From Deltaproteobacteria bacterium (GTDB lineage: Bacteria; Myxococcota; Myxococcia; Myxococcales; 40CM-4-68-19): 40,013 nt of DNA. This document shows positions 1-40,013 of this stretch, in pieces. The notes under the pieces were generated by a model. It saw nothing but the letters and a program-made list of their open reading frames with translations. It was not told where the DNA came from and searched no databases. Positions within the stretch are counted from its first letter, which is position 1, and each line of letters begins with the position of its first letter. The position numbers were made by a program, and so were the translations under genes. The stretch spans positions 1 to 40,013 of the forward strand of contig VBLC01000067.1 of the NCBI GenBank assembly GCA_005879315.1. The letters run 5' to 3'.

Positions 1-483
1 GAACGACGCGTCCGAAACCTTCGCCGACCGCGCCGGCGTTGCTTCACGCGGGGGCGTGCTGATCGGCTGCAGCTTCTCCGCCCCGGCCATGTCCGCCCTC
101 TCGGCGGGCCGGGCGAGCGCGCGCAGCTCCTCGAGCCGCTCGCGCAAGAGCAAATTGCCGGAATTGCGCTCGACCGCACGCTGATACGCTGCCACCGCTG
201 CGTCGAAGCGCCCCGAGCTGGCGTGCATCTCGCCCATCTCGGCCTCGGAAAGCGTCTCCGCCGAAGGGGCGGGCTCCTCCGGCTCCGACCTCCGGCGGCT
301 CACCAGCTCGCTCGGCTGCAGGAGCGCGCGCACCGACTCCATCCGCTGCCGCACGCGATCGTCGTCGGGCTGCTGCGCGAGGTACGCCTCGAAATGCTCG
401 AGCGCCACCAGCAGCTCGCCGCGCCGCACGGCCCGCTCCGCGCGCTGCTCCAGCTCGGCCGCAATCACGGTTGCCTTCGTCAT
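1..483 (-). CDS. TPR-containing protein, 5' part only
   Basis: The reading frame starts at ATG 483 and stays open to the left edge, so only the first 161 residues are visible. Two helix-turn-helix pairs typical of tetratricopeptide repeats can be read, at about residues 10-43 and 81-114 (the second contains the pattern G-R-F-D-A-A-V-A-A-Y). They are separated by a charged, proline-rich linker (about 62-80). No signal peptide is visible, so it is probably cytoplasmic. TPRs usually mediate protein-protein contacts, but no partner is evident. It lies 39 bases downstream of the SDR gene on the same strand and may be co-transcribed. An overlapping frame from 493 is an arginine/alanine-rich shadow. 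The exact function is unknown. Confidence 0.6.
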   Translation of the reverse strand, partial: MTKATVIAAELEQRAERAVRRGELLVALEHFEAYLAQQPDDDRVRQRMESVRALLQPSELVSRRRSEPEEPAPSAETLSEAEMGEMHASSGRFDAAVAAYQRAVERNSGNLLLRERLEELRALARPAERADMAGAEKLQPISTPPREATPARSAKVSDASF

Positions 484-522
484 CGGAGGCCATTCTTCCA
501 CGGAGGCTCGGGCAGCGTCATC

Positions 523-1593
523 TCAGGGCGGCGGCGCGGGGAGGAGCCCTCGCGTGCGGCTCTCGAGCGCGAGCTGCTGCAGGCCCTCGACGGCGCTGGG
601 AAAGCGCGGCGAGAATCCCAGCGCGCGCAGCCGCTGCGTGTCGTACCAGCGATCCGCGGAGAGCTGCTCGAGCAAATCGGGCTCGAGCCGGGGCGGCGCG
701 AGGGGCGGCCGGCCCTCGAAGGCGCGGCGCCAGCCGCGGGCGAGCCGCTTGTTGAGCGGACCCCAGAAGACCCACCAGGGCAAATGGCGCGCAACGAAGA
801 GCAGCGCTCGCGCCGGCGCGGGCGAGTAGGGCACGCGGCCCGCTTCCTTCGCGCCCGCAGCCTGCAGGACGGCGCGAGCCAGCTCCTCCAGCGGCAGCGG
901 GACGTCGTCGGCGACGTTGAAGGCGCGGCCGTCGAGCTTCCGCGCTTCGCTGCCGACGAGCACCGCCGCTCGCGCGACGTCTTGCGCGTGGACCATGTGC
1001 ACGACCGGCCCGCGCCGGGGGACATAGAGCGATCTTCCCAGCCGCGCCGCGAGGGCCGCCGCGGCCAGAGCGACCGCCATCCCACGCCGCTGGCGAGGCC
1101 CGTAGGTCAGCGCCGGACGCAGCACCACCAGCTCGAGCCCGCGCCGCCTGCGCCAGAGAAACGCCTCGCGCTCGACCGCCCAGCGCGTCTCACCGTGCGC
1201 ATCGACAGGCAGCTTCACTTCGCCTTCCTCGCAGGGAAGATTGCGCGGGCGTCCATAGACGGTGCAGCTCGAGAGCAAGAGCATCGGTGCGCCCGCCTGC
1301 AGCGCCGCCGCCATCGCGCCGCGCACGGAAGCCAACGCCTCCTCGCGCGCTTCTGCCCCGGGAAAGGCGGCGTGAGCCACCAGTTGCGCGCCGCGCGCAG
1401 CTTCGGCTGCGGCCAGCGCGCCTTCGGGATGGGCGAGCTCGACCTCGACCGCCTGCGCTCCTGCCGCCCGCGCGGCGTCGAGATCGCTCCCCGGCCGATC
1501 GAGGGCGCGCACCTCCCATCCGGCCTGTGCGAAGGCCTCGCACAGATGCGATCCGATCAGCCCCGCCGCTCCGGTGACCACCACCGCGCCCAC
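523..1593 (-). CDS. NAD(P)-dependent epimerase/dehydratase-like protein (extended SDR, atypical active site)
   Basis: This is a 356-residue extended short-chain dehydrogenase/reductase. The N-terminal Rossmann motif is G8-x-x-G11-x-x-G14, followed by the typical strand L-L-L-S-S-C-T-V-Y-G (106-114) and L-R-P-A-L-T-Y-G-P (158-166). These are diagnostic of the NAD-dependent epimerase/3-beta-hydroxysteroid dehydrogenase group. The usual catalytic Y-x-x-x-K aligns with H133-G-E-T-R137, so both Tyr and Lys are replaced. The protein may therefore bind a nucleotide cofactor without standard SDR catalysis, or use another chemistry. The start is a GTG; the upstream ATG at 1609 is in another frame. It precedes a TPR gene on the same strand and is divergent from the GGDEF gene. 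The substrate is unknown. Confidence 0.8.
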   Translation of the reverse strand: MGAVVVTGAAGLIGSHLCEAFAQAGWEVRALDRPGSDLDAARAAGAQAVEVELAHPEGALAAAEAARGAQLVAHAAFPGAEAREEALASVRGAMAAALQAGAPMLLLSSCTVYGRPRNLPCEEGEVKLPVDAHGETRWAVEREAFLWRRRRGLELVVLRPALTYGPRQRRGMAVALAAAALAARLGRSLYVPRRGPVVHMVHAQDVARAAVLVGSEARKLDGRAFNVADDVPLPLEELARAVLQAAGAKEAGRVPYSPAPARALLFVARHLPWWVFWGPLNKRLARGWRRAFEGRPPLAPPRLEPDLLEQLSADRWYDTQRLRALGFSPRFPSAVEGLQQLALESRTRGLLPAPPP

Positions 1594-1718
1594 CGCGCTG
1601 ATCTGTCATGCTGCGCAACAGCCCGCAACAAGGCCGCATACATGTGGGTGGCAGGAGTGTATTTTCATCCTTTCGCGCGCGCTCTCCCAGCCGTTATGCT
1701 GCCGAAAGAGGTCCCGCG

Positions 1719-2627
1719 TTGATCCAAGGTCTCGAACTATTACTCATCGAGAAGTCGCCTGATTTCCTCGTCATTCTCAACGGCGAGTTGAAGGTCGTGA
1801 TGGCGAGCGCGGGATTGCGCTCGGCGGTGCCGTTGGTGACGCCGGGAATGGAATTCGCCCGCTCGCTCGACGAGGTTTCCAAGGAGCGATTCACCCAGGC
1901 GCTGTCGCTCGACCGCGAGGCCACCGGCGCCCTGGCGCTGGAGCTGGTCCACCGCGGACGCGAGCGGCTCGTTTCGGCGCTGTATCGTTTCTATGGTCTG
2001 GAGCGGCCGTACATCGCCGGCGTGGGCCGCGAGTCGGCCACCTCCCCGGAGATGGTCGATCAAGTCGATGCGCTGCGCCGGCGCTACCAGGAATCGGTCT
2101 CGCAGTTGGCGTCCTTGACGGGACGCCTGCGCGAGCTGGCGATGATCGACTCGCTCACCGGCGTCTTGAACCGCCGCGCCTTCCTCGATCACGCCGACGG
2201 CGAATGGGTCCGTCACCGCCGGCACAACCACGCGCTCGCCTGCGCGATGGTCGACATCGACGGCTTCAAGAAGATCAACGACACCTTCGGCCATGCCGCC
2301 GGCGATGCGGTGCTCCAGCACATCGGCACTCTCTTGCGCGCCACGCTGCGCGCCAGCGACTTGCCGGCGCGCCTCGGGGGCGACGAGTTCATCGCCCTCA
2401 TGCCCGAGACGAATATCGAAGGCGCCATCTCGCTGGGCGAACGCCTCCTCGGACAGCTCGCGGCGCGGCCGCTCAATGTGCTCGACCAGAGCATCCACAC
2501 GACGCTCTCGATCGGCGTCGCCTCCGCCGAGGGCTGCAACAGCCTGGAGGAGCTGATGGCCAAGTCCGACGGCGCGCTCTATCGCGCGAAGAAGGAAGGG
2601 CGCGCCCGCGTCTGCAAGGCGGAGTAG
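1719..2627 (+). CDS. Diguanylate cyclase (GGDEF) with N-terminal PAS-like region
   Basis: This enzyme is predicted to make cyclic di-GMP from two GTP. From the chosen start it has 302 residues: a PAS-like sensory region (about 1-110), a short coiled coil (about 113-142) and a full GGDEF domain (about 143-300). D-S-L-T-G-V-L-N-R, a D-I-D-x-F-K-x-I-N-D segment and intact G220-G-D-E-F224 are all present. An inhibitory I-site, R211-A-S-D214, sits exactly five residues before GGDEF, so product feedback is expected. The frame is open from 1608, but the first 37 residues are basic and unlike a domain. TTG 1719 follows an A-A-A-G-A-G-G ribosome-binding site by seven bases and is preferred. No membrane segment is seen. 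A PilZ gene lies 19 kb away. Confidence 0.85.
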   Translation: MIQGLELLLIEKSPDFLVILNGELKVVMASAGLRSAVPLVTPGMEFARSLDEVSKERFTQALSLDREATGALALELVHRGRERLVSALYRFYGLERPYIAGVGRESATSPEMVDQVDALRRRYQESVSQLASLTGRLRELAMIDSLTGVLNRRAFLDHADGEWVRHRRHNHALACAMVDIDGFKKINDTFGHAAGDAVLQHIGTLLRATLRASDLPARLGGDEFIALMPETNIEGAISLGERLLGQLAARPLNVLDQSIHTTLSIGVASAEGCNSLEELMAKSDGALYRAKKEGRARVCKAE

Positions 2628-2635
2628 CCGCTATT

Positions 2636-2669
2636 CGTCGCGCTCTTGTTCGTTCTCGTTCGCGTTCTG
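2636..2669. repeat. Degenerate pyrimidine-rich hexamer tract between convergent genes
   Basis: The 45-base space between the GGDEF and lon stop codons is filled with imperfect copies of CGTTCT/CGTTCG-type units. The same ten bases, TCGTTCTCGT, recur in the tract inside the WYL gene near 28,195. No stem-loop terminator is apparent here. Confidence 0.4.
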
Positions 2670-2672
2670 GTA

Positions 2673-5129
<2,457 letters not shown>

Positions 5130-5181
5130 GTCCTCTCCGGAACTGCGAAACTTGATTCCCTGTGTCTAACCCAGGGGACCC

Positions 5182-5209
5182 AATGTAGCCACAGCAGGGG
5201 GCCTGACAA
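5182..5209 (-). promoter_or_regulatory. Predicted sigma70-type promoter of lon
   Basis: On the minus strand TTGTCA (5209-5204, five of six consensus bases) and TACATT (5187-5182, four of six) are separated by 16 bases. They lie about 55-80 bases upstream of the lon ATG. The placement is sensible, but no transcription start data exist here. Confidence 0.45.
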
Positions 5210-5283
5210 TAGCCCTCCCTCCCTGAGCAGGCTGGCTGAGCCCTTGCCGGGTCGGCGCCGCATCCAAACCTTGCCGCATCTCC

Positions 5284-6615
5284 ATGCGCTCACTCGTGTA
5301 CGCAACGCTGTCCGCCCTCCTCTGCGCCTGCCAGAGCTACGTGGCCGTTCCTGTGCAGCCCGCGACACTGGTGGCGGTCGCGCAGCACAGCCGCGTCAAG
5401 GTCGCGAACAAGGCGGACATCCTGCTGGTCGTCGACGACTCGTATTCGATGTCGGGCAAGCAGGAGCGTCTCTCCGCGGCCCTGCAGAATTTCACGGCCG
5501 CGCTCGATCAGCTGCAGCCACCCGTCGACTATCAGGTGGCGGTCACGACCACGAGCGTGGACGAGCGTTTCGGCGCCTGCGGCCCGCCTGGCGATCCCAA
5601 CGCTGCGGCAAAGTGCGACAGCGACTGGGGGGCCACCGGCTTCAGCTGCGACAGCGGCTACGCCTGCCTGCGCAGCTTCGCCAACGCCGGAAAGCTCTAC
5701 CAGGCCTCCGGCGTGCCGGCGGTCATCCTCCGGCGGCGCGACTACAGCGCGACGCAGTTCGCCTCGTATCTCGCCGCCGCGGTCAAGGTCGGCGTCGACG
5801 GCGCCCGGCAGCCGCAGGGCATGGAGGCGATGAAGCTCGCGCTCACCGATCCTGCCTCGGGCCTAGTGCGCGACGGCGCCAAGATCGTGGTCGCCTTCCT
5901 CAGCGACGCGGAGGACTGCTCCGACCCCGCGCACCGCGGGGTCTCGCTGGTGATCGATCCCAAGACCGGCAACGTCATCGACAAGTGCGCGCAGGAGTCG
6001 GCCGGCGACGGCTCGAGCCTGCCTTCGCTGGAGCCGGTCGCCACCTACGTCAACTTCCTCCGCAACCTGAAGAACTCCGACGGCAACGCCAAGGAAGTGG
6101 AGATCGCCACGCTGGTCAGCTTGAGCAACGGCACGCAGGACCCCGGCCTCTGCAGCAACCCCGCCTGCGACGCCGAATGCGACTCCGCGACCGGCGGCCG
6201 CGCCCGCTGCGACCAGCGCTGCGGCCAGGCGCCGACGTACCAGATCTGCATGAACGACTGCCTCGCCGAGTGCCACATGTTCTGCGGCGGCGAGTCGCCC
6301 TCGCGCCGCTACCTGGAGCTGGCCTTCGCCTTCGAGGGCGTCGCCGCCAACATCTGCAGCGACGACGCCAGCCCGGCGCTGGCGCGGGTGGCGGCGGTGA
6401 TCGGCATCCCCAAGCAGGTGCTCCTGCGCGCCCGGCCGCAGTCGCTCGACACCATGTTCGTCCGCGTCAACCGCGGCGGGCAGATCGTCGACTGCGCGCT
6501 TGGCCAGGGATTCGACCTGGTGCAAACCAGCGAAGGCCAGGCGGTCAAATTCCAGGGCTCCTGCGCCCTGCAGCCCGACGATCTCTGGGACGTGCGCTAC
6601 CTCACCAGCCGCTGA
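5284..6615 (+). CDS. vWA-like, cysteine-rich exported lipoprotein
   Basis: This 443-residue protein begins with a short lipoprotein signal (Leu-Leu-Cys-Ala-Cys at 12-16; the modified Cys is 14 or 16). A von Willebrand A-like domain follows: the strand I-L-L-V-V ends in the metal-binding pattern D51-D-S-Y-S55 (DxSxS, MIDAS). A-K-I-V-V-A-F-L-S-D-A-E-D provides the later acidic MIDAS loop. An insertion of about 45 residues in the C-terminal half carries about ten cysteines and probably forms disulfides outside the cytoplasm. Such lipoproteins are frequent in myxobacteria and are thought to bind proteins at the envelope. The partner is unknown. It is divergent from lon and converges on the DoxX-like gene with a two-base gap. 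Confidence 0.75.
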   Translation: MRSLVYATLSALLCACQSYVAVPVQPATLVAVAQHSRVKVANKADILLVVDDSYSMSGKQERLSAALQNFTAALDQLQPPVDYQVAVTTTSVDERFGACGPPGDPNAAAKCDSDWGATGFSCDSGYACLRSFANAGKLYQASGVPAVILRRRDYSATQFASYLAAAVKVGVDGARQPQGMEAMKLALTDPASGLVRDGAKIVVAFLSDAEDCSDPAHRGVSLVIDPKTGNVIDKCAQESAGDGSSLPSLEPVATYVNFLRNLKNSDGNAKEVEIATLVSLSNGTQDPGLCSNPACDAECDSATGGRARCDQRCGQAPTYQICMNDCLAECHMFCGGESPSRRYLELAFAFEGVAANICSDDASPALARVAAVIGIPKQVLLRARPQSLDTMFVRVNRGGQIVDCALGQGFDLVQTSEGQAVKFQGSCALQPDDLWDVRYLTSR

Positions 6616-6617
6616 AC

Positions 6618-7058
6618 CTAGGCGGGGAGCGCCTCGCGCGTGCGGCGCGCTTCGACCCGCTTGCGCATCCGGTAGTTCTCGATGCTGTACGGCCAGGGCC
6701 GCGGGATGGCGAGGAACATCAGCGCCGACCCGAGCAGCGCCAGGTTCTTGGTGAAGTGGATCATCTGGTTCATCTGCGCCGCCGGCTTCTCGGCCCAGAA
6801 GGCGTGCATGATGAAGGTCACCGGCAAGAGGAAGAGCACCAGGGCGATGACGCCCGCCACCGGCTTGTAGCCGGTGAGGATGCAGACGCCGGCGACGATC
6901 AGAAGTACGTGCGCGACGAAGACCAGGAACCCCGGCGCGGGAGTACCCTTCGCCGCCGCCATCTCCGAGAGGGCCGACAGCATCGTGAAGCCGTGGACGC
7001 CGCTGTAGAGATAGTAGAAGCCGAGCATGATCCGCCCGATGAGGAACCAGATGTACAT
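6618..7058 (-). CDS. DoxX-like small integral membrane protein
   Basis: From ATG 7058 the product is 146 residues with about four hydrophobic helices: Y-I-W-F-L-I-G-R-I-M-L-G-F-Y-Y-L near the start, two central helices, and a last one in the segment N-L-A-L-L-G-S-A-L-M-F-L. The R-x-x-L-G-x-x-Y-L-x-S-G-x-x-x-F pattern and the layout match DoxX/DoxD-like proteins, which sit in the cytoplasmic membrane and are often redox-associated. The frame is open to 7193, but an AAGGCGAGG ribosome-binding site about nine bases upstream of 7058 and the lack of sense in the extra 45 residues favour the short start. Its role here is unknown. Confidence 0.75.
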   Translation of the reverse strand: MYIWFLIGRIMLGFYYLYSGVHGFTMLSALSEMAAAKGTPAPGFLVFVAHVLLIVAGVCILTGYKPVAGVIALVLFLLPVTFIMHAFWAEKPAAQMNQMIHFTKNLALLGSALMFLAIPRPWPYSIENYRMRKRVEARRTREALPA

Positions 7059-7159
7059 GATGCACCTCGCCTTGGCGGAAGCTATGCACGTCGCAACCGG
7101 CCGGCCCGGGCCCACGGGCGGACGAGCCGCGGATGTGGTAGGAACTTCGCCCCCAGCCG

Positions 7160-7933
7160 ATGGACGCCCCGATGATTTTGCTCCTCGCCGCACTGCTCGC
7201 GCAGGGAAGGCCCCCGCCGCTCTCCCCGCAGCCGCCGCCTCCGCAGCAGATGCCCGCGGAAGGCCCGGCCGGCTGGCGGGAGCAGTTCGACGAGCTCTGG
7301 AAGAAGCGCGACCAGCCCGGGATGGAGAAGAAGCTCAACGAGATCCTCCATCAGCAGCTCGCCGCCGACCCCGGGTCGTTCGAGGCCAACTGGCGGCTCG
7401 CCTCCCTGTTCAACTGGCAGGCCGACGGCGCCAAGGGCGGAGACTTCAAAGCCGCTCTGGGCAAAGCGGCGTGGCAGGCGGGCGACAAGGCCATTCTCGC
7501 CAAGCCGGAGGACGTGCGCGGCCATTATCAGGGCGGCACCGGCATCGGGCTCTATTCCGAGGGAGTGGGCATCCTCACGGCTCTCGCGCAGGGTCTGGAA
7601 GGAAAGTTCCGCGACCGGCTCCTGGCCGCGCTGCGCATCGACAAGGATTATCTCGACGGCGCGCCGCAGGTCGTCTGGGGCCGCTACTTCTACAAGCTGC
7701 CCTGGCCGAAGCGCGACGTGGCCGAGTCGATCAAGGTCCTCAGCGAAGCCCTGCGCGCGCATCCCAACAACCTGCGCGCCAAGATCTATCTGGCGGACTC
7801 GCTGGCGGAGGATGGGAAGGCGGCCGAGGCGAAGCAGCTGATCGAGGAGGTCCTGCAGGCGAAGGCCGGAGACAATCCTCCGGAGGAGAAACGGCTCAAG
7901 GAAGTGGCGCAGCAGTGGAAGGATCAGCACTAG
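7160..7933 (+). CDS. Exported TPR protein resembling the TRAP-transporter T-component (TatT) family
   Basis: This 257-residue protein has an N-terminal hydrophobic stretch (residues 5-15) ending near A-Q-G, consistent with a signal peptide, followed by a proline-rich linker (18-35). The rest is helical. It contains tandem TPR-like units, a G-x-G-L-Y-S-E-G-V-G segment, and C-terminal repeats beginning R-A-H-P-N-N-L-R-A-K-I-Y-L-A-D-S-L-A. That arrangement resembles TatT/TRAP T-component periplasmic proteins, but no TRAP permease genes are nearby, so a transport role is not supported. The start may be ATG 7160 or ATG 7172. It is divergent from the DoxX-like gene and sits 37 bases before the acyl-CoA synthetase, so co-transcription is possible. 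Confidence 0.65.
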   Translation: MDAPMILLLAALLAQGRPPPLSPQPPPPQQMPAEGPAGWREQFDELWKKRDQPGMEKKLNEILHQQLAADPGSFEANWRLASLFNWQADGAKGGDFKAALGKAAWQAGDKAILAKPEDVRGHYQGGTGIGLYSEGVGILTALAQGLEGKFRDRLLAALRIDKDYLDGAPQVVWGRYFYKLPWPKRDVAESIKVLSEALRAHPNNLRAKIYLADSLAEDGKAAEAKQLIEEVLQAKAGDNPPEEKRLKEVAQQWKDQH

Positions 7934-7970
7934 CCCGGCTGCCCAGCGTTCGGTCTGAGGAGAGCACATC

Positions 7971-9845
<1,875 letters not shown>

Positions 9846-9846
9846 C

Positions 9847-11066
9847 CTACCCGCAGCGCGGGGCCGTGCCGCGGAAATCGTGCAGCACGCGGCCGGCCTG
9901 CACGACGAGCTGCGCGTGCTCCACCCCGGCGTGATAGGGCAGGTGGGCTGGGTCGCGCGTCGAGAAGAGCACCAGGTCGGCGCGCAGGCCCTGGCGGATC
10001 TGACCGCGGTCCTCGAGGCGCAGCGCGCGCGCCGCTCCCGCCGTGCAGGCCCAGAGCGCCTGCGCGGGAGTGAGCCCGCAGAGGAGGCAGCCCGCGGCGA
10101 GCAGGAGCGAGACGCTCTCGATCCGCTGGCTGCCGGGGTTGATGTTGCTCCCCAGCGCGACGACGGCACCGGCCTCCAGCAGCGGCGCGGCCTGCGCGGG
10201 CTTTTCCCGCAGGAACCAGGCCGCGAGCGGGAGGAGCACGGCGACCGTGCCGGCGCGGGCGAGAGCGAGGATCCCGTCGAGCGTGATGCGCTCCAGGTGA
10301 TCAGCGCTGGCGCAATCCAGATCTGCGGCGAGCTGGGCGCCGGCTGAAGAGGAGAACTGATCGGCGTGCAGATGCGGCACGAGGCCCGCGCGGGCGCCTG
10401 CCTCCAGCGCCAGGCGGCATTCGTCGCGGGAGAAGGCGCCCTGCTCGAGGAAGGCGTCGCAGCCGCGCGCGCCCTCGCGGGCCGCTTCGGGAGTGAGGTC
10501 CTCCACCACCTGGTGCAGCCAGGTCTCGCGGTCGATCTCGGTCGGGGCGGCGTGCAAGGCGAGCAGGGTGGGGATGACTTCGCAACCCGCGCCGCGCGCC
10601 GCCTCGCGCAAGAGGCGGAGGAGGCGCAGCTCATCCTGGATGGAGAGGCCGTAGCCCGTCTTCACCTCTGCGCTGGTGACGCCGGAGCGGGCCAGCCGCT
10701 GCAGCCGCTCGCGCGCGCCGGCGATCAGCTGCTCGTCGGACGCGGCGCGCGTCGCGCGCACGGTGCTGTGGATGCCACCGCCCGTGCGTGCGATGTCGAG
10801 ATAGCTTGCTCCCGCCAGCCGCTGCGCGTGCTCGCCCGCGCGGTCCCCGGCGAAGATCAGATGGGTGTGGGGATCGATCAGGCCTGGGGCGAGCAGAGCG
10901 CCCTGCGCGTCGATCACCTGCTCGGCGCCGGGCGCGCCGCTGGAGTGACCGACGTAGACGATCCGGTCGCCGTCGGTCGCCACCGCGCCGCCTTCGACGA
11001 TGGCGAGCGGCTTCTCGCCCTCGGCACCCTGCGCGCCGGTCATGGTCGCGATGCGGGCGTTGGTGA

Positions 11067-11073
<7 letters not shown>
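9847..11073 (-). CDS. hutI: Imidazolonepropionase
   Basis: HutI hydrolyses 4-imidazolone-5-propionate to N-formimino-L-glutamate, the third step of histidine degradation. The 408-residue protein is an amidohydrolase-fold metalloenzyme. H69-T-H71 in [11 protein letters not shown] starts the metal site, followed by [23 protein letters not shown] and G-S-N-I-N-P-G-S. All are typical of HutI, and the length is normal. Its ATG overlaps the end of hutU by seven bases, indicating translational coupling in a hutU-hutI operon. HutH, HutF and HutG are not in the window. Confidence 0.95.
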
Positions 11074-12722
<1,649 letters not shown>

Positions 12723-12770
12723 GGGCGCCTTCTACTACACAGAGAGGCCGAAGCGCCCTACATTGCCCGG

Positions 12771-13235
12771 ATGGAAGCCTGGCGGCAGAACCTCATCGAG
12801 GACGAGCGGGGCATCGAGGAGCTCCTGCGCGGCTCGCGGCGGATCGCCGTGCTGGGCATCAAGACCGAGGCGCAGCGGGGGCAGCCTGCCTTCTACGTTG
12901 CTGCCTCTTTACAGCAGATGGGTCTGACGATCGTGCCGGTGCCCGTCTACTATCCCGACGCGGTCGAGATCCTCGGCGAGAAGATCTACCGCAAGGTGGC
13001 CGACGTGCCCGGCGAAATCGACATCGTCGACGTCTTCCGCCGCTCGGCCGATGTCGCGGCGCACTTGCCCGACCTGCTGGCGAAGAAGCCGCGCGCCGTC
13101 TGGCTGCAGAGCGGCATCCGCGACGACCGCACCGCCGAGGCGCTCGCCAAGGAGGGGATCGTCGTCGTGCAGGACCGCTGTCTGATGGTCGATTACCGCG
13201 CCGTGGCGCGCAGCCCGCAGAGTGCCGCCAGGTAG
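12771..13235 (+). CDS. CoA-binding domain protein (YccU-like)
   Basis: From ATG 12771 the product is 154 residues with a single Rossmann-like CoA-binding domain. The strand R-I-A-V-L-G-I (24-30) leads into a nucleotide-binding loop. F-Y-V-A-A-S-L-Q-Q-M-G-L-T-I-V-P-V-P and the later I-D-I-V-D-V-F-R-R-S, A-V-W-L-Q-S-G-I and V-V-V-Q-D-R-C-L-M-V-D-Y are family hallmarks (YccU/YneT, PF13380). The family resembles the CoA-binding domain of succinyl-CoA synthetase, but its physiological role is not settled. The frame is open far upstream as the antisense of hutU, which is a shadow. Its last 43 bases overlap the end of the convergent methyltransferase gene. Confidence 0.85.
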   Translation: MEAWRQNLIEDERGIEELLRGSRRIAVLGIKTEAQRGQPAFYVAASLQQMGLTIVPVPVYYPDAVEILGEKIYRKVADVPGEIDIVDVFRRSADVAAHLPDLLAKKPRAVWLQSGIRDDRTAEALAKEGIVVVQDRCLMVDYRAVARSPQSAAR

Positions 13236-13837
13236 CGGTCGTCGGTCCCGCAGCAGCCGCCGAGAAGAAGCGCCTTTCCGCCGATGCGGCGGGCCCATTC
13301 CTGTGGTTCGAGGCCGGCGGCGTCGGGCTTCCAGATGTCCGCCCCTTTCAAGTCGAGGGGCCAGGGCGAGCAGTTGTACCCGACGGCCGCAGCGCCCGCG
13401 GCGCGCAGGTCGTCGAGCGGCGCAGCCTGCATGGCGCAGGTGATCACCACCGGCAGCGAAGTCGCCTGGACTGCAGCGCGCACCGCCGTCAGCGCCTGCT
13501 GGGCGCTGATCGCCGACTCGAGCCAGATGCAGTCGACGCCTTCCAGCTGCGCGATCTGGTCACCCAATTCGGGCAGGCCTGCCCAAAACGAGCCAGCCAC
13601 GTATTTCGCTCCGCTCTCGCGGGCGAGCCGGACGGCAGTTGTGGACTCCTCGGGCGAGGCGCCGACGAAGGTGTTGGTCAGCACCACCTCCGCACCGGCG
13701 CGCACGTGGGCAAAATGTACATTTTGTACAATTTGCGGCTGGAGGAGGTTCCACCCCGGGGCGCGACCCTTCAGCCCCGCCGCGATGAGCGCGGTGCCCA
13801 TCGCCGCGTCGAGCAGGAGCGGCCGGTCAAATCTCAC
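13193..13837 (-). CDS. Homocysteine S-methyltransferase family protein (compact)
   Basis: Family members transfer a methyl group to homocysteine, or a related thiol, using a zinc-bound thiolate. From GTG 13837 the protein has 214 residues. The strand L-L-L-D-A-A-M-G-T, the N-T-F motif (55-57), G-Y-N-C156 and L-L-G-G-C195-C196-G-T give the three-cysteine zinc site of the Hcy-binding barrel. It is shorter than the usual 300 residues, apparently by lost loops rather than truncation, because both ends of the barrel are present. GGCAGG lies just upstream of the GTG. The start overlaps the end of the beta-CASP gene by 11 bases, implying coupled translation. The methyl donor is unknown. Confidence 0.85.
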   Translation of the reverse strand: MRFDRPLLLDAAMGTALIAAGLKGRAPGWNLLQPQIVQNVHFAHVRAGAEVVLTNTFVGASPEESTTAVRLARESGAKYVAGSFWAGLPELGDQIAQLEGVDCIWLESAISAQQALTAVRAAVQATSLPVVITCAMQAAPLDDLRAAGAAAVGYNCSPWPLDLKGADIWKPDAAGLEPQEWARRIGGKALLLGGCCGTDDRYLAALCGLRATAR

Positions 13838-15194
13838 TGACCTGCCCCGGCTGCGGCGCCTCGACGCGCCAACCCTTGGCCGCCAACCGCGCGCGCTGGG
13901 CTTCGAGCGCCACCGGCTCGCCGTGCACGAGAAAGACGCGCCCGGGCGGAGGGGCACGCGAGAGCCAGCGCTCCTCCTCGCGCCAATCGGCGTGCGCCGA
14001 GAAGCCGGACATCTGCTCGATCCTGGCGGCTACCTTCACCATCCCGCCGCGCATCTTGATCTCCTTGGCCCCTTCGAGCAGTTGGCGGCCGCGGGTCTGC
14101 TCGGCCTGGTAGCCGACCAGCAGCACCGTCGCTCTGGGGTTGGGCAAGTGCCGCTCGAGGTGCGCGAGGATGCGGCCGCCGCTCGCCATCCCGGAGGCGG
14201 CGATGACGGCGAAGAAGCCGGTCTTCTCCAGGAGCTTGGCCGACTCGGCGCCGCCGCGCACGAAGGTGAGGCGCGCAGGATTGAGCGGCCGCACGTTCTG
14301 CCGCAAGAGGTCGCGGATCGCCGCCGATTGATCTTCCGGGTGCTTCAAGTAGAGCGGAGTGACGTCGGTCGCCATCGGGCTGTCGACGAAGAGCTCCAGC
14401 TTGGGGATGCGCCCGTCGTGCTCCAGCCCGCGCCAGAGAAAGAGCAGCTCTTGGGTACGGCCGACCGCGAAGGCGGGGATGAGCAGCGGCCCGCCGCGCT
14501 GGATGGCTTCGCCGATGGCGCGCGCGAGCTGGTCGGCAGCGGGCTCGTCCGGGTGCGCATGGTCGCCGTAAGTGCACTCGAGCAAGAGCGCATCGGCAGG
14601 CGTGGCGTCCTCCGGATCGGCCAGCAGCGGCGTGCCGTAGCGGCCCAGGTCGCCGGAGAAGAGGATGCGCTTTCCCTCGACGCGCAGATCGAGAAAGGCG
14701 CTGCCGAGGATGTGCCCCGCCCGCCGGAAGGTGAACTGAACGCCTTCGACGACGTCGACCGGCGTGTCGTAGGGAAAAGGCTCCAGCCGCTGCACCGCCG
14801 CCTGCGCGTCGGCCGCGGTGTAGAGCGGCAGCGCCGGATGATGCTTGCTGTAGCCGCGCTCGTTGGCGTGGCGCGCGTCCTCCTCCTGCAGGTGGCCGCT
14901 GTCGGGCAAGAGCAGCGCGGAGAGCTCGCGGGTGGCCTGCGTGCAGAGGACGCGCGAGACCACGCCCTGCGCGCAGAGCCGCGGCAGATATCCGGTGTGA
15001 TCGATGTGCGCGTGCGTGAGGACGACCGCGTCGACCTTGCCCTGCGTCCACGGCGCCCAGTTGCGGTCGCGCAGCTCGCGGCGGCCCTGGAAGAGGCCGG
15101 CGTCGATCAGCACCTTCTTGCCCCCCCGGGTGGTGAGCAGGTGGCGCGAGCCGGTCACCGTCTGCGCGGCGCCGAGGAAGGCGATGCTGGGCAC
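13827..15194 (-). CDS. Metallo-beta-lactamase/beta-CASP RNA-processing-type hydrolase
   Basis: This 455-residue protein belongs to the MBL-fold beta-CASP family, which includes CPSF73-like and RNase J-like nucleases. The zinc motif H61-A-H63-I-D65-H66 follows A-V-V-L-T. G-H-I-L-G-S-A and the motif S-G-D-L-G-R-Y-G come next. The beta-CASP motifs A-S-G-M-A-S-G-G-R and S-A-H-A-D close the active site, and no KH domain is present. This architecture matches short bacterial exo/endonucleases such as the Thermus TTHA0252 type. The start is GTG 15194, eight bases after the upstream protease stop and preceded by AGGGG. The open frame continues upstream only as a shadow. It is the middle gene of a three-gene operon. 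The RNA substrate is unknown. Confidence 0.93.
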   Translation of the reverse strand: MPSIAFLGAAQTVTGSRHLLTTRGGKKVLIDAGLFQGRRELRDRNWAPWTQGKVDAVVLTHAHIDHTGYLPRLCAQGVVSRVLCTQATRELSALLLPDSGHLQEEDARHANERGYSKHHPALPLYTAADAQAAVQRLEPFPYDTPVDVVEGVQFTFRRAGHILGSAFLDLRVEGKRILFSGDLGRYGTPLLADPEDATPADALLLECTYGDHAHPDEPAADQLARAIGEAIQRGGPLLIPAFAVGRTQELLFLWRGLEHDGRIPKLELFVDSPMATDVTPLYLKHPEDQSAAIRDLLRQNVRPLNPARLTFVRGGAESAKLLEKTGFFAVIAASGMASGGRILAHLERHLPNPRATVLLVGYQAEQTRGRQLLEGAKEIKMRGGMVKVAARIEQMSGFSAHADWREEERWLSRAPPPGRVFLVHGEPVALEAQRARLAAKGWRVEAPQPGQVSEI

Positions 15195-15202
15195 GCCCCT
15201 AA

Positions 15203-16717
15203 CTAAGGTGAGGGCAGCGCGCCGGTCAATTCGGTGGCGGAGGCCGCGCCGGTCGGAGCGAGGTTGGGCACAAGGGGCTGCGCGGGCGCGGCGGCCTGCG
15301 GGCGGGCGGCGCCGAAGTTCGCGCGGTCGGCCTCGAAGGCGCAGATGTTGAGCAGCTCCTTCTGCTCGCCGAGGCGCTTGCGCATCCGACCGCGCGCCGC
15401 TTGCGCGTCGGCGAAGGCATCGGCGCTGAGCCGGCCCTTGGCCAGCTGCGCGCGGTAATCGACCACGCCGAGCAGCTGCCGCCAGAGCGACTCGTAGAGC
15501 CGATCGAAGTGCTCCCGCACGTCGCCCTCGACCGCCTGCGCCGGTGCTTCGGTGGGCTGCCCGTCGACCAGGACAGCGATGCCATCCAGCGTGCCGAAGC
15601 CGTTGTGGCTGTGGTCGATGAGCGCCATCGACTCCTGCGTGACGAGCGGGTAGTCGTCGTCGAGGATGGAGAAGCGCAGCGTCTGCGGATCGACCAGCGT
15701 GGCCACCACCGATCGACCGCCGAAGGGGAAGGTGATGCCGTGGGACGGCTCGCTGAAGATCTGCTTGACCAGCCGGTCGCGCTCCCCGGCGGTGATCTCG
15801 CCGTGAGCGCCCGCCTCGCGCTTGGGCACTTTCAAGGTGTCGAGCTCGTCGCGCAGCTGGTCGATGGCGACGACGGCGTTCAGGGCCGCGGCGTCGGCGT
15901 ATCCGGCGTGGTAGACGCCCACCAATTCCGGCTCCCCGGTGCGGCAAGCGATGGCGAAGACGGGGCTGCCGCTGTTGCCGGAATTGAGCAGGGCGTCGAC
16001 GACGAAGTCGTTGTGGTTCCAGCCGCGCTCGCCGTCGGCCGTGAGCGGATTGATCACCTTGCCGGTGTTGAGGGCGGCGAAAGCTCCGAGAGGAAAGCCG
16101 CGCACGTAGACCAGGTTTCCTGGCCGGAGCGCGGCGGATCGGCCGATGCGCCAGGGCATGACTGCGAGCGGCTTCTTGGCCTTGAGCACGGCGATGTCCG
16201 CCTGCGGGTCGGCGAGCGCTTTCGTCAGAGGCACGTGCCCGGGTTCGTAGTCGTCGCTTTCGTCGCGGACGACCTTGAGCTGCTCGCGGACCTTCTTCGA
16301 GCCGGTCGGCACGCCCTCGACGGCGTGCTCCTCGTCGGTCACCTCGGGCTGGCTGGCGACGTGCTCGTTGGTCACCAGCTGGGTCTCGCCATTGACCACC
16401 CGGTAGGCGAAGGCGGTCCCGTGCACGACCGAGCGCAGATAAGCGCGGCGCAGCTTGCCGTCGCGACCGTAATAGACGTGCTCGTAGGTGGCGGTGTTGC
16501 GCAGCGCGAAGACGAAGGGGTCCCTGACCGCATCGAGAATGGCGTTGGCCTTCTCCACCGGCAGCGCATCGGCGTAGTCGCCTGAGCAGAGGGGCGGAGG
16601 CGGCGGCGCGGGCTTCACGGCGGCGGGTTTGCCGGGCGCCTTCTGCTTGCCTCTCGCCTGGTGCGGCGCGCCTTGCACGACCTGGGCGGTGAGCAAGGCC
16701 AGCAGCAGCACAGGCAT
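15203..16717 (-). CDS. Exported trypsin-like serine protease
   Basis: From ATG 16717, which follows a GAGGAGG ribosome-binding site, the protein has 504 residues. It starts with a signal peptide (hydrophobic 3-13, probable cleavage near A-P) and a lysine/proline-rich linker. The chymotrypsin-fold triad can be placed at H119 (T-N-E-H-V-A), D174 (A-D-I-A-V-L-K) and S249 (S-G-N-S-G-S-P-V-F). There is no PDZ domain. The C-terminal 200 residues contain an acidic/aromatic region and helices of unknown role. It therefore acts outside the cytoplasm, probably in the periplasm. It is first in a minus-strand cluster with the beta-CASP hydrolase and methyltransferase, an unusual set. The frame runs upstream to 16834 but without a better start. 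Confidence 0.85.
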   Translation of the reverse strand: MPVLLLALLTAQVVQGAPHQARGKQKAPGKPAAVKPAPPPPPLCSGDYADALPVEKANAILDAVRDPFVFALRNTATYEHVYYGRDGKLRRAYLRSVVHGTAFAYRVVNGETQLVTNEHVASQPEVTDEEHAVEGVPTGSKKVREQLKVVRDESDDYEPGHVPLTKALADPQADIAVLKAKKPLAVMPWRIGRSAALRPGNLVYVRGFPLGAFAALNTGKVINPLTADGERGWNHNDFVVDALLNSGNSGSPVFAIACRTGEPELVGVYHAGYADAAALNAVVAIDQLRDELDTLKVPKREAGAHGEITAGERDRLVKQIFSEPSHGITFPFGGRSVVATLVDPQTLRFSILDDDYPLVTQESMALIDHSHNGFGTLDGIAVLVDGQPTEAPAQAVEGDVREHFDRLYESLWRQLLGVVDYRAQLAKGRLSADAFADAQAARGRMRKRLGEQKELLNICAFEADRANFGAARPQAAAPAQPLVPNLAPTGAASATELTGALPSP

Positions 16718-16827
16718 GCAGACAAGACCTCCTCGTCTCCTTCCAAGGTTAAGCGGTCCCGCCCGCCGCGCAACTGAGCTAGGGGACGCCTTGCCGCCTG
16801 CCGAGCGGGGATCTATGGTCCGGCCGC

Positions 16828-17223
16828 ATGCCACACCGGATCCGCGTCGTCGCCGCCATGATCGAGAAAGACGGCAAGTACCTGATCACCCAGCGCCGTC
16901 CTACCGCGACCCTGCCGCTCCTGTGGGAATTCCCCGGGGGAAGGGTGGAAGAGGGAGAGGGAGACGAGGCCGCCCTGGCGCGCGAACTGCGCGAGGAGAT
17001 GGAGATCGAGGTGGACGTCGGCGACCGCGTCATCCACGTCCAGCACTCCTATCCGCACTACGACATCGACTTCCGCGTCTATCGCTGCAAGCTGCTCCAA
17101 GGGCAGATCAACAACAAGAAGGTGCACGATCACCGCTGGGTCACCCCCCAGGAGATGGACAAGTACGAATTTCCGGCTGCGGACGAGAAGACGGTCGCCC
17201 AGCTGCTCGATCTGACACATTGA
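16828..17223 (+). CDS. NUDIX hydrolase (MutT-like)
   Basis: This 131-residue protein is a single NUDIX domain. The box runs from G38 to I60: G38-x5-E44-x7-R52-E53-L54-x-E56-E57. The final glycine of the consensus is replaced by E59. The start M-P-H-R-I-R-V-V-A-A-M-I, the I-T-Q-R-R strand and W-E-F-P-G-G-R before the box are typical of MutT/CTP-pyrophosphohydrolase members that hydrolyse oxidised or unusual nucleoside triphosphates. The exact substrate cannot be assigned. It is divergent from the serine protease gene and lies 77 bases before ftsH; a hairpin occupies part of that gap. Confidence 0.9.
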   Translation: MPHRIRVVAAMIEKDGKYLITQRRPTATLPLLWEFPGGRVEEGEGDEAALARELREEMEIEVDVGDRVIHVQHSYPHYDIDFRVYRCKLLQGQINNKKVHDHRWVTPQEMDKYEFPAADEKTVAQLLDLTH

Positions 17224-17230
17224 CGTGAAA

Positions 17231-17252
17231 TCGCTCGCTTCCGGGTGAGCGA
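17231..17252 (+). terminator. Hairpin between NUDIX and ftsH genes
   Basis: TCGCTC and GAGCGA form the outer stem, and a G-U plus a C-G pair extend it to eight base pairs around a six-base loop. It starts seven bases after the NUDIX stop. There is no good T tract, so it may be a weak or Rho-dependent terminator, or a structure in an ftsH leader. Confidence 0.35.
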
Positions 17253-17300
17253 ATGCTTTGCGCAGCGCGTCCGGCTCCTTACGTTTCCCAGGGGAGGGGT

Positions 17301-19244
17301 ATGACGCTGGGCAAGCCCAATCCGCGCGGCAAGAAGCTCGAGAAGACGCCAGGCACGGGATCGCGATTCGGTTCGCCGATCATCTACATCCTCGTCCTGC
17401 TTGTGGGCTTTCTCCTCCTCCGTTCGCTCTTCCAGGACGCCGGCTTCCAGCGCGTCTCCTACAGCCGTCTCGTCGAACGGATCAGGAGCGACGGCTGCCA
17501 GAAGGTCGTGCTCAGCAACGAATGGGTGAAGTGCTACCCGAAGAGCGGCGAGAGCCAGAAGAGCAGCGACCTGCCCTGGATCGCGGTTCGCGTCTCGGGC
17601 GATCAGCAGCTGGTGCCGCTGCTCGAGTCCAAGCACCTCGAGTACGACGCGGTCGCCGACGGCGGCATGAGCGAGATGATCTGGATGCTGGCGGTGCCCA
17701 TCGGCATCGGGCTCCTCTTCGTCTCCTGGCTGACGCGGCGCATGTCGGGCGGCATGCCCGGCGGGCCGCCCGGAGTGATGTCCTTCGGCAAGACCAAGGC
17801 CCGCGTCTACATGGAGTCGAACACCGGCGTCACCTTCAAGGACGTGGCCGGCGTGGACGAGGCCGCCGACGAGCTCAAGGAGATCGTCGAGTTCCTCAAG
17901 ATGCCGGGCAAGTTCAGACGCCTGGGCGGGCGCATCCCCAAAGGCGTGCTGCTCGTCGGCCCTCCCGGCACCGGCAAGACGCTCCTCGCCCGCGCCGTGG
18001 CCGGCGAGGCAGGCGTGCCCTTCTTCTCCTTGAGCGGCTCGGAGTTCGTCGAGATGTTCGTCGGCGTCGGCGCCGCGCGGGTCCGCGATCTCTTCCAGCA
18101 GGCCGCCGCCAAGGCGCCGGCCATCATCTTCATCGACGAGCTCGACGCCATCGGCAAAAGCCGCAACTCCGGCATGTTCGGCGGCCACGATGAGCGCGAG
18201 CAGACGCTCAACCAGATGCTGGCCGAGATGGACGGCTTCGACTCGCGCACGGCGCTCATCGTCCTCGCCGCGACCAACAGGCCGGAGATTCTCGACCCGG
18301 CGCTGATGCGGCCCGGGCGTTTCGATCGGCAGGTGCTGGTCGATCGGCCCGACCGCAAGGGCCGCGAGGAGATCCTCCGCATCCACGCCCGCGAGGTGAA
18401 GCTGGGCGCCGACGTCGACCTGCGCCTGGTGGCCGCGCGCACGCCGGGATTCGCCGGCGCCGACCTCGCCAACGTCGTCAACGAAGCCGCGCTACTCGCC
18501 GCCCGGAAGGACCGCGAGAAAGTCGTCATGGCCGACTTCATGGAGGCCATCGAGCGCGTCGTCGCCGGCCTGGAGAAGAAGACGCGGCGGATCAACGAGC
18601 GGGAGAAGGAGATCGTCGCCTACCACGAGTCGGGCCACGCCCTCGTCTCGACCCTCTGCGCGCACGCCGAGCCGGTCCACAAGATCTCCATCATCCCGCG
18701 CGGCCTGGCAGCTCTCGGCTACACGATGCAGATGCCCCTCGAGGACCGCTACCTCATGTCCCGCGAGGAGCTGCTCGACAAGATGGCGGGCCTGATGGGC
18801 GGCCGCGCTGCCGAGGAGATCGTCGTCGGCAGCATCTCGACCGGCGCCTCGAACGACTTCAAGCAGGCGACCGAGATCGCCCGGCTGATGGTCACCGAGT
18901 ACGGCATGTCGGAGGCGCTCGGCCCGGTGAGCTACAGCGAGCGGAGCCGCTCGCCCTTCTTGAGCAACCAGGGCATCCCCGGTCTGACCGAAAAGAACTA
19001 CAGCGAGCGCACCCAGCGCCGCATCGACGAGGAGATCACCCGCCTGGTCGAAGAGGCGATGCAGCGGGCCCGCGACATCGTGACGCATCACCGGGAGGCG
19101 TTGGGCAAGGTGGCCGCGCGCCTCTTGCAGCAGGAGACCCTGGAAGGCGAAGAGCTGCGCCGCATCCTCACCGAGTCGGGCGCGCTTCTCCCGGAAAAAC
19201 AAGCACCCGCAGTGGAGGAGCACGAGCGGCAACCAGGCGTCTAG
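17301..19244 (+). CDS. ftsH: ATP-dependent zinc metalloprotease FtsH
   Basis: FtsH is a membrane-anchored AAA+ protease that removes unassembled membrane proteins and selected regulators. From ATG 17301, preceded by GGGGAGGGG, it has 647 residues. Transmembrane helix 1 is at about 25-43 and a short periplasmic domain at about 44-124. Transmembrane helix 2 is at about 125-145. The AAA+ domain has Walker A G220-P-P-G-T-G-K-T227 and Walker B ending in D279-E280. The zinc motif is H442-E-S-G-H446, with D519 as the likely third ligand. Length is normal. The open frame extends 16 codons upstream without a domain. A small sigma-1.1-like gene follows after 22 bases and is probably co-transcribed. Confidence 0.96.
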
Positions 19245-19266
19245 GGGTTAGAATCGGGGGACGGGG

Positions 19267-19524
19267 ATGTCGACGCTGAAGATCGGCCGATCGCACAAGT
19301 CGAGAAAGGCCCTGTTCACACGGGGCATCCGCCGCGGCTTTCTCACCATCGCCGAGATCGACGAGGCTCTGCCGCCGGGAAGCCTGACCGACGCCGAGCG
19401 TTGGCTGCTCTTCTACTCGCTCCACGCCGCCCGCGTGCAGGTGCTCGACGGCGAAGGCCAGCGCCTCGACCTGGAGGAGCTGCGCGACTCGTCTCCCGAA
19501 GAGGCAAGTACCGATCAGAGCTGA
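19267..19524 (+). CDS. Stand-alone sigma-70 region 1.1-like small protein
   Basis: This 85-residue protein resembles region 1.1 of primary sigma factors: K-S-R-K-A-L-F-T-R-G-I-R-R-G-F-L-T, then I-A-E-I-D-E-A-L-P-P, then a helix and a final V-Q-V-L-D-G-E-G strand. It lacks sigma regions 1.2 to 4, so it cannot itself direct transcription. In primary sigma factors region 1.1 is an acidic DNA-mimicking domain that occupies the RNA polymerase cleft. A free copy could modulate polymerase or merely reuse the fold; this is inference. A purine-rich GGGGGACGGGG precedes the ATG. It lies 22 bases after ftsH. The resemblance was judged by eye and needs a profile search. Confidence 0.65.
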   Translation: MSTLKIGRSHKSRKALFTRGIRRGFLTIAEIDEALPPGSLTDAERWLLFYSLHAARVQVLDGEGQRLDLEELRDSSPEEASTDQS

Positions 19525-19534
19525 GGCTCGTCGC

Positions 19535-19562
19535 TTGACGGAGCGGCGTGCGGGGTTACGTT
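19535..19562 (+). promoter_or_regulatory. Candidate promoter upstream of the HtrA gene
   Basis: TTGACG (19535-19540) and the weaker TACGTT (19557-19562) are separated by 16 bases, about 105-130 bases ahead of the HtrA start. The -35 is good and the -10 is poor. A stress sigma site could equally be present. Confidence 0.3.
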
Positions 19563-19666
19563 CCCGCCGCGCGATCGCCTGAGGCGAAGATTTTCGCGCG
19601 CGGGACGTCGAAATGCCGAGCGCGTTTCGCTGTTCCAGCATGCGAGCGCTCGCTTTGGAGGTTTCG

Positions 19667-21196
19667 ATGCACCGTCGTTTTGCTCTTCTCGCTGCGATGC
19701 TTTTTCTCTTCGCCGCCGATGTGAACGCGCAAGGCCCCGGCACGGCCGAGACGGTCAAGCAGGCCGGCCCTCTTCCCTCGCTGGCGCCGATCGTCAAGCA
19801 GCTGCGCCCGGTGGTGGTGAACATCAACTCGCGGTTCAAGCCGCGCCGCCCGCGCGTGGCGCAGCGGACGCCCCGCCTCAGCCAGCCGGAGAATCCCGAT
19901 GGCGAGGACGAGAGCAACCCGCAGGATCCGATGGAGCGCTTCTTCCGCTTCTTCGGGCCGCCCGGCGGCGGCATGCCCGACGATCAGGAGCGGCACGGCC
20001 TCGGCTCGGGCTTTCTCATCGGCGAGGGGCTGGTCCTGACCAACAATCACGTGGTCGAGGTGCAGGACGAGACCCAGCCGGGCCGCTATCGGCCGATGGA
20101 CGAGATCAAGGTGATCACCGACGAGACCGCGACGGGCGGCGCGCGCGAGTTCGCGGCCAAGGTGATCGGCAGCGATCCGAAGAGCGACGTGGCGCTGCTC
20201 AAGATCGAGGGCAAGGACGTGAACAGCTTCAAGTACGCCACGCTGGGCGACTCCGACGCGCTCGAGGTGGGCGACTACGTCATCGCCATCGGCGAGCCCT
20301 TCGGGCTGCAGGCGACGGTGACCTCCGGGATCATCAGCGCCAAGGAGCGCACGCAGTTCGGCGGCCCGTGGTCGGACTATCTGCAGACCGACGCGTCGAT
20401 CAATCCCGGCAACTCCGGCGGGCCCCTCTTCAACTTGAAGGGCGAGGTGGTGGGCATCAACGCCGCCATCATCAGCGGGGCCAACACGATCGGGTTCGCC
20501 ATCCCCATCGCGGTGGTGAAGCAGATCCTTCCGCAGCTGAAGACGAAGGGCAGGGTGACGCGCGGGTACCTCGGCGTCTCGCCGCAGGCCATCACCGCCG
20601 ACATGGCCGAGACGCTGCACCTCCCCTCGACGCGCGGTGCGCTCATCGCCGACGTGGTCAAGGACAGCCCGGCGGCCAAGGCGGGACTCAAGCCCGGTGA
20701 CGTGATCGTGGCGCTCAACGGCCGTCCGGTGGCGGACAACAGCCAGCTCACCCGCGACATCGGGGCGGTGCCGCCCGGCAACGTGATCAAGCTCGACGTC
20801 TTGCGCGAGGGCAACAAGCGCACCGTCGAGGTGAAGGTCGCGCAGCGGCCGGACGAGAAGGAGGACACGGGCGGCAAGAGCAGCGATCGCTCCGGCGGCG
20901 AGTCGGGCGGAGATCTGCTCGGCCTCTCCGTGCAGGACCTCACTCCCGAGCTGGCGCGCCGGGCGAGGGTGGACAGCGACACGCGCGGCGCGGTCGTGGT
21001 CGAAGTCGCGCCCGACTCGCCGGCGGCGAACGCTGGATTCGAGCCCGGCGACGTGGTCCTCGAGGTGAACCGGCAGCCGGTGCAGTCGGCAGCGGACTAT
21101 CGCAAGGCGGTGAAGGGGCTGAAGAAGGGCGACACGGCGCTCGTGCGCGTGCGCCGCGGCCAGGCCACGCAGTACCAGACCGTGCGAGTGAAATAG
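19667..21196 (+). CDS. Periplasmic serine endoprotease, HtrA/DegP family
   Basis: DegP-type proteases degrade or refold damaged envelope proteins. From ATG 19667, preceded by GGAGG at five bases, the protein has 509 residues with a signal peptide cleaved near V-N-A-Q (residues 19-22). The trypsin-like domain contains H128 (T-N-N-H-V-V), D174 (S-D-V-A-L-L-K) and S250 (P-G-N-S-G-G-P). Two PDZ domains follow, at about 310-400 and 420-508, each with a G-F/L-x-P-G-D-V motif. Between H128 and the protease N-terminus lies a long proline/arginine-rich segment. Length and architecture match DegP rather than the one-PDZ DegS. It ends two bases before the stop of a convergent small gene. Confidence 0.94.
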   Translation: MHRRFALLAAMLFLFAADVNAQGPGTAETVKQAGPLPSLAPIVKQLRPVVVNINSRFKPRRPRVAQRTPRLSQPENPDGEDESNPQDPMERFFRFFGPPGGGMPDDQERHGLGSGFLIGEGLVLTNNHVVEVQDETQPGRYRPMDEIKVITDETATGGAREFAAKVIGSDPKSDVALLKIEGKDVNSFKYATLGDSDALEVGDYVIAIGEPFGLQATVTSGIISAKERTQFGGPWSDYLQTDASINPGNSGGPLFNLKGEVVGINAAIISGANTIGFAIPIAVVKQILPQLKTKGRVTRGYLGVSPQAITADMAETLHLPSTRGALIADVVKDSPAAKAGLKPGDVIVALNGRPVADNSQLTRDIGAVPPGNVIKLDVLREGNKRTVEVKVAQRPDEKEDTGGKSSDRSGGESGGDLLGLSVQDLTPELARRARVDSDTRGAVVVEVAPDSPAANAGFEPGDVVLEVNRQPVQSAADYRKAVKGLKKGDTALVRVRRGQATQYQTVRVK

Positions 21197-21197
21197 C

Positions 21198-21545
21198 TCA
21201 GGCTGCGGCGCGCCTTGCCGGGCGGGGGCCGAACGTCGGCGGATGGATCCCGCGCATCTTCGAAGGCGGCGGAACGTGCCGCTCGGGAGGCTTCGCCGCC
21301 GGCGAACGGCCCTCGCGGCTCTTCGGCTCGGCCGGCTGCGGCTTGGTCGAGTCGAACGGCATCCAGGGAATCCCCGCGCGGCCGCCGGGAGCCGAGAAGC
21401 GATTCGACGGCCCGGCGGGAATCTGCGCTTCCGCCGTCCACTGCCGCGGTGTCGAGTTCGCCAGGACCAGGACCTGAAGGAGAGCCAGCGCGAGCGCCAC
21501 CGCCGCCAGTCCGGAAGTCAGCACCGCGCCGAGGCGTCCCTTCAT
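21198..21545 (-). CDS. Small membrane-anchored proline-rich protein, unknown function
   Basis: This 115-residue protein is not recognised. It has an N-terminal hydrophobic helix (about 8-30, rich in Ala/Leu/Val) that could be a signal anchor. A low-complexity tail rich in Pro, Arg, Ser and Ala follows, with repeated P-P and P-A-x-x-P motifs and no cysteine. A strong GAGAGGGAG precedes ATG 21545. It converges on the HtrA gene with a one-base gap and is divergent from the PilZ gene. A structural or cell-envelope role is possible but unsupported. Confidence 0.55.
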   Translation of the reverse strand: MKGRLGAVLTSGLAAVALALALLQVLVLANSTPRQWTAEAQIPAGPSNRFSAPGGRAGIPWMPFDSTKPQPAEPKSREGRSPAAKPPERHVPPPSKMRGIHPPTFGPRPARRAAA

Positions 21546-21666
21546 CGCTCCCTCTCCGCTTTCAATCTAAGACGCTTCGGACCGGAGCGCGAGAGCCGCC
21601 CCTTTCTTGACTGTCCGCAAGCCCGCACCTACCGTGGGGCATCCAACCAGCGGAGCGCCTGCGAAG

Positions 21667-22023
21667 ATGTCCCGAACCGACAAGGGATTGCCCGAAAAGC
21701 CTGGTCCGGTCGGGCGATTCGACAAAGCTTTTCCCGTCTTTCTCGAGGGAGAAGGGGGCGTGGCCAGCGGCGTCGGGCGGCACATCACCGACGCGGGCAT
21801 GTTCATCGAGACGCGCGAGCCGTTCGCTCTCGGGAGCCGCGTCAGGGTTACGTTCGCCTCGCCCCACGGCGGCGCCGAGCTGACGCTGGAGGGCGAGGTC
21901 CGCTACCAGTGCTACATCAATTTCGCCCGCGCCGACTCGAGCCGCGCCGGAATGCGCGGCATCGGCCTCAAGTTCGTCGCGCCCCAGCAGCCGAGCAAAG
22001 CCCCCCGCGGCGCTGTTCACTGA
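21667..22023 (+). CDS. PilZ-like domain protein with degenerate c-di-GMP motif
   Basis: From ATG 21667 the product is 118 residues and consists mainly of a PilZ-like beta-barrel: H39-I-T-D-A-G44-M-F-I-E-T, P-F-A-L-G-S-R-V-R-V-T-F, L-E-G-E-V-R-Y and a closing G-M-R-G-I-G-L-K-F-V. Small proteins of this type form a large paralogous family in Myxococcus. The normal ligand motifs are R-x-x-x-R and D/N-x-S-x-x-G. Here the second reads H-x-T-x-x-G and no clear R-x-x-x-R precedes it, so c-di-GMP binding may be weak or lost. The frame is open from TTG 21607. The gene overlaps the convergent membrane-protein gene by seven bases. Confidence 0.75.
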   Translation: MSRTDKGLPEKPGPVGRFDKAFPVFLEGEGGVASGVGRHITDAGMFIETREPFALGSRVRVTFASPHGGAELTLEGEVRYQCYINFARADSSRAGMRGIGLKFVAPQQPSKAPRGAVH

Positions 22024-23540
22024 GGGACTTTTTCGTACAGCGCCCAGTTCCCCTGCTGCGCCAGCGGCCGCCAGCGCGGCCCGCTCTGGCGAAGCTGGGG
22101 TGGCTCGAAGTTAGCGCGCACGAGGACGTAGTCGTAATAGACGCCGTCGATGTCGTTGCGGAAGAGGCCCGCGTGCCATTCCCAGCCGGCAGGATGCGGC
22201 GGCGGCGCGCGCTCGGGCCGGTAGCGCAGCGGCGACTGCGGCAGCTCCGCGAAGGAAAACGAAGCGACGCCGCCCATGCGCGCCCGGTAGTACGCCTGGA
22301 AGTGAATGAAGGGGCTGAACTTCGCGTAACGCGAGTTCTGCTCGAAGATCATCCCGATCAGCCGCTCTCCCGGCTGCGCGTGCGCCAGCACTTCATCGAA
22401 GGGGCCTGCTTCGCGATCGAAAGCGCGGATGTTGACCACTGCGCTGCCTGCGGCGAAGAGGGCCGCGGCGGCGACGAGCAAGAGCGGCGCGGCTCCGCGA
22501 AGACCCGGCGCCGGCCGCAAGAGCGCCGGAGCCAAAAGCGCGAACACCAGCGCGTAGCGCTCGTTGAGCTGCCAGAGCCATCCCACCGAGACGGGAAAGG
22601 CGAAGTAGAGCAATGCCGCCAGCGCCGCCCAGGCCGCGACGAGGCCGCGCTTCCAGGGATCGCTCTCGGGCTCGCGCCCCTGCGGCCAGGCGAGGAGCGC
22701 CGCGGCGGCGAGCAGCGCGAGCAGGCACCACTCGTCCTCCGCCCCGCGCCAGATGTCGAGCAAGGCATCGGGGATGTTGCGCAGCGAGACCGCCGGGTCT
22801 TCGAACGCGACCGCCATCGGCTGCCGCCAGCCCACCGCCTGCGGATGGACGACCGGGCTGGTCCAGAGCCAGAGGAGGCTGAGCACCGCGACCGGGGCTG
22901 CCCAAGAGAGCCGCCGCGGCCACTCGCGCAGTGGAGGGACGCGGGGCAATGCCAAGGACGCGATGGCGGCGGCCGGTGCGAAGAAGATGAAGGCCGAGAG
23001 GTGCAGGTAGAAGAGCGCCACCGCCGCAGCCGCCAGCATCCAGAGCGTGCGCGGCCGGGGAGCTTCGGCTTGCCGCACGGCGAGCGAGAGGCCCCAGAGC
23101 ACGAGCGGCATCGCCGCCAGGTAGTTGAAGAAGCCGATGAGCAGCGCCTGGCTCCAGAAGAGGGTGCAGGCAAACAGCGCGAGACGCTCGTCGGCGCGCA
23201 TCGCCCGGAGGAGCGCGCGCAGCGAGTGGGGAAAGGCGACGGCGGTGAGCGAGAGCAGGATCAGATTCGCGCGCTCGGCCGTAGCGAAGGGAAAGGCGAG
23301 CGCCGCTCCAGCCAGGTAGTAGAGCAGGTACTGCGTTTGCCCGAGCGCGAGCGTGAAGTACTCCTGCGATTTCCAGATCGGGTCAAACCAGTGCCGCAGC
23401 GTTCCGATCGCCGCCGCGTGCTGGGGCAGATCGGTGAAGGGCAGGTGGGCCGCGCTCCAGAGCGGCAGGACCGTCGCGGCGGCGCAGATGCGGAGCAGCC
23501 ACTTCCACAGCGGGTGCGCCGCGTCGGTCCAGGAGAGCAA
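22017..23540 (-). CDS. Polytopic membrane protein, possible GT-C-type glycosyltransferase
   Basis: This 507-residue protein has about ten to twelve hydrophobic helices in its first 370 residues and a soluble C-terminal domain of about 130 residues. Near the N-terminus, after the first helix, is the acidic loop P-F-T-D-L-P-Q-H. Such an Asp in the first extracytoplasmic loop is typical of GT-C lipid-linked sugar transferases. The C-terminal part has Y-Y-R-A-R and Y-D-Y-V-L-V-R-A-N-F, and ends in W-A-L-Y-E-K-V. The glycosyltransferase idea is inference. The start is TTG 23540 with no obvious ribosome-binding site. It is divergent from the transhydrogenase gene with only 27 bases between, and overlaps the PilZ gene end. 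Confidence 0.65.
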   Translation of the reverse strand: MLSWTDAAHPLWKWLLRICAAATVLPLWSAAHLPFTDLPQHAAAIGTLRHWFDPIWKSQEYFTLALGQTQYLLYYLAGAALAFPFATAERANLILLSLTAVAFPHSLRALLRAMRADERLALFACTLFWSQALLIGFFNYLAAMPLVLWGLSLAVRQAEAPRPRTLWMLAAAAVALFYLHLSAFIFFAPAAAIASLALPRVPPLREWPRRLSWAAPVAVLSLLWLWTSPVVHPQAVGWRQPMAVAFEDPAVSLRNIPDALLDIWRGAEDEWCLLALLAAAALLAWPQGREPESDPWKRGLVAAWAALAALLYFAFPVSVGWLWQLNERYALVFALLAPALLRPAPGLRGAAPLLLVAAAALFAAGSAVVNIRAFDREAGPFDEVLAHAQPGERLIGMIFEQNSRYAKFSPFIHFQAYYRARMGGVASFSFAELPQSPLRYRPERAPPPHPAGWEWHAGLFRNDIDGVYYDYVLVRANFEPPQLRQSGPRWRPLAQQGNWALYEKVPQ

Positions 23541-23547
23541 GCCGCGC

Positions 23548-23557
23548 TACTGTAGTA
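23548..23557. promoter_or_regulatory. Short inverted repeat in a 27-base divergent spacer
   Basis: TACT-GT-AGTA forms a ten-base inverted repeat in the middle of the spacer between the transhydrogenase and membrane-protein genes. It could be a shared operator or part of overlapping -10 elements. It is short enough to be chance. Confidence 0.25.
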
Positions 23558-23567
23558 CGTTCGCGCC

Positions 23568-24968
23568 ATGGCCCGTTACGATCTGGTGGTCATCGGCAGC
23601 GGCCCGGCCGGAGAGAAGGGCGCTGCGCAGGCGGCCTGGTCCGGCAAGCGGGTGGCGATGGTGGAGAAGCGAGCGCCGCACCTGGGCGGCGCCTGCACCA
23701 ACACCGGCACGCTGCCCTCCAAGACGCTGCGCGAGAGCGCGCTGGCGCTGACCGGAATGACCTCGCGCGGCCTCGAGGCGGCCGTGCTGGCGCTGCCGCG
23801 ACCGTTCGCGGCGGCGACGTTGATGTTCCGCGAGCATCTCGTCGTCTCGGAGGAGCGAGCGCGCATTTGGCGCAACATGGAGCGGCACGGCGTGGAGATG
23901 TTCGCCGGCAGCGCCAGCTTCGTGGACCCGCACACGGTGCGCATCGCCGAGACCGGCCAGACGATCCCGGCCGATTTCTTCCTCATCGCCACCGGCTCGC
24001 GGCCGCACCGGCCGTCGTGGGTCCCTTTCGAGGAGCCGGAGATCTACGACTCCGACGAGATCCTCGAGATCGAGACCATCCCCGAGTCGATGATCGTGAT
24101 GGGCTCCGGCGTCATCGCCGCCGAGTACGCCTGCATCTTCGCCGCCCTGGGGACGAAGGTGATCTTGCTCGACGGCCGCGACCGGCTCCTCTCCTTTCTC
24201 GACGAGGAGCTGGGCGATCGCTTCACCACCGAGCTGGAACGGCTCGGGCTCTGGCTGCGTCTCGGCGACGCGCCCGCGCAATGCTCGCTCGATCCGCAGA
24301 CGCGCGTCTGCACGGTGGTCACCGAGAAAGGACGGGTGGAGACGGCGGCGGCGGTGCTGGGCGCGGCGGGGCGGAGCGGCAACACCAGCGGTCTCGGTCT
24401 CGAAGCGCTCGGCGTCATCCCCGACAAGCGCGGCAATCTTCCCGTCAACGAGCATTTCCAGACCGCGCAGCCGCACATCTACGCGGCAGGCGACGTGGTG
24501 GGATTTCCCGGCCTCGCCTCGACCAGCATGGAGCAAGGCCGGGTGGCGATGTGCCACGCTTTCCAGATCGCCTACAAGACTCGCGTCAATCCGCTCTTCC
24601 CCTACGGCATCTACACCATCCCCGAGATCAGCTACGTCGGCCCGACCGAAGAGGAGCTGAAGGGGAAGGGCGTCGACTACCTCGCCGGCCGGGCGCTGAT
24701 GCGCGAGAACGCGCGCGGCGAGATCCTCGGCGCGGAGAGTGGATTCTTGAAGCTCCTCTTCGCGCCCGACAAGAAGCTGCTCGCGGTCCACGCGTTGGGC
24801 CCGAGCGCCACCGAGCTGATCCACATCGGCGTCATCGCGCTGCTCAAAGAAGCGACCATCGATCTCTTCATCGACGCCGTCTTCAATTACCCGACGTTGT
24901 CGGAGCTCTACAAATACGCGGCCTATGACGGGCTGGGAGCGCTGGCCCGCCGCGGCAAGGGAGCCTGA
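23568..24968 (+). CDS. sthA: Soluble pyridine nucleotide transhydrogenase-like flavoprotein
   Basis: SthA/UdhA transfers hydride between NADPH and NAD+ using FAD. The 466-residue protein has the FAD Rossmann motif G10-S-G12-P-A-G15, the motif G-G-A-C43-T-N-T-G-T48-L-P-S-K, and the NAD(P) motif M-G-S-G-V-I-A-A-E (about 178-186). It also has A-A-G-D-V-V-G and a disulfide-reductase dimerisation domain. In lipoamide dehydrogenase the loop is Cys-x4-Cys. Here the second Cys is Thr48, so there is no redox disulfide, which is the mark of SthA. It is immediately followed, with no spacer, by a lipoprotein gene. A poor ribosome-binding site and close divergent neighbour leave the start slightly uncertain. 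Confidence 0.9.
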   Translation: MARYDLVVIGSGPAGEKGAAQAAWSGKRVAMVEKRAPHLGGACTNTGTLPSKTLRESALALTGMTSRGLEAAVLALPRPFAAATLMFREHLVVSEERARIWRNMERHGVEMFAGSASFVDPHTVRIAETGQTIPADFFLIATGSRPHRPSWVPFEEPEIYDSDEILEIETIPESMIVMGSGVIAAEYACIFAALGTKVILLDGRDRLLSFLDEELGDRFTTELERLGLWLRLGDAPAQCSLDPQTRVCTVVTEKGRVETAAAVLGAAGRSGNTSGLGLEALGVIPDKRGNLPVNEHFQTAQPHIYAAGDVVGFPGLASTSMEQGRVAMCHAFQIAYKTRVNPLFPYGIYTIPEISYVGPTEEELKGKGVDYLAGRALMRENARGEILGAESGFLKLLFAPDKKLLAVHALGPSATELIHIGVIALLKEATIDLFIDAVFNYPTLSELYKYAAYDGLGALARRGKGA

Positions 24969-25262
24969 ATGCGCGGCGCCTCGATCGTCCTCTTGTTCGC
25001 CTGCAGCGGATCGCCGCCACCTTCCTTCGTCCTGCCGCGCAACGTGGAGGACCTGCGCGCGCGCCTGCTCGCCGGCATTCCCGAAGGACGCGAGATCGGG
25101 GGCGCCCGCTCCTGGATGCGCGAGCATGGCTTCGCCTGCGAGCCGCCGCTGCCTTCGGCCACCGACGCGCACGCCTCGGTTTGCAAGGTGGCGGGGAAGA
25201 CCTGGACGGTCGTCCTGATCGAAAAGAATGGCCGCCTCCAGGACGTGCAGGCGCGGCCGTAG
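24969..25262 (+). CDS. Small predicted lipoprotein
   Basis: This 97-residue protein has a short signal ending L-L-F-A-C12, a plausible lipobox, followed by a Ser/Pro linker. The mature part has a helix beginning V-E-D-L-R-A-R-L-L-A-G-I, then G-R-E-I-G-G-A-R-S-W-M-R-E-H-G-F, and ends in beta strands around W-T-V-V-L-I-E-K. Two cysteines (in F-A-C-E and V-C-K) may form a disulfide. No function is recognised. Its ATG directly follows the transhydrogenase stop, and its stop touches the convergent glutamate dehydrogenase stop. Confidence 0.6.
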   Translation: MRGASIVLLFACSGSPPPSFVLPRNVEDLRARLLAGIPEGREIGGARSWMREHGFACEPPLPSATDAHASVCKVAGKTWTVVLIEKNGRLQDVQARP

Positions 25263-26798
25263 CTACTGCGAGAAGCCTTCCAGCTGGTAATGGGCCTCGA
25301 TGCGCTTGAGGGCCAGCACCATCGCCGCCGTGCGCATGTCGATCTCCTTGCCGATGCAGTAGCGCACGCTGTTGTGGGTCGCGGTGCGGCGCGGCGTGTT
25401 CCGCGAGATGTCGCGGATGATCCGGTAGTTCGACTTGATCGCCTGCTCCAGCCGCCCGTTCACTTCCGTCTCGCTCCAGTGCTCCATGCGCTTGTTCTGG
25501 ATCCACTCGTAATAGCTCACCGTCACGCCGCCGGCGTTGCCGATGATGTCGGGGATCATCTCGATGCCGCGCTTGGCGAGCACGCGGTCGCCCTCGGGAG
25601 TGGTCGGGCCGTTGGCGCCCTCGGCGACGAGCCGGCACTTGAGCCGCTCGGCGACCGGGCCGGTGATCTCGCCGCCGAGCGCGGCGGGAATGCAGAGGTC
25701 GCAGGCGACGTCCCAGAGATCCGTCTTGGAGATCTGCTGCGCCTTCGGGTAGCCGGCCACCGTGCGCCGGAGGTTCGAAGGATTGTCGTAGACGTAGGCG
25801 GTCAGGTCCTGCACGTCGAGGCCGGTCGGGCTGTAGATGGTGCCGCCCGCGTCGTTGACGGCGAGGAACTTCGCCCCCAGGCCGCAGAGGATCTCCGCCG
25901 TGTTCGACCCGACGTTGCCGAAACCTTGCAGGATGAAGGTCGAGCCGGCGGGCGTCGTCCCCCGGTCGGCGAACCATTCCTGGATACAGTAGGCGAGGCC
26001 CTGACCGGTGGCGCGCACGCGGCCTTCGGAGCCGCCGATGCGCGTGTCCTTCCCGGTGACGACGCCGCGCAGGCGGTGCCGCTCGCGCTCGCCGTCGGTG
26101 TACTGCCGCAAGAGAAGCCCCATGATGGCGGCGTCCGTGCCGACGTCGGGCGCAGGGATGTCGAGGTCGGGCCCGATGAGCGGCTTGAGCCGATACATGT
26201 AGCGCAGCGTGAGCGCCTCCAGCTCCTCGCTGGAAAGGCTGCGCGGGTCGACCTTGATGCCGCCCTTGCCGCCGCCGAAGGGCACGTCGGCGATGGCCGT
26301 CTTCCAGGTCATCTCGGCGGCGAGCACCTTGAAGAGGTCCAGCGAGACATCCTGGTGGAAGCGGATGCCGCCCTTGTACGGCCCGCGCGCCTGGTTGTGC
26401 TGCACGCGATACGCCTTGAAGCGCTCGGGCCGGCCGGGCACGACTTTGTAGAGCCCCTTGCCCTTGAGCCGCAGCACCCCGCCGCGCATCTGTGCGGTCG
26501 CATTGATCAGCGCGCGCCGCTTGAAGACGAAGCTCCCGTCGAGCAGCGGCTCGAGCCCGTCAGGCAAGAGCTCGCTCTCTTGCAGGTCGCTGAACTTCTG
26601 CTGCTCCGCCTGCGGCAGAGGCGAGAGCCGCGTGTGCAGCTTCACGGTGACGTAGAAGATGTGCTCGTAGTCCGGCTCTTCCAGCTCCATGCGCACGCGG
26701 CGGTCGAGGCCGATCAGATCGGCGGCGCGATGGAAGACCTCCATCGCCTCGGTGTAGACGGTCGGGCGCTTGAGCTCGGCAGTCGGTCGCGAAATCAC
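25263..26798 (-). CDS. Glu/Leu/Phe/Val dehydrogenase (glutamate dehydrogenase-like)
   Basis: The enzyme interconverts glutamate with 2-oxoglutarate and ammonia, or a related branched or aromatic amino acid, using NAD(P). The 511-residue protein has the substrate-binding K-G-G-I-R-F-H (142-148) and catalytic P-F-G-G-G-K178-G-G. It also has P-A-P-D-V-G-T-D and the dinucleotide motif G292-F-G-N-V-G297. It is about 90 residues longer than a standard hexameric enzyme because of an N-terminal extension that has no recognised domain. GTG 26798 follows GGAGG by five bases. With hutUI in the window, glutamate from histidine could feed this enzyme, but they are not one operon. A cytochrome c gene lies 66 bases upstream on the same strand. 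Confidence 0.92.
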   Translation of the reverse strand: MISRPTAELKRPTVYTEAMEVFHRAADLIGLDRRVRMELEEPDYEHIFYVTVKLHTRLSPLPQAEQQKFSDLQESELLPDGLEPLLDGSFVFKRRALINATAQMRGGVLRLKGKGLYKVVPGRPERFKAYRVQHNQARGPYKGGIRFHQDVSLDLFKVLAAEMTWKTAIADVPFGGGKGGIKVDPRSLSSEELEALTLRYMYRLKPLIGPDLDIPAPDVGTDAAIMGLLLRQYTDGERERHRLRGVVTGKDTRIGGSEGRVRATGQGLAYCIQEWFADRGTTPAGSTFILQGFGNVGSNTAEILCGLGAKFLAVNDAGGTIYSPTGLDVQDLTAYVYDNPSNLRRTVAGYPKAQQISKTDLWDVACDLCIPAALGGEITGPVAERLKCRLVAEGANGPTTPEGDRVLAKRGIEMIPDIIGNAGGVTVSYYEWIQNKRMEHWSETEVNGRLEQAIKSNYRIIRDISRNTPRRTATHNSVRYCIGKEIDMRTAAMVLALKRIEAHYQLEGFSQ

Positions 26799-26864
26799 CT
26801 GTCCTCCAGCGGAACGGGGCGCGCTTCATACGGTCGGAGGCGCGGCCTGTCAATGTGCATCGCG

Positions 26865-27194
26865 TCAGCTCTTCTTGCCGAAGGCGCGCACGTAAAGGAA
26901 GAGCGTCTCCCTTTGCTCGGGCGTGAGCTTGTCCTTGAAGCCTTTCATCTTCGTCTTGCGAACGCCGTTGGCGATGGCGTCCCGGATCTCGTCGTCGCGG
27001 GTGTGCTTCTGGTACCTGGCCGAAGTGAAGTTCGGGGTCTTGTACTCGCGCCCCTTCTTCGTCTTTCCTCTTCCGTCGGCGCCATGGCAGAGCGAGCAGC
27101 GCTTCTCGAAGAGCTCGGCGACGTCGGGTTGGGGAGCGATGGGCGCGGGCGAGGGCGTCTGCGCCAGGAGCGTTGCCAGGGCGAGGGCGATCAC
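26865..27194 (-). CDS. Small exported c-type cytochrome
   Basis: This 109-residue protein has an N-terminal hydrophobic signal (1-11), a Pro/Ala linker and one class-I cytochrome c domain. The haem-binding motif is C33-S-L-C36-H37, and M83 in K-M-K-G-F is the likely distal ligand. It is predicted to carry electrons outside the cytoplasmic membrane. The start is GTG 27194; a nearby ATG opens only a three-codon frame. It precedes glutamate dehydrogenase on the same strand, but no oxidase or reductase partner is seen. Confidence 0.85.
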   Translation of the reverse strand: MIALALATLLAQTPSPAPIAPQPDVAELFEKRCSLCHGADGRGKTKKGREYKTPNFTSARYQKHTRDDEIRDAIANGVRKTKMKGFKDKLTPEQRETLFLYVRAFGKKS

Positions 27195-27217
27195 GGCCGC
27201 ATGGTAATCGGAAATGC

Positions 27218-29248
27218 TCAGTCTGCGTAGCGGCGCAGCGTCCGCTCGACCTCGTCGCGGAGCGCCTGCCGCGCTTCTTCCGGGGCGACGATCTCGGCCT
27301 CGCCCGCCAAGGACATCGCCAGCGAGACCGCATAGGAGCTGCCCGCCGCCTCGATGAAGGCGTCGGCGCGACCGTCTTCCAGCTGCCGCGCGCGGTAGCG
27401 CGCCATCGCCCAGGTGGCGGCCGCCGCGGAGAAGCGCAACACCGTGGGCTGCTCGCTCCCGCTGGGGAAGTAGAGCTGCTCGCGCTGGAAGCGGGCCTCG
27501 TCGATCGGGCCCAGATCGGCGAAGGTCGCGCCCGTCTCGCGCACCCCGAGGATGCGGTCGACGCGGAAGATACGCTCGGCGTTCTTGCCTTTGTCGTGGC
27601 CGATCACGTACCAGCGCCCGCGGTGGTCGATGATCGCCTGCGGGTCCAGCGTCCGCTCCTCCGGCGAGCCGCGGTCGTACTCGAGCACCACTTCGCGCCG
27701 CTCTTCGGCAGCCTTGCGCAGCTGCGCGAGGATTCCCGCTGCGCCGCGCGGAGCAGGAGTGGCCGCCGCCACGCGGCGGGCGAGCGCCGCGTAGAGCTGG
27801 CGCGCGGCGGGAGTGAGCTTCTCGGTGAGCTTGGTGAGCGCGGCCACGACGGCGGGATCTGCCGGCGCGACTTCCTCGGCGGCTGCGGCGAGCGCGAGCG
27901 CCTCCACCGCCGTCAGCTGCGGCGGCCGCGAGAACGACTGGTCGAGCGCGACGGTCACCCGCCCGCGCTCGTCGACGCTGATGTCGATGAGGTCGTCGGG
28001 CGAGAAGGGCGGCCGGCCCACCAGGCCGAGGAACTCGATGTCGGAGCGCAGTTGCGCGGTGTCGAATCCCAGCTCGCGCGCCAGCTCCTCGAGAGAGATG
28101 CCGGGCCGCTTGCGCGCGGCGGGGACGACGAGGAGCAGGCGGCGGAGGCGGTCGTGCTGATGCTCATGCTCATGCTCGTGCTCGTTTTCGTGCTCGTTCT
28201 CGTGCTCGATGCGGTGTTCGACCGACGGCATTGGAGCAGGCGGGGGCGAGGGCGTTTGTGCCAGCTTCAGCGAAAGCAAGGTCAGGGCTCTGACGATGCG
28301 CGCGCGGGCCGACGCGGGGCTCTCGATCCAGACCCGCTCCCCATACGACAGCACCGTGGGCAACAGACCATCGAGGAAGGTGACGGAGAGCTTTCCCGAG
28401 GGCGCATCGAAGACCCGCTCGGCGAGCAGCTCGCTGCCGGGTGCGAAGCGGAGCGTCACTTCCTCGGCCGCGCGGGTGAGCCACTGCCAGGGCCTCCTGC
28501 CCGCGGCCGCGCCGGCGTCGAAGCCTTTGGGGATCTCGAAGTCGGAAGTGTTGGGCTTCTGCTCGTTGACCTGCAGGGACTCGATCCGGTCGACGACGAA
28601 GACGCGCTCCGCCTTGCGCAGGTGGCAGTAGCCGACCAGCCGCCACGAGCCGCCGCGGAAGGCGAGGCCGTAGGGATCGACGTCGCGCTCGGTGCGCTCG
28701 CCCGGCTTTCCCTCGAGCGACGGCGGCGCCTGGTAGACGAGATGGACGCGCTTTCGCCGCGCCACCGCATCGCCCAGCGCGCGCAGCGATCCCTTGCGGT
28801 CGGGATCGCCGGGCCGCACGATGAAGAGGCGCCGCGCCGCCGCATTTCCCACTGCGGCGGGGGCGCTGCCCGCGAGCGAGATCTTGCGCAGGGCAAATCT
28901 GAGATCCTGCGCGAAGGGGAAATCGCGCGTGGCCAGCGCGGCCGCTCCCGCCGCGTAGAGAGCCGCCGTCTCTTCGGCCAGGAGCTTCGGGTCGGGAAGG
29001 AAGAAGGCCTTGCGGTCGATCCGATACCCGCCCAGCTCGCGCTCCTCGAGCTTGCGCGGCTCGAAGTATTCGACGGGCACGCCCAGCTGCAGGAGCTCCG
29101 CCTTGTCGCGCTCCAGCTTTCGCTCGGCCGAGGCGCGCGCGCCGCCGTACTCCTCGGGAAAGAGCTCGCGCAGCTCGGCGAAAGAGATCGGCTCGCTCGC
29201 ATCGAGGAGGAGCGCGACCAGGTCGAGCAGGCGCTCCGTGCGATCCAC
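27218..29248 (-). CDS. Fused double-WYL transcriptional regulator (PafBC-like)
   Basis: A single 676-residue chain contains two HTH-WYL units in tandem. Unit one has an N-terminal winged helix (about 3-62) and a WYL domain with W202-R-L-V-G-Y and R-V-F-V-V-D-R-I (215-222). Unit two has another winged-helix-like region (about 367-412) and a WYL domain with W546-Y-V-I-G-H and R-I-F-R-V-D-R-I (559-566). WYL domains sense ligands such as single-stranded DNA or nucleotides. Actinobacterial PafB and PafC form a pair that activates DNA-damage genes, and this fusion resembles that pair. A His/Glu-rich linker (about 345-366) joins the units. GTG 29248 is three bases from the upstream gene's stop, so translation is probably coupled. 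The signal and targets are unknown. Confidence 0.85.
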   Translation of the reverse strand: MDRTERLLDLVALLLDASEPISFAELRELFPEEYGGARASAERKLERDKAELLQLGVPVEYFEPRKLEERELGGYRIDRKAFFLPDPKLLAEETAALYAAGAAALATRDFPFAQDLRFALRKISLAGSAPAAVGNAAARRLFIVRPGDPDRKGSLRALGDAVARRKRVHLVYQAPPSLEGKPGERTERDVDPYGLAFRGGSWRLVGYCHLRKAERVFVVDRIESLQVNEQKPNTSDFEIPKGFDAGAAAGRRPWQWLTRAAEEVTLRFAPGSELLAERVFDAPSGKLSVTFLDGLLPTVLSYGERVWIESPASARARIVRALTLLSLKLAQTPSPPPAPMPSVEHRIEHENEHENEHEHEHEHQHDRLRRLLLVVPAARKRPGISLEELARELGFDTAQLRSDIEFLGLVGRPPFSPDDLIDISVDERGRVTVALDQSFSRPPQLTAVEALALAAAAEEVAPADPAVVAALTKLTEKLTPAARQLYAALARRVAAATPAPRGAAGILAQLRKAAEERREVVLEYDRGSPEERTLDPQAIIDHRGRWYVIGHDKGKNAERIFRVDRILGVRETGATFADLGPIDEARFQREQLYFPSGSEQPTVLRFSAAAATWAMARYRARQLEDGRADAFIEAAGSSYAVSLAMSLAGEAEIVAPEEARQALRDEVERTLRRYAD
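28153..28216 (-). repeat. Hexanucleotide-type tract encoding a (His-Glu/Asn-Glu)n linker
   Basis: Repeated GAGCAC/GAGCAT/GAGAAC units on the coding strand encode alternating Glu-His and Glu-Asn residues between the two WYL modules. The unit length is six bases, so copy-number change would keep the frame. It shares ten bases with the tract at 2636-2669. Confidence 0.7.
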
Positions 29249-29250
29249 TT

Positions 29251-29484
29251 CTAGCTGACCGCTGCCTTCGGCGTGCCTTCCGCCTCCAGCGTCCACTGGA
29301 TGGCGGCGACGTTGTCGCCGGGGATCTCCACGCGCTTGCCGGCGAGGGGCCCGTCCTCGGTGCCGATGACGAAGTAGCTGTCTCCCTCTTTGTCGATCCG
29401 CTGGATGCCCGGTCCGATCTGGATGACGGTGATGTTGGGATGGACTGGAAAGCGCAGGTAGAGGATCTCGATCGACGCGGCCAA
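29251..29484 (-). CDS. Small conserved-looking protein, unknown function
   Basis: This 77-residue protein is not recognised. It reads as a compact beta-rich fold: I-E-I-L-Y-L-R-F-P, then I-T-V-I-Q-I-G-P-G-I-Q-R-I, then Y-F-V-I-G-T-E-D, and finally E-I-P-G-D-N-V-A-A-I-Q-W. There is no signal peptide. TTG 29484 follows GGAGGGG at a good distance. Its stop lies two bases before the start of the double-WYL regulator, so the two are almost certainly co-transcribed and it may be functionally linked. Confidence 0.6.
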   Translation of the reverse strand: MAASIEILYLRFPVHPNITVIQIGPGIQRIDKEGDSYFVIGTEDGPLAGKRVEIPGDNVAAIQWTLEAEGTPKAAVS

Positions 29485-29561
29485 ACGCCCCTCCTTCGCC
29501 TACCGGCACGTCGTACCCTTGGGCCGTGTCAGGGTCAAGCGCGGCTGTTAGAGTAGGGAGC

Positions 29562-29831
29562 ATGGCGTTCCTCGTCGCGCTGCTGCTCGCATCCGCCGAT
29601 GCTTTTCCGCTGGAAGTGGGCGTGGGCAAGTCGGTGGCGATCTGCAAGACCGGCACGATTCTCTGCCCCGCCGGCAACGCCATCTGCGACGACGACTCCA
29701 CCGTGGCGGTCGAGAGCTCGGCGGACGGCATCGTCTTCCGCGGACTGAAGCCGGGAACGACGATCTGCTCCGCGGCGAGCGGCGGCGGCGCCGGCTTGCG
29801 CAGCGTCTACAAAGTCACGGTCGTGAAATAG
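29562..29831 (+). CDS. Small exported protein with pilus-N/Ig-like domain
   Basis: From ATG 29562, which follows TAGGGAG, the protein has 89 residues: a signal peptide (A-F-L-V-A-L-L-L-A-S-A-D-A) and a short beta domain. The pattern L-E-V-G-V-G-K-S-V-A-I, then V-F-R-G-L-K-P-G-T-T-I, then Y-K-V-T-V is characteristic of the N-terminal domain of secretin/pilus proteins (CpaC-type) and related Ig-like domains. Four cysteines probably form disulfides. No secretin follows, so it is a free-standing domain. Its last 17 bases overlap the convergent hydrolase gene. Confidence 0.6.
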   Translation: MAFLVALLLASADAFPLEVGVGKSVAICKTGTILCPAGNAICDDDSTVAVESSADGIVFRGLKPGTTICSAASGGGAGLRSVYKVTVVK

Positions 29832-30630
29832 GCGCGCGCAAGCGGACTTGCAGGTGCGCCGTCAAGAGCGGCATGACCCTGTCCGGCTTCTCGAGAAAGG
29901 GCAGGTGCCCGGCGGCGATGACTTCCAGGCGCGCGTTTGGGACCGCCGCGGCGATCTTCTCCATCTCCGCGAGCGGCATCAGCTGGTCCTCTTCGCCGGC
30001 GATGACCAGCGTCGGCGCCCTCCACTTGGGCAGGTCGGGCGTCGAGTCGGGCCGCAGGGCCATGCCGCGGAGCGCGTCGGCGATGCCCTGCGCGGTGGCG
30101 AGCCTGGTCAGATCCTCCACCCGCCGGCGGACGTCGGCGGGCGGCTTCGGCGAGAGGAGTTTCGTCACCATCTCGCTGGTGACCGCCTCCGGTCCCCGCT
30201 CGAGCGCGAGCTGCGCCTGCTGCTCGCGCTTCTTCTTTGCCTCCTCGGTGTCGGCGCTGGCCTTGGTCGCGATCAGCGCCACGCTGGCGACGCGCTCGGG
30301 AAAACGGCGGACGAAGGCCATCACCGCGTAGCCGCCCATCGAGCAGCCCACCAGCGAGGCGCGCTTCGCACCGAGCGTATCGAGGGCGCAGGCGCCGAGC
30401 TCCGCCAGGTGATCCATCGTCAGCGGCCGGCCCAGAGGAGGCGTACCGCCGAATCCGGGCGCATCGAAAGCGGCGGCGCAGAGTCCCGCCGCGGCGCAGG
30501 CGGCGAGCACGTCGGCCCAGACGTCGGCGTGCAGGGGGAATGGATGGAAGAAGAGCGCCGCCGGCGCGCCCAGCGAGCCTTCTACCCGCAGGAGGGCAGG
30601 GCGGCCGTCGTGAAGCAGCGCGAGGTGCAT
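29815..30630 (-). CDS. Alpha/beta-fold hydrolase
   Basis: This 271-residue cytoplasmic protein has a standard alpha/beta hydrolase triad: S97 in the nucleophile elbow G-C-S-M-G-G, D215 in G-E-E-D-Q-L-M-P, and H242 in A-G-H-L-P-F-L-E-K-P. The oxyanion loop is H-P-F-P at 29-32. A helical cap with K-K-K-R-E-Q-Q lies at about 125-185. It resembles small esterases or carboxyl-ester hydrolases; the substrate cannot be predicted. It follows the cupredoxin-like gene by four bases, so they probably share an mRNA. Confidence 0.85.
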   Translation of the reverse strand: MHLALLHDGRPALLRVEGSLGAPAALFFHPFPLHADVWADVLAACAAAGLCAAAFDAPGFGGTPPLGRPLTMDHLAELGACALDTLGAKRASLVGCSMGGYAVMAFVRRFPERVASVALIATKASADTEEAKKKREQQAQLALERGPEAVTSEMVTKLLSPKPPADVRRRVEDLTRLATAQGIADALRGMALRPDSTPDLPKWRAPTLVIAGEEDQLMPLAEMEKIAAAVPNARLEVIAAGHLPFLEKPDRVMPLLTAHLQVRLRAPISRP

Positions 30631-30634
30631 ATGC

Positions 30635-30964
30635 TCAGCGTACTCCGACGACGACGATCGCGCCGCGGTACATGTTCATCGGACAGGCGAACGACAACTC
30701 GCCGGAGGCGGGAGCGTCGATCTTCACCTCGACGGGCGCATCGAGGGGGAGCATGTGCCTCACCGGATCGCCCTGGACGTCGACCGCGTCGGCGCAGGTT
30801 TCCTTGACCTTGCGAACGAAGCGGATCGTCACCGGCCGCGAAGGCGGCACCTCGACCCGCGCCGGCTCGAAGCCTTTCGCGGTGATCTGCACTTCCCGCA
30901 CGCCGGGGTCGGCGGGCTTGCAAGCGAGCGAAATGAGCAGCAGCATCGATCGTAATCCGCGCAT
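30635..30964 (-). CDS. Cupredoxin-like lipoprotein
   Basis: From ATG 30964 this is 109 residues: a lipoprotein-like signal (L-L-L-I-S-L-A-C16) and a small beta-sandwich. The pattern V-Q-I-T-A-K-G-F-E-P-A-R-V-E-V-P, then V-T-I-R-F-V-R-K, and the terminal L-S-F-A-C-P-M-N-M-Y-R-G-A-I-V-V fits cupredoxin_1-type domains. Cys and Met in C-P-M-N-M may be metal ligands, but a classic His ligand is less clear. Copper binding is therefore likely but unproved. Alternative starts are ATG 30946 or 30985. It is divergent from the aminopeptidase, and at this start the two ATGs share a GCATGC palindrome. Confidence 0.65.
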   Translation of the reverse strand: MRGLRSMLLLISLACKPADPGVREVQITAKGFEPARVEVPPSRPVTIRFVRKVKETCADAVDVQGDPVRHMLPLDAPVEVKIDAPASGELSFACPMNMYRGAIVVVGVR

Positions 30965-33650
30965 GCCACGGACATCTGTGCCCATCGCCTTCGTGGTGCA
31001 AGCCTTTCTTGTCGCTTGCGCCGCCGCGCCGCCACCGCCGAGCAAGCCGGAGCCGCCGCCGCCGGGCCCGCTCGCCAGGAATGTCCGCCCCCTCCATTAC
31101 ACGCTGGGCTTGCGGGTCGATCCCGACCAGCCGCGCTTCAGCGGCACCGCCGAGATCGCCATCGAGCTCGATCAGCCGCGCGACCAGCTCTGGATGCACG
31201 GCCGGGGGCTTCACATCACCGAGGCGAGCGCCGACGGATCGCCGGCCCGCTTCGAGCAGGTGACCGACGACGGCGTCGCCAGCCTCTCGCTGCCGCGCGC
31301 GCTGGGGCCCGGCCGCGCGACGCTGCGCTTCGCCTGGGACGCTCCCTTCGATCCGCAGCTGGTCGGGCTCTACGTCGCGAAGGAGGCCGGGCTCAACTAC
31401 GCCTTCACGCAGTTCGAGGCGATCGACGCGCGCAAAGCCTTTCCCTGCTTCGACGACCCGGCGTTCAAGACGCCCTTCGATGTGACCCTGACCGTGCCCG
31501 CGGCCGACATCGCCGTCGCCAACACCAGCGAGCTCGAGCAGAAGCAGGAGCCTTCGGGCTTCAAGTCGATCCGCTTTGCCACGACGCTGCCGCTGCCGAC
31601 GTATCTGCTCGCCTGGTCGATCGGGCCTTTCGACGTCGTGACGCCGCCGCCGCTTCCACCGAATCCAATCCGCAAGCGGCCGCTGCAAGTCCGCGGCATC
31701 GCCGCCAAGGGCCGGGGCGCGGAGCTGTCCATTGCGCTCGAGGCGGGAGCCGCGCTGCTCATCGAGCTGGAGAAATGGTTCGGGAGCGAGTTCCCCTACG
31801 ACAAGCTCGATCACATCGCCGTGCCCGACTACAACTACGGCGCGATGGAGAACGCCGGCGCGATCACGTATCGCGAGACGTTCATCCTCTTCAACGCGAC
31901 GACCGGCGGCGCCGAGCAGAAGGCGAACATCGCCGACGGCCTGGCGCACGAGATGGCCCACCAGTGGTTCGGCGATCTGGTCACGCTGCGCTGGTGGAAC
32001 GACGCCTGGCTCAACGAATCCTTCGCCACCTGGATGGCCACCAAGACGGTGGAGCGCGCCTATCCGGCGTTCCTCCCCGGCATCGATCGGCTCAAGCGGA
32101 CCGGCGTCGCCATGATCATCGACTCTCGGGTGGCGTCGAGGAGCATCCGACAGCCGGTCGAGACGAACGCCGAGATCGGGGACGCCTTCGCCAGCAGCAT
32201 CGCCTACGACAAGGGCGCCGCCGTGCTCGGCATGTTCGAGCGCTTCGCCGGGGCGGACAAGTTCCAGGAGGGAGTGCGCCGCTACATCGAGGTGCACAGG
32301 AACGGCTCGGGATCGACCGACGAGCTGCTCGCCTCGCTCTCGCAGGCGGCGGGGCGCGACGTGGCCGGCCCCTTCCGCACTTTTCTCGACCAGCCCGGCG
32401 TGCCGCTGGTCGAGGCGCGCGTCGACTGCGAGAAGGTCCCGCAGTTGCGGCTGAAGCAGAGCCGCTTCCTGCCGGTCGGGTCCCAGGGAGATCGCGCTCG
32501 CACCTGGCAGATTCCCTTCTGCGCGCGCTACGCCGTCCAGGGCGCGGAGAAGGAGAGCTGCGCGCTTCTCGCCGAGCGCGAGGGCGCGGTCGCGCTCGAG
32601 GGCTGCCCCGACTTCGTCGTGCCCAACGCCGACGCGGGCGGGTACTACCGCTGGTCGCTCGCCAGCGCGGATCTAGCCCGGCTGCGCAAGGCGCCTCTGA
32701 CGTTGCGCGAGCGCATCTCCCTGGGGCAGAACCTGCGGGCCGCCGTGCAGAGCGCGGACCTGCGCGCTTCCGATGCCCTGCGCGCGCTCGAGCCGCTGGC
32801 GCGCGATCGCGAGGGCCCGGTGGCGAGCGAACCGATGCATCTCATCCGCGCCGTCGATCGCTACCTGTCGGACGACATCCGCCCCGCCGAGCGCGGCTAC
32901 GCGGCGAACCTCTATCGCGAGGCGTATCGGCGGTTGGGATGGGAGGCGCGACCGGGCGAGACACATGCGGACAAAATCTTCCGCCGGGAAGTGATCGAGC
33001 TTCTCGTCGGATTTTCGCGCGACGAAGAGGCGACTGCGGAGGGGGCCCGGCGCGGGAAGCTCGCTCTCGGCGATCCACGCGCGGTCGATCCCGAGCTCAC
33101 CTTCGCGGCCTTGGCGCAGTACGTCCGCAGCAGCGGCGCCTCCGCCTTCGATGCGCTCCTCGCGCGCCTGGAAAAGACCGAGGACGCCGAGGACCGCGAA
33201 CGCATCCTCGGCGCGCTCGGGTCCACGCTCGACCCGGCGCTGTCCCGGCGCGCGCTGGCGTTGGGCCTCGACCCGCGGTTGCGGAAGAACGAGCGTACCA
33301 TCGCGCTCAGCGTGCAGCTGCTGCAGCGCGAGACGCGCGAGGCGGCATGGCAGTGGCTGCGGGAGAATTTCGACGAGCTGGTCAAGCTCATCCCAGAGTT
33401 CCACGCTTCCGGCCTGCCGCTCGCGGTCGTCTTCTGCGATGCCGCGCACCTCGCGCAGATGGAATCGTTCTTCGCTCCGCGGGTGGAGAAGATCCCCAGC
33501 GCTCCGCGCAGTCTGCAGCTCGCGCTGGAGCGGACGAGGCTCTGCATCGCGGAGTCGAACGCGCAGCGCGCCGACGCCGAGTCGTTCTTCCGCCAGCTCG
33601 CCAAGGTAGGTGAAAGTAGTCAAGTGCAGCCGGCGAATCCGCGGCGCTGA
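30963..33650 (+). CDS. M1-family zinc aminopeptidase, predicted lipoprotein
   Basis: M1 aminopeptidases remove N-terminal residues from peptides. The 895-residue protein starts with a lipoprotein signal (L16-V-A-C19), then a proline-rich linker. The N-terminal beta domain has the substrate motif G293-A-M-E-N-A-G299. The catalytic domain has H329-E-M-A-H333 and the third zinc ligand E352 (H-E-x-x-H-x18-E). An ERAP1/PepN-like C-terminal helical domain completes it. Length is that of a full M1 enzyme. It probably acts on the periplasmic face of a membrane. ATG 30963 is chosen for the signal peptide, but GTG 30978 would also preserve the lipobox. Confidence 0.92.
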   Translation: MPRTSVPIAFVVQAFLVACAAAPPPPSKPEPPPPGPLARNVRPLHYTLGLRVDPDQPRFSGTAEIAIELDQPRDQLWMHGRGLHITEASADGSPARFEQVTDDGVASLSLPRALGPGRATLRFAWDAPFDPQLVGLYVAKEAGLNYAFTQFEAIDARKAFPCFDDPAFKTPFDVTLTVPAADIAVANTSELEQKQEPSGFKSIRFATTLPLPTYLLAWSIGPFDVVTPPPLPPNPIRKRPLQVRGIAAKGRGAELSIALEAGAALLIELEKWFGSEFPYDKLDHIAVPDYNYGAMENAGAITYRETFILFNATTGGAEQKANIADGLAHEMAHQWFGDLVTLRWWNDAWLNESFATWMATKTVERAYPAFLPGIDRLKRTGVAMIIDSRVASRSIRQPVETNAEIGDAFASSIAYDKGAAVLGMFERFAGADKFQEGVRRYIEVHRNGSGSTDELLASLSQAAGRDVAGPFRTFLDQPGVPLVEARVDCEKVPQLRLKQSRFLPVGSQGDRARTWQIPFCARYAVQGAEKESCALLAEREGAVALEGCPDFVVPNADAGGYYRWSLASADLARLRKAPLTLRERISLGQNLRAAVQSADLRASDALRALEPLARDREGPVASEPMHLIRAVDRYLSDDIRPAERGYAANLYREAYRRLGWEARPGETHADKIFRREVIELLVGFSRDEEATAEGARRGKLALGDPRAVDPELTFAALAQYVRSSGASAFDALLARLEKTEDAEDRERILGALGSTLDPALSRRALALGLDPRLRKNERTIALSVQLLQRETREAAWQWLRENFDELVKLIPEFHASGLPLAVVFCDAAHLAQMESFFAPRVEKIPSAPRSLQLALERTRLCIAESNAQRADAESFFRQLAKVGESSQVQPANPRR

Positions 33651-33711
33651 GCGGGCGTCTCTTCATTGCACGAGAGGTTCCGTGCGATGCTCATCGCCTC
33701 GCGGGAGATCA

Positions 33712-34515
33712 ATGGCCGATCTCGAAATCGAGCAGCGCGACAAGTCCGCGTTGCGTGCGGGCTACAGCAAGTCGGTGCGCAGGTTCGAGCTGTGCAGCAT
33801 CGCAGCTTACGCGGCGGCGATGATCTGGCTCGCCTGGCGGATCGCGCCGCGGGCGCTCCACAATCCCTGGCTCGCCTTGTGCGCCTTCATGGTGGGCTTT
33901 GTCGCCGCCGACTTCATCTCCGGGTTCGTCCACTGGACGGCGGACACCTGGGGAACGCCGGAGTGGCCGATCATCGGCAACGCGCTCATCCGTCCCTTCC
34001 GCGAGCACCACGTCGACGAGAAGGAGATCACCCGGCACGACTTCGTCGAGACGAATGGCAACAACTGCTTCATCTCGCTCGCCCCCACGGTGCTGGCGGC
34101 GCTGTTGCCGCGCTCGGGCGCAGCGCTCTTCTTCGCCGCGGCGATGACGTTCGCGCTCACGCTTGCGGTCTTCGGCACCAACCAGTTCCACAAATGGGCG
34201 CACATGGACGCGCCGCCCCCGCTGGTGAGCTGGCTGCAGCGGGCCGGGCTCATCCTTCCTCCCGAGCATCACGCCGTGCACCACCGCGCGCCGTATGCCA
34301 AGTACTACTGCATCACCGTCGGCTGGCTGAACGAGGCGCTCTTCCGCTTGCGCTTCTTCCAGGTGCTGGAGCGGATCATCAGCGCCGCCACCGGGCTCAT
34401 CCCGCGCGAGGACGACATCGGCAAGCGCGCCGCGCTGGAAGTGGCGCTGCAACCGCTGCCGCCTTTGCCCGAGCTGCCGCGGCTCTCCATCGACCTGCCG
34501 CCCGAGCTGGAGTAG
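33712..34515 (+). CDS. carF: Plasmanylethanolamine desaturase (CarF/TMEM189/PEDS1 family)
   Basis: This membrane enzyme introduces the vinyl-ether double bond that turns plasmanyl into plasmenyl-ethanolamine (plasmalogen). In Myxococcus xanthus CarF is also needed for the light/singlet-oxygen response that triggers carotenoid synthesis. From ATG 33712 (GGGAG upstream) it has 267 residues with several membrane helices. The histidine clusters of the family are present: G-F-V-H74-W-T-A-D-T-W, R-E-H99-H100-V-D, R-H109-D-F-V-E-T-N-G-N-N, F-H160-K-W-A-H164, and H186-H187-A-V-H190-H191. These are the expected iron ligands. Family membership is clear. Expression control and participation in a photoresponse here are inference. 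Confidence 0.93.
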   Translation: MADLEIEQRDKSALRAGYSKSVRRFELCSIAAYAAAMIWLAWRIAPRALHNPWLALCAFMVGFVAADFISGFVHWTADTWGTPEWPIIGNALIRPFREHHVDEKEITRHDFVETNGNNCFISLAPTVLAALLPRSGAALFFAAAMTFALTLAVFGTNQFHKWAHMDAPPPLVSWLQRAGLILPPEHHAVHHRAPYAKYYCITVGWLNEALFRLRFFQVLERIISAATGLIPREDDIGKRAALEVALQPLPPLPELPRLSIDLPPELE

Positions 34516-34565
34516 GGGTCGCGATTTTCTGGACGGGCGGGCAAAGCCATGCAGGATTGCTCGGC

Positions 34566-34889
34566 ATGAGCGAGCCGACCTGGAGCTTCCTCACCAACCA
34601 CGCCTATGTGCTTCGCTGTCTCGCCCTCGAGCCGGAGATGACCATGCGCGAGGCGGCGGAGCGCATCGGCATCACCGAGCGGGCCGTGCAGCGGATCGTC
34701 ACCGAGCTGGAGGAGGCCGGATACCTGGTGCGCCAGCGAAGTGGCCGGCGCAATCGCTACCTGGTCCGCGAAGGCCGCCCGCGCCGGGCGATGGATGCCG
34801 ACCTGCGGCTCGCCGAAGTGCTCGGCATCGACGACTCCCCGCGCCTCGGCGGCCGCGGCGTCTCGCGCCACGACTCCTTCGTGGACTGA
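34566..34889 (+). CDS. Small winged-helix DNA-binding protein
   Basis: This 107-residue protein has a MarR/ArsR-like winged helix: the helix E-M-T-M-R-E-A-A-E-R-I-G, the recognition helix I-T-E-R-A-V-Q-R-I-V-T-E-L, and a wing after G-Y-L-V-R-Q-R-S-G-R-R-N-R-Y. A short C-terminal helix and a basic tail follow. It is likely a transcription regulator that dimerises, but the effector and targets are unknown. It follows the carF gene by 50 bases on the same strand and ends five bases before the stop of the convergent solute-binding gene. A link to the light response is only a guess. Confidence 0.75.
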   Translation: MSEPTWSFLTNHAYVLRCLALEPEMTMREAAERIGITERAVQRIVTELEEAGYLVRQRSGRRNRYLVREGRPRRAMDADLRLAEVLGIDDSPRLGGRGVSRHDSFVD

Positions 34890-34894
34890 GAGAA

Positions 34895-35974
34895 TTATTT
34901 TTTTTGCAGCTGCGCCGCGCCGGCCGAGGGCTTGGGCAGCGAGCGGGCCCAGGCAGCGAGCGAAGCCTTCCGGCGGCCGATCTCCTCGACGATGCGCGCC
35001 GGATCGACCGAGACCACCACCAGATTCGCCGCCGAGCGGACGCCGGGCGGGACGGGGATGTCGGGCCGCAGGGGGAGATATCCCGGCAGCCGCGCCACCA
35101 GGAGCTGCTCGGTGCTGCGATCGGCCAGCGCGGAGGCCAGCCGCTGCGCAGCTTCCCGATTGCGCGCGTTCTTCGGCACCGAGAGCGCGGTCGGCCAGAC
35201 GAAAGTGCCGATCGATCGCTGGTTGGGATAGACCACCAGCACATGCGCCGCGCTGGCTGCGGCCTTGGCGGCCTCGTCGCTGGAGAGGATGCCGACGGTG
35301 GCCCGGCCCGCGACGACCTCCTGCCGGACCTGATCGTCGTCGGGGAAGATCTGCACCCCGTTGGCCTTGAGCCCCGCGAGCCAGGCCTCCATCCGCTCTG
35401 CGCCCCAGGCTTGATAGAGCGCTGCGAAGTGCGCCAGCGAGGGTCCGCCGGTCGGAACGGCGATGGCGACCCTGTCCTTGAGCCACTTCTCGGTCAGCGC
35501 AGTGAAGCGGACGGGCGCGCCGTGCTCGCCCAGCTCGTCGACGGCGACCAGCATCACCACGGCCCGGCCGCCGACCGCCACCCAGGTGCCGGCTGGATCC
35601 TTCCACAGCGGCGGCACATCCTGCCCCGTGGCGGGGATGGGCATGAGCTCGCCTTTCGCCGCCGCCGCGATGGCGCCGTAAGGCTCCGAGTCCCAGCGCA
35701 CGTCGCCGCGCGCCACCACCGGCTCGGGCCTCCCGCCACCGACCGGCGCTCCGGCCGCGCCGGGCAAGGCCGAGACGCCGGCTCGCATTCCTGCGACCTC
35801 CTCTGCGCGCGGACCGCCGCTGCGCTCGATCGCTTTGAGGACCGTGTCGATCACTGCGGGGGAGAGATCGGTCGCGAGCTGCACTTCGGCGGGCGGCGGC
35901 GGCGGCGAAGACGATTCCTTGCAGCCGGCGGCGAGAGCGAGGAGTAGCGCGCACACGCGGATGGCGGCGCTCAT
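34895..35974 (-). CDS. Periplasmic solute-binding lipoprotein (ABC-type, iron/oxyanion-like)
   Basis: From ATG 35974 the protein has 359 residues and a lipobox A-A-G-C18 after a hydrophobic signal. The chain alternates strands and helices in the pattern of type-II periplasmic binding proteins: V-Q-L-A-T-D-L-S-P-A-V-I at the start of domain one, G-R-A-T-V-G-I-L-S-S-D-E-A in the crossover, and L-P-G-Y-L-P-L-R-P near the end. This resembles binding proteins for iron or small anions, but no permease or ATPase genes lie beside it. It is divergent from the small lipoprotein fragment at 36071. Confidence 0.65.
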   Translation of the reverse strand: MSAAIRVCALLLALAAGCKESSSPPPPPAEVQLATDLSPAVIDTVLKAIERSGGPRAEEVAGMRAGVSALPGAAGAPVGGGRPEPVVARGDVRWDSEPYGAIAAAAKGELMPIPATGQDVPPLWKDPAGTWVAVGGRAVVMLVAVDELGEHGAPVRFTALTEKWLKDRVAIAVPTGGPSLAHFAALYQAWGAERMEAWLAGLKANGVQIFPDDDQVRQEVVAGRATVGILSSDEAAKAAASAAHVLVVYPNQRSIGTFVWPTALSVPKNARNREAAQRLASALADRSTEQLLVARLPGYLPLRPDIPVPPGVRSAANLVVVSVDPARIVEEIGRRKASLAAWARSLPKPSAGAAQLQKK

Positions 35975-36003
35975 GGCGCGCAGTCTGGTCGCGCGCGCCT
36001 GCT

Positions 36004-36040
36004 TGTCAACGGCCACGGTCCGCGTGTCCACGATTTGACA
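36004..36040. promoter_or_regulatory. Opposed TTGACA -35-like boxes between divergent genes
   Basis: A perfect TTGACA lies on the plus strand at 36035-36040 and another on the minus strand at 36009-36004. They point toward the small lipoprotein and the solute-binding gene respectively. Neither has a good -10 at the expected distance, so the promoter call is tentative. The pair is an inverted repeat. Confidence 0.3.
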
Positions 36041-36070
36041 CTGAGCGAAACAGGGGAGTAGCCCGCGACC

Positions 36071-36154
36071 GTGCACTTCCTCACCTGTGCGCTCTTGGCT
36101 GCGTGCGCCTCGGGGCCCGTTCCGTCGGGTGAGAAGCCGATCTGGGTGCGGTGA
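36071..36154 (+). pseudogene. Lipoprotein signal peptide, out of frame with the following gene
   Basis: GTG 36071, after GGGGAG, opens 27 codons encoding a lipoprotein signal (L-L-A-A-C) and a linker ending P-I-W-V-R before TGA. The next gene continues in the -1 frame with no signal peptide. This looks like one lipoprotein gene split by a one-base change near 36133-36152. A sequencing error would give the same picture. Confidence 0.45.
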
Positions 36155-36555
36155 GCGAGCCGCCGGTGGCGGCGGCGCTGCAGCGCGCCGGGTTCGACGT
36201 GCAGGACTCGACTCCGCTGATCGAGAAGTATGGCGCGGAACGGCTGGCCGGGCTCGACGACCGGCAGCTCAAGGATGCGGCGAGGAACAAGGCCGACGTG
36301 GTGGTGATCGGCAACGTCACTTCGCGCTGCTCTTCGAACTTCGGGGCGACGACTGTCTGGCACCGCGCGCGAACCGACGTGCGCGCCGTCGGCGTCGCTT
36401 CCGGCCAGATCCTCTTCCAGGCGCCCGCCGACGACGCCAAGAGCGAGCGGCCCGGCGAGATCAACGTCGCCGGCCGTTCGGCGCTGGAGGCAGCGGGCAA
36501 GGCTCTGGCGCCCGGAGTGGAAAAAGCGCTGCGCGCCGCGGCGGCCGGGCCTTGA
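36151..36555 (+). CDS. Body of a small lipoprotein, likely separated from its signal peptide by a frameshift
   Basis: The 134 residues from GTG 36151 begin with P-P-V-A-A-A-L-Q-R-A-G-F-D-V and continue through L-I-E-K-Y-G and D-V-V-V-I-G-N-V-T-S-R to a strand-helix C-terminus. No domain is recognised. The frame is open only from 36133, and the natural lipoprotein signal lies upstream in another frame. Without the frameshift the product would be a secreted lipoprotein of about 160 residues. If the sequence is right, the gene is broken or starts internally and stays cytoplasmic. It ends 40 bases before the tRNA gene. Confidence 0.5.
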   Translation: MSEPPVAAALQRAGFDVQDSTPLIEKYGAERLAGLDDRQLKDAARNKADVVVIGNVTSRCSSNFGATTVWHRARTDVRAVGVASGQILFQAPADDAKSERPGEINVAGRSALEAAGKALAPGVEKALRAAAAGP

Positions 36556-36595
36556 CCCTTCGCCGCCCGCATTGCTAGAAGCAGCGGCCCTTCGG

Positions 36596-36671
<76 letters not shown>

Positions 36672-36785
36672 TCTAAATAGCCTGAATACCCCGGTAAATA
36701 TCAGCCCTGCTGTCGAGCGTTTCCTGCCCTGTTAGTATCCATCCCCAATCCTTCCCCAACCGCAAGGGGGAGTGGGGAGGCGGGC
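36672..36785 (+). other. Intergenic att-region candidate between tRNA-Thr and the recombinase
   Basis: This AT-richer stretch contains two TCCCCAA direct repeats starting at 36742 and 36753, one helical turn apart. They could be arm-type binding sites for the recombinase. GGGGAGG just before the ATG at 36786 is the ribosome-binding site. The matching right end is not in the window, so no attachment core can be proved. Confidence 0.35.
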
Positions 36786-37877
36786 ATGCCGAGGAACGCA
36801 GGCAAGTGGGACGGCGGGTACATCCGCAAGGACAAGCGGGGGCGCAAGGTCTATTACATCCGCAAGGCGATCGGGGACCGGCACTACGACGTGTCGACTC
36901 GTGCGACCTCGGAGAGCGCGGCGCACGACCAGCTCAAGCGCTTTCAAGCGAACCCGGAATCCTACGATCCACGCGGCGACGTGCGGCCAGATCCGATCTG
37001 GCTCGACAAGAAGCTGTCGGAGGAGTTCCTCACCTACTCGCGCGAGGAGAAGAAGAACAGCCGGGGCTGGGTGGCCGAGCAGCGCGCGCTTCTCGCCGAC
37101 TGGGCCGAGGATCTGCGCGGGGTCGATCTGCGCCGCGCGTCGTTGCGCGATCACATCCTTCCCGCGCTCAAGAACGTGACGAGCCGATCGCACCGCATTG
37201 AGGTGCTCAAGGTCTTCTACTCGTGGCTGCGGACGGTGAAGCGCGACCTGACCCTGAACGAAGATCCGACCGCTGGCGGCGCGCTCAAGGTTCCGCAGGC
37301 CGATCCCTCTCAACGCCGCGTCGCCAATAAGGCGGTCTCGCGCCAGCACGTTGAGCTTGCGCGTGAGCATCTCGTCGGTGGCTGGCGCGATGCGCTCGAT
37401 CTCCAGATGGAAACCGGCTGGCACGTGTCAGAGGTGGCGCGGTTCGCCCGCGAAGGGGAGATCGAGCCGCCTGCTCCATCTCAGCGCGAGCTGGGTGTGG
37501 CGGGGGTGCTGATCGTCCCGCACAAGAGTGGCGCGCATCATCGCACGGCAGTATCGGCGAAGACGCTGGAAGTGGCGCAGCGCCTGCGCGAGCGCTGCGG
37601 CTTGTCGATCGCTTGGTACATGCGAGCGGTCAAGTCCGCCTGCAAGGCGGCCGGTCTCAAGAAGCCGTTCGGGCCGGGGCAGTTGCGACACTCGGTCGCG
37701 ACATGGGCGGTGAACGCCGGTTTCGACCTCCCCATGGTGGCCTCGTTCCTCGGCCATCGGAGCGCGAGCACCACGAGGAAGTTCTACGCGACTCACGCGA
37801 CGCCGAAGAATCCGATGCTGCCGGTGCCGCCCACTATGCCGAAGAAGCGAAGCCGGAAGGCGCGCCCAGCGAACTAG
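36786..37877 (+). CDS. Tyrosine-type recombinase/integrase of a tRNA-integrated element
   Basis: This 363-residue protein has a basic N-terminal arm-binding-like segment, a SAM-like core-binding domain (about 70-160) and a C-terminal catalytic domain (about 185-340). The expected six residues of tyrosine recombinases are only partly canonical. The first Arg aligns with H213 in T-G-W-H-V-S-E. Lys is K247. The H-x-x-R motif reads G298-Q-L-R301. The later His is H324 (L-G-H-R-S) and the nucleophile is Y334 (F-Y-A-T-H). Position beside a tRNA 3' end argues that it integrated there. Activity with His/Gly replacements needs testing. The next gene is a TIR-STAND gene. Confidence 0.85.
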   Translation: MPRNAGKWDGGYIRKDKRGRKVYYIRKAIGDRHYDVSTRATSESAAHDQLKRFQANPESYDPRGDVRPDPIWLDKKLSEEFLTYSREEKKNSRGWVAEQRALLADWAEDLRGVDLRRASLRDHILPALKNVTSRSHRIEVLKVFYSWLRTVKRDLTLNEDPTAGGALKVPQADPSQRRVANKAVSRQHVELAREHLVGGWRDALDLQMETGWHVSEVARFAREGEIEPPAPSQRELGVAGVLIVPHKSGAHHRTAVSAKTLEVAQRLRERCGLSIAWYMRAVKSACKAAGLKKPFGPGQLRHSVATWAVNAGFDLPMVASFLGHRSASTTRKFYATHATPKNPMLPVPPTMPKKRSRKARPAN

Positions 37878-37943
37878 GTTTCTACGCATCCGCAGTCTTC
37901 GCTGGCGCAATTGCTTGACGAGAATGTGAGCGGTGTGGAGGAA

Positions 37944-37958
37944 ATGCTTCCGCTATGA
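37944..37958 (+). CDS. Possible four-codon leader ORF overlapping the TIR-STAND start
   Basis: ATG-CTT-CCG-CTA-TGA follows GGAGGA (37937-37942), and its stop overlaps the ATG at 37955 by two bases (ATGA). GGAGGA may instead serve only the main ATG, 12 bases downstream. It may be chance, or a translational-coupling device. Confidence 0.25.
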   Translation: MLPL

Positions 37959-40013
37959 AGACGTTCTTCATCAGCCACTCTTCCAGAAACAATCCTCTCG
38001 TCATTGCTGTCGCTGAGATTCTTGGACAGGAGCAATGCTGGCTCGATGCGTGGGAGCTTCGCGGAGGGGAAGACATTCTCAAAGTGATCGACGCCGGAGT
38101 TGAAGCCGTAAAGGTGTTCGTAATCTTTTGGTCTGCCGATGCCAAGGCGTCGCCGTGGGTAGACGAGGAATTGGGCCAAGCACGCTATCGCCGGCTGCGC
38201 CGTGGAGATGTAACGATCGTCGCTGTAAAGCTGGACAACACGCCGATGCCGACGTGGCTCGAACGATTGCTGTATATCGACGGAAAGAAAGGACCCGAAC
38301 ACATTGCAAGGGAACTCGCGCGTGTTCGTGATGAGTCGTCTCTGCAAACGCCGGTAGAGGAAGCACGACAAGAGGACTCATTCCAAAATCGTCTCAAAGA
38401 GTCCGAACGGATTGAACGAGCATACCACTCGCCCGAGCACGCCGGTGTAATTCTTTCTGGCCTTCCTGGAATGGGCAAGACTGCGTTGTGGCGGTGGACG
38501 CTGAGGCACCGATTAGCCCACCTCTCGCCACTAAAGGTCGATTTGGAGGTAGGCAATACGCCGGCCTTTTTCTTTGGCTCGCTGGCGAAGAACCTGGAGT
38601 TACGCTTGCCGGCATCCGTGACCCAGTCGGGCGATTGGTCCGATTACTGGACGAAATGGGTGCTTCCATCAATCGATCCAGATGCCGCCGTGCTCATCAT
38701 CGACGGAACACACTTAGCACTTGACCCAGCGGGACGGCTGCCAGAGTGGCTCGAGAATGTCTTTAGAGATCTCCTGGCGTCCTCGAGTGAGAATCAACTG
38801 CGGCTGATACTCGCGACGAATAAGCCGATACCGCTTCCCGCAAGAGTGCAATCCAAAGTGGAAGAGATTCAACTGGGGCGACTTCCCGATGAAGACGTTA
38901 TTCGCTCCCTGCGTTACCGCTTATCCATAACGCAGCCGCGTCGAACGGCGAGCGAACCTCAACTCGAGGAAGCCGCGGGATTTATTAGTGGCTATCCGCT
39001 GGGCGCGCAGCTTTGGGCCGCGTATGCTGTAAAAGTTGGCGTTGATCTCGCGATTTTGGATCCAGCGCCTGTACAGAAGCAGGTACAAGATTTAGTAGCA
39101 GACATGCTTTCAAAGGCCGCTCCTACCGAAGCGGAACAAAGAGTACTATTGCTCTTGAGCGTGCTCAGGCTTCCGGCGTCCGTAGAGTCTCTGGTTAGGG
39201 ATCTCGATGTGAAGGCAGAAACTCTCACTTCGTTAGAGCGTTCATTTCTGCTTGACCCGACAGCTGACGGGATAGCAGTCCATGGGCTGCTCGGCAAACA
39301 CATAGTAGAGAAGTATTCAAGCCATGTGGCTGTCACGGCCGCACATGAACGGGTGGGAAGATACTACCTTAAGGAATGGAGGGCGGCCCCGGAGGAGTTC
39401 GCATCAAGCGCTGTACTGGGGTCTCAAGCTTACTTTCATCTTCTTGCTGCCGGTCGAATGGACGACGCTGCCGCGATCTCGTGGAGTCTTACGGAGGAGG
39501 CTCGAAACGCAATGATAGAGTTATATCGAACTCATCAAGACGAAATTGTCATATCAATCGGTAAACAGCTAATCCGAGATCTGGGCAAGAAAGCTGACCC
39601 TAGTATTCTGTTCTACTACGGCCTTGCCTGCGGTAGGAGAAATGACGGCGCGGACGATCGACGCGAGGCACTCGCCACGTTTGACCGGCTGCTCAAATTG
39701 CACGTGGACAATCGGTTCTACTGGTCTGGCTACGGAGATACCCTTTCAAGGTTGGGAAAGGACCAAGAAGCGAAGAAGGCGTACACGCGTGCGCGCGCTC
39801 TTAGTGATCCTCGAGATCCGGTGCCAAGCAACCGACTTGGCGAGTTGCTCTTGCGGGAAGGAAAAATTGAGGAAGCCGAAACATTTTTGCACGAGGCACA
39901 TTCACGCGCACCAGGGGATCTAAGAGTTGTCGCCTCCTATGCCGCCCTCCTGCAACAACAAGGGAAGCTCGAGGACGCACTGAGGCTGGTGAAGGCTGGG
40001 CTGCAGAGGCGAC
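37955..40013 (+). CDS. TIR-STAND NTPase-TPR protein (NLR-like, probable antiphage defence), 3' end outside window
   Basis: The frame is open from ATG 37955 to the right edge, 686 codons without a stop. Residues 1-125 form a TIR domain: F-F-I-S-H-S-S, W-L-D-A-W-E34-L-R-G-G, V-F-V-I-F-W-S and S-P-W-V-D-E-E-L. E34 is the nearest candidate for the NADase glutamate, but it sits one to two positions from the usual place. Residues about 145-380 form a STAND/NACHT-like P-loop NTPase with Walker A G169-L-P-G-M-G-K175-T176, Walker B L-I-I-D250 and I-L-A-T-N (285-289). A winged-helix-like part follows, then TPRs (about 548-686) that probably sense a trigger. In known systems such proteins oligomerise on phage recognition and the TIR domain depletes NAD. 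Function here is inferred. Confidence 0.85.
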   Translation, partial: MKTFFISHSSRNNPLVIAVAEILGQEQCWLDAWELRGGEDILKVIDAGVEAVKVFVIFWSADAKASPWVDEELGQARYRRLRRGDVTIVAVKLDNTPMPTWLERLLYIDGKKGPEHIARELARVRDESSLQTPVEEARQEDSFQNRLKESERIERAYHSPEHAGVILSGLPGMGKTALWRWTLRHRLAHLSPLKVDLEVGNTPAFFFGSLAKNLELRLPASVTQSGDWSDYWTKWVLPSIDPDAAVLIIDGTHLALDPAGRLPEWLENVFRDLLASSSENQLRLILATNKPIPLPARVQSKVEEIQLGRLPDEDVIRSLRYRLSITQPRRTASEPQLEEAAGFISGYPLGAQLWAAYAVKVGVDLAILDPAPVQKQVQDLVADMLSKAAPTEAEQRVLLLLSVLRLPASVESLVRDLDVKAETLTSLERSFLLDPTADGIAVHGLLGKHIVEKYSSHVAVTAAHERVGRYYLKEWRAAPEEFASSAVLGSQAYFHLLAAGRMDDAAAISWSLTEEARNAMIELYRTHQDEIVISIGKQLIRDLGKKADPSILFYYGLACGRRNDGADDRREALATFDRLLKLHVDNRFYWSGYGDTLSRLGKDQEAKKAYTRARALSDPRDPVPSNRLGELLLREGKIEEAETFLHEAHSRAPGDLRVVASYAALLQQQGKLEDALRLVKAGLQRR

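Follow-up and report, generated by a model that had tools for sequence, protein, structure and literature searches.

A divergent TIR-STAND-TPR protein, probably an anti-phage receptor of the TIR-NLR type, encoded beside a tRNA-adjacent integrase

Described TIR-NLR systems and the gene at the contig end

The TIR-NLR of P4-like satellites (Rousset et al. 2022, PMC9122126; PADLOC model PDLC03015; PDB 9m0n/9umd) is a single gene that codes for an N-terminal TIR domain, a central STAND module and C-terminal TPRs and that protects E. coli against phages, NAD+ degradation being only proposed in that work on the P2/P4 hotspots. A literature search for a paper on 9m0n returned none. Other described proteins share single parts of this layout. 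Specifically, Avs5 (SIR2-STAND) and Avs3/Avs4 are anti-phage proteins with a STAND core, joined to a SIR2 or nuclease-type effector and to another sensor; ThsB of Thoeris is a stand-alone TIR that works with a ThsA partner; and RPP1, Roq1 and CED-4/APAF1 combine the same NB-ARC-type fold with LRR or WD40 sensors, or with none.

The stretch of DNA analysed here (the window, 40,013 nucleotides) is an entire contig, ending at position 40013, of a draft genome of 4.43 Mb in 125 contigs, and its last gene (37955..40012, forward strand, as are the domains and motifs within it) encodes TIR, STAND and TPR modules in a single polypeptide whose C-terminus lies beyond the contig. It shares with the satellite system the order of the domains in one gene, the WxxxE and GxP motifs, a colinear core, a homologous STAND module and a mobile-element or defence context. 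Conversely, it shows only about 16% identity to P0001 (a Photobacterium plasmid protein), a Walker A that ends in GKT rather than GRR, an incomplete TPR array and a PDLC03015 match that covers the TIR only, and it occupies a tRNA-associated locus in a distant bacterium.

The frame starts with ATG and runs for 686 codons to the contig end with no stop, as the original prediction had noted, and any downstream partner genes would lie beyond the contig. The gene is truncated by the assembly, with about three quarters of it present, and is not extendable in the present assembly because the contig ends at 40013; the final 124 bases do not recur on other contigs of the assembly, among which no overlapping contig was found. 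Judged from full-length relatives of ~820-870 aa, the missing C-terminus probably amounts to ~150-200 aa.

The combination of three modules in one long frame, also part of the original prediction, is borne out by Pfam matches and by the predicted fold. The TIR domain (aa 1-127, 37955..38335) matches TIR_2 (PF13676) at aa 4-113 with 69 bits against a cut-off of 28 (6.8e-19) and aligns to Cat1 and AbTIR. The STAND/NB-ARC-type NTPase (aa ~140-460, 38372..39334) has helical and winged-helix parts, is matched by AAA_22 at aa 165-287 (29.6 bits against a cut-off of 27), and is further delimited by HMM and hhalign comparison with the TIR-NLR STAND core, by the AlphaFold model and by fold matches. Both Walker motifs are intact, as had been claimed: the Walker A GLPGMGKT (aa 169-176, 38459..38482) provides K175 and T176, and the Walker B VLIIDGTH (aa 246-253, 38690..38713) provides D250. 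They are accompanied by the GxP motif at G346-P348 and by a winged-helix part after the NBD, with its hairpin at 433-442 in the model. The incomplete TPR array (aa ~485-686, 39407..40012) is covered by several Pfam TPR models above their cut-offs at aa 550-685 and by the AlphaFold model, with a Z of 18.9 to the TPR protein 2pl2.

The AlphaFold model used here comes from a six-row alignment (pLDDT 71, pTM 0.48), since a prediction from the single sequence modelled the NTPase poorly (pLDDT 52); in the six-row model the BB loop, the linker 130-142 and portions of the winged-helix region are of low confidence. The top Foldseek matches of this model are the STAND-TPR protein 6mfv, the plant TIR-NLR RPP1, EfAvs5 and Avs3, with 9jap, 8dgc and 8dgf as the matched Avs structures; 9m0n, although it is the nearest solved TIR-NLR by sequence, is absent among the fold-search matches listed and may rank lower. 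In pairwise alignment with VIA-align, CED-4 reaches Z 20.6 (rmsd 4.6, 326 aligned), NRC4 20.2, the human apoptosome 20.1, and RPP1 18.6 over residues 1-465 of the model (rmsd 7.0, 426 aligned), that is, over TIR and NBD. These matches to CED-4, APAF1 and plant resistosomes support an NLR-like predicted fold, in line with the animal and plant layout that had been proposed; since whole-chain TM-scores are low, the claim is confined to the domain folds and their order, to the exclusion of the arrangement between domains. With Z values of 18-21 at 9-15% identity and a TPR sensor on the side of the window protein, the relation to RPP1, Roq1 and CED-4/APAF1 is a likeness of fold rather than membership. 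The model also contains the expected TIR fold, with a flavodoxin-like order of strands and helices and with RPP1 aligned from residue 1.

TIR active site and homology to the TIR-NLR family

The catalytic glutamate of AbTIR is E208 (PMC10022894), and the active site of Cat1 is lined by S7, H8, N9, N10, D33, S68 and E74 (PMC12162218). In HMMER alignments with residue mapping, W68..E72 of the window protein forms a WxxxE that aligns with W204/E208 of AbTIR and with E74 of Cat1. Specifically, the AbTIR glutamate is chain position 78 of 7uwg, four residues past W74, and pairs with E72 after W68; taking chain position 4 as residue 134 gives E208 exactly. The seven Cat1 residues, in the order given, pair with S7, H8, S9, S10, D31, S66 and E72, so that S7, H8, D31, S66, W68 and E72 are active-site residues kept in the window TIR, and W68, V69 and E72 are invariant in a seven-member alignment. 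By this alignment, the catalytic position is E72 of an intact WxxxE.

The original prediction had placed the catalytic glutamate in an off-position D31-A-W-E34 motif, had left room for a different TIR chemistry and had asked for an alignment with AbTIR and for an E34A mutant. The alignment moves the glutamate to E72. The D31-A-W-E34 segment aligns with strand bB and the start of the BB loop of Cat1 and AbTIR, and by the same mapping D31 is an active-site position and E34 is not the catalytic glutamate. A catalytic role for E34, considered by analogy with other BB-region motifs, is ruled out by the literature together with the residue mapping to E72. E34A would test the wrong residue because the catalytic glutamate aligns with E72, and with active-site residues that align with those of Cat1, the sequence gives no ground for unusual chemistry.

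Colinear TIR-STAND-TPR proteins are encoded on a Photobacterium plasmid (P0001), on a Komagataeibacter plasmid (P0002), in another genome (G036) of the same order as the window (P0003), in further proteobacterial and other genomes (P0004, P0005, P0006, L120-L123) and on viral contigs (L115-L117). Matches to the whole protein in its own genome and across the order were left out as relatives because they are mostly TPR-only. The closest full-length relative found is P0004 (L077, proteobacterial genome G204; phmmer 1.7e-21), which is colinear over window residues 4-662 at ~22% identity and shares the GLPG(I/M)G start of Walker A and the Walker B aspartate; it differs in a Walker A that reads GIGRRS and in that the flanking DNA read encodes no related integrase. 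Overall, the window protein is only ~15-22% identical to any relative, single-protein scans of the genome and viral collections and of phage records returned no close relative, and full-length relatives occur in 2 of the 193 genomes of the phylum, a rare and patchy distribution.

Several relatives are tied to the described system by their scores against PDLC03015 (P0001 919 bits, L115 585, P0004 129, P0005 99, L117 65), and P0001 matches the solved chain 9m0n with 848 bits. The window protein has no full-length match to PDLC03015, scoring 25.7 bits over residues 3-78 in the TIR, and therefore does not count as a TIR-NLR by the PADLOC definition. Because TIR and TPR domains are common, the STAND core was tested alone: an HMM built from the 13 relatives, with the window protein excluded, was run against window residues 130-480, free of TIR and TPRs. 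The core scores 38.5 bits (E 3.7e-11 for 1000 sequences), while two other STAND-type proteins reach 12 bits, FtsH stays below 2 and the best of 200 shuffles gives 2; hhalign gives 97.9%. This score against at most 12 bits in the controls extends the homology to the NTPase, and the window protein is homologous to the anti-phage TIR-NLR system, though divergent from it.

The surroundings of the family agree with the P2/P4 hotspot work (PMC9122126), in that its members are carried by phages and by defence-type loci. With gene identities read from translations, lysis and baseplate-type genes flank L117 in a P2-like prophage, and a prophage also carries L116, among tail genes and a transposase. Moreover, L115 adjoins a DNA methylase, and the G036 copy (L037 5766-12049) adjoins an NaeI-type restriction endonuclease, Vsr, a cytosine methylase and an HNH nuclease; in this copy the TIR-NLR-type frame seems to be broken in two, with 630 codons in one piece and 202 in the other.

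Integrase, tRNA-Thr and composition

The TIR gene directly follows a tRNA-adjacent recombinase, as originally described. A tRNA-Thr (CGT) identified by ARAGORN (36596..36671, forward strand), also present in relatives, is the probable attachment site, and a tyrosine recombinase of 363 aa (36786..37877, forward strand; PF00589 8.6e-12, phrog_1 2.5e-15) ends 77 bp before the TIR gene; a simple consensus search found neither a promoter nor a terminator between the two genes. In related genomes of the family, tRNA-Thr(CGT) comes after a conserved solute-binding-protein gene and the DNA past the tRNA varies between genomes, and in another genus of the family (G011) a 37% identical integrase follows the same tRNA. 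The TIR-STAND-TPR gene has a GC content of 54.8%, where stretches of equal size have 68.8% (sd 1.6; z -8.8) and the integrase has 66%, and the TIR gene was not found in any of the same-genus genomes. The integrase by the tRNA, the low GC, the variable DNA past the tRNA and the absence from relatives support a putative integrated, foreign segment at tRNA-Thr(CGT). The earlier proposal of a tRNA-integrated element thus stands as to the integrase by the tRNA 3' end and the foreign composition, while the element itself is recognised from its left end only: a search for the tRNA 3' end that allowed 2 mismatches gave no further copy, and the right end of the element lies off the contig.

Three further observations concern this region. 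The integrase (36786-37877) and a homologue in another genus (L071 3926-4714) both carry a histidine at the position of the first catalytic arginine (TGWHVSE and TAWHTTE, respectively) and seem to lack the usual histidine of the HxxR box, so they may represent a family of recombinases that is associated with tRNA-Thr and has an unusual set of active-site residues. In four same-genus genomes, the contigs (L065, L066, L067, L068) end ~0.2-0.9 kb after tRNA-Thr(CGT), which suggests that assemblies break here because the region is variable or repeated. Lastly, the chromosomal part of the contig encodes a CarF-type lipid desaturase (33610-34515; PF10520, 200 bits), which hints at a host among the Myxococcota.

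Proposed mode of action, alternatives and significance

The window gene quite likely encodes a divergent, single-protein anti-phage receptor of the TIR-NLR type, which would have been brought in on an element integrated at tRNA-Thr(CGT) and would work as follows. The TPRs would bind a phage product, the NB-ARC-like NTPase, with its canonical Walker A and B, would exchange nucleotide and oligomerise, and the TIR domains so gathered would build a composite active site in which E72 would drive NAD+ cleavage and stop the infected cell by abortive infection. Active sites assembled between TIR domains occur in plant TIR-NLR tetramers. The model for this step is also provided by the filaments of Cat1 (PMC12162218). 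Against this reading stand the identity of only ~15-22% to any relative, the TIR-only PADLOC match, the C-terminus and downstream genes that lie beyond the contig, the missing right attachment site, the histidine at the first catalytic arginine of the integrase, and a conceivable misjoin of the contig, given that GC changes close to its end. The original prediction had presented bacterial relatives as abortive-infection sensors and the NLR layout in a bacterium as noteworthy. Homologues are indeed known to be anti-phage (PMC9122126), though protection is shown for the E. coli member only and NAD+ loss is only proposed there; the layout is real, though already known as the TIR-NLR system and no surprise in itself.

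Alternatively, the TIR might not kill by depleting NAD+ itself but synthesise a signal nucleotide (a cADPR isomer) that acts on an unseen partner effector. ThsB makes such a nucleotide in Thoeris, the window TIR has weak matches to ThsB models, and the genes downstream lie beyond the contig end. These matches are confined to the TIR level, and the window TIR, in contrast to ThsB, has its own sensor and oligomerisation module (STAND-TPR) fused to it; relatives with intact surroundings (L072, L100, L037) stand alone, with no constant neighbour, and PMC9122126 describes the TIR-NLR that it tested as a single protein, all of which makes a partner-dependent receptor unlikely. A regulatory or housekeeping STAND protein, employed in signalling, development or secretion instead of defence, would accord with the many TPR proteins of the same genomes and of this TPR-rich order. 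It is quite improbable, given the intact TIR active-site residues, the foreign GC, the patchy distribution, the integrase neighbour, and homologues located in prophages and beside restriction genes.

The position of the gene also raises the prospect of a decayed or misassembled fragment with no functional product, as the contig end cuts the gene, the GC shifts near this end and a misjoin of the contig is conceivable. A run of 686 codons with no stop, with all key motifs intact and colinear with full-length proteins, makes this very improbable, and a functional TIR-NLR-type receptor is preferred. Such a receptor takes the TIR-NLR immune-receptor architecture beyond the E. coli satellites from which it was described and into a distant bacterium.

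The nucleotide-binding site sets the window protein apart from its relatives, a point on which PMC9122126 makes no mention of Walker motifs. In a small sample of 13 relatives (P0001-P0006, L115-L117, L120-L123), compared by alignment, the window protein alone has the canonical GKT, and the position of the Walker A lysine is occupied by arginine in all the others, mostly as GRR, with GRS in L115, GRK in L120 and GRT in L122. The Walker B aspartate, present in the window protein, is lacking in P0002, P0003, P0006 and L116. It could tentatively be proposed, as a rather doubtful reading, that the window protein belongs to a TIR-NLR lineage of its own, whose Walker A is functional in ATP binding; the known branch would have lost the lysine (GRR), and its gating may depend on bound nucleotide with no classical hydrolysis. 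If so, the two lineages would employ different activation switches on the same chassis. The occurrence of GKT and of a lysine-less P-loop within one family is a testable contrast, relevant to the activation of bacterial NLR-like proteins and to the question of which form is ancestral and nearer to the NLRs of plants and animals.
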